Source: Candidatus Saganbacteria bacterium
Lineage (GTDB): Bacteria > Margulisbacteria > WOR-1 > XYC2-FULL-46-14 > WPAF01
Assembly (NCBI GenBank): GCA_016223205.1
Contig: JACRPM010000008.1
Coordinates: forward strand, 1-51,240
Direction: 5' to 3'
Length of the DNA stretch: 51,240 nt
Shown here: in pieces, positions 1 through 51,240 of the stretch
Layout: each line of letters opens with the position of its first letter
Position numbering within the stretch: position 1 is the first letter of the stretch
Notes under the pieces: model-generated
Told to the model about the DNA's origin: nothing
The model's input: only the letters and a program-made list of their open reading frames with translations
Database searches by the model: none
Program-made: the position numbers and the translations under genes

Positions 1-64
1 CTTCCCTAAGTGCCTCAAGCGCCACCCGGGACTTAAAATCCGCGTCAAATTTCTTGCGCATCAT
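1..64 (-). CDS. IS3-family transposase OrfA, N-terminal fragment
   Basis: Only 21 codons are in view. The reading frame begins ATGATG at 64, seven bases after AGGAGG, and encodes MMRKKFDADFKSRVALEAL, the start of the small helix-turn-helix OrfA protein of IS3 elements (compare the common RKKY-x-x-EFK-x-x-V-ALEA pattern). OrfA binds the element ends and is normally joined to the DDE-domain OrfB by frameshifting. Partial because the window ends. Confidence 0.75.
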   Translation of the reverse strand, partial: MMRKKFDADFKSRVALEALRE

Positions 65-133
65 AACTGTTCCCTCCTGATTAAAATTGTAGCAGTTTTT
101 ACATCTTAACCAGTGGTCCAGTTTTTGGGGTCA
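1..133 (-). mobile_element. Left-truncated end of an IS3-family insertion sequence
   Basis: Read on the minus strand, the terminus begins TGACCCCAAAAACTGGACCA at position 133, which matches the usual end of IS3-family elements. It is followed by an AGGAGG ribosome-binding site and the start of a transposase that runs off the window at position 1. The sequence right of 133 continues as the coding sequence of a surface protein, so the element seems to have inserted into that gene. The target duplication cannot be checked because the other end lies outside the window. Confidence 0.7.
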
Positions 134-597
134 ATTATACCAACCAGGCCCTTGCCTACGCCATCCATGAGTTTGATGACGGCTTGGCCACCGGGCAGTG
201 GTACTGGAGAGTTCTAGCCGTCTCCGGCACCGAAGAGGCGGAATCCGACCATTGGTCATTTACCATCGATCCTGCGCTGTCTATATCCGGCATAACCAAC
301 TATCCCAACCCCTTTAATCCCAACCGGGAAAGGACCGCCATCAGATATCGTCTGGGCCGGGATGCGGATGAGGTCAAGATCCGTATCTACGATATAACCG
401 GCGCCTTGGTCAATGAGCTCGAGGGTTCCACCCAGGGAGAAAGCGTGAACATTTGGGGCAAATATAACGATATATATTGGGATGGCTGTAACGGACGAGG
501 CGATAAGGTGCTGAACGGGATCTATCCTTTTGAGGTTGTTGCGAGACAAGGAGATAGGTCGGTATCTGGGAGAGGGAAGATAGCAGTGCTCAAATGA
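134..597 (+). pseudogene. C-terminal fragment of a secreted protein with FN3-like and FlgD-type tail
   Basis: The frame is open from the IS end to TGA at 595-597; no plausible start exists, only an internal TTG at 184. The fragment begins with the end of a fibronectin-III-like domain (WYWRV ... HWSFTI), followed by the hallmark NYPNPFNP motif and a FlgD_ig-like tail with IYDITG and VLNGIYPFEV. In Bacteroidota such tails are type IX secretion sorting signals; in other diderms they are more loosely called FlgD-like. The closest relative in the window is the tail of the gene at 34069, which also ends in K-x-KIAV-x-K and also precedes a PorV-like gene. The upstream part was cut off by the IS3 element. 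Confidence 0.75.
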
Positions 598-1360
598 AAA
601 CGCCGATGCTCCTTATTGGAACCCGGCGGGATTGGCCAACATCAAACAGCAGGAAATAGACACCATGCAAACCCGGCTCTCGACCGATGCCGACCACTAC
701 TATATCAGTTATGTAAGGCCGTTAGGGAAAGGGACCATCGGCTTCTCCTGGATCCAGGTGGGGGCGGGGACTTTAACTCAAACCACCACCACTGATGCCT
801 TCAATGAAGTCATAACGACCGGGGTCTTTTCTTTCTTCAGTAACGCCTATCTTCTTTCCTATGGGTTGCCCCTGAATCCCAATATTGCCTTTGGTCTAAC
901 GGCCAAGTATTTGACCAGTGATATGTATCAGATCACCGGAGGGCAGGCCTACGGATACTCGGTTACTCCCGCTATTTTAATCACCAATGATAAATTCTCC
1001 ATCGGAGCTAAGATCGATGAACTGCTGAACGAACAATCCTGGGGGACGGGAACTATTGAGAAGGTCCCGGCTAAAGCCCGGCTGGGGGTGGCATTAAAGG
1101 AACCTCGGGGTTTACCCATGGGCTCCACCGTAGCATTAGATCTTGCCCAGCTGTTAAAATCTAACTACATGACAGAGGTATCTGCCGGTTATGAATGGGC
1201 CAGGGATGGTTTGGCGATCAGGGCGGGATATACGGAAAGCGCTTTGACCGCGGGCGCCGGCTTTAAATCCGGCGTTACTCAACTAGACTATGCTTACGTC
1301 CAACAGCTTTCGCTGTCGCGCGAGAACGTCCATCGCATTTCGTTGAGTGGGAAGTGGTAA
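596..1360 (+). pseudogene. PorV-like outer-membrane barrel, N terminus deleted
   Basis: The frame begins right after the preceding gene with ENADAPYWNPAGLA, which aligns with EDADAPFINPAGLA about 50 residues into the intact PorV-like protein at 35202. The signal peptide and first strand are missing. An ATG overlaps the upstream stop codon (ATGA at 594-597), as in the intact pair, but it is out of frame with the barrel coding sequence, so about 150 bp seem to have been deleted at the junction. The remaining 254 codons are well preserved, with alternating beta-strand patterns and a terminal aromatic pattern (ISLSGKW) typical of barrels. Translation from TTG 632 is possible but would give no export signal. 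Confidence 0.7.
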
Positions 1361-1372
1361 GTTTCTACAGAA

Positions 1373-1457
1373 TGCCCGGGGCCGGAGTCGAACCGGCATG
1401 GTTTATGCAACCGAGGGATTTTAAGTCCCTTGCGTCTACCAATTCCGCCACCCGGGC
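1373..1457 (-). tRNA. tRNA-Leu (anticodon TAA)
   Basis: On the minus strand the acceptor stem GCCCGGG pairs with CCCGGGC, followed by discriminator A. The D arm contains GGTAGACG, the anticodon stem-loop is GGGACTTAAAATCCC with anticodon TAA, a long type-II variable arm follows, and the T loop reads GGTTCGACTCC. The length of 85 fits a leucine tRNA. CCA is not encoded. The 5' end lies only five bases after the stop codon of the S1-domain gene, so it is probably cut from the same transcript. Confidence 0.97.
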
Positions 1458-1462
1458 CCGAG

Positions 1463-1879
1463 CTATTTTACGCGCTTTTTCTTTTTGCCGCCCTGCTTGC
1501 CCTCGAGGTTGCGTTTTAGGTCCAGCAGGCGCTCTTCGCTCACTTTAAGGAATTGAGTGATCTTGTCTTCGAAGGACCCCGGGATGGGCTTGTCTTTTGA
1601 GCCGCCGCCGGCCGGCCGCCTGGGGCGGAAAACGGGCAGATTGGCCTTGCCTACCTGCTTGATGGAGAGATCGAACTTATTATCTTTGGTCGAGGCCATA
1701 ACTTTGACCTTGACCACGTCGCCCACTTTGAGGTGTTGTTTGATGTCGGTGACGAAAGAATCGGCAATTTGGGAGATGTGCACGAGGCCCACCGCGCCCC
1801 CGCCCAGGTCTATGAACGCCCCGTAATTGGTGATCCCGGTAACTTTTCCCTCAACCTCGGATCCGATCTCTATTGGCAT
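1463..1879 (-). CDS. S1-domain RNA-binding protein (YabR/GSP13-like)
   Basis: A 138-residue protein with one S1 fold at residues 3-76 (GxVTGITNYGAFIDL ... GLVHISQI ... GDVVKVKV ... LSIKQ) and a basic, lysine-rich tail (KKKKR). It probably binds RNA or ribosomes in the cytoplasm. It overlaps the DivIC-like gene by 10 bp. The same pair, a DivIC-type gene followed by a short S1 protein, is known from Firmicutes (divIC-yabR), which supports the assignment. The ATG at 1879 is the only start with a clean S1 N terminus. The exact role is unknown. Confidence 0.85.
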   Translation of the reverse strand: MPIEIGSEVEGKVTGITNYGAFIDLGGGAVGLVHISQIADSFVTDIKQHLKVGDVVKVKVMASTKDNKFDLSIKQVGKANLPVFRPRRPAGGGSKDKPIPGSFEDKITQFLKVSEERLLDLKRNLEGKQGGKKKKRVK

Positions 1880-2133
1880 ACCTTAAACGCGATTTCCCCC
1901 TTCTTTATCAAATTCAACCTTTCGCGGGCCAGCGCTTCGAGCTTGCGGTCGGAGCTAAGATCCGTCAGGGCCCGGCGGTAAGTCGATTGTTTCAATTCTT
2001 CTTCCTTTAAGCGCGAGAAGAGCTTGGCTTTGCTTGAAACCAGCTCCTGCCTCCTTAAAAGATCGTCGCGGATCTGAAAGAGAAAGTAGACGACCAGAAA
2101 GATAAAAAGCAAAGCCCAGATATTAAACTTCAC
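1870..2133 (-). CDS. divIC: Septum formation initiator, FtsB/DivIC family
   Basis: An 87-residue bitopic protein: a short N terminus, one transmembrane helix at about residues 5-20 (IWALLFIFLVVYFLF) and a coiled coil (residues 22-60), then ALARERLNLIKKGE near the C terminus, a recurring feature of the family. FtsB/DivIC joins FtsL and FtsQ/DivIB in the divisome and activates septal peptidoglycan synthesis. The start is GTG at 2133, immediately after the TAA of the prepilin peptidase gene; AAGG lies just upstream. A probable FtsL partner is encoded at 23221. Confidence 0.85.
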   Translation of the reverse strand: MKFNIWALLFIFLVVYFLFQIRDDLLRRQELVSSKAKLFSRLKEEELKQSTYRRALTDLSSDRKLEALARERLNLIKKGEIAFKVCQ

Positions 2134-2910
2134 TTACCTTAGCCCGAGGAATATTATAACATAGAGATCGATAATTTGTGGGCCAAAAAACAAAGCCGCG
2201 AGACCGCCCAGCGCCAAATAAGGGCCGAAGGGAATATAATCTCCCAGCTTTTTAACCTTGAAGGCCAGTAAAAGCGAGGCGACCACCGCCCCGATCAGAT
2301 ATCCCAAAAATAGTCCAAGGAACAGGTTGGGGGCATAAAGGAAAGCCCCTAAAAAAGCGGCCAGCTTCAAGTCCCCGTCCCCCAGAACGTCCTTTTTATA
2401 AATGAACGCGCCGAGCTTCTGCACGGCAAAAAGCGCGGAAAAGCCCAAAGCCGCTCCCAGCAAGGGATCCAGAGGTTTGCCGATCAAGGCCCCATAGATC
2501 AGGCCTAAAATTATGCCCAGAAAGATGGGTTGATCAGGGATAAGACCGGTTTCCAGATCAGAGAAAGCGGTAACGATTAAGGCGGAAATAAAGTAAGCAG
2601 TGAAATAAAACCCTAAGCCATAAACACTAAACCCTAAACAAGATACAATCATCAAGTACAAAATTCCATTTAAAAGTTCGATCAGGGGGTAACGCAGCGA
2701 GATCGACTGCTTGCAAGAGCGGCATTTTCCCCTTAAAAGCAGGTAGCTCAAGATCGGGATATTGTCATACCAGGCGATGGGATGGTCGCAGTTGGGGCAA
2801 TGGGAAGCGGGGAAAATTATCGATTGGTTGCGGGGCAGGCGATAGATGCAGACATTAAGGAAACTGCCGATAATCGCGCCAAAAACGAATACAAAAATGT
2901 TGACAAGCAC
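2134..2910 (-). CDS. pilD: Type IV prepilin peptidase / N-methyltransferase
   Basis: This 258-residue polytopic inner-membrane protein cleaves leader peptides of type IV prepilins and methylates the new N terminus. It starts with the FGAIIGSFLNVCIYRLP motif, has the cytoplasmic zinc-type CxxC ... CxxC pair (CPNC, CRSC) and the two catalytic aspartates in SDLETGLIPD and GDGDLKL (GxGD protease). About seven or eight hydrophobic segments follow. The start is GTG at 2910, eight bases downstream of a consensus -10 box. It heads the minus-strand unit pilD-divIC-S1-tRNA and is divergent from pilT, a functionally related pilus gene. Confidence 0.93.
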   Translation of the reverse strand: MLVNIFVFVFGAIIGSFLNVCIYRLPRNQSIIFPASHCPNCDHPIAWYDNIPILSYLLLRGKCRSCKQSISLRYPLIELLNGILYLMIVSCLGFSVYGLGFYFTAYFISALIVTAFSDLETGLIPDQPIFLGIILGLIYGALIGKPLDPLLGAALGFSALFAVQKLGAFIYKKDVLGDGDLKLAAFLGAFLYAPNLFLGLFLGYLIGAVVASLLLAFKVKKLGDYIPFGPYLALGGLAALFFGPQIIDLYVIIFLGLR

Positions 2911-2928
2911 AGGCGAAAATTATATAGT
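2900..2928 (+). promoter_or_regulatory. Sigma70-type promoter for pilT, overlapping the pilD promoter
   Basis: On the plus strand, TTGACA (2900-2905), a 17-base spacer and TATAGT (2923-2928). The -10 overlaps the -10 of the pilD promoter on the other strand by two bases (2923-2924), and its -35 lies inside pilD. The pilT ATG at 2941 is 12 bases beyond the -10, giving a leader of roughly six bases. Confidence 0.8.
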
Positions 2929-2947
2929 TGCCCGTAGGTTATGTCAA
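2919..2947 (-). promoter_or_regulatory. Consensus sigma70-type promoter for pilD
   Basis: On the minus strand, TTGACA (2942-2947), a 17-base spacer and TATAAT (2919-2924): a perfect match to consensus. The GTG start of pilD is only eight bases beyond the -10 box, so the transcript would begin at or within a base or two of the start codon. The -35 box lies inside the first three codons of pilT. Confidence 0.85.
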
Positions 2948-4008
2948 TGGAAATGAAGGATCTTTTAGCCCGCATGAGCGAGCAGAACGCCTCGGACCTA
3001 TTGCTGACCGTGGATCTGCCGCCGATTTTGCGCATCGCGGGGCAATTGGTCAAAACCTCCCTGCCGGTTTTGGACGCGGCAGAGGTCAAACGTCTCTGCT
3101 GTTCGCTTTTGACCGAAGAGCAGGTCAAGCGCTTCGAGAAAGAACGCGAACTGGATTTTTCTTCGGAACTTAAGGACTCGCGCTTCCGCATCAATTACCA
3201 CTTTTCCCGCGACGCGGTGGGCGCCGCCATCCGCCGCATTCCCCGGGTAGTCCCCACCCGCGAGGAACTGCGGCTTCCCAAGGTGGTCGAATATTTCTGC
3301 AATCTGCCCCGCGGGCTGGTATTGGTGACCGGCCCTACCGGCTGCGGCAAATCCACCACCCAGGCCGCCATGATCGATATTATCAATACCACCCGGGGCA
3401 CTCACATCATTACCGTAGAGGATCCCATCGAATATGTCCACTCCCACAAAAAATCGATCATCGAGCAAAGAGAAGTGGGCAGCGATACCCTCTCTTTCCC
3501 GGAAGCCTTGAAAAGGGTCCTGCGCATGAACCCGGACGTGATCTTGGTGGGGGAAATGCGCGACCTCGAGACCATCCAAACGGCGCTGACCGCGGCGGAG
3601 ACCGGACATCTGGTGATCTCGACCCTGCACACCCCGGACGCCCCCCAGGCGGTGGACCGCATCGTGGACGTTTTCCCTCCCTACCAGCAATCGCAGATCC
3701 GCATCCAGCTTTCTATGACCCTGCAGGGAGTGATCGCCCAGCAGCTTTTAACCCGCAAGGACGGCAAGGGAGTGGTACCGGCGATAGAGATACTGGTAGC
3801 CACGCCGGCGGTGAGGAACATCGTCCGCAAAGCCAACACGCCGGAGCTTTATACCGTGGTAGAAATGGGGGGGCAGTATGGCATGCAAAAGATGGACGCC
3901 TCCCTCAAAGAGCTTTACGACAACAATCTTATCAGTCTATCTGATGCCTTAAGCAAGGCCTCGAACCGCGAACAGCTGGAAAAAGTCCTCAAGCCCTCAA
4001 CCATGTGA
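2941..4008 (+). CDS. pilT: Type IV pilus retraction ATPase PilT
   Basis: A 355-residue GspE/PilT-family secretion ATPase of normal PilT length. It has an N-terminal PAS-like domain (SEQNASDLLL), Walker A GPTGCGKSTT near residue 130, an Asp box (ITVEDPIEY), Walker B (DVILVGEMRD) and a His box (HLVISTLHTPDAPQAVDR). The AIRR and Walker regions favour PilT over PilB, which is longer and has a zinc motif. The hexamer disassembles pili at the inner membrane to power twitching. ATG 2941 is preferred; GTG starts slightly upstream have no better support. It overlaps lipA by 4 bp and heads a long plus-strand operon. Confidence 0.95.
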   Translation: MSMEMKDLLARMSEQNASDLLLTVDLPPILRIAGQLVKTSLPVLDAAEVKRLCCSLLTEEQVKRFEKERELDFSSELKDSRFRINYHFSRDAVGAAIRRIPRVVPTREELRLPKVVEYFCNLPRGLVLVTGPTGCGKSTTQAAMIDIINTTRGTHIITVEDPIEYVHSHKKSIIEQREVGSDTLSFPEALKRVLRMNPDVILVGEMRDLETIQTALTAAETGHLVISTLHTPDAPQAVDRIVDVFPPYQQSQIRIQLSMTLQGVIAQQLLTRKDGKGVVPAIEILVATPAVRNIVRKANTPELYTVVEMGGQYGMQKMDASLKELYDNNLISLSDALSKASNREQLEKVLKPSTM

Positions 4009-4892
4009 GCCCACTTCCTCCCTGGCTTAAGAAACCCATACCCAAACACAGCAACATCAGCCGGGTCCGCAAGCTTATGGGAGAAAATGGCGTGCATACG
4101 GTTTGCGAATCCGCCAAATGTCCCAACATCGGGGAGTGTTTCGCCAAGAACACCGTAACTTTCCTGATCCTGGGCGATACCTGCACCCGCCGGTGCGCTT
4201 TCTGCGGCGTAAAAAAGGGGATACCCGCACCGGTCGATCCGGATGAACCGAAAAAGATCGCTGAAGCGGTAAAAAAGCTCGGGCTCGATTATGTGGTCAT
4301 CACTTCGGTCACGCGGGACGATCTGCCAGATGGCGGAGCAGGGCAGTTTGTCGAGGTCATACGCTACCTGCGGCTAAACGCCGCGGTTCCGGAAATTGAA
4401 GTGCTGATCCCCGATAACCTGGATCTCGATCGGGTTCTCGAGGCCAAGCCTTTCGTTCTGAATCACAATCTCGAAACCGTGCCCCGCCTGTATCCCCAAG
4501 TCCGTCCCCAGGCGGATTACAGGCGGTCGCTTAAGGTATTGCGTTATATCAAGGACCAGAACCCTTCTATTTACACTAAGTCGGGGATTATGGTAGGATT
4601 GGGAGAGAAAGACGAAGAGATCGAACAGGTTTTACGGGATTTAAGAGCGGTCGGCTGTGATCTGGTCACTATCGGCCAATATTTACCTCCCGCAAAGCAA
4701 AAATTACCGGTCATTCGGTACGTCGATCCCCTGATTTTTGCCGAATATGAGCGATTGGGGAAAGAGCTGGGATTTTTACATACGGCCTCGGGGCCGTTCG
4801 TTAGGTCGTCTTATCGAGCGGGGGACCTCACCCCGGTCCGACGTTCGTCGGACCACCCCTCTCCATCGGAGATGGAGAGGGGGTATCAATAA
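4005..4892 (+). CDS. lipA: Lipoyl synthase
   Basis: Radical-SAM enzyme that inserts two sulfurs into octanoyl groups on lipoyl domains. Both iron-sulfur sites are present: the auxiliary-cluster triad in CESAKCPNIGEC and the radical-SAM CTRRCAFC, plus the late conserved serine in GPFVRSSY. The start is GTG at 4005, overlapping the pilT stop. After RSSYRA, where the family normally ends, the frame runs on for about 20 residues (from GDLTPV) into a composite palindromic repeat that also supplies the stop codon. No lipB is visible nearby. Confidence 0.95.
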   Translation: MSPLPPWLKKPIPKHSNISRVRKLMGENGVHTVCESAKCPNIGECFAKNTVTFLILGDTCTRRCAFCGVKKGIPAPVDPDEPKKIAEAVKKLGLDYVVITSVTRDDLPDGGAGQFVEVIRYLRLNAAVPEIEVLIPDNLDLDRVLEAKPFVLNHNLETVPRLYPQVRPQADYRRSLKVLRYIKDQNPSIYTKSGIMVGLGEKDEEIEQVLRDLRAVGCDLVTIGQYLPPAKQKLPVIRYVDPLIFAEYERLGKELGFLHTASGPFVRSSYRAGDLTPVRRSSDHPSPSEMERGYQ

Positions 4893-4986
4893 AAAGGAAG
4901 ATATTAGGTTTGAAACAAAGGATAACAAATAGTAAAGCCCCTCTCCACTTCGTGGAGAGGGGAAAGCCCGAAGGGCTGGGGTGAGG
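4826..4986 (+). repeat. Composite palindromic element, copy 1
   Basis: Bounded by a perfect 9-bp terminal inverted repeat CCTCACCCC (4826-4834) / GGGGTGAGG (4978-4986). Inside are, in order: a hairpin GGTCCGACG/TCGGACC, a hairpin CCCCTCTCCATC/GATGGAGAGGGG, an AT-rich spacer of about 45 bp, a hairpin CCCCTCTCCAC/GTGGAGAGGGG and a small hairpin AGCCC/GGGCT. The left part encodes the lipA C terminus; the right end is three bases from the dapL ATG and acts as its ribosome-binding site. No coding capacity of its own, so MITE- or REP-like. Confidence 0.85.
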
Positions 4987-4988
4987 AA

Positions 4989-6158
4989 ATGAAAGAAGCA
5001 GATAGATTAACTAAATTACCCATTTATGTATTTGCCCAACTGGACGCGCTCAAAGCTAATGAAAGGGCCAAGGGCGTGGACCTGATCGATCTGGGCATGG
5101 GCAATCCCGACGTGGCTCCGCCCCCGCAAGTGATCGAATCCCTAAAGCAGGCCTTGAACGATCCCGAAAATTTCCGCTATCCTTCGTTCGAGGGCGCGCC
5201 CGACTTTAAAGAAGCGGTGGCGGGATGGTGCAAGCGGCAATACGGCATCAACATCGATCCCCAGCATGAGGTGGTTGCGCTGATCGGCTCCAAAGAAGGG
5301 GTCGTGCATCTGGCTATGGCCTACATCAATCCGGGCGATATTACCCTGGTCCCCATGCCGGCCTATCCCGCGCATTTTAACGGCACCATACTTTCGGGCG
5401 GCGAACCTTATGTCCTGCCCACCACCGAGAAGAACGGGTTCCTGCCCGACCTCAAGGATGTGGACCCGTCCATCGCGGATGCCGCCAAGATGCTGGTCAT
5501 AAGCTTCCCCACCAATCCTACCGCGGTCTGCGCGCCCCGCAGCTTTTTTGAGGAAGCGGTGGCCTTCGCCAAGAAGCATAAATTGATACTGGTGAGCGAT
5601 TTCGCTTATGCGGAACTTTATTTCGGCAACGAAAAGCCCATCTCCGCCCTTTCGATCCCGGGGGCCAAGGACGTTTGCATAGAGTTCCATACCTTGTCCA
5701 AGACCTTCGGCATGGCGGGCTGGCGCATCGGCTTTGCGGTGGGCAATCCCCGCCTGGTGGAATCCCTGCGCAAGATCAAGACCAACCTGGATTACGGCAT
5801 CTTCACCTGCGTGCAGAAGGCGGCGGTAACCGCGCTCAACCTCAAGGATGGTTATATCGATAACGTGCGCGCCATTTATAAGCGCCGGCGGGATCTTTTT
5901 GTTGACGGATTGAATCGTTTGGGATGGAAGCTTAATAAGCCGACCGCCACCATGTACCTGTGGGTCCCGGTGCCGGACGGTTTCAATGCCACTTCCTTTT
6001 CCCTGCACCTGCTGGAGAAGACCGGGGTGGTCGCCGCGCCCGGAGTGGCCTTTGGCAGCCTGGGCGAAGGATATGTCCGCTTCGCGCTGGTGGATAAAGA
6101 AGCCCGCTTAGAAGAAGCCCTGCGCCGGATGGAGTCCGCCGGCATCCGCTATGCTTGA
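4989..6158 (+). CDS. dapL: LL-diaminopimelate aminotransferase (class I/II aminotransferase)
   Basis: A 389-residue PLP-dependent fold-type I aminotransferase. It has the IDLGMGNPD N-terminal motif, GSKEGVVHLAMAYINPGD and VPMPAYPAH as in DapL enzymes, FPTNPTAV, DFAYAEL and the PLP lysine in LSKTFGMAGWRIG. DapL converts tetrahydrodipicolinate directly to LL-diaminopimelate for lysine and peptidoglycan. Related enzymes such as AlaC-type or aspartate aminotransferases cannot be excluded from sequence by eye. The ATG at 4989 is preceded by GGGGTGAGG from the repeat element, which pairs with the anti-Shine-Dalgarno through GGTGA. Confidence 0.75.
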   Translation: MKEADRLTKLPIYVFAQLDALKANERAKGVDLIDLGMGNPDVAPPPQVIESLKQALNDPENFRYPSFEGAPDFKEAVAGWCKRQYGINIDPQHEVVALIGSKEGVVHLAMAYINPGDITLVPMPAYPAHFNGTILSGGEPYVLPTTEKNGFLPDLKDVDPSIADAAKMLVISFPTNPTAVCAPRSFFEEAVAFAKKHKLILVSDFAYAELYFGNEKPISALSIPGAKDVCIEFHTLSKTFGMAGWRIGFAVGNPRLVESLRKIKTNLDYGIFTCVQKAAVTALNLKDGYIDNVRAIYKRRRDLFVDGLNRLGWKLNKPTATMYLWVPVPDGFNATSFSLHLLEKTGVVAAPGVAFGSLGEGYVRFALVDKEARLEEALRRMESAGIRYA

Positions 6159-6161
6159 ACT

Positions 6162-6308
6162 CCTCACCCCTTCCTTCGCCTTCGGCGAATTCCTTCCCCT
6201 CTCCATCAGAGATGGAGAGGGGCTATCAATTACAATAGACCAATCAACAATTAGAATTACCCCCTCTCTACGAAGTGGAGAGGGGGTGTCCGAAGGACGG
6301 GGGTGAGG
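6162..6308 (+). repeat. Composite palindromic element, copy 2
   Basis: Same architecture as copy 1: CCTCACCCC (6162-6170) at the left and GGGGTGAGG (6300-6308) at the right. Between them are a variable hairpin (TTCGCC/GGCGAA), a hairpin CCCCTCTCCATC/GATGGAGAGGGG, an AT-rich spacer, a hairpin CCCTCTCTAC/GTGGAGAGGG and a variable hairpin GTCC/GGAC. The first and last hairpins differ from copy 1 but keep pairing. The last G of the element is the first base of the pdxA GTG start codon. Confidence 0.85.
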
Positions 6309-7174
6309 TGCGGCGCCCCACGATCGCCATCACCATGGGAGACCCGGCCGGGATCGGGCCGGAGATCGCGGCTAAAGCGGCCGCCCATCCCCAGGTCTTA
6401 AAAATATGCCGTCCCCTGATCATCGGCGACCAAAAACAAGACCGTAAGCGTTTCAAGCTCGGGCAGGTCTCCAAAGAAGCGGGACGGGCCTCGATCGAAT
6501 ATGTGGAAAAAGCAATCAAACTGGCTATGGCTAAAAAAGTGGACGCCATAGTAACCGGTCCCATCAGCAAAGAAGCCATTCATTTAGCCGGTATAAAATT
6601 CCCCGGCCACACCGAGCTTTTGGCCGCGCGCACCGGCGCCAAGAATTTCGCCATGATGTTTATTTCTAAAAAGCTGTGGGTGATCCTGGTCACGACCCAC
6701 CTGCCCCTCTCCCGGGTCCCCCGCTCGATCACCAAAAAACGGGTCCTGGAGGTCATTAAGCTGGCTCATCAAGCCAAGCCGGGAACGATCGGGGTAGCGG
6801 GGCTCAATCCCCACGCCGGGGAGGGAGGGCTTTTTGGCCGCGAAGAGATCAAGCAGATCGCTCCCGCCATCAAAGCCGCAAGAAAATTGGGGATCAAGGC
6901 TGAAGGGCCGATATCTCCTGACATCATCTTCAACCGGGCCGCGGCCGGAGCATACGGTATCGTAGTGGCCATGTATCACGACCAGGGGCTGATCCCGCTA
7001 AAACTTTTATCTTTCGGCCGCTCGGTCAATGTTACGGTGGGCCTGCCCATTATCCGCACCTCGGTGGATCACGGCACGGCTTTCGATATCGCCGGGCAAA
7101 ACCGCGCCGATCCGGGAAGCATGATCGAAGCCGTAAAGGCGGCGGTGCACTTTGCTAACGCGCGTCACGCGTGA
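6308..7174 (+). CDS. pdxA: 4-hydroxythreonine-4-phosphate dehydrogenase
   Basis: NAD-dependent enzyme of the DXP-dependent pyridoxal phosphate route. Characteristic motifs: TIAITMGDPAGIGPEI at the N terminus, TGPISKEA, the metal ligand in FPGHTELLA, the second histidine in YHDQGLIPLK and the third in TSVDHGTAFDIAG. Length is 288 residues, at the short end of the family, whose members often exceed 300. The start was set to GTG 6308 because PdxA proteins begin a few residues before the TIAITMGDP motif; an in-frame GTG at 6275 would start inside the repeat. It overlaps rsmA by 23 bp. Confidence 0.92.
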   Translation: MRRPTIAITMGDPAGIGPEIAAKAAAHPQVLKICRPLIIGDQKQDRKRFKLGQVSKEAGRASIEYVEKAIKLAMAKKVDAIVTGPISKEAIHLAGIKFPGHTELLAARTGAKNFAMMFISKKLWVILVTTHLPLSRVPRSITKKRVLEVIKLAHQAKPGTIGVAGLNPHAGEGGLFGREEIKQIAPAIKAARKLGIKAEGPISPDIIFNRAAAGAYGIVVAMYHDQGLIPLKLLSFGRSVNVTVGLPIIRTSVDHGTAFDIAGQNRADPGSMIEAVKAAVHFANARHA

Positions 7175-7931
7175 ACTTTTGGCCTCTTATAATCTCCATC
7201 CCAAAAAGCGGCTGGGCCAGCACTTTTTGGTGGACCAGGGAGTGCTGGCCCGCCTCGTTTCTGCCTGCCGCTTGAAAAAAGAGGACCGGGTCTTGGAAGT
7301 GGGCACCGGGCTGGGGGCCTTGACCGCGGAACTGGCGCAAACCGTCGCGGCAGTAATTTCCGTCGAGAAAGACCGCGACCTGGTCCAGATCGCCCGGGAG
7401 GCCCTCAAACAATTTCCTAATGTAAAAATAGAGAGCGCCGATATTTTGGATTTTCAAATAACCGAAAAATGCAACAAAGCGGTAGGCAACCTGCCGTATT
7501 ACATCACCACTCCCATCATCGAAAAACTGCTCGAGGTCCCGATCCCCTATGAATTGATAGTTTTAACCATCCAACGGGAAGTGGCGGAACGGCTGGCGGC
7601 CGCGCCGGGCGGCAAAACCTATGGCTCTTTTACGGTCTTTGTCCAGAATCGGGCGGAAGTCAAACTTGAAGCTTATGTTCCCAAGACCGCATTTTATCCC
7701 CAGCCCGAGGTGGGCTCGGCCGTCATCACCCTAAAGCCCTATCTCCGCCCCAAATATCACATCAATTCGCAGATCGTGCGCTCGGCTTTCGGCCAGCGGC
7801 GCAAGATGCTGCGTTCGGCGCTCAAGGAAATGGCCGTCGATTTTGCCTCCGCGGGGATCGACCCCCGCCGCCGCGCCGAAACCCTTTCCCTTGAAGAGTT
7901 CGAGCGGCTGTCTTATAATCTAAAAGCATGA
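7152..7931 (+). CDS. rsmA: 16S rRNA (adenine1518/1519-N6)-dimethyltransferase RsmA/KsgA
   Basis: A 259-residue SAM-dependent methyltransferase that dimethylates two adjacent adenosines in the 3' hairpin of 16S rRNA. It shows KKRLGQHFLVD, the SAM-binding LEVGTGLGALT, the acidic loop SVEKD and the catalytic NLPYYITTPII motif. A C-terminal helical domain follows (QRRKMLRSAL). The start is TTG 7152 inside the end of pdxA. The stop overlaps the next ATG as ATGA. The pdxA-rsmA pairing is common in bacteria. Confidence 0.95.
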   Translation: MLTRVTRELLASYNLHPKKRLGQHFLVDQGVLARLVSACRLKKEDRVLEVGTGLGALTAELAQTVAAVISVEKDRDLVQIAREALKQFPNVKIESADILDFQITEKCNKAVGNLPYYITTPIIEKLLEVPIPYELIVLTIQREVAERLAAAPGGKTYGSFTVFVQNRAEVKLEAYVPKTAFYPQPEVGSAVITLKPYLRPKYHINSQIVRSAFGQRRKMLRSALKEMAVDFASAGIDPRRRAETLSLEEFERLSYNLKA

Positions 7932-8764
7932 GAGAAATATCCTCCAAGAGAATAACCGAGGCGACCGCCGAGCTTTGCCGGCAGGCCGCGTATCTGCTTC
8001 CGGCAGAGGTGGAAGAGGCGTTGAATCGGGCCCTGAAGATGGAAACCTCGGAATTGGGCCGCGAAGTGCTCCGCGAGATCATCAAGAACGCCGAGATTGC
8101 CCGGAAGGAAAAACTGCCGCTCTGCCAGGATACCGGATTTGCCGTGGTTTTCGTCGACCTGGGACAGGAAGTTTTGATTTCCGGCGGACAATTAACGGAA
8201 GCCATAAATGAAGGCGTCAGCCGCGGTTTTTCCGATCTGCGCAAATCCATCGTCTCCGATCCCTTTATCCGCGCCAACACCGGCGACAACACCCCAGCCG
8301 TGGTCCATATCGAGATCGTCCCGGGCGATAAGCTAAAATTGGGTTTACTGCTCAAAGGCGGGGGAGGGGAGAATGCTTCGACCCTCAAGATGTTCTTGCC
8401 CGGCGCGGAAAAAGAAGAGATCGTCCGCTTTGTGGTTGAAAAAGTAAAAGAGGCCGGGCCGCGCGCCTGCCCGCCGGTGATCGTGGGGGTGGGGATCGGG
8501 GGGACTTTCGATCACGCGCCCTTTTTGGCCAAGAAGGCCTTACGGCGGAAGGTGGGCCATTTGAACAGCTCCCATCATATCGCGGAACTCGAAAAAGAAA
8601 TGCTCAAACGGATAAATGAAACGGGTGTCGGACCCATGGGGTTGGGGGGTAAAACGTCTGCCCTGGCGGTGCACATCGAGACCTTTCCCTGCCACATCGC
8701 CTCCCTTCCAGTGGCGGTAAACCTCGAATGCCACGCCCATCGTTATCAAGAGGCAGTGTTGTGA
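7928..8764 (+). CDS. Class I fumarate hydratase, alpha subunit (TtdA-like)
   Basis: A 278-residue N-terminal-type subunit of the two-subunit, iron-sulfur fumarase/tartrate dehydratase family. It contains PLCQDTGFAVVFVDLG, the cluster cysteines expected in this subunit (LCQD, ACPPV, and one near FPCHIA), GGGGENASTLKMFLPGA, and GVGIGGTFD, MGLGGKTSALAVH. It hydrates fumarate to malate with the beta subunit encoded next. A TATAAT box lies eight bases before the ATG at 7928, so it may also be transcribed independently within the operon. Tartrate dehydratase activity cannot be ruled out. Confidence 0.92.
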   Translation: MREISSKRITEATAELCRQAAYLLPAEVEEALNRALKMETSELGREVLREIIKNAEIARKEKLPLCQDTGFAVVFVDLGQEVLISGGQLTEAINEGVSRGFSDLRKSIVSDPFIRANTGDNTPAVVHIEIVPGDKLKLGLLLKGGGGENASTLKMFLPGAEKEEIVRFVVEKVKEAGPRACPPVIVGVGIGGTFDHAPFLAKKALRRKVGHLNSSHHIAELEKEMLKRINETGVGPMGLGGKTSALAVHIETFPCHIASLPVAVNLECHAHRYQEAVL

Positions 8765-9258
8765 AAAAGTTGACCACGCCCTTGACCGATAATATGGCGG
8801 CCGATCTTAAGGCCGGCGACCGGGTGTTGATCAACGGAACGCTCATCGTGGCGCGGGACGCCGCCCACAAAATGGGGCTTAATCTCGATCTCAAAGGCCA
8901 GATCATCTTTTATGCCGGGCCTGCGCCGGGCCCGGGCGGCAAACTGGTCGGCTCTATCGGGCCCACCACCGCTTCGCGGATGGATCCATTTACCATTCCG
9001 CTTCTCGAGAGAGGTTTAAAAGGGATGATTGGGAAGGGAGGGAGGAGCAGGGAGGTGAGGGAAGTGTTAAAAAAATATAAGGCGGTTTATTTTGTGGCGA
9101 CCGGCGGGGCGGCGGCGCTGCTGGGCCAGGCCGTCAAACACGCCGAAGTCATCGCTTATCCGGAACTGGGCCCGGAAGCGGTCTTGAAGCTCGAGGTTTT
9201 GGATTTTCCCGCCATCGTGGCATACGACGTACACGGAGGAGATGTTTTTGCGAAGTAG
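8761..9258 (+). CDS. Class I fumarate hydratase, beta subunit (TtdB-like)
   Basis: A 165-residue swivel-domain subunit that completes the active site of the [4Fe-4S] fumarase. It shows LTTPLTDNMAADLKAGDRV, the GTLIVARDAAHK motif, the GPTTASRMD substrate loop and the terminal ELGPEAVLKLEV pattern. The start was set to GTG 8761, overlapping the alpha-subunit stop codon, because the protein family begins with K-x-L-x-x-PL; a longer in-frame start adds no conserved sequence. It overlaps the following gene by 17 bp. Confidence 0.92.
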   Translation: MKKLTTPLTDNMAADLKAGDRVLINGTLIVARDAAHKMGLNLDLKGQIIFYAGPAPGPGGKLVGSIGPTTASRMDPFTIPLLERGLKGMIGKGGRSREVREVLKKYKAVYFVATGGAAALLGQAVKHAEVIAYPELGPEAVLKLEVLDFPAIVAYDVHGGDVFAK

Positions 9259-10153
9259 GATTTTAACCGCGATTTTAATCGCGGGTTGGTTGTTGGCATC
9301 AGCGGCTTCCGCCAAAGAATACGATGGAGTTTGGTTTTTAGGATTAAATCTTGATAAGCCGATATTCAAAAAGGTGGAAGTACGGCGGGCCTTCGGCCAG
9401 GCGATAAACCGCCAAGCCATTGCGCAGAAGATCATGAGCGAAGAAGCGGCGCCGCAAGGCGTGATACCGCCGGGTATGGCGGGATATGACTCGTCATTTG
9501 AAGGTTTCTCCTACAACGTCGCAGAGGCCAAACGGTTGATGAGCGAGGCCGGGGTGGGGATGGATGATCCCCGGCTAAAAAATATGATCCTCCTGCATAC
9601 CGACGGGGTAAAGACCGTGGCCATAGCCGAGGAGATCTCCCGCGATCTGCAAATGATCGGCGCCAAGGTGATCTTAAAGCAGATCTCCTACAGCGACCAG
9701 TCGCGCTGGTACTCGGAGCTCAAGTCCGAGAAATACGATATGTTCCTGATGGGCTATAAGGCGGGAGAGATCGGCACGCTTTTTATCGGGGACCAAAAAA
9801 GCGGGCTGTTCCACTCGGTGGGCTGCGGCAAGATCCCCGCTCCCGAGAACCAGCAATTCTTCGGCTCCTATCAAGAAGCCATCCGCGCGCATTACGCTCC
9901 CGACCCGGCCTGCAAACCCCGGCCCGGCAAGGAGCCGGATACCCACGACCTTTTGGAGCCCCTTTTCCACTGGGGCGGCTCCGCCAACTTCACCGGGTAT
10001 AAAAATTCCCGGGTGGACATTTACCTGGACCAATTAGAGGAGCTGGACCCGGCCTTGGTCGAGCTGCGGAACGCGCGCTTTAAGGCGATCAACCAGTTGA
10101 TCATGCTGGATGCGCCGGTCATCCCGCTGTTCTACATCCAGAAGGAATTATGA
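9242..10153 (+). CDS. Half-length family 5 extracellular solute-binding protein
   Basis: It has a normal signal peptide (residues 1-23, ILTAILIAGWLLASAASA) and then starts directly in what corresponds to the middle of DppA/OppA-type proteins: FLGLNLDKPIFKKVEVRRAF, followed by AINRQAIAQKI and the C-terminal QLIMLDAPVIPLFY. The whole N-terminal lobe of the SBP_bac_5 fold (about 250 residues) is absent. GGAGGAG lies just before the ATG, so expression seems intended. It may be a specialised periplasmic protein rather than a transporter component; no permease genes are nearby. Domain loss followed by re-use is my inference. Confidence 0.75.
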   Translation: MFLRSRILTAILIAGWLLASAASAKEYDGVWFLGLNLDKPIFKKVEVRRAFGQAINRQAIAQKIMSEEAAPQGVIPPGMAGYDSSFEGFSYNVAEAKRLMSEAGVGMDDPRLKNMILLHTDGVKTVAIAEEISRDLQMIGAKVILKQISYSDQSRWYSELKSEKYDMFLMGYKAGEIGTLFIGDQKSGLFHSVGCGKIPAPENQQFFGSYQEAIRAHYAPDPACKPRPGKEPDTHDLLEPLFHWGGSANFTGYKNSRVDIYLDQLEELDPALVELRNARFKAINQLIMLDAPVIPLFYIQKEL

Positions 10154-10359
10154 AGGACTCCCTGGATTATTTTATCAAAGCCCCCAAAGCCGACCTGGGG
10201 ATGTGGTGCGCGTATTTTGAGGCCTTTGAGGGAATGCTCTCCCTGCGTACTCCCTCTCCTCCCAAAGACGAATGGGGGACCATCCACATGATGGTCTCTC
10301 CCGATCATAAGAAAGAGTTTTTAAAATGCTTGAGATCTTCCGGCCTGCGCAGTATTTAA
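10150..10359 (+). CDS. Small DUF4911-like protein
   Basis: A 69-residue cytoplasmic protein. Its pattern (an opening hydrophobic strand, YFEAFEGMLSLRT, a short strand with HMMVSP, and a final amphipathic helix) resembles the DUF4911 family, whose function is unknown. It starts at ATG 10150, overlapping the previous stop, and overlaps yqeG by 34 bp. The family assignment rests on my recall of the pattern only. Confidence 0.55.
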   Translation: MKDSLDYFIKAPKADLGMWCAYFEAFEGMLSLRTPSPPKDEWGTIHMMVSPDHKKEFLKCLRSSGLRSI

Positions 10360-10826
10360 ATTCCATCTACGAGATAGATTTTGAGGGCCTAAAAAGGTCC
10401 GGTATCGAGGCCGTGATCTTGGACCTGGATGAGACGCTTTTGCCGCGCGAGCTTTTGCACATCACCCCGGCGCTTTTCTCCTTCATCGAAGGAATAAAGG
10501 ATAAGGGCCTAAAGATCTGCCTGATCTCCAACAGCTTGTATCCCGAACGGGTGGAATATGTGGCCCGCACCTTGAAGCTCCCCTATCTTACCCTGGCGGC
10601 CAAACCCCTGCCTTTTGCTTTTAACCGGGCCCTGCGCGAGCTCAAGACCACGGCGGGGAAATGCGTGGTGGTGGGGGATCAGCTTTTTATGGACATTTTG
10701 GGCGGGAACCTGGCGGGCATGCGCACCATCCTGGTCAAGCCCATGTCGCGGGAAACTTTCTGGCTGCGTATCTTTATGCGCCGGGCGGAAAGATGGGTCC
10801 TGCGAAAATTGGGATTGTTATCCTAA
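10326..10826 (+). CDS. YqeG-family HAD IIIA phosphatase
   Basis: A 166-residue HAD-superfamily hydrolase. It has motif I VILDLDETLLP near residue 30, motif II serine in CLISNS, the lysine in AAKPLPFAF, and motif III in VVVGDQLFMDILGGN. The C terminus carries basic residues as in the YqeG subfamily, members of which act on phosphorylated lipids or nucleotides; the substrate here is unknown. It ends the plus-strand operon and overlaps the end of ruvA by 9 bp in convergent orientation. Confidence 0.85.
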   Translation: MLEIFRPAQYLNSIYEIDFEGLKRSGIEAVILDLDETLLPRELLHITPALFSFIEGIKDKGLKICLISNSLYPERVEYVARTLKLPYLTLAAKPLPFAFNRALRELKTTAGKCVVVGDQLFMDILGGNLAGMRTILVKPMSRETFWLRIFMRRAERWVLRKLGLLS

Positions 10827-11408
10827 TCCCTTAAGGGCGGACTTTACCACTTCTTCGACCGATTTGCTGTTCTCCGGATCGATCTTGCTGACCGCTTCGC
10901 GGGCTTCCTTGGGGGAATAGCCCAAAGTGATGAGCGCCGAGATGGAATCGGAGATCACGGTCGATTCTCCCCCCATGCTCAATTGGGCCGGTTTCAACCC
11001 ATAGGCCTTGGCCAGCTTTTCTTTTAACTCGATAACCACCTTTTGGGCGGTCTTTAATCCTATGCCGGGAGAAGAAGAGATGAACTCCGCGTCCCCCCTC
11101 GTGATGGCGGCCACCAATTTATCCAAAGGAGCGCTGCTTAAAATAACGGAGGCGCCCTTGGGGCCGATGCCCGAAACCGTCAGCAGGGTTGAAAAGAGAT
11201 TTCTTTCTTCTTTGGTCAAGAACCCATAAAGCGAGAGCTCGTCTTCCCGGACCACCTGATAGGTAAAGACCATAAGCTCGGACCCGACCTTCGGCAAACG
11301 GCTCAAGACCGTTGGAGAAAGGTTGACGCGGTAGCCCACGCCATTTACCTCGATCACTATGTGGTCTTTGTCGATATGCTCGAGTTTACCTTTTAAATGC
11401 GCTATCAA
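10818..11408 (-). CDS. ruvA: Holliday junction branch migration protein RuvA
   Basis: A 196-residue DNA-binding protein that holds Holliday junctions for the RuvB motor. It shows the N-terminal OB fold (IAHLKGKLEH ... VNGVGYRV ... LSLYGF), the helix-hairpin-helix region (LTVSGIGPKGA, SSSPGIGLKTAQKVVIELK) and the C-terminal RuvB-binding three-helix domain (LITLGYSPKEA). The start was set to TTG 11408, overlapping the ruvC stop as TTGA, because the family begins at IAHLKG. No ruvB is in the window. Confidence 0.95.
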   Translation of the reverse strand: MIAHLKGKLEHIDKDHIVIEVNGVGYRVNLSPTVLSRLPKVGSELMVFTYQVVREDELSLYGFLTKEERNLFSTLLTVSGIGPKGASVILSSAPLDKLVAAITRGDAEFISSSPGIGLKTAQKVVIELKEKLAKAYGLKPAQLSMGGESTVISDSISALITLGYSPKEAREAVSKIDPENSKSVEEVVKSALKGLG

Positions 11409-11890
11409 GCCGGCACCTTCATTTTGTATGAATGTAAGTGGCAAATGGCCAGGGCCAGGGCGTCGGCCGCGTCGTCCGGTTGCGGAAGCTGTGGGAGCTT
11501 AAGCAAGGTCTTGACCATCTGCTGGACCTGTTTTTTCTCCGCGCGGCCGTAGCCGGTCACCGCCAGCTTAACTTCGAGCGGGGAATATTCGGCGATCTTC
11601 ATATTTGCCTGCGCGGCGCAGAGCAGTATCGCTCCCCGCGACTCGGAAACCGCCATGGCGGTTTTGACGTTGTTCGAAAAGAAAAGTTTTTCCACCGCTA
11701 CGCCGTCGGGCTTCAATTTTCCCAACAAATCTTTTAACCCTAAAAAGAGTTGGAGCAAGCGTTCGGCGGGGGGCCGGCCTTTTTCCGTGCGCAGACAACC
11801 GAAATCCATGGGCTTTAAACCCGAGCCGTTCTCCTCGACCAGCCCATATCCCAAAATGGCCGTCCCCGGATCGATCCCCAGAACCTTCAT
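11405..11890 (-). CDS. ruvC: Crossover junction endodeoxyribonuclease RuvC
   Basis: A 161-residue Holliday junction resolvase of the RNase H fold. Catalytic acidic residues are visible in VLGIDPGTAILGYG, VEKLFFSNN and the late DDAADALALA motif. The start was set to ATG 11890 since RuvC proteins begin at KVLGIDPG; a GTG 15 bases upstream lies too close to the ribosome-binding-like GGGTGAGG. A TATAAT box is exactly six bases upstream of ATG, so the mRNA may be leaderless. Confidence 0.95.
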   Translation of the reverse strand: MKVLGIDPGTAILGYGLVEENGSGLKPMDFGCLRTEKGRPPAERLLQLFLGLKDLLGKLKPDGVAVEKLFFSNNVKTAMAVSESRGAILLCAAQANMKIAEYSPLEVKLAVTGYGRAEKKQVQQMVKTLLKLPQLPQPDDAADALALAICHLHSYKMKVPA

Positions 11891-11896
11891 GCTCAA

Positions 11897-11902
11897 ATTA
11901 TA
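11897..11902 (-). promoter_or_regulatory. -10 box of ruvC, six bases from the start codon
   Basis: TATAATTTGAGCATG on the minus strand places the -10 box exactly six bases before the ATG, the same arrangement and nearly the same letters as at trpB. No good -35 box is visible; the sequence upstream is the end of composite repeat copy 3. Confidence 0.6.
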
Positions 11903-11906
11903 CACC

Positions 11907-12034
11907 CCTCACCCACCATCCCGCTAGCGGGATGGTCCCCCCTCTCCATCATAGATGGAGAGGGCCGAATCCGGGCACTGCCTTCTCCACGAAGTGGAGA
12001 AGGGGGACCCCCGGCTTGCCGGGGGTGGATGAGG
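11907..12034 (+). repeat. Composite palindromic element, copy 3
   Basis: A more diverged copy: left end CCTCACCC (11907-11914), right end GGATGAGG (12027-12034). In order it has a hairpin ACCATCCCGC/GCGGGATGGT, a hairpin CCCTCTCCATC/GATGGAGAGGG, a short spacer, a hairpin CCTTCTCCAC/GTGGAGAAGG and a hairpin ACCCCCGGC/GCCGGGGGT. It fills the whole gap between the stop of the barrel gene and the promoter of ruvC. The variable outer hairpins differ from the other copies yet remain paired. Confidence 0.8.
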
Positions 12035-15000
12035 TCACAGGTTTATCTCTATATTACCCAGGATGTCGGTGGTCTTGTAGTCGGGGTAGAATGAAACCTC
12101 GCGGTCGCCGCGCACCGTGACATGGATATATTCGGAAAGGTCGTATTTGGCGCGCAAGCTGTAAAGTATCCTTTCGGTAGAGGCCCCGGCGTAGGATCTG
12201 GAATAAGTATAATCGCCGTCCACCCGGAAAACATCGAAATAGCGGTAAATAAAACCAACTCCCGGCGTATAGGTATAAGTGTCGGCGTTGCCGGTAGCCA
12301 GCCGGTTGGCGCTTTTGGAATATGCCAGGGAGGCGGAAAAGGTCCAGAAATCGGAAGCATTGAAGATCCCTTTTAAAGAATAGGTCTGGGTATCGGTGTC
12401 GGTAACGTCCGAGAACGATTCGGCGGTGCCGGTCTGGCTGACCTTATAAGAGAGCAGAGAGTCGATAGCGAACCGTTCGGAAAGCGAGGTCTTGATCGCC
12501 GCGTTGATCTCCCGATTGCGGCCATTGCTTTTACTGTAGGCCGGGGTGGTCGCGGTCAAAGTCGTCCCGATAGTGTCCTCGCGGATATAGTTGAATTCGG
12601 TCGAAAGGAAACGGAGAGGGGCGGTCTTTATGGTATAAAGCTGGGAAGTAAGGTCCGCAGTGCTCTGCTTGCGTGTAAAGTTGGGATAATCGGTCTTATC
12701 GATCGAAAACGAAGTCCCGGTCTTATAGGTGGCCCCGATCATGGTCTGGCTAAGCGCCTGCCAGTTCATTTCGTATTGGTTGGTCTCATTGTTATAAGTG
12801 ATCCCCTGGGTGCGGTTTAGGACGGTATAGTTCGGCTTATAGTAATAGCGCAGGCGCAAGGGCGGGGTGGGGCGCAGCTCCAGCCGAATTGATCCGGTCT
12901 GTTTGGTCACGGCTTCCGAAGTCAGGCCAAAGGGCTCGGTCAGCGCGCTGATCGTGTATTTTCCGTCGGTTTTGACCTTATCGGCCGGGTCTGCCCGGAA
13001 GGTCAAGTCGGTCGAGTTGGAAACGCCTGCTTGCGCGTCATCGATATAGTTTATGATGGCCGAAAGCAGATATTCCCTGACGGGTGTAAGCGAGAGGTCG
13101 AGGTTGTAGGTCTTGGTCGGAAAGCGGTTCCCGGAAGGCAGTTCGGTCTCTTTGAATTCATAATTGCCGGCGGCAGAAAAGTTCTGCGTCTCGCCGAGGG
13201 AGGCGCCCAAGGCAACGGTGCGGAAGGTGGTAGCTTCGTCCGATGGCGAGCGCACCAGCCGTTTTTCCATCGCGGTTTTAGCGGATAGATTAATTCTCCC
13301 GATCTTGTGGAGCAGTTCACCCGAGTTCCGGGTGGTGAGGCGGTTGAAAAAAGCGGCGGTCACGTAATCGTTGCTCTCTTCCCGTTCATCGAATACATAT
13401 TCCAGGGAAGGCCAGCGGGCAAAGGTAAGGCGGGCTTTGGCGTTGCGGTTGATATTTTTAAACTCGGTCCCGCTCTGCGCATATTTGTTGTGGTCATAGC
13501 TGCCGGAAGCCAAAAAAAGTTCATTGGGACGGAAACTTAAAAGGCCGGAATATTCTAAAACATCCTGCCGGGGAGCGGCCTCGGCCACCGGCTCAAATTG
13601 GGCCCCCACTTTTTTCCACGCGCCCCTAAACCCCCAAGGTCCGAGCGACGAAGCAACCCCGAATTTCCCCGCCTTGCCGATCGATCGGTCCGGATCTGCC
13701 GCCAGGAGGTTCAGCTTTTTTTCCGAATAGGCGAGTTCCCCGTTCAATGAGAGGAGATCCCCCGCCAGATAGGACCCGTCCACTCCTATCACATAATGGC
13801 TCTGGGGCTCGACCGTCCCGCTGACCTGGCTTGAAAAAATATCCGCCGCGCCCGAGGTGGTGTCGGAATCGTCGATCCAGGTGGCGCCCAGGGAAAGATT
13901 GGGATTTGCCTTGGCGGTCCCGCGCAGAGCATAGGTATAGTGCTGGTAGAGGGTCTGCCGGTAATCGTAAGTCACCTCTATTATCGAGATATTAATGATG
14001 CTGCGGTTGTTAAAGGTGATGGCCCCGGCGTTGTAATCGATGGTATAATCGTCGCCGCGTTTTTGCAGTTTCCCATCTAACCGCACTCTTTCGCTGTCGA
14101 TCACCACCGGCGAGGAACCCAGGTTATAAGGGCCCTGCGTGCCGTCCCCATACATCTTGGCCAGGCGCGACTGGCCCTGGGGATTGGAGGCCAGGGCTTT
14201 GAAGCTCCATTTATCATAATCACCGGAAAGTTTTACTCCGGATAGCCGTCTGGTCAATTTAGCGAATTCGACTTCATTAAGATCGGCGGTGTAATCGCCA
14301 AAGTAGGCCTCGGTCGAGGCGTGCTTAAGCAGGATCGAGACCTTTTCTTCGCGGCTGGAGATCAGGGTGGTGCCGATGCTGCTGGTCGAAAAGAAGTTCG
14401 CCTCGATCTCGGTATCCTGCGTTTTTCCCGAAACATTGATGCGCAAGGACTCTTCCCGGGCGGCACCGGGCAGATAGCCCTCCCTGGTTCCCTCAATGCT
14501 TTTACTGGAAAAAGAAAAAAGCCGGCTGCCCCGGATGATCAAGGGCCGGGCCTCGGGGGTCACGGTTTCGGCCCGGGGATAGATCTCCAAGCCCATCGTT
14601 TCCCGGGTGGGGATGGCAGGATAAAGAAAGGGATAGGGGGAGGGAGAAGGAAGGACCGAAGGGATGGGCTTAAAAGCCCTAAAGAAAATTCTCCTGGTCA
14701 GAGAATCGGTGCGATATCTGGCGGTGGGAGGCCTTCCCAAAAAACCCAGCAGGCGGTCGGCAAAAGTTTCGTATCCGGCCGGGACCTTATGCTGAATAGT
14801 TATATCCAGGACCTGCCAGCCCTCGCGGGCCGACTCCTCGACCTTGAACCGGCCGGTCCAGAGATCCTCTCTCTTTTGGAGCTTGAGGCGTTTCCCGTCG
14901 GGCAGATCGACATAAACATTTTCCGCCAAAAGCGGGGTCTTGATGTTGATTACGGCATCTTCTCCGACCACCAGCGGATAAGAGGGCTGAAAGTTTATGG

Positions 15001-15115
15001 TGAATTCCGGAGTTGTGTATTCGGGCTCATAGGGCTGGTCGCGGAGAGCGGCGAAGGCGAAAATAGAAAGCAGAAAATAGAAAATTGAAAATAGGAAAAG
15101 ACCGCGGGCGGTCAT
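12035..15115 (-). CDS. Large outer-membrane beta-barrel protein
   Basis: A 1026-residue protein with an N-terminal signal peptide (LFLFSIFYFLLSIFAFA), a beta-sandwich region to about residue 150, a proline-rich linker near 175-195, and then some 800 residues of alternating polar/hydrophobic strands typical of a large barrel. The passage VRLDGKLQKRGDDYTIDY, followed by AGAITFNN, resembles a motif recurring in large surface barrels of several candidate phyla and in SprA-like proteins. It ends ILGNIEINL, a strand-like C terminus. It is translated after the NHL-repeat gene (ATGA overlap), so the two likely work together at the cell surface. Cargo or substrate unknown. Confidence 0.75.
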   Translation of the reverse strand: MTARGLFLFSIFYFLLSIFAFAALRDQPYEPEYTTPEFTINFQPSYPLVVGEDAVINIKTPLLAENVYVDLPDGKRLKLQKREDLWTGRFKVEESAREGWQVLDITIQHKVPAGYETFADRLLGFLGRPPTARYRTDSLTRRIFFRAFKPIPSVLPSPSPYPFLYPAIPTRETMGLEIYPRAETVTPEARPLIIRGSRLFSFSSKSIEGTREGYLPGAAREESLRINVSGKTQDTEIEANFFSTSSIGTTLISSREEKVSILLKHASTEAYFGDYTADLNEVEFAKLTRRLSGVKLSGDYDKWSFKALASNPQGQSRLAKMYGDGTQGPYNLGSSPVVIDSERVRLDGKLQKRGDDYTIDYNAGAITFNNRSIINISIIEVTYDYRQTLYQHYTYALRGTAKANPNLSLGATWIDDSDTTSGAADIFSSQVSGTVEPQSHYVIGVDGSYLAGDLLSLNGELAYSEKKLNLLAADPDRSIGKAGKFGVASSLGPWGFRGAWKKVGAQFEPVAEAAPRQDVLEYSGLLSFRPNELFLASGSYDHNKYAQSGTEFKNINRNAKARLTFARWPSLEYVFDEREESNDYVTAAFFNRLTTRNSGELLHKIGRINLSAKTAMEKRLVRSPSDEATTFRTVALGASLGETQNFSAAGNYEFKETELPSGNRFPTKTYNLDLSLTPVREYLLSAIINYIDDAQAGVSNSTDLTFRADPADKVKTDGKYTISALTEPFGLTSEAVTKQTGSIRLELRPTPPLRLRYYYKPNYTVLNRTQGITYNNETNQYEMNWQALSQTMIGATYKTGTSFSIDKTDYPNFTRKQSTADLTSQLYTIKTAPLRFLSTEFNYIREDTIGTTLTATTPAYSKSNGRNREINAAIKTSLSERFAIDSLLSYKVSQTGTAESFSDVTDTDTQTYSLKGIFNASDFWTFSASLAYSKSANRLATGNADTYTYTPGVGFIYRYFDVFRVDGDYTYSRSYAGASTERILYSLRAKYDLSEYIHVTVRGDREVSFYPDYKTTDILGNIEINL

Positions 15116-16098
15116 CGATAGACGAGCTTAAACTGCTGAATTCGATGATTCTGGGTGTCGGCCACAAAGATCTGGCCGGATTTGCCCAGGCAGATGCCGA
15201 TCGGTCCGTTCAGATTCCCGCCCAGATAACCCTTCTGTCCATAGGACGAACGGAACCTTCCCTGGCGGTCGAAGACCTGGATACGGTTATTGCCGGTATC
15301 GGCCACATAGATGTATTTTACGTCCACCGCCACGCCCTGGGGCTTAAAGAACTGCCCCTCCCCCTTGCCCATGCCGCCGAATGAAAATATCGGTCTCCCG
15401 AACTCATCGATCTTTTGGATGCGATGGTTCCCGGTATCGGCCACATATAAGTTCCGCTCGCGGTCGAGCGCCACATCTTGCGGATTATCAAAAAAGCCGT
15501 CCCCCATCCCGAAGCCCCCCACCAAACTTATAAAATTACCGTCCCCGTCGAACTTCTGGATGCGGTCGTTGCCCGAATCGGCCACGTAGATCTTGCCGGT
15601 CGGATCGAGCGCCACTCCCCGCGGATAGATGAACTGGCCGTTCTCCTTGCCGTAGGAGCCCCACTGGTTCAGGGGGTTCCCGCGGATGTCCAGTTTCTGG
15701 AGGCGATGGTTCTCTTGGTCGGCCACGTAGACATAGAGATTAAAATCGACCGCGATGCCGGCCGGAGTATTGAACTTGCCGGGATCGGACCCGAAGCGGC
15801 CGAACTGGTAAATGAAGGAGCCGTCCTCATCCAGCCGTTCGATGCGGTTATTGCCGGTATCGGCCACGAACAGGTTGTTGAGGCCGGTCGAGATGTCGCC
15901 GATCACGCTTACATATACATCTTGCGGGAAATAGAATTGCCCGTCACCCGACCCGGCAAAACCGTAAGAGCGGACAAATTCCAAGGTGGGGGTGCCGGCT
16001 TCGGGGGTGGGCACAGGAGGGGCCAGGCCCATAGGGAAGGCGGGAATGGAGAGCACGGAACATAGAACACAGAACACGGAACACAGGGTGAGGCGCAT
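15112..16098 (-). CDS. Secreted NHL-repeat beta-propeller protein
   Basis: A signal peptide (LTLCSVFCVLCSVLSIPAFP) is followed by six NHL repeats of about 47 residues, each with G-x-F-x-x-P-x-(G/D)-(I/V)-A and an IYVADTGNNRIQ-like strand. Such propellers act as protein or polysaccharide binding platforms outside the cytoplasm. The start was set to ATG 16098, nine bases downstream of TATAAT; a longer frame would put 22 extra residues before the signal peptide. It is the promoter-proximal gene of a two-gene unit with the large barrel. Confidence 0.88.
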   Translation of the reverse strand: MRLTLCSVFCVLCSVLSIPAFPMGLAPPVPTPEAGTPTLEFVRSYGFAGSGDGQFYFPQDVYVSVIGDISTGLNNLFVADTGNNRIERLDEDGSFIYQFGRFGSDPGKFNTPAGIAVDFNLYVYVADQENHRLQKLDIRGNPLNQWGSYGKENGQFIYPRGVALDPTGKIYVADSGNDRIQKFDGDGNFISLVGGFGMGDGFFDNPQDVALDRERNLYVADTGNHRIQKIDEFGRPIFSFGGMGKGEGQFFKPQGVAVDVKYIYVADTGNNRIQVFDRQGRFRSSYGQKGYLGGNLNGPIGICLGKSGQIFVADTQNHRIQQFKLVYR

Positions 16099-16107
16099 AA
16101 CGGCTTG

Positions 16108-16136
16108 ATTATAGCTTTTCGGGAAGTGGGGGGCAA
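16108..16136 (-). promoter_or_regulatory. Promoter of the NHL/barrel operon
   Basis: On the minus strand, TTGCCC (16131-16136), 17-base spacer, TATAAT (16108-16113). The ATG is nine bases beyond. The same TTGCCC-17-TATAAT combination is found before trpB. Confidence 0.75.
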
Positions 16137-16150
16137 GGACTTTGCTTGAG

Positions 16151-16159
16151 TGATATAAT
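16151..16159 (+). promoter_or_regulatory. Extended -10 promoter of the DUF5674 gene
   Basis: TGATATAAT is an extended -10 element (TG-N-TATAAT) whose last base is six bases before the ATG at 16166. It is divergent from the NHL promoter, within a 67-bp intergenic region. Confidence 0.65.
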
Positions 16160-16165
16160 AGCATT

Positions 16166-16507
16166 ATGAAAATTGTTCGCGATAAAATACCACTGGCGGA
16201 ACTTCGTCAAATGGCACAAAGTAAATTCGGCAATCTGGTCAAAGCCGTGATCGATGTTGAAAGAGGGATCATGGCGGTTGATGCGGAATTGCACGCGGAC
16301 GAAGAGGCCTTACTGCTTGAAAACGGCTCAAAACCGGCCGACCTATGGGGGATCAATATTTATCCCGAACTGAACGATCCCGAATGGATAGAGTATGATT
16401 CAATGATCAATTTAAAGCCGGCCGTGGGAAATCGCACCCGGGGGATCGAAGATCCGAAAGTAAGGGATAAAATCGTTAAGATCGTGAGGGAATTGATCGC
16501 CAGATGA
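16166..16507 (+). CDS. DUF5674 family protein
   Basis: A 113-residue soluble protein beginning MKIVRDKIPLAELRQMAQ, with the internal VKAVIDVERGIMAVDAELHAD and LWGINIYPE segments that I associate with DUF5674, a family of unknown function common in uncultured bacterial lineages. It overlaps the next gene by 4 bp, and the two are likely co-translated. The linked-pair layout and small size are compatible with a toxin-antitoxin-like or regulatory pair, but no sequence evidence proves this. Confidence 0.75.
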   Translation: MKIVRDKIPLAELRQMAQSKFGNLVKAVIDVERGIMAVDAELHADEEALLLENGSKPADLWGINIYPELNDPEWIEYDSMINLKPAVGNRTRGIEDPKVRDKIVKIVRELIAR

Positions 16508-16839
16508 GTTTTCAACATAAAGAAATGGCGGCCGGCGGGTGGGGCAAGTTGACCCTTGCGGAACAGCTGGCAAATATCGGCAGCGAAGTCGAACGGGCGA
16601 TAAATTGGCGTAAGAAGAACAACCGGGAATATAGCCGAATGGCATTTGATAGGGCCCTGGAATTATTGGATCTTTCGCTGGCCCAAAAATCTAGTTATCC
16701 CCGCTTGAAAGAATTGGCGCGGGTAAGGGAATCGCTGACGGATTATCTTGTTTTTGACAACACCTATCGTTCTACGGACGAGAGCTGGCATAATTATTTC
16801 TTTGCTTTTAACTACGAGGCCAGGGCTGCCCATGATTAG
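16504..16839 (+). CDS. Conserved small protein of unknown function
   Basis: A 111-residue, mostly helical protein. The stretch EQLANIGSEVERAINW, followed by RALELLDLSL and SLTDYLVFDN, matches a family I recall as widespread in candidate-phylum genomes but without an assigned function. It has no signal peptide or membrane segment. It shares a promoter and a 4-bp overlap with the DUF5674 gene. Confidence 0.65.
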   Translation: MSFQHKEMAAGGWGKLTLAEQLANIGSEVERAINWRKKNNREYSRMAFDRALELLDLSLAQKSSYPRLKELARVRESLTDYLVFDNTYRSTDESWHNYFFAFNYEARAAHD

Positions 16840-16850
16840 TTTCGGCGATC

Positions 16851-16994
16851 CGGTTATTTGGTGATCCGGGACAGGAGATTAGGGAATCCGGGGATCAGGG
16901 ATGGGAGCCCAGAAATCCACAAACGTTCTTGTTCCGTCCCTGATATCCCGGTATCCCGATCCCCCGTCCCCGATTCCCGGCTCACCGGATAACC
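16851..16994. repeat. Large imperfect inverted repeat
   Basis: The left arm (about 16851-16904: GGTTATTTGGTGATCCGGGA...) is an imperfect reverse complement of the right arm (about 16934-16994: ...CCCGGCTCACCGGATAACC), around a centre of about 30 bp. The right arm runs into the first 50-bp direct repeat. No gene lies in 16840-17085 apart from this structure and the promoter at 17050. Confidence 0.6.
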
Positions 16995-17025
16995 CGCCCA
17001 ATTGCCGCTTGAACTTGAGGGGTGG
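16976..17025 (+). repeat. 50-bp direct repeat, copy 1
   Basis: CCCGGCTCACCGGATAACC, five variable bases, then AATTGCCGCTTGAACTTGAG and GGGTGG. It is identical to the copy at 17452-17501 except for the five central bases (CGCCC versus TTACG). The two copies flank the coiled-coil gene. Confidence 0.85.
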
Positions 17026-17049
17026 GTATTGCGCGTAGCGGAATTATGC

Positions 17050-17055
17050 TATAAT
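17050..17055 (+). promoter_or_regulatory. -10 box upstream of the coiled-coil gene
   Basis: TATAAT at 17050-17055. A transcript from here would have a leader of about 24 bases that contains AGGGGG before ATG 17086, so this gene uses a normal ribosome-binding site. The -35 is unclear (TTGCGC at 17029 with only 15 bases of spacer). Confidence 0.5.
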
Positions 17056-17085
17056 AACGGCCTCATTAAACAGGGGGCAATTTCA

Positions 17086-17391
17086 ATGGCGGAAAAATCA
17101 AATTTAGATCGAATCGAAAAACTTATCGTAGACGGACAGAAAGAGATCCTAATGGAAGTGAATGGCGTTAAAGAAGGGCTTGGTCAGGTTAAAGATGAGC
17201 TTGGTCAGGTGAAGGGTGAGCTTGGCCAGGTTAAAGAAAAATTGGGCCAGGTTGAAAGCAATCTAAAAAAAGAAATTGGAGATATTAAATTCCAAATCAA
17301 AACCCTGGACACCAGCGTGCGCGCGGCGCATTACGATATCAGGGAACTGGACAAGAAAATAGACGAGCATCTCAAACAACCAGCCCACTAA
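17086..17391 (+). CDS. Small coiled-coil protein with heptad repeats
   Basis: A 101-residue protein with four consecutive seven-residue units: LGQVKDE, LGQVKGE, LGQVKEK, LGQVESN. These form 21-bp DNA repeats and a continuous heptad, so a long coiled coil is expected (residues 5-95). No signal peptide or transmembrane helix. The start was set to ATG 17086 with AGGGGG upstream; the frame is open further upstream through a repeat. Resembles small phage- or tether-like coiled-coil proteins found in many genomes; function unknown. It sits between two 50-bp direct repeats. Confidence 0.65.
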   Translation: MAEKSNLDRIEKLIVDGQKEILMEVNGVKEGLGQVKDELGQVKGELGQVKEKLGQVESNLKKEIGDIKFQIKTLDTSVRAAHYDIRELDKKIDEHLKQPAH

Positions 17392-17451
17392 TATAAGCAT
17401 TTCGCTATCATTTCGCTGCTACTTCCTACATTACCTGCCTGCCGGTTTCAC

Positions 17452-17501
17452 CCCGGCTCACCGGATAACCTTACGAATTGCCGCTTGAACTTGAGGGGTG
17501 G
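17452..17501 (+). repeat. 50-bp direct repeat, copy 2, carrying a -35 box
   Basis: The second copy of the repeat at 16976. It contains TTGAAC (17485-17490), which has a 17-base spacer to TAGAAT (17508-17513) just outside the repeat and so supplies a -35 element for the ketosynthase gene. Confidence 0.75.
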
Positions 17502-17513
17502 AAAATATAGAAT
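17485..17513 (+). promoter_or_regulatory. Promoter of the ketosynthase gene
   Basis: TTGAAC, 17-base spacer, TAGAAT, and the ATG seven bases later at 17521. The short gap implies a nearly leaderless message, which fits the lack of a Shine-Dalgarno sequence close to this start. Confidence 0.65.
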
Positions 17514-17520
17514 AAAAACT

Positions 17521-18780
17521 ATGACGAAAGAAAGAAAAGTGGTTATCACCGGCATGGGAGTGGTCGCGGCCACGGGCGTGGGGAAAAAGGCCTTTTGGGA
17601 CGGGATGAGCCAGGGGAAGAATTATGTTGATCGCATAACGCTATACGATCCTTCTCCTTACCCTTCGCAGGTTGCGGCAGAAATCAAGAACTTCAATCCC
17701 GCGGATCACATCGAAGTGCAAGAGGTGAAGCGCTGCCATCGTCAAACCCCTTATGCCATTGCCGCGACCCAGGAAGCGTTGTTGGATGCCGGTTTCAATC
17801 CTAAAAAGTTATCAGATAAGGAGAGCGAAGAAATAGGTATTATCTTCGGCACCGCGGCCGGAGGATTGGGTTTCGCCGAGCAACAGATAAAAATGCTCTA
17901 TGAAGACGGCATCAGGAAAATGAGCCCCTTTACCACCACCGGCACTTTTGTGGGCATGACCTCCAGCGATATCTCATTATTTTTTGGGATCCGAGGCATC
18001 AGTGTGGTGGTTTCGACCGGCTGTACCAGCGCCAATGACGCGGTGGGATACGCGCTGAATTATATCCGCTCCGGCATGAGCGATATTTTGATCTCCGGGG
18101 GGTCCGAGGCCTGCATCACGCCCGCTATCGTGGGCTCGTTCGCCCGATGCGGGGCGGTTTCCACCAAATGGAATCACGATCCCAAACGGGCTTCTCGGCC
18201 GTTCAATATCGATCGCGACGGATTCGTAATGGGGGAAGGGGGATGGGTCTTTGTCATGGAGGAGCTGGAACACGCCCGCAAGCGGGGAGCCAAGATCTAT
18301 GGCGAAGTGGCGGGCTACGGCGCGACCTGTGACGCTTATCATAAAACTGCCCCCGAACCGACCGGACGCGAACTCTGCCGCGCCATAAAGCTGGCGCTCC
18401 AGGACGCGCAAACCAACCAGGGAGACGTGGATTACATAAGCCTGCATGGGACCTCGACCGTTTTGAACGATAAAACCGAATCGACCGGGATAAAATTGTG
18501 TTTTGGCGACCAGGCGTATTCTATTCCTGCCAGTTCTTTCAAGTCGATGATCGGGCACCCTCAAGGGGCCAGCGGCGCGGCGGGTATCGTGCTGTCGGCC
18601 TTAAGCATGGAAAACAACTTTTTAACCCCGACCATCAACTACGAAAATCCCGACCCGGAATGCGACCTGGATTATATTCCCAACAAAGGCAGAGAGAAAA
18701 AATTGCGGAATATCGTATGTAATTCGATCGGTTTCGGCTCCAAGAATTCGATAATCATATTAAAAAAGTTGGGGGCATAA
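17521..18780 (+). CDS. fabF: Beta-ketoacyl-ACP synthase II (FabF-type)
   Basis: A 419-residue thiolase-fold condensing enzyme. It has VVITGMGVVAATG at the N terminus, the nucleophile in STGCTSANDAVG, and the two catalytic histidines in HGTSTVLND and MIGHPQGASG, plus the closing SIGFGSKNS. It elongates acyl-ACP with malonyl-ACP. It stands alone, with no acpP, fabD or fabG nearby; the substitution STGCTS for the usual DTACAS and the lone context leave open a specialised ketosynthase (polyunsaturated or secondary lipid) role. ATG 17521 was chosen over upstream alternatives because of the promoter. Confidence 0.85.
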   Translation: MTKERKVVITGMGVVAATGVGKKAFWDGMSQGKNYVDRITLYDPSPYPSQVAAEIKNFNPADHIEVQEVKRCHRQTPYAIAATQEALLDAGFNPKKLSDKESEEIGIIFGTAAGGLGFAEQQIKMLYEDGIRKMSPFTTTGTFVGMTSSDISLFFGIRGISVVVSTGCTSANDAVGYALNYIRSGMSDILISGGSEACITPAIVGSFARCGAVSTKWNHDPKRASRPFNIDRDGFVMGEGGWVFVMEELEHARKRGAKIYGEVAGYGATCDAYHKTAPEPTGRELCRAIKLALQDAQTNQGDVDYISLHGTSTVLNDKTESTGIKLCFGDQAYSIPASSFKSMIGHPQGASGAAGIVLSALSMENNFLTPTINYENPDPECDLDYIPNKGREKKLRNIVCNSIGFGSKNSIIILKKLGA

Positions 18781-18786
18781 GGATTT

Positions 18787-20859
18787 ATGGAAAGCTTATT
18801 GCTCATCTCCTCCTTAGCGGCGGCTGTAGCCCTGCTTTTGCTGGGAATATTTGTTACCGCAGTCAATAGGGGTTCTCGCCTAAATCATGCCTTTTCTTTT
18901 TATCTGTTTATCTTGGCTCTTTGGTCGATCGGGATCGCAGGACTGGTCAATACCGCCTCCTTTGATATGGCTATGGTCTGGTTAAAGGTGATGAGCACCG
19001 GGGTAGTTTTTATTCCTTCGGGATTCATAATTTTCATTTATATTTTCACCGAAGGAAAAAGGCGCAAGCTTTTCACCCCCATTATTGCTTTTGGCCTGTC
19101 CCTGATCTACTTATCCCTGGCCTATACCAACCAGTTATTTGATTCTGTGATCAAATTAAAATATGGATTCGTCGGGCACCCTCATCCGGGCGTAATTTTC
19201 CCCTCCTTTGTTTTATTTGTAGTGGTCTCTTCTTTCTATGGCTATTATCTGTTGCTGGCGAATTATTTTTCCTCGATCGGCCGAAAACGGGAACAAAGCC
19301 TTTACCTTCTCGTTTCCTCTTTTCTTTATTATGTCGGGGCCTTGTCGGTGGTCCCGACTTTATTAGGAAAAACGATTTTGGGCGGGTTTCCTATCTGGAG
19401 TTTCACGAACGTGATATTTGGCGGATTGATCACTTATTCGATCGTTAAACAACGCCTCCTGGATATTCCAGTCGTTATCTCCAAAACCTCCGCCCGGCTA
19501 ATAACCTATCTTTTCTTCTCGGGTGTCTACACCAGTATTATTTTATTTTATTTTAATTTCATCTCGATGAAGCCGGACTGGCTGTTCATCGCCTTTACCA
19601 TTGCTTTCGGCATCCTGGGGGTGGAATCCGCCACGCCTACCCGCCTGGCCATCCAGACCTCAACCGATAAGCTTTTTTTACGCGGTAAATATGACTATTA
19701 TTATGAACTCGAACATATCGGCGCCGACCTGGCCAACAGCGCCGGATTCGATGAGCTTTTAACCTATCTAAACGATGCCTTCATCAACAACTTAGAAGTC
19801 GGCCGGCCCCGCCTCTTTATTCCGAGGGACGGCAAAACCGGGGATTTCTACGCCTGGGATCTTATCGAAAAGAAAGCCACTCCGGAAACCATCCCTAAGG
19901 GAAGTTTCATCTTTGAATATTTTTCCGAGGTCAAAACAGTGATCGAAAAGGGCTTTGAAGGGTCGGAAAGGCTGGACCGCGCCTTTGATGAGACCGGCGC
20001 CAAACTGCTGATCCCCTGTTATTTCAGGAATAAATTATTGGGGGTATTGGCGTTTGGCGATAAGCTAAGCCAGGAAGAATTTACCGACGAAGACATTCAC
20101 CTGCTAAAGAGCATCTCCAACCAGATCGGGGCCGCCCTGGAGCGAGCCGGGGCGTACGAAGACCTTAAGGCCGAGGTGGAAAAAGCTCGCGCCCAGATGG
20201 AGATCTCTTCCCGGCTCTCATCTTTGGGCACCCTGGCCGCCGGGGTTACCCACGAGATCCGCAATCCTTTGGCGGTGATCCAATCCAAGCTGGAGCTATT
20301 GCCGGACAAACTGGACGACAAGGAGTTTTTAAAGAACCTAAGCGAGGTCTTGCCGCGCCACATCGAGCGCATCGTGGGGCTCATCAACCGCCTGCTCTTT
20401 TTTGCCAAGCCCGAAAAGCATATGACCCAGAAGATCAATATCTGCCAGGTCTTGCAAGACACCATCGACCTGGTGGACGGCGAAGCCGCCCGGCGCGACA
20501 TCAAGATCGTAAAAGACCTCAAGGACCTGGAGATCATGGGGGACTTCAGCCAGCTGTCGCAGGTGTTCTTAAATATAATGCTGAACGCCGTCCAATCCAT
20601 GGGCGCCGGCGGAGAAATGCGGATAACAACTTCAACCTCCAACGGGTGGGTCGCGGCTACCATCTCCGATACCGGGCCGGGGATCGCTCCGGAGAATTTG
20701 AGCAAGATCTTTGATCCCTTCTTCACCACGCGAGCGGCCGGCACAGGCCTAGGGCTGGCCATCTCCCGAAGAATAGTTGAAGAGCACAAAGGCGAGATCA
20801 GCGTGGTATCGGAGCCGGGTAAGGGCGCGGTCTTTACAATAAAACTGCCGGCTTATTGA
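18787..20859 (+). CDS. Membrane sensor histidine kinase (7TM-GAF-HisKA-HATPase)
   Basis: A 690-residue kinase. Residues 1-290 hold about eight hydrophobic helices resembling the N-terminal 7TM region of some histidine kinases. Residues 320-460 form a GAF-like domain. The HisKA box has THEIRNPLAV with H489, and the ATPase domain shows N (IMLNAVQSM), G1 (DTGPGIAP), F (FDPFFTT) and G2 (GTGLGLAI) boxes. The overall plan resembles PrsK-type kinases. It has an AAGGA site before ATG 18787 and follows the ketosynthase by six bases. The convergent receiver gene at 20853 is the likely partner. Confidence 0.9.
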   Translation: MESLLLISSLAAAVALLLLGIFVTAVNRGSRLNHAFSFYLFILALWSIGIAGLVNTASFDMAMVWLKVMSTGVVFIPSGFIIFIYIFTEGKRRKLFTPIIAFGLSLIYLSLAYTNQLFDSVIKLKYGFVGHPHPGVIFPSFVLFVVVSSFYGYYLLLANYFSSIGRKREQSLYLLVSSFLYYVGALSVVPTLLGKTILGGFPIWSFTNVIFGGLITYSIVKQRLLDIPVVISKTSARLITYLFFSGVYTSIILFYFNFISMKPDWLFIAFTIAFGILGVESATPTRLAIQTSTDKLFLRGKYDYYYELEHIGADLANSAGFDELLTYLNDAFINNLEVGRPRLFIPRDGKTGDFYAWDLIEKKATPETIPKGSFIFEYFSEVKTVIEKGFEGSERLDRAFDETGAKLLIPCYFRNKLLGVLAFGDKLSQEEFTDEDIHLLKSISNQIGAALERAGAYEDLKAEVEKARAQMEISSRLSSLGTLAAGVTHEIRNPLAVIQSKLELLPDKLDDKEFLKNLSEVLPRHIERIVGLINRLLFFAKPEKHMTQKINICQVLQDTIDLVDGEAARRDIKIVKDLKDLEIMGDFSQLSQVFLNIMLNAVQSMGAGGEMRITTSTSNGWVAATISDTGPGIAPENLSKIFDPFFTTRAAGTGLGLAISRRIVEEHKGEISVVSEPGKGAVFTIKLPAY

Positions 20860-21497
20860 GGAGGGCCTTCGAGCATCTGGTTGGGGCGTGAAGTGATGGG
20901 CTTGAATTTCTCAAAAATAGTTTCCCGCCGCTCAAAGCCCTCGGTGACCATCATCAATTCTTCTTTATAGGTCAAAAGCAAGCTCCACAGCTCTTCCAGG
21001 TCCTCTACCGGTACGGCCTTGCCGGAGGAGCGGGCGTTCTGGATGATGAAATTGTAATCCTTCTCTTTTTGCACGATCTTATCCAGGGTCATGCGCACGA
21101 TGGCCTTAAGCCGTTCTATCTCCCGGTGGTTCACGAGGTTGGCGTGCGCCCGCCGGAGGGTGTGCAACAGGTCCTGGTTGTGGAAGGGCTTGCTGATGTA
21201 ATCGAAGGCCCCCAGCTTGGTGGCTTCCACCGCGTTGCGCACGTCCGGATAAGCGGTCACCATGATCACTTCGATATTGCCGTCATTCTTCTTGGCCTCG
21301 GCCAGCACTTCGAGCCCGTTGATATCCGGCAGGCGAATGTCAAGGAGCACTACATCGATGCCGCCTTTTTTCAAAAAGTCGAGGCCGGTGCATCCATCCT
21401 TCGCCAAGACCGGGACATATTCGTCCCTAATGACCTCGGCGATGGTCTCCCGCATGTCGGGCTCGTCTTCAATTATCAAGACCCGGGGTTTGTCCAT
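20853..21497 (-). CDS. Response regulator with helical output region
   Basis: A 214-residue protein with a complete receiver domain (residues 4-115: acidic pair ED, phosphoacceptor D53 in LLDIRLP, T81 in VTAYPD and K103 in SKPF). It has no DNA-binding domain; residues 120-195 are predicted helical and may dimerise or bind a partner. Its gene overlaps the end of the histidine kinase gene by 7 bp on the opposite strand, which suggests a pair. Confidence 0.9.
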   Translation of the reverse strand: MDKPRVLIIEDEPDMRETIAEVIRDEYVPVLAKDGCTGLDFLKKGGIDVVLLDIRLPDINGLEVLAEAKKNDGNIEVIMVTAYPDVRNAVEATKLGAFDYISKPFHNQDLLHTLRRAHANLVNHREIERLKAIVRMTLDKIVQKEKDYNFIIQNARSSGKAVPVEDLEELWSLLLTYKEELMMVTEGFERRETIFEKFKPITSRPNQMLEGPPQ

Positions 21498-21506
21498 ATT
21501 GGGGAT

Positions 21507-21535
21507 ATTCTATCTGCAATTTAAAATTTATGCAA
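21507..21535 (-). promoter_or_regulatory. Promoter of the response regulator
   Basis: On the minus strand, TTGCAT (21530-21535), 17-base spacer, TAGAAT (21507-21512), nine bases before the ATG at 21497. The -35 lies in the last codons of trpC. Confidence 0.65.
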
Positions 21536-22310
21536 TGAAAAGTTCGCGGATCTTGGCGGAGGGATCGGGGGATCTTAAGAGCGCTTCGCCGATCAAAGCC
21601 GCGGAGAACCCCGCGGCTTTCAGCTCTTTTATCTGGGAGGCCGAACTAATGCCGCTTTCCGAGACCAGGACCTTCTTTTTAAGTTCGGGGAATTTACCCG
21701 GCAAATTAAGGGAGAGGTTAAAATCCACCTTTAGGGTATCCAGGTCGCGGTTGTTAATGCCTATGATCTCGGAATCGGCCTTCAAAGCCCGCTCCACTTC
21801 GGCTTCGTTGTGGCATTCAACCACAGAGGCCAACTTAAGCTCCCGGGCTTTTGCCAAAAGCGTTTTAAGCTGTTCGTCATTTAATATCCTGACGATCAAA
21901 AGCACGGCGTCCGCCCCGGCCAGCCGCGACTCGATGACCTGCAATTCGTCCAGGATAAAATCCTTTCTTAAGATGGGGATATGGGTTGATTCCTTGGCGG
22001 ATTTTAAATGTCCCAAAAGGCCCTGGAAGAATTTAAGGTCGGTCAAGACCGAAAGCGCCGCGGCGCCGGCATCCTCGTAATTTTTAGCCAGCCCGATCGG
22101 CTCATAGGATTCGCGGATCAGCCCGGCGGAGGGAGAGGCCTTTTTGAGTTCGGCGATGAGCGACATTTTACCGGGACGGGAGATAGCGGCCTTAAAATCC
22201 CTGATCGGCGGAAAAGCATCGGCCAGGTTGGCCAGCTTGATGAACTTAAACTGGTCGATGAGGCGCTTGACCTCGGCCTGCTTGTCGGAGACGATCTCAT
22301 CTAACAGCAT
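21528..22310 (-). CDS. trpC: Indole-3-glycerol phosphate synthase
   Basis: A 260-residue TIM barrel that closes the indole ring in tryptophan synthesis. Conserved segments: MSLIAELKKASPSAG, DAGAAALSVLTD, LRKDFILDELQV, the GADAVLLIV strand, VECHNEAEV, IGINNRDLDTLKVD and SESGISSASQI. Motifs K-x-x-SPS, LRKDF and N-RDL are the catalytic and phosphate-binding parts. It is separated from trpBA (28652), so the tryptophan genes are split. It diverges from rsmH with only 17 bases between start codons. Confidence 0.95.
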   Translation of the reverse strand: MLLDEIVSDKQAEVKRLIDQFKFIKLANLADAFPPIRDFKAAISRPGKMSLIAELKKASPSAGLIRESYEPIGLAKNYEDAGAAALSVLTDLKFFQGLLGHLKSAKESTHIPILRKDFILDELQVIESRLAGADAVLLIVRILNDEQLKTLLAKARELKLASVVECHNEAEVERALKADSEIIGINNRDLDTLKVDFNLSLNLPGKFPELKKKVLVSESGISSASQIKELKAAGFSAALIGEALLRSPDPSAKIRELFIA

Positions 22311-22312
22311 GT

Positions 22313-22325
22313 TATAATCATTATA
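22313..22325. promoter_or_regulatory. Overlapping divergent -10 boxes of trpC and rsmH
   Basis: In the 17-bp gap there is TATAAT on the plus strand (22313-22318) and TATAAT on the minus strand (22320-22325). Each is exactly nine bases from the start codon it would serve. The arrangement is almost symmetrical (GTTATAAT-C-ATTATATC). -35 boxes are weak and fall inside the opposite genes. Confidence 0.65.
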
Positions 22326-22327
22326 TC

Positions 22328-23224
22328 ATGCATGTTCCCGCGCTGCTTCAAGAAACTCTGCGGCTCTTGGGCCCAAAACCCGGGAGAATTTTTGTCGATT
22401 GCACCCTTGGGTGGGGCGGGCATGCGGAAGGCATATTAAAATCCGGAGCCCGGGTTTTGGGCATCGATCGAGACGAAGAAGCGATAACAGCAGCGCGGGA
22501 AAGGTTATCGGGTTACCTGCCTGCCGGCAGGCATGGTCCGGGGATCAGGGTGATCCGGGATAATTTTTCAAATATCGAAAAGATAATCACTGAGCCGGTG
22601 GACGGCATACTGTTCGATCTGGGGGTTTCTTCCTATCAAATAGATGAAGCCAAGCGGGGGTTTTCGATAAGGTTCGACGGGCCGCTGGACATGCGGATGG
22701 ACCAGGGCCAAGCGCTTACTGCAGAGGAGATCGTAAATAAGTGGCCGGAGGAGGAATTGGCGCGGATCTTCACAGAATACGCGGAGGAAAGGTTTGCCAA
22801 AAGGATAGCTAAAGCTATAGTGGACTATCGCGAACCTGCGACTGAACCGAGGCGTTTAGCCTCGGGACACATAAAGACCACCGGCCGATTGAAGGAGATA
22901 GTCGAAAAGGCCATACCCACCTGGAGAAAAAGGGAATCGGTGACCCGCGTTTTCCAGGCCCTGCGCATTGCGGTGAATTCGGAGTTGGAAAACCTGAAAA
23001 AGGCGCTCTCCGTTTCTCCCCAGATCTTGAAGCCCGGAGGGCGGCTAATCGTCATCTCTTATCATTCCCTCGAAGATCGGATGGTCAAATGGTTTTTCCG
23101 GGACCTGGAAAAATCTGGTATACTTAAAATACTTACCAAGAGACCGATGGTCGCGGAAGCGGCGGAGATTGAGGCCAATCCGCGGGCCAGAAGCGCCAAG
23201 TTGAGGGGGGCGGAAAAGATTTGA
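22328..23224 (+). CDS. rsmH: 16S rRNA (cytosine1402-N4)-methyltransferase RsmH
   Basis: A 298-residue methyltransferase (MraW). It shows VDCTLGWGGHAEGIL, LGIDRDEEAI, GILFDLGVSSYQID, GPLDMRMD and VISYHSLEDRMVKWFF, the signature of the family. Two short insertions relative to the family come from palindromic repeat DNA: LPAGRHG at residues 64-70 and about 12 residues from PATEPRR at 170-181. Both lie in loops outside the conserved motifs, so function is probably kept. Start ATG 22328. It overlaps ftsL as TTGA, the standard dcw-cluster order. Confidence 0.95.
   Translation: MHVPALLQETLRLLGPKPGRIFVDCTLGWGGHAEGILKSGARVLGIDRDEEAITAARERLSGYLPAGRHGPGIRVIRDNFSNIEKIITEPVDGILFDLGVSSYQIDEAKRGFSIRFDGPLDMRMDQGQALTAEEIVNKWPEEELARIFTEYAEERFAKRIAKAIVDYREPATEPRRLASGHIKTTGRLKEIVEKAIPTWRKRESVTRVFQALRIAVNSELENLKKALSVSPQILKPGGRLIVISYHSLEDRMVKWFFRDLEKSGILKILTKRPMVAEAAEIEANPRARSAKLRGAEKI
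22518..22533. repeat. Palindrome inserted in rsmH (TGCCTGCCGGCAGGCA)
   Basis: A perfect 16-bp palindrome in frame within rsmH, encoding part of LPAGRHG. A half copy (CCTGCCTGCCGG) occurs in the intergenic region near 17434. I recall palindromes of this type, giving LPAGRQ-like peptides, as common in candidate-phylum genomes. Confidence 0.7.
22832..22865. repeat. Second repeat-derived insertion in rsmH
   Basis: GAACCTGCGACTGAAC (22832-22847) matches GAACCTGCGACTAAAC in the intergenic hairpin at 41265-41280 at 15 of 16 bases. It is followed by the hairpin CCGAGGC / GCCTCGG (22847-22865). Together they encode an insertion of about 12 residues that RsmH proteins normally lack. Confidence 0.6.
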
Positions 23225-23484
23225 GAAGGTTCATATGGCCGGCTCTGGTCGTCGTGCTTTTGGCCTTTATCCATCTCTTCTTTTTTGCCCAGAGCGTGTC
23301 GCTTAAGTACGAGTTGACCGATCTCAAGATGAAATTTATGGAAATTTATCAAAAGAACCGTTATACGCAAAGCGTGCTGGCCGGGAGGGAATCGCTGGAG
23401 CTTTTGGACGGTTCCGCCCAAAAATTGGGCATGGTCTATCCGGAAGATATCAATTACATCGTCCTATCACGGGAGGCCGAGTAA
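23221..23484 (+). CDS. ftsL: FtsL-like cell-division protein
   Basis: An 87-residue bitopic membrane protein: a short cytoplasmic start, one transmembrane helix (residues 4-22, FIWPALVVVLLAFIHLFFF) and a leucine-rich coiled coil, with a short extracytoplasmic end containing AQKLGMVYPE (compare the conserved A-x-x-LGM of FtsL). The position after rsmH supports FtsL. TTG start at 23221 overlaps the rsmH stop. The DivIC-like protein at 1870 is a probable partner. Confidence 0.75.
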   Translation: MRRFIWPALVVVLLAFIHLFFFAQSVSLKYELTDLKMKFMEIYQKNRYTQSVLAGRESLELLDGSAQKLGMVYPEDINYIVLSREAE

Positions 23485-24924
23485 ATGTCGGTAAGGGTCA
23501 GGTTCGCTCCCAGCCCCACCGGCGCCCTGCACATCGGCGGGGCGCGCACCGCGCTTTTTAATTGGCTTTTCGCCCGGCATATGAAGGGCAAGTTCATATT
23601 AAGGATCGAAGATACCGACCGCACCCGCTCCACCATCGATGCGGTGCGCACCATCCTGCATGGGATGGAATGGCTGGGGCTGGATTGGGACGAGGGCCCG
23701 CAGGTGGACGGCCCCTTTGGTCCCTATTTCCAGACCGAACGGCTGGAGCTCTATCGCCAATATGCCGAACAGCTCACCAAAGAAGATAAGGCCTATTATT
23801 GTTTTTGCTCGCCCGAAACCCTCGCCGAAAAACGGAAGCAGGCCGAAGCCCGCAAAGAGGCGCCCCGTTACGACGCCTCCTGCCGCAAATTGTCTTCCGC
23901 GGAGATCATTCGCAACCAATCCGCCGCTAGCCCCATGGTGATCAGGTTCAAGATGCCGGCGGGGGCCAGGACCGAGGTGGCCGACCTCATCCGGGGAAAA
24001 GTGGAATTTGACAACGACCTGCTGGATGATTTCATCATCATCAAATCCGACGGTTTTCCCACCTATAATTTCGCGGCGGTGGTCGACGACCACCTGATGG
24101 AGATCACCCATGTGATCCGCGGGGACGACCATTTGAGCAACACCCCCCGCCAGATCGTGCTCTATCAAGCCCTGGGCTGGTTGCTTCCCTGCTTTGCCCA
24201 CATCCCCATGATCTTGGGCCCCGACAAAGCCCGGCTCTCCAAACGACACGGAGCCGCGTCGGTGGTCGAATACCGCGACCTGGGATACCTGCCCGAGGCG
24301 GTCTTAAACTATATCGCCAAACTGGGGTGGGGGCACAAGGACCAGGAAATATTTTCCCGCGCGGAGCTGATCGAACTGTTCCGCCTCGAAGGGGTGGGTA
24401 AAACCCCGGCGGTCTTTGATGTGGAGAAGCTCAAATGGCTCAACGGACATTATATCCGCAGCGCGCTGCCGGAGCGCATCGTGGACCTGTGCGAGCCGCT
24501 CTTGATCGAGGCCTACGGCGATCACGATGTGGAGCATATCAGCCGGGTGGTTAAACTTTTTCTCGACCGCCTCAAACTTATCCCCGAGATCGTGCCTTTG
24601 ACCGCCTACTTCTTCAAAGATGATTTTGAGTTCGAAGAAAAAGCGGTGACGAAATATTTAAAAGCGCCTCAAGCTCCGCAGATCCTATCTGCCTTGAGGG
24701 ATCATTTGGCCAAAGTTGAGCCCTTCAAGAAAGAAGAGATCGAAAAGGTCTTCAAAGCGCTGGCGGAGGAGCTTAAAGTCAAGTTGGGGGTGGTGATCCA
24801 TCCCTGCCGTGCCGCCGTTTCGGGCCGCACCGAAACCCCGCCGATGTATGATGTTTTGGAGGTTTTGGGGAGGGAAAAGGTTTTGGTCCGGTTATCTAAA
24901 GCGCTCGGAACCCGCCCCGCCTAG
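23485..24924 (+). CDS. gltX: Glutamyl-tRNA synthetase
   Basis: A 479-residue class I synthetase. It has the HIGH-equivalent in APSPTGALHIGGAR, the KMSKS-equivalent ARLSKRHG near residue 250, HVIRGDDHLSNTPRQ and the KLGWGHKDQE motif. It ligates glutamate to tRNA-Glu and, where GatCAB is used, may also charge tRNA-Gln. It starts immediately after the ftsL stop. The stop codon sits in the loop of a GC-rich hairpin that likely ends transcription. Confidence 0.96.
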   Translation: MSVRVRFAPSPTGALHIGGARTALFNWLFARHMKGKFILRIEDTDRTRSTIDAVRTILHGMEWLGLDWDEGPQVDGPFGPYFQTERLELYRQYAEQLTKEDKAYYCFCSPETLAEKRKQAEARKEAPRYDASCRKLSSAEIIRNQSAASPMVIRFKMPAGARTEVADLIRGKVEFDNDLLDDFIIIKSDGFPTYNFAAVVDDHLMEITHVIRGDDHLSNTPRQIVLYQALGWLLPCFAHIPMILGPDKARLSKRHGAASVVEYRDLGYLPEAVLNYIAKLGWGHKDQEIFSRAELIELFRLEGVGKTPAVFDVEKLKWLNGHYIRSALPERIVDLCEPLLIEAYGDHDVEHISRVVKLFLDRLKLIPEIVPLTAYFFKDDFEFEEKAVTKYLKAPQAPQILSALRDHLAKVEPFKKEEIEKVFKALAEELKVKLGVVIHPCRAAVSGRTETPPMYDVLEVLGREKVLVRLSKALGTRPA

Positions 24925-24937
24925 GCGGGGCGGTTCC
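24907..24937 (+). terminator. Hairpin containing the gltX stop codon
   Basis: GGAAC + CGCCCCGCC, loop TA, GGCGGGGCG + GTTCC, followed by TTTAATT. The TAG stop of gltX begins in the loop. It lies between two convergent genes 18 bases apart. The T run is short, so termination is likely but not certain. The outer GGAAC/GTTCC is shared with the hairpin at 41264. Confidence 0.6.
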
Positions 24938-24942
24938 TTTAA

Positions 24943-26133
24943 TTACTTTTTAGGCTGGAAATCCGGAATAACTCTGCACATGAACTCATCAAAGAGGGGA
25001 ACCGTAAAAGCCATTTCTCCATAAGCAGGGCTATAAATCATTCCCTTGCTGATTAATTTCGCTCGCATCGGGCCTAGGCTGTTAAGCTTAACTCCGAGAA
25101 CCTCGGCAACATCACTTGACCGATGGGCTCCAGGGCCGAGATGTGCCATGGCCCTAAGATATTCTTTTTCCCTTGGTGTAAGTCGGTCAAAACGAACCCT
25201 GAAAAAATTTTCATCCAATCGTTTGATTACTGTTTTTGTCGCGCCCTGCACATCATCGAGAGAAATAGGGGATTTTTCCGCATGATTCCATGATTGATAT
25301 CCCCATTCTTGGATAAAATAAGGATAGCCATGCGTTAATTTGATGATCTGGTTAATCGCATCTTTAGTAAATTTAACCCCAACGCGAACAACCGGCTCCT
25401 GAAGAGCCTTGGTTGCGTCGGTGGAGTTTAACGCGCCGATCTCGGGGAACTCAAAAAGCCTTTCAGCATAAGATTTTGATTCTCCGGCAAGTCTTGTTAA
25501 AATCGGTAAACCTGCGCCTAACAAGACTAATGGGAGTTGAAGCTGCTGCATCTTATGCATGGCCATGATAAGGGCGCTCAATTCTTTCTCTGATAAATAT
25601 TGAATTTCATCAATTAAAATGGCGACAACGGTTTTTCGGTCTTGAGCCGCTTCGGCAATGGCAATAAAGAGACTTGCCAGATCAACTTCCAAATCCCCGC
25701 TATCAGCCGTTCCGCGTTCCGGCTCGATATCCAACCCAAACTCGATTTCGGATATTTTGATTTTAACCGCCCCAATAAAACTTTTTAGAACGCCAAGTCC
25801 ACGGCGAACTTTTTCGCTAAAATTTGCCATACGATCTAATTCAAACAATAGGCGACGGAGATGAGGGGTTAAAAGTTCGGCCAGTGATTTATCTTCATGG
25901 GCCTCAAGTGTTATAGTATTGCAGCCGGCATCCTTGATAATGCGTTCTATTTCATTGAGCAAAACGGTTTTTCCCACGCCGCGTAAACCAACCATAAGAA
26001 GACTCTTTTCAGATCGTTTTTGTTGCACTCTGCCAATCAAAATTTTAGCTTTTTTAAGAATATCATCGCGGCCAACGAGTTCGGGCGGTGGGGACCCGGC
26101 CCCTGGCGAGAATGGATTTTTAATTTGATCCAT
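24943..26133 (-). CDS. AAA ATPase of the STAND/ORC-like ATP-binding type
   Basis: A 396-residue protein: P-loop GLRGVGKTVLL near residue 50, Walker B VVAILIDEIQYLS near residue 170, a GAGLP sensor-1 region, then a lid and a winged-helix-like C terminus (LTPREKEYLRAMAHLG ... VAEVLGVKLNSLGPMRAKLISKGMI) that probably binds DNA. This family is scattered in bacteria and archaea and often carried by mobile DNA; function unknown. It has lower GC and plainer codon use than its neighbours and a canonical AGGAGG site seven bases from ATG 26133, unlike most genes here. These are signs of acquisition. Confidence 0.8.
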   Translation of the reverse strand: MDQIKNPFSPGAGSPPPELVGRDDILKKAKILIGRVQQKRSEKSLLMVGLRGVGKTVLLNEIERIIKDAGCNTITLEAHEDKSLAELLTPHLRRLLFELDRMANFSEKVRRGLGVLKSFIGAVKIKISEIEFGLDIEPERGTADSGDLEVDLASLFIAIAEAAQDRKTVVAILIDEIQYLSEKELSALIMAMHKMQQLQLPLVLLGAGLPILTRLAGESKSYAERLFEFPEIGALNSTDATKALQEPVVRVGVKFTKDAINQIIKLTHGYPYFIQEWGYQSWNHAEKSPISLDDVQGATKTVIKRLDENFFRVRFDRLTPREKEYLRAMAHLGPGAHRSSDVAEVLGVKLNSLGPMRAKLISKGMIYSPAYGEMAFTVPLFDEFMCRVIPDFQPKK

Positions 26134-26157
26134 AAAGAACCCTCCTAAAGTTGTACC

Positions 26158-26198
26158 AACTTATACACACTTATACCATAAAATGAGTATAACCGCAA
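26158..26198 (-). promoter_or_regulatory. Promoter with repeated operator-like sites for the AAA ATPase
   Basis: On the minus strand, TTGCGG (26193-26198), 17-base spacer, TATAAG (26170-26175). GTATAAGT occurs twice with a 10-bp period (rc of 26159-26166 and 26169-26176), covering the -10 and start region; a third half-site ACTTATAA lies near 26210. The ATPase has a winged-helix-like end, so autorepression is possible. Confidence 0.5.
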
Positions 26199-26223
26199 TA
26201 AATTAATATAACTTATAAGATCA

Positions 26224-27054
26224 TTATCTGCTCAAATACCCCATTAAGCGATAGATCAGCTTGGCCACGGTGAAATCCGGGGCGGAAAAGCCCTTGATGG
26301 GAGAAAGCTCCACAAAATCCGCGGCTACAACTTTTTTCAGCCGGCAAACTTCGCGCAAGATATCCAGCGCTTCATACCAGAAAAACCCACCCGGCTCGGG
26401 CGTGCCGGTCGAAGGCATCACCGCGGGGTCGAAGGCATCCACGTCAAAAGTGATATAAACCTGCTCGTGCAGTTGAGCGACCACTTTTTCTGCCACATCC
26501 AGATGTTCGGCAAAATGGATCTTCTCAAGTTGTCCGGTCTTCTGGGCAAAAAGATATTCTTCTTCCGATAGGTTGCGGATGCCCACCTGCACCACCGGGC
26601 AGATCTCCAATATTCTCCTGATCGCGCAGGCGTGGCTTTTTTTATCGCCGTGGTACTCGTCCCGCAGGTCGGCGTGGGCATCGAATTGCAAAACCGAAAG
26701 CCGGGGATAATGCTTTTGGGCCGCCTTGACCGCCTCGATGCTCAAGGAATGCTCGCCGCCTAAGACGATGGGGATCTTTTTATCATTTAATGATTTTTCG
26801 ATGACCCCGGAAAGCTTATTTAATTGGACCGGCTTGAGGGTGTGGATGCCGGTCTTGCGGTAAGTTTCTTGTTTGAGCTCTTCATCGAAATTCTCGACGA
26901 AGAACGAAGCGTCCAAGATGGCCTGCGGACCTTTTTTGGTCCCGGCCCCATAGCTGACCGTGGCCTCGTGAGGGCAGGGGACGACCACGAATTTGGAGGT
27001 TTTGTATTGTCCGTATTCGGGCTCGAGCTCCAGGAAGGTCGAACTAGGCTTCAT
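26224..27054 (-). CDS. speB: Agmatinase-family ureohydrolase
   Basis: A 276-residue arginase/agmatinase-fold enzyme with all Mn-binding motifs: GGEHS, FDAHADLRDEY (D-x-H-x-D) and ITFDVDAFDP (D-x-D). It releases urea from agmatine to give putrescine, or from N1-aminopropylagmatine to give spermidine. The start was set to ATG 27054, which overlaps the upstream gene by 11 bp; the family starts just before the FLELE-like segment. Last gene of the speD - DHS-like - speB unit. Confidence 0.88.
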   Translation of the reverse strand: MKPSSTFLELEPEYGQYKTSKFVVVPCPHEATVSYGAGTKKGPQAILDASFFVENFDEELKQETYRKTGIHTLKPVQLNKLSGVIEKSLNDKKIPIVLGGEHSLSIEAVKAAQKHYPRLSVLQFDAHADLRDEYHGDKKSHACAIRRILEICPVVQVGIRNLSEEEYLFAQKTGQLEKIHFAEHLDVAEKVVAQLHEQVYITFDVDAFDPAVMPSTGTPEPGGFFWYEALDILREVCRLKKVVAADFVELSPIKGFSAPDFTVAKLIYRLMGYLSR

Positions 27055-28129
27055 GACCCAGCTTAAGGTGCTCGTTGCCCCAGTCGAAGACGGGCTTGGG
27101 ACGTTTTTCTGCAAGCTTCTCGTGCTCCGCCAAGCCGTGGGCCAAAAGCGGCAGGCCGATGGTGATATCGCAGAAGCACTGGGCCATCTTGGCGTGGCTG
27201 CTGATCTTGCCCCAGCTCACCGCCTCGGAAAAGGAGCAGCCGGAAAGCCCTCCCCAGTGGGGAGCGTCGGTGGTCAATTGCACGGCGTACTCGTGGCCGG
27301 GCAGTTCATTCCCTAAAATAAGATTCAACAGCTCGGTCTGCTGGATAAAGTTCTTGGGCACCCCTCCGCCCAGATACACCACCCCGGATTTGGGCGAGCA
27401 CTCCGCGATCTGCACGGTCTCGTCGGTATCCTTCATCTGGTCGATGTAGCGGAAGGTCTTTTTCCCGGTCTGCTCAAATCCCTGGCCGCCTTTTTTGTCC
27501 CGAATGCCGCGGCGCGCCATTACGAACGAATAACCGATACTGCTGTCGTTGAGCGCCGGCGCGAAAACCGGCACCCCATGGAGCGCCGCCTCGACCAGGA
27601 TGGATTCCTTGTCTTTGGCGATCTTAGACAGGTGCCAGCCCAAAAGGCAGAGGAACTCGCGGGAAGAATACTGATAGTCGGGATCGAGGGTCTCGATGAA
27701 TTTTTGGATCTCGCGGTCGACTTTTCTTTGCAGATTCTCCTGCACCAGCACGTCATAGAACCGGTCGATGCCTTCCTTGAGCAGGGCCGAATCATCCACC
27801 ATGGGCGAGCCGCGATAATGCTTAATGCCCATGGCCTCCGCCGCGTCATGGAAAAGCTGGGCGCCGGTCGAGACCACTACATCCACCATCCGGTGGCGGA
27901 TAAGATAGGCCAGCGCCCGGCGCATGCCGGCCGGAACGATGGCCCCGGTGATCCCCAGCCAGATGGTGATCTTCTTTTCGTTGAGCATTTGCTTCCACAC
28001 CGCAAAACATTCGCCCAACGACTTTCCCTGGAAACCGGTACACATCATCTCATCCAAAAGCTGATCGATCTTCTTATGCGGGGCAACCCTCAAGGGTATG
28101 GTGGGGTAGCGTAAATATTTGGATGCCAT
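27044..28129 (-). CDS. Deoxyhypusine synthase-like protein
   Basis: A 361-residue member of the deoxyhypusine/homospermidine synthase family, which transfers the aminobutyl group of spermidine using NAD. The active-site EAVSWGKI motif, including the lysine that forms the enzyme-imine intermediate and the Glu/Trp spermidine ligands, is intact. NAD-fold segments WLGITGAIVPAGMR and GVVYLGGGVPKNF are also present. Bacteria lack eIF5A, so a homospermidine-type or another acceptor reaction is likely. It lies three bases after speD and overlaps speB; the operon makes its own spermidine-type substrate. Confidence 0.9.
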   Translation of the reverse strand: MASKYLRYPTIPLRVAPHKKIDQLLDEMMCTGFQGKSLGECFAVWKQMLNEKKITIWLGITGAIVPAGMRRALAYLIRHRMVDVVVSTGAQLFHDAAEAMGIKHYRGSPMVDDSALLKEGIDRFYDVLVQENLQRKVDREIQKFIETLDPDYQYSSREFLCLLGWHLSKIAKDKESILVEAALHGVPVFAPALNDSSIGYSFVMARRGIRDKKGGQGFEQTGKKTFRYIDQMKDTDETVQIAECSPKSGVVYLGGGVPKNFIQQTELLNLILGNELPGHEYAVQLTTDAPHWGGLSGCSFSEAVSWGKISSHAKMAQCFCDITIGLPLLAHGLAEHEKLAEKRPKPVFDWGNEHLKLGHEA

Positions 28130-28132
28130 GAA

Positions 28133-28570
28133 TTAGTGGGTATAGACCCGCTGTTCTTTAAAAAGGTTCTTGCGTTCTTCCTTGACCCGGGGGAATTCGG
28201 AGCCGCGGGAGCTAAGCTGGATCTCGTGCTCCCGAGCCTCGAAGAGATTGGTCATGTAATTGATGGCGTAATTGGTGTCGAAATCCTTGCAAGAGAAAAT
28301 GTCGATGAAAGCGTGCTCCTTGTCCGGGAAAGTGTGGATGGTGAGATGGCTTTCGGCGATAAGCACCACTCCCGACACTCCCCATTCGTCCGGCACCACT
28401 CCGTGATATTTAAAAACATAGGGCGGCATGATCTTGTGCATGCCGATCTTGGCGGGGAACTTGTCGAGAGTATCGAAGATCATATCCATATCGGAGAGCT
28501 TCTCTTTGCTGCAGCCGTAACAGTCCAGCATCAAGTGCGGACCGAAACCGTACATGACTTTTTCTTTCAT
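28133..28570 (-). CDS. speD: S-adenosylmethionine decarboxylase proenzyme
   Basis: A 145-residue prokaryotic class 1B AdoMetDC that self-cleaves in ESHLTIHTFP between Glu and Ser to give the pyruvoyl group; the SCKDFD catalytic cysteine region follows. It supplies decarboxylated SAM as the aminopropyl donor. The start was set to ATG 28570, seven bases after the -10 box, rather than the 38-codon-longer frame that crosses the promoter. It heads the polyamine operon. No speE-like aminopropyltransferase is in the window. Confidence 0.93.
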   Translation of the reverse strand: MKEKVMYGFGPHLMLDCYGCSKEKLSDMDMIFDTLDKFPAKIGMHKIMPPYVFKYHGVVPDEWGVSGVVLIAESHLTIHTFPDKEHAFIDIFSCKDFDTNYAINYMTNLFEAREHEIQLSSRGSEFPRVKEERKNLFKEQRVYTH

Positions 28571-28577
28571 TGCACAC

Positions 28578-28605
28578 ATTGTAAAATCATTTGCAGATTT
28601 GTCAA
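28578..28605 (-). promoter_or_regulatory. Promoter of the speD operon
   Basis: On the minus strand, TTGACA (28600-28605), 16-base spacer, TACAAT (28578-28583), with ATG seven bases on. Leaderless or nearly so. Confidence 0.7.
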
Positions 28606-28616
28606 GCGCATTTTGC

Positions 28617-28645
28617 TTGCCCCGAGTTAGTCGAGGGGCTATAAT
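28617..28645 (+). promoter_or_regulatory. Promoter of trpBA
   Basis: TTGCCC (28617-28622), 17-base spacer, TATAAT (28640-28645), then TTGACC and ATG at 28652: six bases from -10 to start. No attenuator leader or T-box fits in this space. Confidence 0.75.
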
Positions 28646-28651
28646 TTGACC

Positions 28652-29795
<1,144 letters not shown>

Positions 29796-29803
<8 letters not shown>

Positions 29804-30530
29804 GATAACGGATGCGTTTAAAAAGCGCAAAGCGCTGATCCCTTTCATCGTGGCGGGCGACCCCTCTCTGGCGGTTACCGAAAAATTAGTCTATCAACTG
29901 GAAGAGGCCGGGGCGGACATCATTGAACTCGGGATCCCCTTCTCCGATCCACTGGCGGATGGTCCTGTTATCCAGGCCGCGCACGCTCGGGCGATTAAGG
30001 TTTCACTGGCCCAGGTTTTTTCCCTGGTCAAGAAAATTAGAAAAAGAACTGCGGTCCCCATCATCTTTATGTTGAGCGACAACCTTATAGAAAAATACGG
30101 GGCCTCCAAATTCTATGATGACTGCAAAAAGTTCGGGGTGGACGGGGTGATCGTGCCGGACCTGCCGCCGGAGGAGTCGCCCGCCGATAACATCTACCTC
30201 ATCGCGCCCACGACGACCGAAGAAAGGATCAAACGCATCGCGTCGGCTTCGACCGGATTTATCTATCTGGTATCGGTAATGGGAATAACCGGGGCGAGGA
30301 GAAGGTTATCCGGTGATCTGGGCGATCTGGCGAACCGGGTTAGAAAATTTACTGATAAACCTATCGCGGTCGGTTTCGGCATCTCTAATCCCGCGCAGGC
30401 CAAGGAAGCAGCCAAGAGCGCGGACGGCGTGATAGTGGGGAGCGCCCTGGTGGAGCTGATCGCCCAAAAGCAATTTACCAAAGCTATTAAGTTGGTCGCC
30501 AACCTGCGTAAGGCGCTCGATGCTCGCTAG
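29796..30530 (+). CDS. trpA: Tryptophan synthase alpha subunit
   Basis: A 244-residue TIM barrel that releases indole from indole-3-glycerol phosphate. The catalytic glutamate ([16 protein letters not shown]) and aspartate are present, as are [33 protein letters not shown] and GFGISNPAQ. It is slightly short for the family. TTG 29796 was chosen because GGAGGAGG lies 10 bases upstream; the ATG at 29775 would place this site inside the gene. Confidence 0.94.
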
Positions 30531-31056
30531 GCTCCTTTACCGCTTTAAACAATTCTGGTTCGCCATAGCCGCCGGCATGGATGACGAAGACCGCAATTTT
30601 GCCCGGCAATATCTCAACCTCAAGGAAGCGGCCTTGTTCTTTTCCCTGCCGGGCTTTGAACAAAAGCACGCGGTGGTCGTTGCCAGGAAGATGCGGGAAG
30701 AGGGGAAAGGGGTAAGGGGAGTGGAAGAAAGGAAATTGATCCGGCTGGGGCTGCTGCACGATGTGGGTAAGGCCGCAGAGCGATTATCTATCATTGACAA
30801 GTCGGTTCTGGTAATTGCGCATCGGTTTTTACCGAAACTCTACGACGGTCTAGCCAAAAAAGGGGAAGCGGACAAGTCCGCGAGTTTCTATCGCAAGTTC
30901 TACGTGCATAAGCACCACGGCGCTATCGGGGCGGAGCTTCTTTCAAAGATCGGAGAATCCGCCGACATCATAGCCGAGGTCAAAAGCCACGATCGGCCGT
31001 TTAGTTCGCATGATCTCTATATGCGGCTCCTTGATTTTGCCGATAGCACTTATTAG
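30520..31056 (+). CDS. HD-domain phosphohydrolase-like protein
   Basis: A 178-residue soluble protein with an HD metal site: H in KHAVVVARKM, HD in LGLLHDVGKA, later histidines in KHHGAIGAELL and a final aspartate in LLDFADS. Such proteins hydrolyse nucleotides or phosphoesters. Substrate unknown. It overlaps trpA by 11 bp, so it is in the tryptophan unit, but no link to tryptophan is evident. Confidence 0.8.
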   Translation: MLARLLYRFKQFWFAIAAGMDDEDRNFARQYLNLKEAALFFSLPGFEQKHAVVVARKMREEGKGVRGVEERKLIRLGLLHDVGKAAERLSIIDKSVLVIAHRFLPKLYDGLAKKGEADKSASFYRKFYVHKHHGAIGAELLSKIGESADIIAEVKSHDRPFSSHDLYMRLLDFADSTY

Positions 31057-31089
31057 CGGGGAATTGAAGGAAAAGAGGGAGGAGTAGGG

Positions 31090-31485
31090 ATGAGTAGGGA
31101 ATATACAGAGAAACATGCAAAGGCGGGTTTAGATGAGAAATTGCCGCGGATAGGGGCGTTCCCCAATCATTTCAAGAAATATGAGGTCGAAATCGTGATC
31201 CCGGAGTTCACCTCGATCTGTCCTAAGACCGGATTGCCGGATTTTGGAAAGATCACCATCAAATATGAACCGAAGAAACTTTGTCTGGAGCTGAAATCCC
31301 TTAAGATGTATATGCTGGCTTACCGCAATGTGGGTATTTTCAACGAGAACGCGGTGAACCGGATATTAAATGATATCGTGGCGGCCTGCCGGCCGGCGCG
31401 GGCGGAAGTGGTCGGCGTCTTTAATCCCCGCGGGGGGATAGAGGTCGCAGTTTCCGCTCGCTTTCCCAGAGGCAAGCGGTTATAA
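31090..31485 (+). CDS. queF: NADPH-dependent preQ0 reductase
   Basis: A 131-residue QueF of the short type that reduces preQ0 to preQ1 in queuosine synthesis. The catalytic cysteine in FTSICPKTGLPDFG, the substrate glutamate and ELKSLKMYM ... YRNVGIFNEN motif (E-x-KS-x-K-x-Y) and the C-terminal NPRGGIEVAV are all visible. GGAGTAGGG precedes ATG 31090. No queC, queD or queE genes lie nearby. Confidence 0.95.
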   Translation: MSREYTEKHAKAGLDEKLPRIGAFPNHFKKYEVEIVIPEFTSICPKTGLPDFGKITIKYEPKKLCLELKSLKMYMLAYRNVGIFNENAVNRILNDIVAACRPARAEVVGVFNPRGGIEVAVSARFPRGKRL

Positions 31486-31542
31486 TATCGGCGATCGATT
31501 ATTTTGAAAGGAAGGGGTTCAATTTAAGGGAGGGGATCGTTA

Positions 31543-34068
31543 ATGCTGGTTAAAAAATTCGGACTGGCCGCTATCCTGGTTTTATGTCTTTTTACCATTG
31601 GTCAAAGCTCCGTTCCGGAAAGGATTTCCTACGAAGGGAGGTTGACCGACGCTTCGGGCAATCCCGTAACCACCGCTAAGACCATCGAATTCCGCATCTA
31701 TGATGCGGCCACCTCCGGCACTGCGGTCTGGGGCCCCGAAAGCCACTCCGTCACGCCTGACAGCCAGGGAGTTTTTAGCGTCATACTGGGCGGCACCACA
31801 GCTTTGACCTCTTCGGTCTTTAACAACGCGACCCGCTATATCGATATCACGGTGGGAGGAGAAACTCTCTCTCCCCGCACCCAGATCGTGAGCGTGGGCT
31901 ATGCCTATAAGGCCGCCTCGGCCCAGGGCGTTGAGAACGGCTCGATCACCCGCCTAAGCGTCGCCTCCGGCCAATTCGTTAAACAAGTCATCGCCGGTTC
32001 CGGCGTTTCGGTTTCGGGGGACGAAGGATCGGGCACCGGGCTGGTTACCATCACGGCGGTCGGCACCGCGGGCGGCACCGTCACATCAGTTGGCACCGGA
32101 ACCGGTTTGACCGGTGGGCCCATCACTTCGAGCGGCACGATCTCTCTGGCCACCCCGGTCAGCGCGACCAATGGCGGCACCGGACAAAGCACTTATGCCA
32201 CTGGAGATATTATTTATTCTTCGGCGACCAATACTTTATCCAAGCTCCCGGTCGGCTCTACCGGCCAGGTGTTGAAAGTAAACGGCGGGATTCCCAGCTG
32301 GGGTACGGCGGGTGGGACCGGAACCGTTACCCAGGTGGATACCGGCACCGGATTGACGGGCGGCCCCGTCACCACCACCGGCACTATTGCCATCGATTCA
32401 ACGGTTGCCACTTTAACGGGAACTCAAACTTTAACCAATAAGACCATTTCGGATGCGAGCAATACCATTTCTCTTTCAGCCGGGACCATTCCCAATCTGG
32501 ATGCCTCAAAGATAACCACGGGCACTTTTGCCGAGGCGAGGGGAGGGACGAGCCAATCAACTTACACAACCGGTGATATTCTTTATTCTTCAGCCGCGAA
32601 TACCTTATCCAAGCTCCCGATCGGCACTGCCGGCCAGGTATTGAAAGTTAGCGGCGGGGTGCCCAGCTGGAGTGCGGCCGGAGGGACCGGAACGGTTACT
32701 TCGATCTCCGCAGGACCCGGAATCACCGCCACTCCCGATCCCATCACCTCCACCGGCACCATCTCTGTGGATGCGACGGTGGTCACACTTAACGCGGCGC
32801 AGGCCCTGACCAATAAAACCCTGGGCACGACCAATTCCATTGCGGCGCAGGCGCTGACTTCGGGCACCCTGTCCGATGCCAGAGTAGCGCAGAGCAACGT
32901 AACCCAGCACCAGGCGGCGCTCTCCTTGAATGCCAGCCAAATAACGGCCGGTACGCTTACCGAGGCGAGGGGCGGCACCAATCAATCCTCATACGCGACC
33001 GGAGATATTCTTTACGCCTCCGCGGCAAACACATTGTCTAAACTGCCGGCCGGATCGAACGGACAAGTATTGAAATTAAGCGCTGGAGTCCCCAGCTGGA
33101 GTGCGGCCGGAGGAACCGGGACCGTTACTTCGATCTCCGCAGGACCCGGCATCACCGCCACCCCCGATCCAATTACCTCTACCGGCACCATTTCGGTAGA
33201 TGCCACGGTAGTTACCTTAAATGCCGTCCAAACTTTGGCGAACAAGACGCTGACAACTCCGACCATTGCCAATTTCACCAACGCCAACCACACCCATGCC
33301 AATGCGGCGGGTGGCGGACAAATTTCTCATACCAACCTGACCAACATCGGGACCAATACCCATGCGCAGATCGATACTCACATTGCGGATAGCGCGGGGG
33401 TGCACGGGGTGACCGGGAATGTGGTCGGCGATACGGATACCCAGACCCTCACCAACAAGACCATCTCCGGCGCCAGCAATACGATTACCGGCGTTACCGG
33501 CATCCCATCTAACATTCAGGTCTTTACCACCAGCGGAACCTGGACAAAACCGGCCAATATTTCAACGGTCTACGTGGAAGTTTGGGGTGGTGGCGGAGGT
33601 GGTACAAGTGGCGCGGCTAATCAGGGTGGTGGCGGTGGTGGTGGCGGTGGTTATAGTGCTGGGTTGGTCTCTGTCACCGGTAACGTGACGGTGACTATTG
33701 GAGCCGGCGGCACAGCCGGTAATGCCGGCAGCGCCAGCAGTTTTGCCGGCGCCTCTACCCTTACGGGAAATGGAGGATCGGTGGGTGGTACCGGTGGTGG
33801 GGCTGGAGGAACAGCTACCGGCGGGACGATTAATTTAAGCGGAGCAGCAGGCGGTCCGGGAGAAGGTAACGACGGCGGTGGTGGTGGCGGCGGCGGCGGA
33901 AGTCCAAAAGGTGGGGCAGGCGGAGGTGGCGGTCCGGGTGCTAATGCTTCTAATCCTTCCACGGCCGGAGGCGCAGGCACACGGCCGGGTGGCGGTGGTG
34001 GCGGCGGAAGCGAAAGCGCCGGGACGGGTGGAACTGGTGGAGCGGGGCTAGTCATAGTAAGCTACTAA
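31543..34068 (+). CDS. Secreted phage-tail-fibre-like surface protein
   Basis: An 841-residue protein with a signal peptide ([17 protein letters not shown]). Residues 22-125 form a domain with [17 protein letters not shown] and VSVGYAYKA, common at the start of secreted fibre-like proteins. The middle contains three to four repeats of [16 protein letters not shown] ... [13 protein letters not shown] followed by TLTNKT segments, as in phage tail fibres. The last 170 residues are glycine-rich ([20 protein letters not shown] onward), like tip domains of adhesins. AGGGAGGGG precedes the ATG. There are no phage genes nearby, and the downstream genes are surface proteins, so it is likely a host adhesin or appendage. 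Confidence 0.8.
32185..33240 (+). repeat. Long direct repeats inside the tail-fibre-like gene
   Basis: Three units start near 32200, 32570 and 33000 (TATTCTTCGGCGACCAATAC-like sequence followed by AAGCTCCCG). The second and third share long near-identical stretches from the GATATTCTTTA start through ACCGGCACCATCTC. This is a likely site of unequal recombination and of assembly errors. Confidence 0.75.
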
Positions 34069-35205
34069 GTGAAAAACTTTGTTTTAACATTGGTATTCCT
34101 GTTTGCCGTTCAAGCCGGGGCTTTCGGGGCATCATCCAGCGCCGGCTACCGGATGACGACCGAAATTCTGGATAGCGGCGCGGCGAGCGGTAGTTCCGCT
34201 TCTTATAGATTGTTAGGCAAGGCCCGTGAGCGACAGCAGGGCACACCCTCTTCAACTAATTTTATTATCGGTGAGGGCTTTCTGCGGAGCGTTTATTTTT
34301 CTACTGTCGTTCCGGTCCTCTCCCCAGTGGTTACCTCGATCAGCCCGGCAGCCGGGGTGAACACCGGAGCAGTGACCATCACCGATCTTTCGGGCGCCAA
34401 TTTTCAATCAGGGGCTTCAGTTAAGTTGTCTAAAAGCGGACAGGCCGATATTTCCGCGACCAGTGTGGCGGTCGTAAGCTCGAGCAAGATCACCTGCACC
34501 CTCAATATCACGGGGGCGGCGGGCGGGCTGTGGAACGTGACGGTCATCAATCCCGACGGCCGCTCGGGCAGTTTGCCTTCGGCCTTTAATGTGACCTATC
34601 CGGCGCCGGCGATCGTCTCGATCACCCCCGCCAAGGGCAATAATGACGGAACAGTAAATATCACCGACCTGGCCGGGACCGGTTTTCGCTCCGGAGCAGC
34701 GGTAAAGCTTTCTAAGACCGGCGAAAGCGATATCCTGGCCGACAGCGTGGCGGTCGAATCCTCGACCAAGGTCAGCTGCCGGCTCAACCTTACCGGGAAA
34801 ACGGTGGGGGCCTGGGACGTGACGCTCACTAACGACGATAACCAAGCTGCCACAATGTCTGGCGGCTTTAAGATCGAGGCCCCGGGCCTGCAGGTGATCG
34901 GCGCCGTGGTCAGTACCCAGAATCCTTATAATCCGGCCACCGGCACGACCACCATCAAATACACCCTAAGCAAAGATGCCAACATCAAGATCTTCGTTTA
35001 TAATCTACGGGGGGAGAGGGTCTGGGAATGGACGGCGCCCTCCGGCGGCTCGGGCGGCCAGGCCGGGGTAAATGAGATCGTCTGGGACGGCATGACCGCC
35101 TTCAAATCCAAGGTGAGCTTCGGGGTCTATATCGTTTCTGTGGTTGCGACCGACGGCGGGCAGGTAAAGGAATTGGCCAAGACCAAAATAGCGGTGATAA
35201 AATGA
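34069..35205 (+). CDS. Secreted protein with two TIG-like domains and a FlgD-type tail
   Basis: A 378-residue protein. A signal peptide (VLTLVFLFAVQAGAFG) is followed by a region containing SSAGYRM and ASYRLLG, then two IPT/TIG-like domains (about 85-175 and 178-270, each with ITDL-(S/A)-G ... F-(Q/R)-SGA-x-VKLSK), and a C-terminal FlgD_ig-like tail starting near QNPYNPATGTT and ending KTKIAVIK. Its GTG start directly follows the stop of the tail-fibre gene, and its stop overlaps the PorV-like start as ATGA. A parallel pair exists at 134-1360, so this tail/PorV pairing is repeated. Confidence 0.82.
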   Translation: MKNFVLTLVFLFAVQAGAFGASSSAGYRMTTEILDSGAASGSSASYRLLGKARERQQGTPSSTNFIIGEGFLRSVYFSTVVPVLSPVVTSISPAAGVNTGAVTITDLSGANFQSGASVKLSKSGQADISATSVAVVSSSKITCTLNITGAAGGLWNVTVINPDGRSGSLPSAFNVTYPAPAIVSITPAKGNNDGTVNITDLAGTGFRSGAAVKLSKTGESDILADSVAVESSTKVSCRLNLTGKTVGAWDVTLTNDDNQAATMSGGFKIEAPGLQVIGAVVSTQNPYNPATGTTTIKYTLSKDANIKIFVYNLRGERVWEWTAPSGGSGGQAGVNEIVWDGMTAFKSKVSFGVYIVSVVATDGGQVKELAKTKIAVIK

Positions 35206-36182
35206 AAAGATATTTTCCGATAGTTTGTTTTTTGTTATTTGTTTTTTGTAATTTATCCCAGGCCGCGGTGATCGGCTCCACCGACGACGCCATGACCATC
35301 GGAGGCGGAGCCCGTCCCATCGGCATGGGAAGGGCTCACGTTGCCATAGTGGAAGACGCCGACGCGCCCTTCATCAATCCCGCCGGATTGGCCGCCATCA
35401 AGGGGCCGCAGGCCATGTCCATGTTCACCAACCTCTTGGGCGAAGTTTATTACAGCGAAGTGAGCGGCGCCGTGCCCACCCAAAACGGCACGGTGGGTGT
35501 GGGCTACATCACCACCGGGGTCAATAATATCCCCACTGCCGGGACGCCCACCGATTATTACGACTCCCTCCTGCTTTTCTCTTACAGTGTTCCCTTGGGA
35601 AGGTTCTTCAATTACGGGCGCAATGTTTTTTTAGGGGCCAATTATAAGATCTTCAACCGCGGCTATACCGGAGGGGTGAACCAATACGCCACCGGCCAGA
35701 GCGCTGATTTTGGCATGAAAGTGATCCTTTCGCCTAATTTGAGTTTGGGTTTCTGCCGCCAGAACATCCTGCCGGTGTCCATGGGCGGAGTGATACGTTT
35801 AAGCGCGGGGGCCGAAGAATCGCTGGCCAGTTTAGTCAAGATCGGAGCGGCGATCAAGCCCACCGTCCTGCCCAAAGTAGTGATAGCGATCGATTCGGAC
35901 TTGCCCCAGCAGACCGGCCGTCCGGTAACCTCGCACCTGGGGGTCGAGTGGGAAGCGAACGATTACCTGATGCTTAGGGCGGGAGCGGACCAGAGCGTCG
36001 ATCCGGGGTCCACCGGCCTGGCCAGCTGGAACCCTTCCTACGGCACTTCGCTCGGCTATAAAGGATTTCGGATTGATTACGCCTATCACGCGTATTATAA
36101 TGACCCTGCGCTGGCGACGCACTATGTTTCTTTGTCATATATCGGCGCGCCCTGGTACGCGCTCAAAGGAAGGACTGAATAA
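35202..36182 (+). CDS. PorV/UPF0164-like outer-membrane barrel
   Basis: A 326-residue protein with a signal peptide (YFPIVCFLLFVFCNLSQAA), the GGGARPIGMGRAHVAI and DADAPFINPAGLA motifs of the PorV/PorQ-like FadL-type barrels, and strand-rich sequence to the end. In Bacteroidota, PorV shuttles type IX cargo proteins that carry C-terminal sorting domains. The upstream gene encodes a FlgD-type tail, so an analogous shuttle role is plausible but unproven. Intact counterpart of the truncated gene at 596. Confidence 0.82.
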   Translation: MKRYFPIVCFLLFVFCNLSQAAVIGSTDDAMTIGGGARPIGMGRAHVAIVEDADAPFINPAGLAAIKGPQAMSMFTNLLGEVYYSEVSGAVPTQNGTVGVGYITTGVNNIPTAGTPTDYYDSLLLFSYSVPLGRFFNYGRNVFLGANYKIFNRGYTGGVNQYATGQSADFGMKVILSPNLSLGFCRQNILPVSMGGVIRLSAGAEESLASLVKIGAAIKPTVLPKVVIAIDSDLPQQTGRPVTSHLGVEWEANDYLMLRAGADQSVDPGSTGLASWNPSYGTSLGYKGFRIDYAYHAYYNDPALATHYVSLSYIGAPWYALKGRTE

Positions 36183-37714
36183 CGATTAAATTATTCGGCC
36201 GGTTCGCATTAATTTTTCTCTTGATCATGGCGGCTGCAACTCTTGCGGCGGCCCAGATCACCCCTCTGCCCGGAACCCCGGCCCGCACCTACCTGCCCGG
36301 AGATTTTGTCCAGGTGATAGTCGAAGCCCCAGTGGATACCGCGCAGATCACGGCGCTGATGCCGGATGGAACGGTGATCGGCTTAGTCCAGCAGCGCCGC
36401 ACCAATGTTTGGCGCGGCATCTGGCAAGTGCCGATCAATTTTAAGGCCGGCGACTATGCGGCCAAACTCCAGGCCGTGGACCTCGAAGGCAATATCTTTG
36501 AGGGACAAACCGATAACTTTACAATTGGAGCGCTGGCCATGATCACCCTGGTGGGCAAACCCACGGTTGAGGCCGCTCCCACCCGGCCCATCCAGCAGAC
36601 CTTAAAAACCGAACAGGTGGTAAAAGAGACCGGCCAGGTTGAAAAAACCGTAACCGTCGCTCCCTCCGCGGCGCCCGCGCCCGACCTGTCTCCCCGCACC
36701 CGGCAAATCTTGATCGAGAAAAATCTGGATGCCGGCAAAGGGAACCTTACCCGGGGGAACCTGGCATCGGCCGCCGCCAATTTCCGCATCGTGCTGTATC
36801 TGTCCCCCGATCACGAGGAGGCCAGCTCACTGCTGGCCGATACCCAGCAAAAATTGGAAATACAAAGACAGGAAGCCGGCCGAAGAAATCTGCTGATCTG
36901 GGCGATCTCGCTCATAGCGGTCCTGGTTGTAATTGCCCTGGTCTTCTACCTGGCCATGGTTTTAACAAGCTGGCGAGTTCAGCCGGCGATCACGGTGGTT
37001 GCTCCCTCCGCGCCCCCGCCTTTGACCAAAAAAGAGCAGGAAAGCCAATGGTGCGGCAAAGCAGGTTGGAAGAACAATCCCTTCACTTTCGATATATTCA
37101 AGGAGATCTTCACCAGCTCGGACCGGTTGGAGGTGGAAGGGCTGAAGGCCGCCATCCGGGGCCGGATCGAAAGCGTGGGGGGGAAGGGGATCGACCCCTT
37201 TACCGATTCGGCGATCGACCAGATCCACGCGCTTTCCCACGGCAAGCTCAAGGCTGCGCTCAAGATCTGTGATTGGGCGGTAGAGCGGGCGATCGAACAG
37301 GGCTCCGGCCAGATCACGGCGGAGATCGTTAAAAGCTATGAAAAGATCGGTTTGAGGAAGATATTGGTCGCGGACGATGAAGAAATAATCCGCGCCAGTT
37401 TGGAGGCCATCCTCAAAAAAGCCGGCGGTTACGAGGTGGATCTGGCCATAGACGGTGAAGAGGCCCTCAAGAAGATAAAGGAGAACCTCTACGGCGCAGT
37501 ACTGCTAGATATAGAAATGCCCAAGCTGGACGGCTACGAAATATTGAAACAAGTCCGACCCCTTTATCCTGATCTCCCTATTATTTTTGTGACCGGCAAG
37601 GGGATGCCGGAAAAGACCATGGAAAGCCTTACCCAGTTCAACCTGACCGGCTATATAGAAAAACCCTTCACCCCGGAAAAGGTCCTGGACACCGTGGCCC
37701 GGGCTTTGAAGTAG
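36179..37714 (+). CDS. Membrane-anchored receiver protein with periplasmic Ig-like domain
   Basis: In order: signal-anchor-like LFGRFALIFLLIMAAATLAAA, an Ig-like domain (residues 35-125), a Pro/Ala linker, a TPR-like pair (170-230), a transmembrane helix (237-262), a segment like the lid of ExeA ATPases (about 285-390, FTDSAIDQIHALSHGK ... ITAEIV) and a complete receiver domain (from KILVADDEE, D444 in LLDIEMP, K495 in EKPF). No canonical start precedes the signal sequence; ATA at 36179 has GGAAGG five bases upstream and would overlap the previous stop, while TTG 36221 or ATG 36227 cuts the signal. The start is therefore uncertain. It adjoins an ExeA-like ATPase. Confidence 0.7.
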   Translation: MTIKLFGRFALIFLLIMAAATLAAAQITPLPGTPARTYLPGDFVQVIVEAPVDTAQITALMPDGTVIGLVQQRRTNVWRGIWQVPINFKAGDYAAKLQAVDLEGNIFEGQTDNFTIGALAMITLVGKPTVEAAPTRPIQQTLKTEQVVKETGQVEKTVTVAPSAAPAPDLSPRTRQILIEKNLDAGKGNLTRGNLASAAANFRIVLYLSPDHEEASSLLADTQQKLEIQRQEAGRRNLLIWAISLIAVLVVIALVFYLAMVLTSWRVQPAITVVAPSAPPPLTKKEQESQWCGKAGWKNNPFTFDIFKEIFTSSDRLEVEGLKAAIRGRIESVGGKGIDPFTDSAIDQIHALSHGKLKAALKICDWAVERAIEQGSGQITAEIVKSYEKIGLRKILVADDEEIIRASLEAILKKAGGYEVDLAIDGEEALKKIKENLYGAVLLDIEMPKLDGYEILKQVRPLYPDLPIIFVTGKGMPEKTMESLTQFNLTGYIEKPFTPEKVLDTVARALK

Positions 37715-38527
37715 ATGTATCTTGAGCACTGGAAGTTAACCGAAAAACCATTTGAGAACACCCCCGATCCCCGTTTTATTTTTTGGTCCAAGCGGCACGA
37801 AGAAGCCCTTTCCCGCATGTTCTACGTCATCAAGGAGAAAAAAGGCGCCGCGCTCATCAGCGGGGAATACGGCAGCGGGAAAACGCTCTTAACCCGGGTG
37901 CTGGTGGAGAAACTGGGAGAAGATGAATATGAGACCGCCCTGCTGCTCAACCCCATGCTTTCTCCCGCCCAACTTATCAAGGAGATAATCCACCAGCTGG
38001 GAGGGGAGGTCCCTTCTTCGGCCAACAAGGCGGTTTCTTTCAACCGCCTAAATGAGGTCCTGCTGGGCATCAACCGACAAAGAAAGCACGCCGTGATCAT
38101 AATCGATGAGGCCCAGGCCATCGCCCGCACGGCCAGCCTCGAAGAGTTCCGGCTGATGCTCAACTTCCAGCTCAATGACCGCTTTCTGCTTACCCTGATC
38201 CTTATCGGCCAGCCGGAGCTCAACGAGAAAATAAAAAAACTGCCCCAGCTGGAACAGCGCTTTGCCTTAAGGTATCACCTGACGGCGCTCGATGAGTACG
38301 AGACCGGGGAATACATCCGCCACCGCTTGTCGGTAGCGGGAGGGTCGTCAGACCTGTTTGAGGAAGAAGCCGTTGCCGAGATCTACCGGTTCACGCAGGG
38401 CATCCCCCGCAAGATCAACAACTTTTGCGACCTGGCGCTGCTTTTGGGGAGCGGGGAAGAGGCCATAAGCATCGACCTTCCCCTGATCAAGAAAGTGCTC
38501 GCCGATTATAAGGAAGAAGGGGCATGA
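37715..38527 (+). CDS. ExeA/GspA-like AAA ATPase
   Basis: A 270-residue ATPase starting MYLEHWKLTEKPFENTPDP, the typical opening of this family, with Walker A GEYGSGKT near residue 50, Walker B VIIIDEAQAI near residue 130, IGQPELNE and the arginine-rich QRFALRYHL, and the lid FTQGIPRKINNFCD. In type II secretion, ExeA with ExeB helps secretin assembly through peptidoglycan; in other systems the family has different roles. Here it has no fused peptidoglycan domain. ATG directly follows the stop of the receiver gene, and its own stop overlaps the next start. Confidence 0.88.
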   Translation: MYLEHWKLTEKPFENTPDPRFIFWSKRHEEALSRMFYVIKEKKGAALISGEYGSGKTLLTRVLVEKLGEDEYETALLLNPMLSPAQLIKEIIHQLGGEVPSSANKAVSFNRLNEVLLGINRQRKHAVIIIDEAQAIARTASLEEFRLMLNFQLNDRFLLTLILIGQPELNEKIKKLPQLEQRFALRYHLTALDEYETGEYIRHRLSVAGGSSDLFEEEAVAEIYRFTQGIPRKINNFCDLALLLGSGEEAISIDLPLIKKVLADYKEEGA

Positions 38528-39033
38528 TCAGGATCGTCGACATCCTAAAAAAGTCCGGGGAATGGGACGAACCGGAAAAGAAAAAGGAAGAGCCAAAAAA
38601 GGAAGTTGTGATCGCCGCTGAACCTGCCGTAATACCTGCTCCTGAAACCTCTCCGGTCGAGTCGATCGCCAAAATAATCCGAGAAATTACCGCCAAAGAA
38701 AAGATCACGGACGATACGATAAAAGCTGCCGGACAAATATTAATCGAACTGGGGAAACTGATCGGGCAAGGAAAACCTATCGTCCCGACCGGCCTGGATG
38801 CGGATATTTCCCGGGCATTTTTGTCCTCTTATAATGCAGTTAAGCTGGGCCGGGATGCCGCCTGCGACGAAAAACAGCTCTTAGCTATGGCTGCGGCCGG
38901 CTTGATAATGGGATTAGAGGGGAGCTCCTCCGGCGTTAAAATATTAAAAGAGGCCCTCGGCCGGCACCTCAACCTCGAGGCCGATGAAGTGGTAAGGGTA
39001 ATGAATTTGTTGGCGCTCTACGAGAACCGGTAG
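38524..39033 (+). CDS. Degenerate HD-GYP-like helical protein
   Basis: A 169-residue protein. An N-terminal helix (IVDILKKSGEW), a Lys/Glu/Pro linker (residues 18-45), and a helical domain (50-165). The segment ISRAFLSSYNAVKLGRDAAC, then LAMAAAGLIMGLEG aligns by eye with the first helices of HD-GYP/HDOD domains (where LLHDIG would stand), but no metal-binding HD is left. It may act as a scaffold in the ExeA-receiver unit. Low certainty on family. It converges with pyrF, overlapping by 16 bp. Confidence 0.55.
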   Translation: MIRIVDILKKSGEWDEPEKKKEEPKKEVVIAAEPAVIPAPETSPVESIAKIIREITAKEKITDDTIKAAGQILIELGKLIGQGKPIVPTGLDADISRAFLSSYNAVKLGRDAACDEKQLLAMAAAGLIMGLEGSSSGVKILKEALGRHLNLEADEVVRVMNLLALYENR

Positions 39034-39779
39034 ATCTCGGAGCGCAGTTTTTCGGCTTCCGCCCGGGGATCCGGCGAGTAGATCACGCTGCGCGAAGCAT
39101 TGATGATGGCGCGCTTGCCGCCGTTTTGGACCGAATGCTGAAGGTCCCCTCCCTGCGCCCCCACCCCCGGTATCAAGATGGGCATATCTCCCACGATCTT
39201 TTGGATGTCCTTTAGTTCTTCCGCCGAAGTTGCGCCCACCACCAGCCCGCAGTTGCCGAAATGGTTCCACTCTTTGACATGCCGCGCCACGGACAGATAG
39301 ATCGAGGTCTGGAAATCGCGGAAGCCCGCGTTGCTGGTAAGGCACAGTACAAAAACGCCTTTCTCCCGGTAATTTAAAAAGGGCTCCAGCGAATCGTGCC
39401 CCAGGTAAGGGTTCACCGTGACGGCGTCGGCCTTAAAGATCTCAAAGGCGGCCTTGGCATAGGCCTGCGCGGTATGGCCTACATCCCCGCGTTTGGCATC
39501 CAGGATCACCGGCACTTGCGATTCTTCATTGATGAATTCGATGGTCTTGATTAGCGACTGCAAGCCGTAGATGCCCAGGGCCTCGTAAAAAGCGATGTTG
39601 GGCTTATAGGCACAGACCAGATCGGAGGTTTTCTCGATCAGCCGGCGGTTAAAACTGAAGATCGGGTCTTCGAGGTCCAGGAACTTTTTAGGGAGCTTGG
39701 CCAGGTCGATGTCCAAGCCCACGCACAGCTTGCTTTTGTTTTGGCGGGCGGCGGTATCCAGCTTTTCGATGAATTTCAT
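39018..39779 (-). CDS. pyrF: Orotidine 5'-phosphate decarboxylase (type 2)
   Basis: A 253-residue TIM barrel converting OMP to UMP. The catalytic DAKRGDVGHT motif (D-x-K-x-x-D), the CVGLDIDLAKLP start, VNPYLGHDSLEPF and the phosphate-binding PGVGAQGG are clear; the length and AQGGD pattern indicate the longer type 2 subfamily. Its ATG overlaps the stop of the S1 gene as ATGA. Confidence 0.95.
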   Translation of the reverse strand: MKFIEKLDTAARQNKSKLCVGLDIDLAKLPKKFLDLEDPIFSFNRRLIEKTSDLVCAYKPNIAFYEALGIYGLQSLIKTIEFINEESQVPVILDAKRGDVGHTAQAYAKAAFEIFKADAVTVNPYLGHDSLEPFLNYREKGVFVLCLTSNAGFRDFQTSIYLSVARHVKEWNHFGNCGLVVGATSAEELKDIQKIVGDMPILIPGVGAQGGDLQHSVQNGGKRAIINASRSVIYSPDPRAEAEKLRSEIYRFS

Positions 39780-41188
39780 TCGGGGGATTGTTCGTCTTCG
39801 GTAAGCTCGGCGATCTCGGCAACTTTCTCGGCCCGAGCCCGCTCCTTTTCCGCGAGCGTCTCGGCGATGGTGACCTTGGTCTCTTCGGCCCGGCGTTCTT
39901 GGGCTTCCGCCTTTTCACGTTTGATCTCAACCTCGCGGATGCTCAATCCGATCTTCTGCTCTTCGGGAAGGATGCGGAGTATCTTTACTTCCACGATATC
40001 GCCCGGCTTGACCACGTCCCCGGGATCTGCCACTTTCTCTTTGCTAAGCTCCGAGATATGGCAAAGGCCTTCGAGCCCTTCTTCGATCTCCAGGAACGCG
40101 CCGAACTTGACCAGCCGCAAGACCTTAGCTTTGACAATCTGGCCGGTCTTATATTTTTCCGCGGCCGTGGCCCAGGGATCGGGCTGGAGCTCCTTTAACC
40201 CCAGCGCTACCTTGTGATTTACTTTGTCCACTCCCAGCACAAAGACCTCTAGCTCCTGGCCGGCCTTTAAGACCTCGCTGGGGTGGTGGACCCTTTTCCA
40301 CGAAAGCTCGGTTAGGTGGATCAATCCCTCCACTCCGCCCAGGTCCACAAAGGCCCCAAAGCTCTTTAAGCTGGAGACGATGCCTTTCCTTACCTGGCCC
40401 ACTTCCAGCTCATCGAAGATCTTGTGGGCTTTGGATTTTTCGGCTTCCATCGATCCCCGCCGGTGGGAAAAGACGATCTTGCTCTGGCGGCGGTTCACTT
40501 CGATCACCTTGATGGGCAGGGTTTGCCCGATAAAATCGGTCAATTGCTGTTCGGGCTTTTTATCCACCTGCGAGGCGGGTATAAAGCCGCGGATGCCGTG
40601 AAAATCGGCCACCAGCCCTCCCTTCACCGCGGAGCTCACCTTTACTTGTAAAAGGGTCTTTTTCGCCAAGGCCTCGTTGAGCTCCTGCCATTTGATCTCC
40701 TGCTCCGCCCTTTCGCGGGAGAGCAGGACATAACCTTCTTTGCTCTCGAGCTTCTCTATCACCGCGCTGATCTCATCGCCCACTTTGGCTCCCGGGGGAA
40801 GGTCTTCGGCCGCCAAGAGGCCGTCGGATTTATATCCCAGGTCCACCAGGGCGCCCGCCTGGTCCAGCCGGGCGATGCGGCCTTTTACCAGGCCGCCGAC
40901 CCGGAAATTCTTAAAAGTATCTTCGTAGCTTTGCTGTTCGGGGGTGGTTTCCGGCTTAACGGTAACCGGCTTTTTTAGCGGTTTAGCTGTCGAAACCGGC
41001 ACTGCGGCAGGCGGAGGAGCGGGTTGTGCGGGTAATGGCGTGGCCTTGAGCACGCGCTCGGCCTTTTCTTCCCTGGGTGCGGTCTCAAGCTCCGCCAAAG
41101 CCCCGGCGATCAGGGCTTCTACCTCGGATTCACCCGAGGCGCCCTTGGTTTTGTCTATAAATGTGCCTTCCAGCTGTTCTTCGGCCAT
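39776..41188 (-). CDS. rpsA: Ribosomal protein S1
   Basis: A 470-residue protein with four S1 domains (about residues 90-160, 175-245, 262-335, 347-420): GLVKGRIARLDQAGALVDLG, LVADFHGIRGFIPASQV, GIVSSLKSFGAFVDLGGVEG, AKVLRLVKFGAFLEI. The N-terminal 90 residues are disordered and rich in Ala/Glu/Pro; the C terminus is a charged helix. It binds mRNA on the 30S subunit. With this many leaderless transcripts its role in initiation is of interest. A TTGGTT-17-TATACT promoter ends nine bases before ATG. Confidence 0.9.
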   Translation of the reverse strand: MAEEQLEGTFIDKTKGASGESEVEALIAGALAELETAPREEKAERVLKATPLPAQPAPPPAAVPVSTAKPLKKPVTVKPETTPEQQSYEDTFKNFRVGGLVKGRIARLDQAGALVDLGYKSDGLLAAEDLPPGAKVGDEISAVIEKLESKEGYVLLSRERAEQEIKWQELNEALAKKTLLQVKVSSAVKGGLVADFHGIRGFIPASQVDKKPEQQLTDFIGQTLPIKVIEVNRRQSKIVFSHRRGSMEAEKSKAHKIFDELEVGQVRKGIVSSLKSFGAFVDLGGVEGLIHLTELSWKRVHHPSEVLKAGQELEVFVLGVDKVNHKVALGLKELQPDPWATAAEKYKTGQIVKAKVLRLVKFGAFLEIEEGLEGLCHISELSKEKVADPGDVVKPGDIVEVKILRILPEEQKIGLSIREVEIKREKAEAQERRAEETKVTIAETLAEKERARAEKVAEIAELTEDEQSPE

Positions 41189-41197
41189 AACCTTGTC

Positions 41198-41226
41198 AGT
41201 ATATCATAAATTGGGGGCGAAACCAA
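41198..41226 (-). promoter_or_regulatory. Promoter of rpsA-pyrF
   Basis: On the minus strand, TTGGTT (41221-41226), 17-base spacer, TATACT (41198-41203), nine bases before ATG 41188. Confidence 0.55.
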
Positions 41227-41234
41227 ACCGGCCT

Positions 41235-41345
41235 AGGTTCCTCAGCAAACAGTGTGCTAAGACGGAACCTGCGACTAAACGTCGCGGTTCCTTAAATCTA
41301 TTGATTTTAATCAGGAAACCGCGAAGTTCATTCGCGGGTTTCCTG
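41235..41345. terminator. Three tandem hairpins with mutually exclusive pairing
   Basis: AGGTTCC (41235-41241), GGAACC (41264-41269) and GGTTCC (41286-41291) lie in a row; the middle block can pair with either side. The second option extends to GGAACC-t-GCGAC / GTCGC-GGTTCC (41264-41291). A third hairpin, CAGGAAACCGCGAA / TTCGCGGGTTTCCTG, spans 41312-41345. This occupies the 178-bp gap between pcm and rpsA, both on the minus strand, and probably terminates pcm transcription. The same GGAACC/GGTTCC type is seen after gltX. Confidence 0.5.
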
Positions 41346-41367
41346 ATTTCTCATGTCATTTTTTCTG

Positions 41368-42000
41368 TTAACCACACCGGCCTATCAGGGGCACGAACAT
41401 ACAGCCGATAGAGGTTTCGGCCTCGATTTTACCCCTGATTTTCCGGATAATGGTCAAATTCTGCAGATAACGGTCGCCCACCGGCAGTACCAGCCGTCCG
41501 CCCTCGGCCAGCTGGTCGATCAATGGCGGGGGAGGGGTGGGGCAGGCGGCGGTCACGATTATCCCGTCGTAGGGAGCTTCCGGTTTATGGCCTTCCGTTC
41601 CATCGCCCACCACGAATTTAATATTTTTGTAGTCCATATCTTTCAATAGCTTTTCCGCTTGATCGGATAGGGTTTTGATCCGCTCGATAGAGATCACCGA
41701 TCCGGCCAGTTCGCAGAGTATAGCTGCCTGGTACCCGGACCCGGTGCCAACTTCCAGTACCTTTTCTTCTCCTTTAAGCGCCAGCTTTTCCGTCATGATG
41801 GCTACCATATAGGGCTGGGAAATGGTCTGGCCGGAGCCGATAGGCATGGCAAAATCATCATACGCGGAGGCCTGCATATTTTCCGGGACGAACAAATGAC
41901 GAGGAACCTTGCGGAAAGCGTCCAGCACGCGCTTATCGATTATACCGCGTTCCTTGAGCTGGAATTCGACCATTTCGGAGCGGAGTTTATTAAAATCCAC
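41368..42000 (-). CDS. pcm: Protein-L-isoaspartate O-methyltransferase
   Basis: A 210-residue SAM-dependent repair enzyme that methylates isoaspartyl residues in damaged proteins. It has PRHLFVPE, the DFAMPIGSGQTISQPYMVA motif, the SAM-binding VLEVGTGSGYQAAIL and GDGTEG. GTG 42000 starts six bases beyond TAAAAT (extended -10 TGCTAAAAT), so the message may be leaderless. Confidence 0.95.
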   Translation of the reverse strand: MDFNKLRSEMVEFQLKERGIIDKRVLDAFRKVPRHLFVPENMQASAYDDFAMPIGSGQTISQPYMVAIMTEKLALKGEEKVLEVGTGSGYQAAILCELAGSVISIERIKTLSDQAEKLLKDMDYKNIKFVVGDGTEGHKPEAPYDGIIVTAACPTPPPPLIDQLAEGGRLVLPVGDRYLQNLTIIRKIRGKIEAETSIGCMFVPLIGRCG

Positions 42001-42006
42001 GAAATC

Positions 42007-42015
42007 ATTTTAGCA
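42007..42015 (-). promoter_or_regulatory. Extended -10 promoter of pcm
   Basis: TGCTAAAAT on the minus strand, last base six bases before the GTG start. It overlaps the start of the divergent frame at 42015. Confidence 0.5.
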
Positions 42016-42725
42016 TGAAATTTTTGGTAAATGAGCCCGAAATACAATTGATGACAACCGTAAAATTTGAACGCCCCCTGCTCGAACCGCAAAGCAAATT
42101 CCCTCCGATCGGAGGGCATACGGACGAGCGGGGGATAATGCGCCGTGAATATCGCCGGTTAACCTCCGGGTTACATAATGAGTTTTGCAGACGAAATCCA
42201 ACCATGGATAGCCGCACCCTCTTTTATAAGCTAAAAATTGAGATCAAAGGCCTTTTTAACGATCCCGCCCTGTTGGCCATCTATCGAAGCGGGGAGGAAG
42301 GACATTTCCGGGATATGGCGGAGACCGCTTGGGTCGCCGGCGGAGCGGTGAATGCGCGCCTCCTTTATGTTCCGGATGTCAACGGTAGAGAAGCGGTCTT
42401 TTCGACCGGCGGATCGGTGCTGCATGCCGTTAATCTCCAGCAACATGACCTGGGATTATCCGCGGTAAGGAAGGGAACCTGGTACCGCTCCGCGGCGGTG
42501 GCGGCTTTGGGGGAAGGCGAACAGCCGATCGGCTCCCTGGTTTTGGCCTGGCAGCAAAAGCAGGAAATTTTACTGCACCATCCCGACGGCCGGATCGAGC
42601 AGAGGCGCGAGGACACCCGGAAACTGGATCCTTTTGTCCACCTGGAATTTTTAGCCATGATCGGCAGGGATTTGACCAACTTTTTTGCGAATAATCCACT
42701 GCTTTTGGCAAATTATCTTTTGTAA
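42015..42725 (+). CDS. Unknown protein with a GAF-like domain
   Basis: The frame codes for 236 residues. The first 63 look unstructured and cross a 16-bp palindrome (CCCTCCGATCGGAGGG, 42101-42116), so translation could instead begin at ATG 42204 (MDSRTLFYKLKIEI). Residues 64-236 follow a GAF-like order: helix, strands around ARLLYVP, a loop, SAAVAALGEGEQPIGSLVLAW and a final helix (LAMIGRDLTNFFANN). No ligand residues can be assigned. It leads to the next gene (25 bp) and then the giant gene, all in one direction, so the three may form one unit. Confidence 0.6.
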   Translation: MKFLVNEPEIQLMTTVKFERPLLEPQSKFPPIGGHTDERGIMRREYRRLTSGLHNEFCRRNPTMDSRTLFYKLKIEIKGLFNDPALLAIYRSGEEGHFRDMAETAWVAGGAVNARLLYVPDVNGREAVFSTGGSVLHAVNLQQHDLGLSAVRKGTWYRSAAVAALGEGEQPIGSLVLAWQQKQEILLHHPDGRIEQRREDTRKLDPFVHLEFLAMIGRDLTNFFANNPLLLANYLL

Positions 42726-42750
42726 GTAATTCTATTGGAGGATCAAAATA

Positions 42751-43509
42751 ATGGTTAGCGGCGTTTCCGAAAGAAGAGGGTCGGTAGATAGACGATTTAT
42801 AAGGCCGCTCCCTAAAACCACTCTGACCAAACTCGAAATGCAGAGGAGGTATGAGAGCGCATTATATCTTACCCAAAGCGTAAGTAAAAACAAACTGATA
42901 AGATGCAAAAGCGTTGAGGAATTTCAGGCCTTAATTCGCGAAGCCCTCATCTATTTGGTTTCGGAAAACGACGCTTTAAACGTCCGCCGGCCCAACTTCC
43001 CGCAAGAAAGGATCCACGTTTTTCAAAAAGCAAGAAAACTGGAAGATTGCCTGCCTTTCGAGCTGATGGATATTGTCCAGGCCGCACTGCAGGATAATCG
43101 TTTGATCTACATCGGCGATACTGCTTTCGGCGAAGGCGAAGCCGACCCGGAAATCCGCGCCCGCAGAAGCGTCGTTTATTCGATCGCCGAAGCTTTGATC
43201 CCCAAAAGAACGCCACGTGGCATTATCGTTAAAGATACGATAATTGAAAGGGGCTTCCTTGAGGCGCTGGGCATATCCCGGGAACAGGTCCCATTACGAA
43301 TCAGATTGGCCGACGGATCGATCCAAGAATGCCCCTCCCTTTTGGTCCTTCCTTTTGTTTCGGTCAGGGGGACGATTGATAATTTAATAAAAGAGGAGGT
43401 TGGGGGCGCGGTGGTGGTGGGTCTAAAGCCGGAATTCCTTAATCCGAGGGTCGACCTGGAGCCCCTTCGCCTTTTGGGCATAGAGGTCGGTATGCATTTT
43501 AACTTATAA
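42751..43509 (+). CDS. Unknown protein with a GAF-like domain
   Basis: A 252-residue soluble protein. A basic N terminus (SERRGSVDRRF) is followed by a helix and a GAF-like fold: IVQAALQDNRLIYIGDTA, SVVYSIAEALI, LVLPFVSVRGTIDNLI, GGAVVVGL and LLGIEVGMHFNL. TTGGAGGATC gives a strong ribosome-binding site before ATG 42751. Its resemblance to the GAF-like gene just upstream may mean ancient duplication. No catalytic or DNA-binding motif seen. Confidence 0.65.
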   Translation: MVSGVSERRGSVDRRFIRPLPKTTLTKLEMQRRYESALYLTQSVSKNKLIRCKSVEEFQALIREALIYLVSENDALNVRRPNFPQERIHVFQKARKLEDCLPFELMDIVQAALQDNRLIYIGDTAFGEGEADPEIRARRSVVYSIAEALIPKRTPRGIIVKDTIIERGFLEALGISREQVPLRIRLADGSIQECPSLLVLPFVSVRGTIDNLIKEEVGGAVVVGLKPEFLNPRVDLEPLRLLGIEVGMHFNL

Positions 43510-43532
43510 CAGGCCCTGAAAAAGTGACCGCG

Positions 43533-43601
43533 TATAATACAAGTTTACCCCTCTAAATACCGATATATATAGTAGAAAAGACGCTATTAATATTTAGCGT
43601 C
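43533..43601 (+). promoter_or_regulatory. Leader region of the giant gene with -10 box and hairpin
   Basis: TATAAT at 43533-43538 and a second -10-like TATAGT at 43568 lie upstream of the giant gene. GACGCTA (43580-43586) and TAGCGTC (43595-43601) form a 7-bp stem around TTAATATT, followed by an AGAGGA ribosome-binding site and ATG 43624. It may be an operator or mRNA structure; -35 boxes are weak. Confidence 0.45.
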
Positions 43602-43623
43602 AGATTCCCAAAAAGAGGAACAA

Positions 43624-46600
43624 ATGGCAGAGCCCAGAGCCCTAAATCCATATAACCAACCCCCGGTCCCCGGGATAAGACAGCCGGTCGTAAGACCGAA
43701 TGATCGGCCGTCCGCCCAGGCGCCCTCTTCGGAAATACCCGATTTTGTCGATCCTTTGGATACGTACACCCCTTCTAGTGGAGCTACTGCGGCCACCTCT
43801 CCCACCTTACCGGCCGATACCATCGACCAATCGCAAGCATTATATCCCCAGGACCGCACGGGATCATTAGGCAGTGATGCCTTTATTGGCCTAACCGAAT
43901 CCGGATTGATGAACGGCCAAAACGTCAGCTGGCTGCTGGTCAATTTCTCGGGCGTTAAATGGATCAACGATCATTGGGGCCATGAGGCCGGAAACGCCTA
44001 TTTGCTGCGCGTTAAAGCTATCCTGGAGGAAACAATCGGCGCCCCGGTCCAAATTGTACGGCAGGGACCGAACTTTGCCGTATTGCTTCCCGAAAATGTT
44101 GATGCCGCCGCGGTCATGCGGAGCCTGGAAGGGAAACTGCGTGCCGGCGTTGATTTCACCTACCTCCGCCGTCATAGTGATGGAAGAGCGGAGATCGTCC
44201 CCGCCTCTTATACCGCCGCCACCGAAGGGCGCTCCCGGATCTTTAACCAAGAATTGTTGGTATACGACGCCACCCAGCAATATTCTTTTGAGGCGATCTT
44301 CGCCGGCCTTAGGGAAGAGACCTATTACCTGAACCGCCCGGAAATGGAATATGCCCGCTACACCATTCCCCAGTTGATCGGTAATGGATTATTTCAAATG
44401 GTGATCCTTGATCCCCAAAGATTAAGCACCCTCAATCTTGAAGAAAGGTTGGTTGGGAGCGAGATCCCCGCTTACCGGGAAGACGCGATCGGCAGCTTGA
44501 CCGAAAACCGCAGCGGCTCGGAAAACGTGCGGGCGCTCGAAGGCGACGCCCTGAACCTGCTTCTCGAAAGCGGGCGCACACAGCTGGCGGTCATCGACCT
44601 TAACGCTATCGGCGCTTTCCGCTCTCTGGGACCTTTGGGCGACCTGATGATCGATGCGGTGCTGGAAGTCAGGGTTCTTGAAGCGGCGCAAGTTTTAGAA
44701 GGCACGGGCATTACCCTTTATCGGCATGGCGGCGGCTCGGAAGAGTATTATCTGGCGGGGGATGTCAGCGAAGAGCAGATGGCCAACGCAACCCGGCAGT
44801 TCCTGGAGGCGCTGAATGCCGAACCGCTGGTTCTGCGCGTCGAAGTAAGCGACCTCGAAAGCACCGCGATGGGACGCCGGACTTTGGAATATTTAAAGGA
44901 GACCGGCCAGTACCAGCCCTACCAACATACTTTTGAGAACGGCCAAAGCGCTCAAGTGGTAGACGTAGATCTTACCCGGGTGACCAGGGGGATCCTCCAA
45001 CCCGACGGAACGTATAAGACCTTTCTTGGATTATCCGGAACCGCGGCAACCGGCGAGATCCGGCGGCCGGCTGACGGGGAAATATTAGAGATTCGGCCGG
45101 AATTTAGGAATAATCGTTTTGGTGTGATATTGGAGGCCTTTGCCCGCGGACGGGACGCTGTGATGGAATTGGTGGAACAAGCCAAACCGAATAATCCGAA
45201 CCGAGACAACCTGATAGTAAAAGCCGGCCCCTATCGCGGCACAGAAACCATGTTTCGGGATGGCGCAGAAGGGATCTCTCCGGATAACCTCCTGACCCTG
45301 ATAACTCATTATCGCAGTAACATTCCTCGCGGAACAATTGAGCTTTACTCCGATGCCGACGGCCGGATCAGCTTTGAGCCCGGCGCCGGCCGATCCTTTT
45401 CGATCCGCATAACTATTATCGACGGGCCGCAGGGGGCTCCTTATCTTCAGTCGCTGGAGGTGGGCGAAGAATTAAGGCGGGAGTCGCCCCGCACAGAACG
45501 AATTCTCGTGGGAAGCTTGGCCAGGATAAATCGGGCATTACTTATTAATGTTATCTCTTGGCTGGGCAACTCCAAACAAAGCCAAGGCCGGCAATTAGCC
45601 CTTATTGCACAAGAACTAAACGAATTTACAAGAGAGCACCCCATAGAAACAACGGTTCGTTCCTCCACTCCTGCTCCGGTGGCGGATAACTATCCCCGCC
45701 CAACCAATCCCGATCCCTTCAGCGGGGAGCCGCCCCGAAGTGCGGATGTCCGGGCGATGAGGGGAGGGCCCTTTTATCGTAGTGGGACTCCGGAGGGGGT
45801 TATGGCGCCGCAGCCGGCTGCTGCTCCCGTCGGCACTCCCTCGGTTAACGACCTTTATACCCGGATCAGGAATATTGGGCCCAACAACCAGCCCTGGTAC
45901 ATGTCCCTTATCCCCGCGGAGATCGCCGCGACCTATACCCCAGACCAGATCTCGGTCGCCGTCGAAGATGGGCAGATAGTCATCGAAGCGCATCCGAACG
46001 GCCAACCGGTCAGCTTCCGCATTAAGCTTAAGGTCTATCCGGAGGGGGGATTCATTGAGATCACCGATGTCGATGTGATGTTGACCGGCGGGGTAGGGGA
46101 ATCGAATTTCGCCGCCCAGGAACTTACTGTCGTCAACCGATTACTGGAGGGACTAAGGCAGATCGGCGCGGCTTCTCAAGGGGCTTATCAGAATGTATTC
46201 ATAAACGGGGTCAGCTCCTACTATGAACTTTATACCCTGGCTTGGTCAGGGTTCAGCTATGTCGGGGATGCAGCCACTGCGGCCCAGGTCCGTGCCCAAG
46301 TTGCGCAGATCGAAAACCAGGTCTTACAGGCCATTGTCGACGGCCAAATAAATATGACCGGAGACCGCGCGCAGGATTTGGTGACCATAAACCAATACAT
46401 TATCGATAATAATCTCTGGCCGAACGACCTGCAAATGGGCGGAAGGATCACCGCCGATGCGATACCTCCGATCGGAGCCGAACAGTGGGCTCCGGTAGCC
46501 GCCAGCGCGGTACCCTCAACCCCCAGGGTGCCCATAGAGCCGGGACAAACGATGATCTATTATTACAATTCAACTTGGTTTTATTCCGTCACCATGGCGG

Positions 46601-49600
46601 CAGACGGTCAAAGCGTCACCTTATCCAATAAATACAGTACCGTCGAAATTCATGAGGGGATCCCGGATATTGGGGCCGGGATTAGGCCGTTCATGATCTA
46701 CCTTAAGGACGGCCAATTATACATGGCCGATCAATCAAGATTACCGTCCCATCAGGCGACGTCCAACGGACGACCGCTGCAAATGGGCGAGACGATCATT
46801 TACTACCGGGATGCAATAGACCCTACAATTGATTATCGGGCTGGAATAGCCCAGCAAATGCATTTGCCGGGAACGGCCGAGGTATCTTATCTGGGCTATA
46901 AATACACCTTGCTTTCTTTGTCCGAGGGCCATATTCAAATAACCAGGCAATCTCCTTCCGGAGAAATTGTTAACTTAGGTGAACTGGGGTTAAACGAAAA
47001 TTTCGGACCATTTTTTGCCGGCCCCAGCGGCGTAGTCTTCTTCCCATACGAAGCAACCGTTCAAGGAATAAATTTGGTAAGCCCCGGGCCGGAGGCGGTA
47101 TTACCGGCGGCCCCAACGGCTGATCTTTTTGACCACGGTATTTATACCTCGGCTACTTATATTTCTTTGAATCGCTATTTACTTAGTTTACATCGCGATG
47201 CCAGCTGGGTAAATGTTAGTTTTGATTTAGACCAAGTGGAAGGCCAGATCTCGGCCGAGTTGAGAGATAAAATTCAAGTGCAGATCTATGAAAGGTTGTG
47301 GGCCATCGCCAAAGAAGCGGGTATTTCTTCTCCGGTGATCGTCATGGAAGGGGATAGTTTTTCGATCTCTATCCCCGACATATTGGGGCCGGAAGTGAAG
47401 GAGCAAATTAAGGCCGCGATAGATCAGGCCTTGGCCATGGGAATTAGCGCAACTTATGTTACGACCGATGCGGAAAACGGGACCAAGTTCAATTTAATTG
47501 AATTGCAGGGACAAACCGCTGTGGTCACTTTTGATTCCCGGCAAAGCCATTCCGACGCCGAACTGTTGGCGGCTTTATCGCCGGAAATTACTGTTGAAAA
47601 TCCGGCAACTATAGAAGGGATACCCATTTCGATGGAGGGGGCCGATCTTTTGGCTCAAACCGGGGCCGACCTGGTCCGGTTGCTCGGCGCAATAGAGGCC
47701 GAACAAAATCTGGGAATTAAGGTTTCCGAAATAGTTTTCAGAAACGGTTATTTCGAGCTTATTGGTGAAGGCGGAAATCTGATCGATCTGGACGGAGTGG
47801 CCCTGGAATCAGCTTCAGGCATGCCCGACCTGGAACTTAGGGCTAATATCCACACGGCCATAAGATCACTAAGAGAAAGCGGAGTTGGTTTAACCGGCGT
47901 CTTTGTTGACGGCGGCAATTTCATGATCTACGGCACAAATAACCGGCCGATCAATGTGAACGGCATGCTGTTTAAGTTGAGCGGTGAAATACCCGGCAAT
48001 CTAAACCATGCGGCCTTAATGCAGGCCTGGGATCTGGCCAGTGGTATGAACCTCAATCCGATCGGGGCGGTCGTTCATGGGGGCGGCTCATTTGAAATAG
48101 AATTGGATAGCGGGCATGTTTTAGATCGACTGATGCTTGAAAAGATCAGCCTCGCCTGGGAACAGAGCAGGCTGCTCGGATTAAACCCGGCGAGCGTAAA
48201 TGTGCTAAGCGAGCATTTTGAGATCATAAATGCAGAGGGGGAAGTTGTTGATCTGATCGGCTTCGCCCAGAACGGCGGATTGACCCCGGAGCAGATCGCC
48301 ACCCGCACACCGGACGAGCTCCGCGCCATGGCGGCAGCCGATCTTAGGGCGTTTAATCCGGAATTATTCGTTGCGCCCGGAGAATATAGAACCATCAAAA
48401 TAGGAGAAAATCTCCTGCGCGTGGTTAACCTGGGCGGGCGGTACATGGTAGCGGTGAGCCCGGAAGGGGCGGGCCAAGATTTGGTCTGGCAGCCTTTGCC
48501 TTTATCCGGAGAATTGGCGCTGGATGGCGGCCGGGTGATAGTCGGTCTGGAAAATGGAAATGTTTCAGCCAGAACGGTGGATGTTCAAGCCGAACTTACC
48601 GCAAGCTTTGCGGCTTTATTGCAGGCCGGGAATGCTCAATTAAATCCCGGAGTGAATAATTTAAAGATCGAGAATGGCCGGGTGCGCCTCGCAACCGAAA
48701 GGGAAGTGCCCGACGCCTTTTTGACCCTGATGCCCAGCGGCCGGCTCGGGGTGGTCATCGCCAACCAGGATTATGAAGGTCTTCAGGAAGGATTCTCAAG
48801 CTTGGTGCGCGATTATAACAGCGCCCTTGCAACCCCGACCGCAAATTACGCCGGCGTGCCGCCGATGGAGCCGATAGCTCTGGTGATGCCGGAGGGCTTT
48901 GAAGACCTTAAATATCGCATCGGCAATGAGGCGGCGGAGATTTTGGCGCCGCATCTGGCCGGGCAGGAAAGACTCGATACGCGCGGCCTGATCCGCGCCC
49001 TGCGCAAATTCCGGGATACCGGAGAGATCACCGGCGCTTTGGCCGAACTGGACATGCCCACAGAGCAGTTGGAGCAGTTGCAGGGTGAGCTGATCGAAGT
49101 GCACGGGGATTATGTCCGCGGACGAGTTTATCGTTTCGGGAAGATCGAAGAGGCGATAAACAACGGAGAATCCATGGATCAGGCGACTATCGAAGCCAAC
49201 CTCGAAACCCTGCGCCGCATCGCGGCCCAGCCCGATCTGGCCGCGCTTATCGGTGCCGATCGCCTGGCTGCCTTACAAACCAAATTGGAAGCCAAATTAT
49301 CAACGACCCCGGGACCCTCTGCTCCCGCTACTCCCATCGCCAACCCGATCATTGCGGTTTTAATGAACGATTATCATCTTACCGCGGCTCAAGTGGAGCT
49401 GGTCATGCGCCTTTTTACCGAGCAGGGATTGAGCGAGCAAGAATTTATCTCGAAGCTGGCGGAGATCGCACCCGATCTGGCGGCCAACGTCAGCCAGCTC
49501 AAAGAAAAGTTGAACCAGGCCATATTGGCTCAATTAACCGCCCGTGCAGCCGCTGATCCAGAGGCCGCCGCCCGCCTGCAGGAACAATTTGCAATGCATG

Positions 49601-51093
49601 GCGGTCGGTTGGGGGTGAGCGATATTGTATCCGAGATCGGCCAGGAATATTTACAGGAAGATTTACAAAATGGAATAGCGGCGGTGTTGGGATCAAACAG
49701 CCCGATCCTGCAATTCCTTCTCGAGCCGGTTGTGGAAGCGGAATTCTGGACCTCCTTGGCGCGTGGCCAGTTCGGCGCATTGAAAGAATTTTTCTCGACC
49801 AGCATGCCGGCCACCGGAGCGGGCATCGTGGGCGCCAGTGTTTATAACGTCCTGCTGAACATATTTGGGGTTTCCAAAGACAGCTGGGCGCGGGGAGTGC
49901 TGCCGCAAGTAACGGTCGGGGTTTTAAGCGCCATGAGCTATACGGCGCTGGCGAGCGGTACTGCGACCAGCACCTTGGGGCGGACCTTAAGCCGATTGCT
50001 CTCTAATCCTGTGACCCAAAGATTATTTGTGGCGCTATCGCTAAACCCGATCATAACCGATGGGGTCGCGCGCCTGTTCGGAGTTACGGATGAATTTGAA
50101 GTGGGCGGCAGGATAGCGCGCCAATCGCATCCTCTCGCTTACGATATTATTTCCTCCCTCCCGGGCGTGGGGAAAGAATACGCAACGGGCCTGATCAACA
50201 TATTTGATCCCGATGCCACCTATGATTATGAGATGGGATTAGCGGAAAGGTCCGCCCAGGCGGAGATCACCGGCCAAAATATAATTGACGCGCTTTCCGC
50301 CTTGACCCTGCTCTATATCGCGCAGAATCCCCCGGTGTTTAATCCCGAACTTTACGGAGACATACCGCACCTGGAAATAACCGATAATCCGGAGGTGACG
50401 GACCCGGAATATTACCGGCAATTGGTCGGCTACCTATCTCAAGCGATCGCCGCGCAGGGGCCGCAGGGTTTTGATCCTGCCTTGCTCGGGGGGACCGAAG
50501 AACTCCTGCCGCTCCCGCCCGCCGGGCTAAACCTGGCAGAGGCGGCCTATACCATGCTGGTGGGAATAGGATCAGGGGCGGATATTTCGGGTCAAATACC
50601 CGTCTACCAGGCGCTGGGGCTGATGGATGGACAAGGCCGGCCGATCGAAGGCAATTCTTATGTTGAGGAAGGCCGGCAGCTCTTGGCTTCCCGCCGGCAG
50701 AACGAAGAGGAGACGGGCTTGGTCCATGAGATCGCCCGCTTCATCGAACATGAGGGAGCAGAGGCGATCGATCTTATCCAGGATACCAACCGCGAGGTCG
50801 ACCAGGCCGAGGTCACCGGACTGATCCCCACCATCGATGTCAACCTGCCCATGGAATTGCTGGCTGATATCCGGGGAGTGGAGAATATCGATCCCGCCCA
50901 ATTGATGGAATATGTGATCGAACAAAATCAGGAAGCTATCGACGACCTTAAAGCCGCCCAGCAGAAGATCATCGATACCCTGCGACTGATCTCCCGCGCC
51001 CTGGCCGGGGAAGCGGTGGATATCGACTTCAGCGATCCCACGGTCCAGGCCGTATTAAAGTACCTGAAAAACCGCCTGCCCGCCCAACCATAA
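43624..51093 (+). CDS. Giant multidomain protein of unknown function (2489 residues)
   Basis: No signal peptide; a Pro-rich start to about residue 75. Residues 78-180 follow a GGDEF order (FSGVKWINDHWGH, then RQGPNFAVLLPE at the signature position, so catalytic residues are missing). A second such module lies near 300-400 (VIDLNAIGAF, YRHGGGSEEYYLAG) and a third near 1180-1290 (VSFDLD, MEGDSFSISIPD). Segments near 976-1055 (ending SNGRPLQMGETIIYY) and 1575-1650 look FHA-like. Four tandem repeats of about 50 residues lie at 1350-1549. Three hydrophobic stretches occur near 2060-2160, then a helical end. A strong AGAGGA site precedes ATG. Function unknown. Confidence 0.75.
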   Translation: MAEPRALNPYNQPPVPGIRQPVVRPNDRPSAQAPSSEIPDFVDPLDTYTPSSGATAATSPTLPADTIDQSQALYPQDRTGSLGSDAFIGLTESGLMNGQNVSWLLVNFSGVKWINDHWGHEAGNAYLLRVKAILEETIGAPVQIVRQGPNFAVLLPENVDAAAVMRSLEGKLRAGVDFTYLRRHSDGRAEIVPASYTAATEGRSRIFNQELLVYDATQQYSFEAIFAGLREETYYLNRPEMEYARYTIPQLIGNGLFQMVILDPQRLSTLNLEERLVGSEIPAYREDAIGSLTENRSGSENVRALEGDALNLLLESGRTQLAVIDLNAIGAFRSLGPLGDLMIDAVLEVRVLEAAQVLEGTGITLYRHGGGSEEYYLAGDVSEEQMANATRQFLEALNAEPLVLRVEVSDLESTAMGRRTLEYLKETGQYQPYQHTFENGQSAQVVDVDLTRVTRGILQPDGTYKTFLGLSGTAATGEIRRPADGEILEIRPEFRNNRFGVILEAFARGRDAVMELVEQAKPNNPNRDNLIVKAGPYRGTETMFRDGAEGISPDNLLTLITHYRSNIPRGTIELYSDADGRISFEPGAGRSFSIRITIIDGPQGAPYLQSLEVGEELRRESPRTERILVGSLARINRALLINVISWLGNSKQSQGRQLALIAQELNEFTREHPIETTVRSSTPAPVADNYPRPTNPDPFSGEPPRSADVRAMRGGPFYRSGTPEGVMAPQPAAAPVGTPSVNDLYTRIRNIGPNNQPWYMSLIPAEIAATYTPDQISVAVEDGQIVIEAHPNGQPVSFRIKLKVYPEGGFIEITDVDVMLTGGVGESNFAAQELTVVNRLLEGLRQIGAASQGAYQNVFINGVSSYYELYTLAWSGFSYVGDAATAAQVRAQVAQIENQVLQAIVDGQINMTGDRAQDLVTINQYIIDNNLWPNDLQMGGRITADAIPPIGAEQWAPVAASAVPSTPRVPIEPGQTMIYYYNSTWFYSVTMAADGQSVTLSNKYSTVEIHEGIPDIGAGIRPFMIYLKDGQLYMADQSRLPSHQATSNGRPLQMGETIIYYRDAIDPTIDYRAGIAQQMHLPGTAEVSYLGYKYTLLSLSEGHIQITRQSPSGEIVNLGELGLNENFGPFFAGPSGVVFFPYEATVQGINLVSPGPEAVLPAAPTADLFDHGIYTSATYISLNRYLLSLHRDASWVNVSFDLDQVEGQISAELRDKIQVQIYERLWAIAKEAGISSPVIVMEGDSFSISIPDILGPEVKEQIKAAIDQALAMGISATYVTTDAENGTKFNLIELQGQTAVVTFDSRQSHSDAELLAALSPEITVENPATIEGIPISMEGADLLAQTGADLVRLLGAIEAEQNLGIKVSEIVFRNGYFELIGEGGNLIDLDGVALESASGMPDLELRANIHTAIRSLRESGVGLTGVFVDGGNFMIYGTNNRPINVNGMLFKLSGEIPGNLNHAALMQAWDLASGMNLNPIGAVVHGGGSFEIELDSGHVLDRLMLEKISLAWEQSRLLGLNPASVNVLSEHFEIINAEGEVVDLIGFAQNGGLTPEQIATRTPDELRAMAAADLRAFNPELFVAPGEYRTIKIGENLLRVVNLGGRYMVAVSPEGAGQDLVWQPLPLSGELALDGGRVIVGLENGNVSARTVDVQAELTASFAALLQAGNAQLNPGVNNLKIENGRVRLATEREVPDAFLTLMPSGRLGVVIANQDYEGLQEGFSSLVRDYNSALATPTANYAGVPPMEPIALVMPEGFEDLKYRIGNEAAEILAPHLAGQERLDTRGLIRALRKFRDTGEITGALAELDMPTEQLEQLQGELIEVHGDYVRGRVYRFGKIEEAINNGESMDQATIEANLETLRRIAAQPDLAALIGADRLAALQTKLEAKLSTTPGPSAPATPIANPIIAVLMNDYHLTAAQVELVMRLFTEQGLSEQEFISKLAEIAPDLAANVSQLKEKLNQAILAQLTARAAADPEAAARLQEQFAMHGGRLGVSDIVSEIGQEYLQEDLQNGIAAVLGSNSPILQFLLEPVVEAEFWTSLARGQFGALKEFFSTSMPATGAGIVGASVYNVLLNIFGVSKDSWARGVLPQVTVGVLSAMSYTALASGTATSTLGRTLSRLLSNPVTQRLFVALSLNPIITDGVARLFGVTDEFEVGGRIARQSHPLAYDIISSLPGVGKEYATGLINIFDPDATYDYEMGLAERSAQAEITGQNIIDALSALTLLYIAQNPPVFNPELYGDIPHLEITDNPEVTDPEYYRQLVGYLSQAIAAQGPQGFDPALLGGTEELLPLPPAGLNLAEAAYTMLVGIGSGADISGQIPVYQALGLMDGQGRPIEGNSYVEEGRQLLASRRQNEEETGLVHEIARFIEHEGAEAIDLIQDTNREVDQAEVTGLIPTIDVNLPMELLADIRGVENIDPAQLMEYVIEQNQEAIDDLKAAQQKIIDTLRLISRALAGEAVDIDFSDPTVQAVLKYLKNRLPAQP
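47671..48270 (+). repeat. Four degenerate ~50-residue repeats within the giant protein
   Basis: Each unit has a helix (LGAIEAEQNLGI, AIRSLRESGVGL, AWDLASGMNLNP, AWEQSRLLGLNP), a strand ending in (F/H)-x-GG or N-G, and a strand with F-(E/M)-(L/I)-x ... followed by an (I/V)-(D/N) turn. DNA identity between units is low, so the duplication is old. Confidence 0.6.
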
Positions 51094-51140
51094 TATCCCC
51101 GGGTCTATAACAAAAAGTGTGCTAAATAGATAAGAAAAAA

Positions 51141-51187
51141 GTGGTAGGTTTGTCCTATCTTACGCAAAAAAGAGAGGGGCCTACCAC
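51141..51187. repeat. Inverted repeat before the right-edge transposase-like gene
   Basis: GTGGTAGG (51141-51148) and CCTACCAC (51180-51187) form an 8-bp inverted repeat with a 31-bp loop; the right arm touches the ATG at 51188. Upstream, AAAGTGTGCTAA near 51114 recalls CAGTGTGCTAA at 41250. The structure could sequester the GAGAGGGG ribosome-binding site within the loop. Confidence 0.6.
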
Positions 51188-51240
51188 ATGAAAAATGATA
51201 TATCAAAAATATTCCGTCTGCAAGCCTTTCGGGTTTTCAA
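51188..51240 (+). CDS. N-terminal fragment, probably a transposase
   Basis: Only 17 codons are visible: MKNDISKIFRLQAFRVF. A GAGAGGGG site precedes ATG. The hairpin-bearing leader and the position beside an IS-like repeat suggest the start of an IS transposase (ISL3-type is one possibility), but too little sequence is present to decide. Confidence 0.35.
   Translation, partial: MKNDISKIFRLQAFRVF

What the first reader, a model, noticed from the sequence alone, without database searches (positions are those of the whole stretch)
42015..51093. Unrecognised three-gene cluster built from signalling-domain folds
Two small proteins with GAF-like organisation precede a 2489-residue protein with GGDEF-like and FHA-like modules. 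Sensor and cyclic-dinucleotide domains seem to have been re-used without catalytic residues, suggesting a large scaffold or sensing machine. I know of no described system with this composition. The domain assignments come from pattern reading by eye.
Basis: partly seen in the sequence, partly recalled or inferred. Interest (0 to 1): 0.78.

Follow-up and report, generated by a model that had tools for sequence, protein, structure and literature searches.

The report
Giant twin-cyclase protein with sensor partner
In ten related bacterial genomes a large protein that begins with two fused copies of a signal-making (GGDEF-type) domain, the first without its metal-binding acids and the second still with them, sits beside a small gene predicted to be a sensor, and the pair likely works as a nucleotide-controlled switch whose make-up I found in none of the papers searched.

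Summary
The three genes are real: 42051-42725, 42751-43509 and a 2,489-residue gene at 43624-51093. They belong to a linked, patchily distributed gene pair of one class of Margulisiibacteriota. Profiles of the large protein's N-terminal module and of the small GAF-like protein hit the same 8 of 74 genomes, adjacent in all 8; two more genomes carry bridging forms. The giant starts with two GGDEF-type palm domains. In 11 of 11 proteins compared, the first (D1) has Asn for the metal Asp and no acid in the motif, while the second (D2) keeps the metal Asp and the motif acids (GSEE[FY], or GGDEL). D2 also keeps the phosphate-binding Lys in 10 of 10 that reach it, even in a relative with one other lysine in 1,334 residues. 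So "without catalytic residues" holds for D1 and a third copy, not for D2. GAF has indirect support; FHA is not supported. Best explanation, inferred: a GAF-gated, asymmetric single-chain palm pair that binds and probably turns over a nucleotide and signals to a hydrophobic C-terminal domain. Activity, ligand, product and contacts are untested. New variant of a known kind.

The parts
42051..42725 (+). gene 1, GAF-like partner protein (224 aa from 42051; ORF opens at 42015)
   Evidence: ORF; homologue P0006, 84% identical, starts at 42051; found by the partner profile A7, of which it is a row
42751..43509 (+). gene 2, GAF-like partner protein (252 aa), GGAGG-type ribosome-binding site just upstream
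   Evidence: ORF; homologues 77% and 69% identical; sequence; partner family alignment, of which it is a row
43580..43601 (.). inverted repeat GACGCTATTAATATTTAGCGTC in the 114-base spacer before the giant gene; on the minus strand it looks like a terminator
   Evidence: sequence, pattern scan (5 such sites found, 2.9 +/- 1.9 expected by chance); function unknown
43624..51093 (+). giant gene, 2489 aa, no cysteine, 1.5% lysine
   Evidence: ORF; homologue P0005 68% identical; composition
43825..44349 (+). D1, residues 68-242: GGDEF-type domain, metal Asp replaced by Asn107, motif replaced by GPNF at 148
   Evidence: Pfam GGDEF E 7.8e-6; hhalign 97.6%; residue table
44494..45228 (+). D2, residues 291-535: GGDEF-type palm domain with metal Asp325, motif GSEEY 371-375, AK-NNPNR with Lys521
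   Evidence: hhalign 90% with controls; D2 of the bridging homologue in G059 is Pfam GGDEF; palm folds lead the list for the low-confidence model; residue table
44734..44748 (+). D2 active-site-type motif GSEEY
   Evidence: GSEE[FY] in 9 of 11 and GGDEL in 2 of 11
   Evidence: no Pfam match; 27% identical to a region of L020, FHA-like letters not kept
47128..47544 (+). D3, residues 1169-1307: third, fully degenerate GGDEF-type domain of the D1 kind
   Evidence: hhalign 96.1% to the D1 family, 5 shuffles at most 0.26%; only 3.4% to 5 ordinary GGDEFs and 0.3% to D2
49675..50322 (+). residues 2018-2233: hydrophobic, Gly/Ala-rich helical region shared with relatives, possibly membrane-associated
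   Evidence: hydropathy peaks 1.23-1.53; hhalign 87.7% to the C-terminal regions of 7 relatives, reversed control 0.09%

Best explanation
The large protein begins with two tandem GGDEF-type palm domains, the first (D1) without and the second (D2) with the metal-binding acids, and together with its GAF-like neighbours it likely works as a sensor-gated nucleotide-binding enzyme in which D2 would act on a nucleoside triphosphate and D1 would serve as its non-catalytic half. Shown: the tandem architecture, the residue pattern, the conserved gene pair, and the grouping of D1 and of D2 as two separate clades in the tree. Inferred: (1) D1 and D2 pack against each other as the two halves of an ordinary diguanylate cyclase dimer do, giving a single-chain pseudo-heterodimer. 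(2) D2 binds Mg and NTP through Asp325, the GSEE acids and Lys521, and probably catalyses one phosphoryl transfer. Its base preference is changed, because the base-binding Asn is lost in 8 of 10 D2 domains but kept in 11 of 11 D1 domains. (3) The GAF-like partner proteins bind a small ligand and dock on the palm pair to gate it. (4) The result is passed to the hydrophobic C-terminal domain of the same chain, and in one relative to a fused adenosine deaminase.
Confidence: 0.4

Rival explanations
1. Catalytically dead receptor or scaffold: the tandem palms only bind c-di-GMP or GTP and change shape, with the GAF proteins as co-sensors.
For: D1 and D3 are degenerate; the GGDEF motif of D2 is not canonical; degenerate GGDEFs such as PopA act as receptors (PMC3974145 passage); the genome has two other GGDEF genes well over the Pfam cut-off but PilZ is found in 0 of 31 and EAL in 0 of 31 genomes of the class, leaving room for another receptor.
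Against: A pure receptor does not need both metal-binding positions and the phosphate Lys, which D2 keeps in 11 of 11, 11 of 11 and 10 of 10, even in lysine-depleted chains. MshEN is present in 30 of 31 genomes and could serve as the c-di-GMP receptor.
Confidence: 0.3
2. Large structural or surface protein that carries relic signalling domains; the nucleotide machinery has no present function.
For: Very long, cysteine-free, repeat-bearing middle; the middle repeat region differs in length between the giant and P0005; lysine and cysteine depletion.
Against: No signal peptide is evident at the N-terminus (by eye). The D2 residues are conserved across domains only 16-44% identical to the window's. 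A small gene is kept beside the large one in 10 of 10 genomes.
Confidence: 0.13
3. NTPase or oligonucleotide-metabolising protein of the GdpP/YybT kind: D2 hydrolyses ATP or GTP and no signal is made.
For: A highly degenerate GGDEF of YybT has ATPase activity (PMC3974145 passage); the base-binding Asn is lost in 8 of 10 D2 domains.
Against: No DHH/DHHA1 or PAS domain found by Pfam; the tandem pair is conserved, which simple hydrolysis would not need.
Confidence: 0.1
4. Anti-phage or conflict system: cyclase and effector in one chain.
For: One relative (G065) fuses a cyclic-nucleotide-binding domain and an adenosine deaminase to the palm pair; PADLOC models CARF_ADA (5e-11) and PycTIR (6e-6) match those parts.
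Against: The matches are to common domains; 0 of the other 6 proteins scanned match PADLOC at E up to 0.01, including all three of the window. By eye the genes lie beside housekeeping genes (lon, valS, trpA-type; rRNA in two loci); their neighbours were not scanned for defence genes.
Confidence: 0.05

Closest known systems
GGDEF diguanylate cyclases (PleD, WspR, DosC)
   Same: Palm fold, first-strand Asp, G-x-(D/E)-E motif and AK-x-R segment in D2; D1 is GGDEF by Pfam
   Different: Two unlike copies in one chain; D1 lacks all metal ligands; D2 reads GSEE[FY] and mostly lacks the N335 base-binding residue; a separate GAF-like gene; up to 2,489 residues
Non-canonical active diguanylate cyclases VCA0965 (AGDEF) and ECA3270 (SGDEF)
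   Same: Active despite a changed first glycine (PMC3974145, abstract and passages)
   Different: There the first Gly position is changed, here the second; those act as identical pairs (recalled)
Degenerate GGDEF receptors (PopA, CdgA; named in PMC3974145 passage)
   Same: Loss of GGDEF catalytic letters, as in D1 and D3
   Different: D2 retains the metal and phosphate residues
Heterodimeric class III adenylyl/guanylyl cyclases and Cas10 palms (recalled)
   Same: One working and one non-working palm act together; class III cyclases appear in the structure list
   Different: No sequence-level match to them was found by Pfam, NCBIfam or PADLOC in the window's proteins
GAF-GGDEF protein of the same family of bacteria (G001, L002)
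   Same: GAF-looking and GGDEF-type domains beside each other (by eye)
   Different: There a single GGDEF-type domain (motif GGEEM); no detectable similarity of its GAF-looking parts to the partner family

Membership tests
GGDEF domain superfamily (Pfam PF00990) | profile match, D1 | tested here: met
   residues 97-167, E 7.8e-6, 26.2 bits over 23.8
GGDEF domain superfamily (Pfam PF00990) | profile match, D2 | tested here: met
   not by Pfam in the window; hhalign of 8 D2 rows to 5 ordinary GGDEFs 90%, score 46, controls at most 15.4; D2 of G059 Pfam E 3.5e-9 over cut-off; one clade with the bridging forms
active diguanylate cyclase | GG(D/E)EF motif, or (G/S/A)G(D/E)EF | tested here: not met
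   D1 GPNF, D2 GSEEY
active diguanylate cyclase | metal-binding Asp (PleD D327) and motif acid (E370) | tested here: met
   D2 only: 11 of 11; D1: 0 of 11
active diguanylate cyclase | base-binding Asn (PleD N335) | tested here: not met
   D2: 2 of 10 (only the two bridging forms); D1: 11 of 11
active diguanylate cyclase | base-binding Asp (PleD D344) | tested here: inconclusive
   invariant Asp344 in 10 of 10 by MAFFT, but hhalign places it four residues earlier
active diguanylate cyclase | synthesis of c-di-GMP | not testable with these tools
   needs assay
GAF domain | profile match | tested here: inconclusive
   window genes none; L024 partner GAF_2 0.003; G059 partner E 4.2e-5 (GAF_3), 5.9e-5 (GAF_2), 0.0034 (GAF), all below curated cut-offs; G059 partner to partner family hhalign 82%, 5 shuffles at most 0.15%; two GAF-looking G001 proteins 0.1% and 0.3%
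FHA domain | profile match and conserved FHA letters (letters recalled) | tested here: not met
   no Pfam FHA at E up to 1; letters not kept in L020; the fold itself could not be tested, model too poor
Cas10 / type III CRISPR, CBASS, Pycsar | PADLOC profile match | tested here: not met
   0 families at E up to 0.01 for the three window proteins
GdpP/YybT | degenerate GGDEF with DHH-DHHA1 domains (recalled) | tested here: not met
   no DHH match in the giant or the relatives scanned

The most novel reading that the evidence does not exclude
A single-chain, asymmetric GGDEF heterodimer: D1 holds a base but cannot catalyse, D2 catalyses one bond, so the pair makes a nucleotide signal other than c-di-GMP, gated by a separate GAF protein and read by domains of the same chain (a membrane domain here, an adenosine deaminase in G065). 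It would be the GGDEF counterpart of heterodimeric adenylyl cyclase.
Probability: 0.22. Interest if true: 0.85.

Novelty: new variant of a known kind. Interest (0 to 1): 0.56.

Why it matters
Diguanylate cyclases are described as two GGDEF domains, each holding one GTP, that must pair (PMC7825114, abstract in the listing). Here an unequal pair in one chain is fixed in 10 of 31 genomes of a class of a phylum described as a neighbour of the Cyanobacteria (PMC6349859, abstract in the listing), with a separate predicted sensor gene. If D2 is active, the family would show how a symmetric cyclase can become a pseudo-heterodimer and could yield a new nucleotide signal. The lysine-depleted relatives give an unusual natural test, because the nucleotide-binding lysine survives where nearly all others are gone. 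The claim is directly testable with a fragment of about 490 residues.

Tried and rejected
FHA module: rejected. Riboswitch control: at Rfam's gathering thresholds only rRNA and tRNA were found in the window and eight relatives' loci (L025 left out). Defence-system reading: weak. Structure of gene 2 with 3 rows: pLDDT 33.6, useless, not searched. Structure of giant 60-1189 with 2 rows: pLDDT 33.5. Two parts are less poor: giant 350-449, in D2, block means 45-62, and 740-819, block means 49-63, unassigned. Foldseek had no hit at E 0.001, and the second look is low-confidence support for D2 only. Contig-level linkage in the protein database: apart from the window's own entries, no two homologues of the three genes report the same longest-contig length, so linkage is not shown for the closest relatives. 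The 743-kb contig that holds a gene 1 homologue gave no gene 2 or giant homologue, which counts against strict linkage of gene 1, or reflects a divergent large protein beyond this word-based search, which returned none of the class relatives. Scans of genome contigs with A1 and A3 and of viral contigs with A1 found no relative. Self-comparison of the giant gave weak repeats, of which D3 was followed up.

Rows dropped or defective: one search held two out-of-frame D1 rows (G054, G059), which are meaningless and were replaced. L024 ends before the D2 Lys and is left out of that count. P0005 is in the residue table but not in A8 or. The ordinary GGDEF set was only the 5 domains a pattern (GG[DE]EF and AK..GRN) found in loci held. 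The 28 window ORFs of the lysine comparison were picked by hand from the ORF list.
Full report
What is there. The window is one whole contig of a 1.57-Mb draft genome, 92% complete. A homologue's database name places it in Margulisiibacteriota. The three ORFs of the finding exist at the stated coordinates. Gene 1 most likely starts at 42051, where its homologue P0006 starts. Genes 1 and 2 are 25 bases apart, gene 2 and the giant 114. The giant is not an artefact: P0005, 2,362 aa, is 68% identical across it.

Domains by profile. Pfam gives one GGDEF at residues 97-167 of the giant and nothing convincing in genes 1 and 2. P0005 also shows GGDEF, just under the cut-off. No relative of the giant came from two contig collections, nor of gene 1 from genome contigs.

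Relatives in the class. A profile of the giant and P0005, run over 74 genomes of the phylum, had matches in 10. In two of these (G001, G066) the match is a protein with a single GGDEF-type domain. The other eight are the window's genome, six with related large genes, and G063, first hit only weakly in its C-terminal part. Reading their surroundings showed a 205-246-residue gene directly upstream on the same strand in five loci, and a 256-residue one downstream in G008. An alignment of these small proteins with genes 1 and 2 and their homologues and one of the tandem module were used as new profiles. The module was found at E below 1e-60 in 8 of 74 genomes, the small protein in the same 8 of 74, always adjacent; G063 was in neither training set. 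If the two families were placed independently, the chance of the same 8 of 74 is about 7e-11; this ignores relatedness. Apart from a second piece of the G063 gene, the module profile's other matches (E 4e-13 or weaker) cover only D1 positions. Most of these were not read; five loci among those held gave the set of ordinary GGDEF domains, and one match led to G054. None of the 8 genomes lies outside the class of 31.

Bridging forms. The match in G054 and one found with it in G059 carry the same layout: a small gene, a degenerate D1, and a D2 that reads GGDEL. In G059 the large gene is on two contig ends, taken to be one gene. D2 of G059 is a Pfam GGDEF at E 3.5e-9, and its small partner matches three GAF models at E 4e-5 to 0.003, below their cut-offs. 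The G054 partner has no Pfam match and is only weakly similar to the family. With these, 10 of 31 genomes of the class hold the pair, adjacent in 10 of 10, small gene upstream in 9 of 10.

D1 and D2. Against 5 ordinary GGDEF domains of the phylum, the D1 family scores 97.6% and the D2 family 89.9% in hhalign; one reversed and five shuffled controls each stay at or below 0.55% and score 16.4. PleD residue roles are from a passage of a review (PMC7288161). In D2 the metal Asp is Asp in 11 of 11, the third and fourth motif letters are acids in 11 of 11 (GSEE[FY] in 9, GGDEL in 2), and the lysine that lines up with K442 is present in 10 of 10 that reach it. The N335 Asn is kept in 2 of 10 D2 domains. 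In D1 the metal Asp is Asn in 11 of 11, no motif acid is left in 11 of 11, and the N335 Asn is kept in 11 of 11. A tree puts D1 (96/91) and D2 (96/92) each on one side of a branch, and the GSEE group at 99/99; several D1 branches are long, and the G054-G059 pairing in D1 is flagged as a possible long-branch join. So the tandem is probably older than the split of these families. A third copy, D3 (1169-1307), resembles D1 (96.1%) and is fully degenerate; it scores only 3.4% against ordinary GGDEFs.

Lysine test. The giant has 1.5% lysine against 6.7 +/- 1.8% (lowest 2.1%) for 28 other ORFs of the window. Some large relatives have 0.1-0.5% (L020, L021, L024, L029, L069), others do not (L079 9.3%, L070 7.0%, L025 6.4%, L023 4.9%, L026 3.9%, L027 1.9%). 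In G063's 1,334-residue protein the only lysine beyond a probable leader is the K442 equivalent. This is strong sequence evidence that D2 still needs it.

C-terminal region. Residues 2018-2233 hold moderately hydrophobic helices and match the corresponding region of 7 relatives (87.7%, reversed 0.09%). It is absent from the large proteins of G008 and G054. Whether it enters a membrane is not known.

Cellular setting. The genome has two other GGDEF genes, adjacent on another contig, well over the Pfam cut-off. In the class PilZ is found in 0 of 31, EAL in 0 of 31, MshEN in 30 of 31 and HD_5 in 10 of 31 genomes, the window's genome not among the 10. A c-di-GMP system is therefore possible, with MshEN as the likely receptor.

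Interpretation. The best-supported reading is a sensor-gated, asymmetric tandem palm in which D2 handles a nucleotide and D1 is the silent half. The conserved Lys and acids favour binding, and probably turnover, over a dead scaffold. The lost N335 and the GSEE motif argue against ordinary c-di-GMP synthesis. Which nucleotide, which product, and what the C-terminal part does are inference. Library searches for Margulisbacteria with GGDEF (0 papers), tandem with degenerate GGDEF (6), two GGDEF domains with diguanylate cyclase (14, 10 listed), and GSEEF with GGDEF (0) showed no description of such a pair in the listings. One paper on the phylum was searched for six terms and holds none. This library lacks most subscription journals.

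Noticed in passing
L026:4164-9452 (genome G065): The large protein of this relative carries, before the palm pair, a cyclic-nucleotide-binding domain (Pfam 3.7e-7) and an adenosine deaminase domain (1.5e-21): a possible sensor and effector fused to the same module.
   Followed up: partly
window 43624-51093; L020, L021, L024, L029, L069: Lysine desert: 0.1-1.5% lysine with 5-7% arginine in these large proteins, while most neighbouring genes have about 4-10% (a few ORFs beside L020, L021 and L029 are also low, 0.5-1.3%); cysteine is absent from the giant, P0005 and L020. Cause unknown.
   Followed up: partly
class of 31 genomes: GGDEF genes occur but PilZ and EAL are found in none of 31, MshEN in 30 of 31: a reduced c-di-GMP toolkit.
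   Followed up: partly
L020:2-4396 and L022:3-506 (genome G058): A 1,465-residue protein running off a contig end matches the giant's C-terminal third but shows no D1-D2 match in the profile search; a small piece on another contig matches the giant's very end. Not joined.
   Followed up: no
window residues about 1330-1550 of the giant (47611-48273): Several copies of a strand-rich unit (like LGIKVSEIVFRNGYFELIGEGGNLIDL); P0005 is shorter there (by eye).
   Followed up: no
window 43580-43601: Inverted repeat in the spacer before the giant gene, terminator-like on the minus strand.
   Followed up: no
window 31543-38527: Run of genes with a glycine-rich domain, TIG and FlgD-type Ig domains, a response regulator and an AAA ATPase, perhaps a secretion or pilus cluster.
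   Followed up: no
P0006 (database contig of 743,329 bases): Homologue of gene 1 on a long contig for which no gene 2 or giant homologue was returned; its neighbours could not be read.
   Followed up: no
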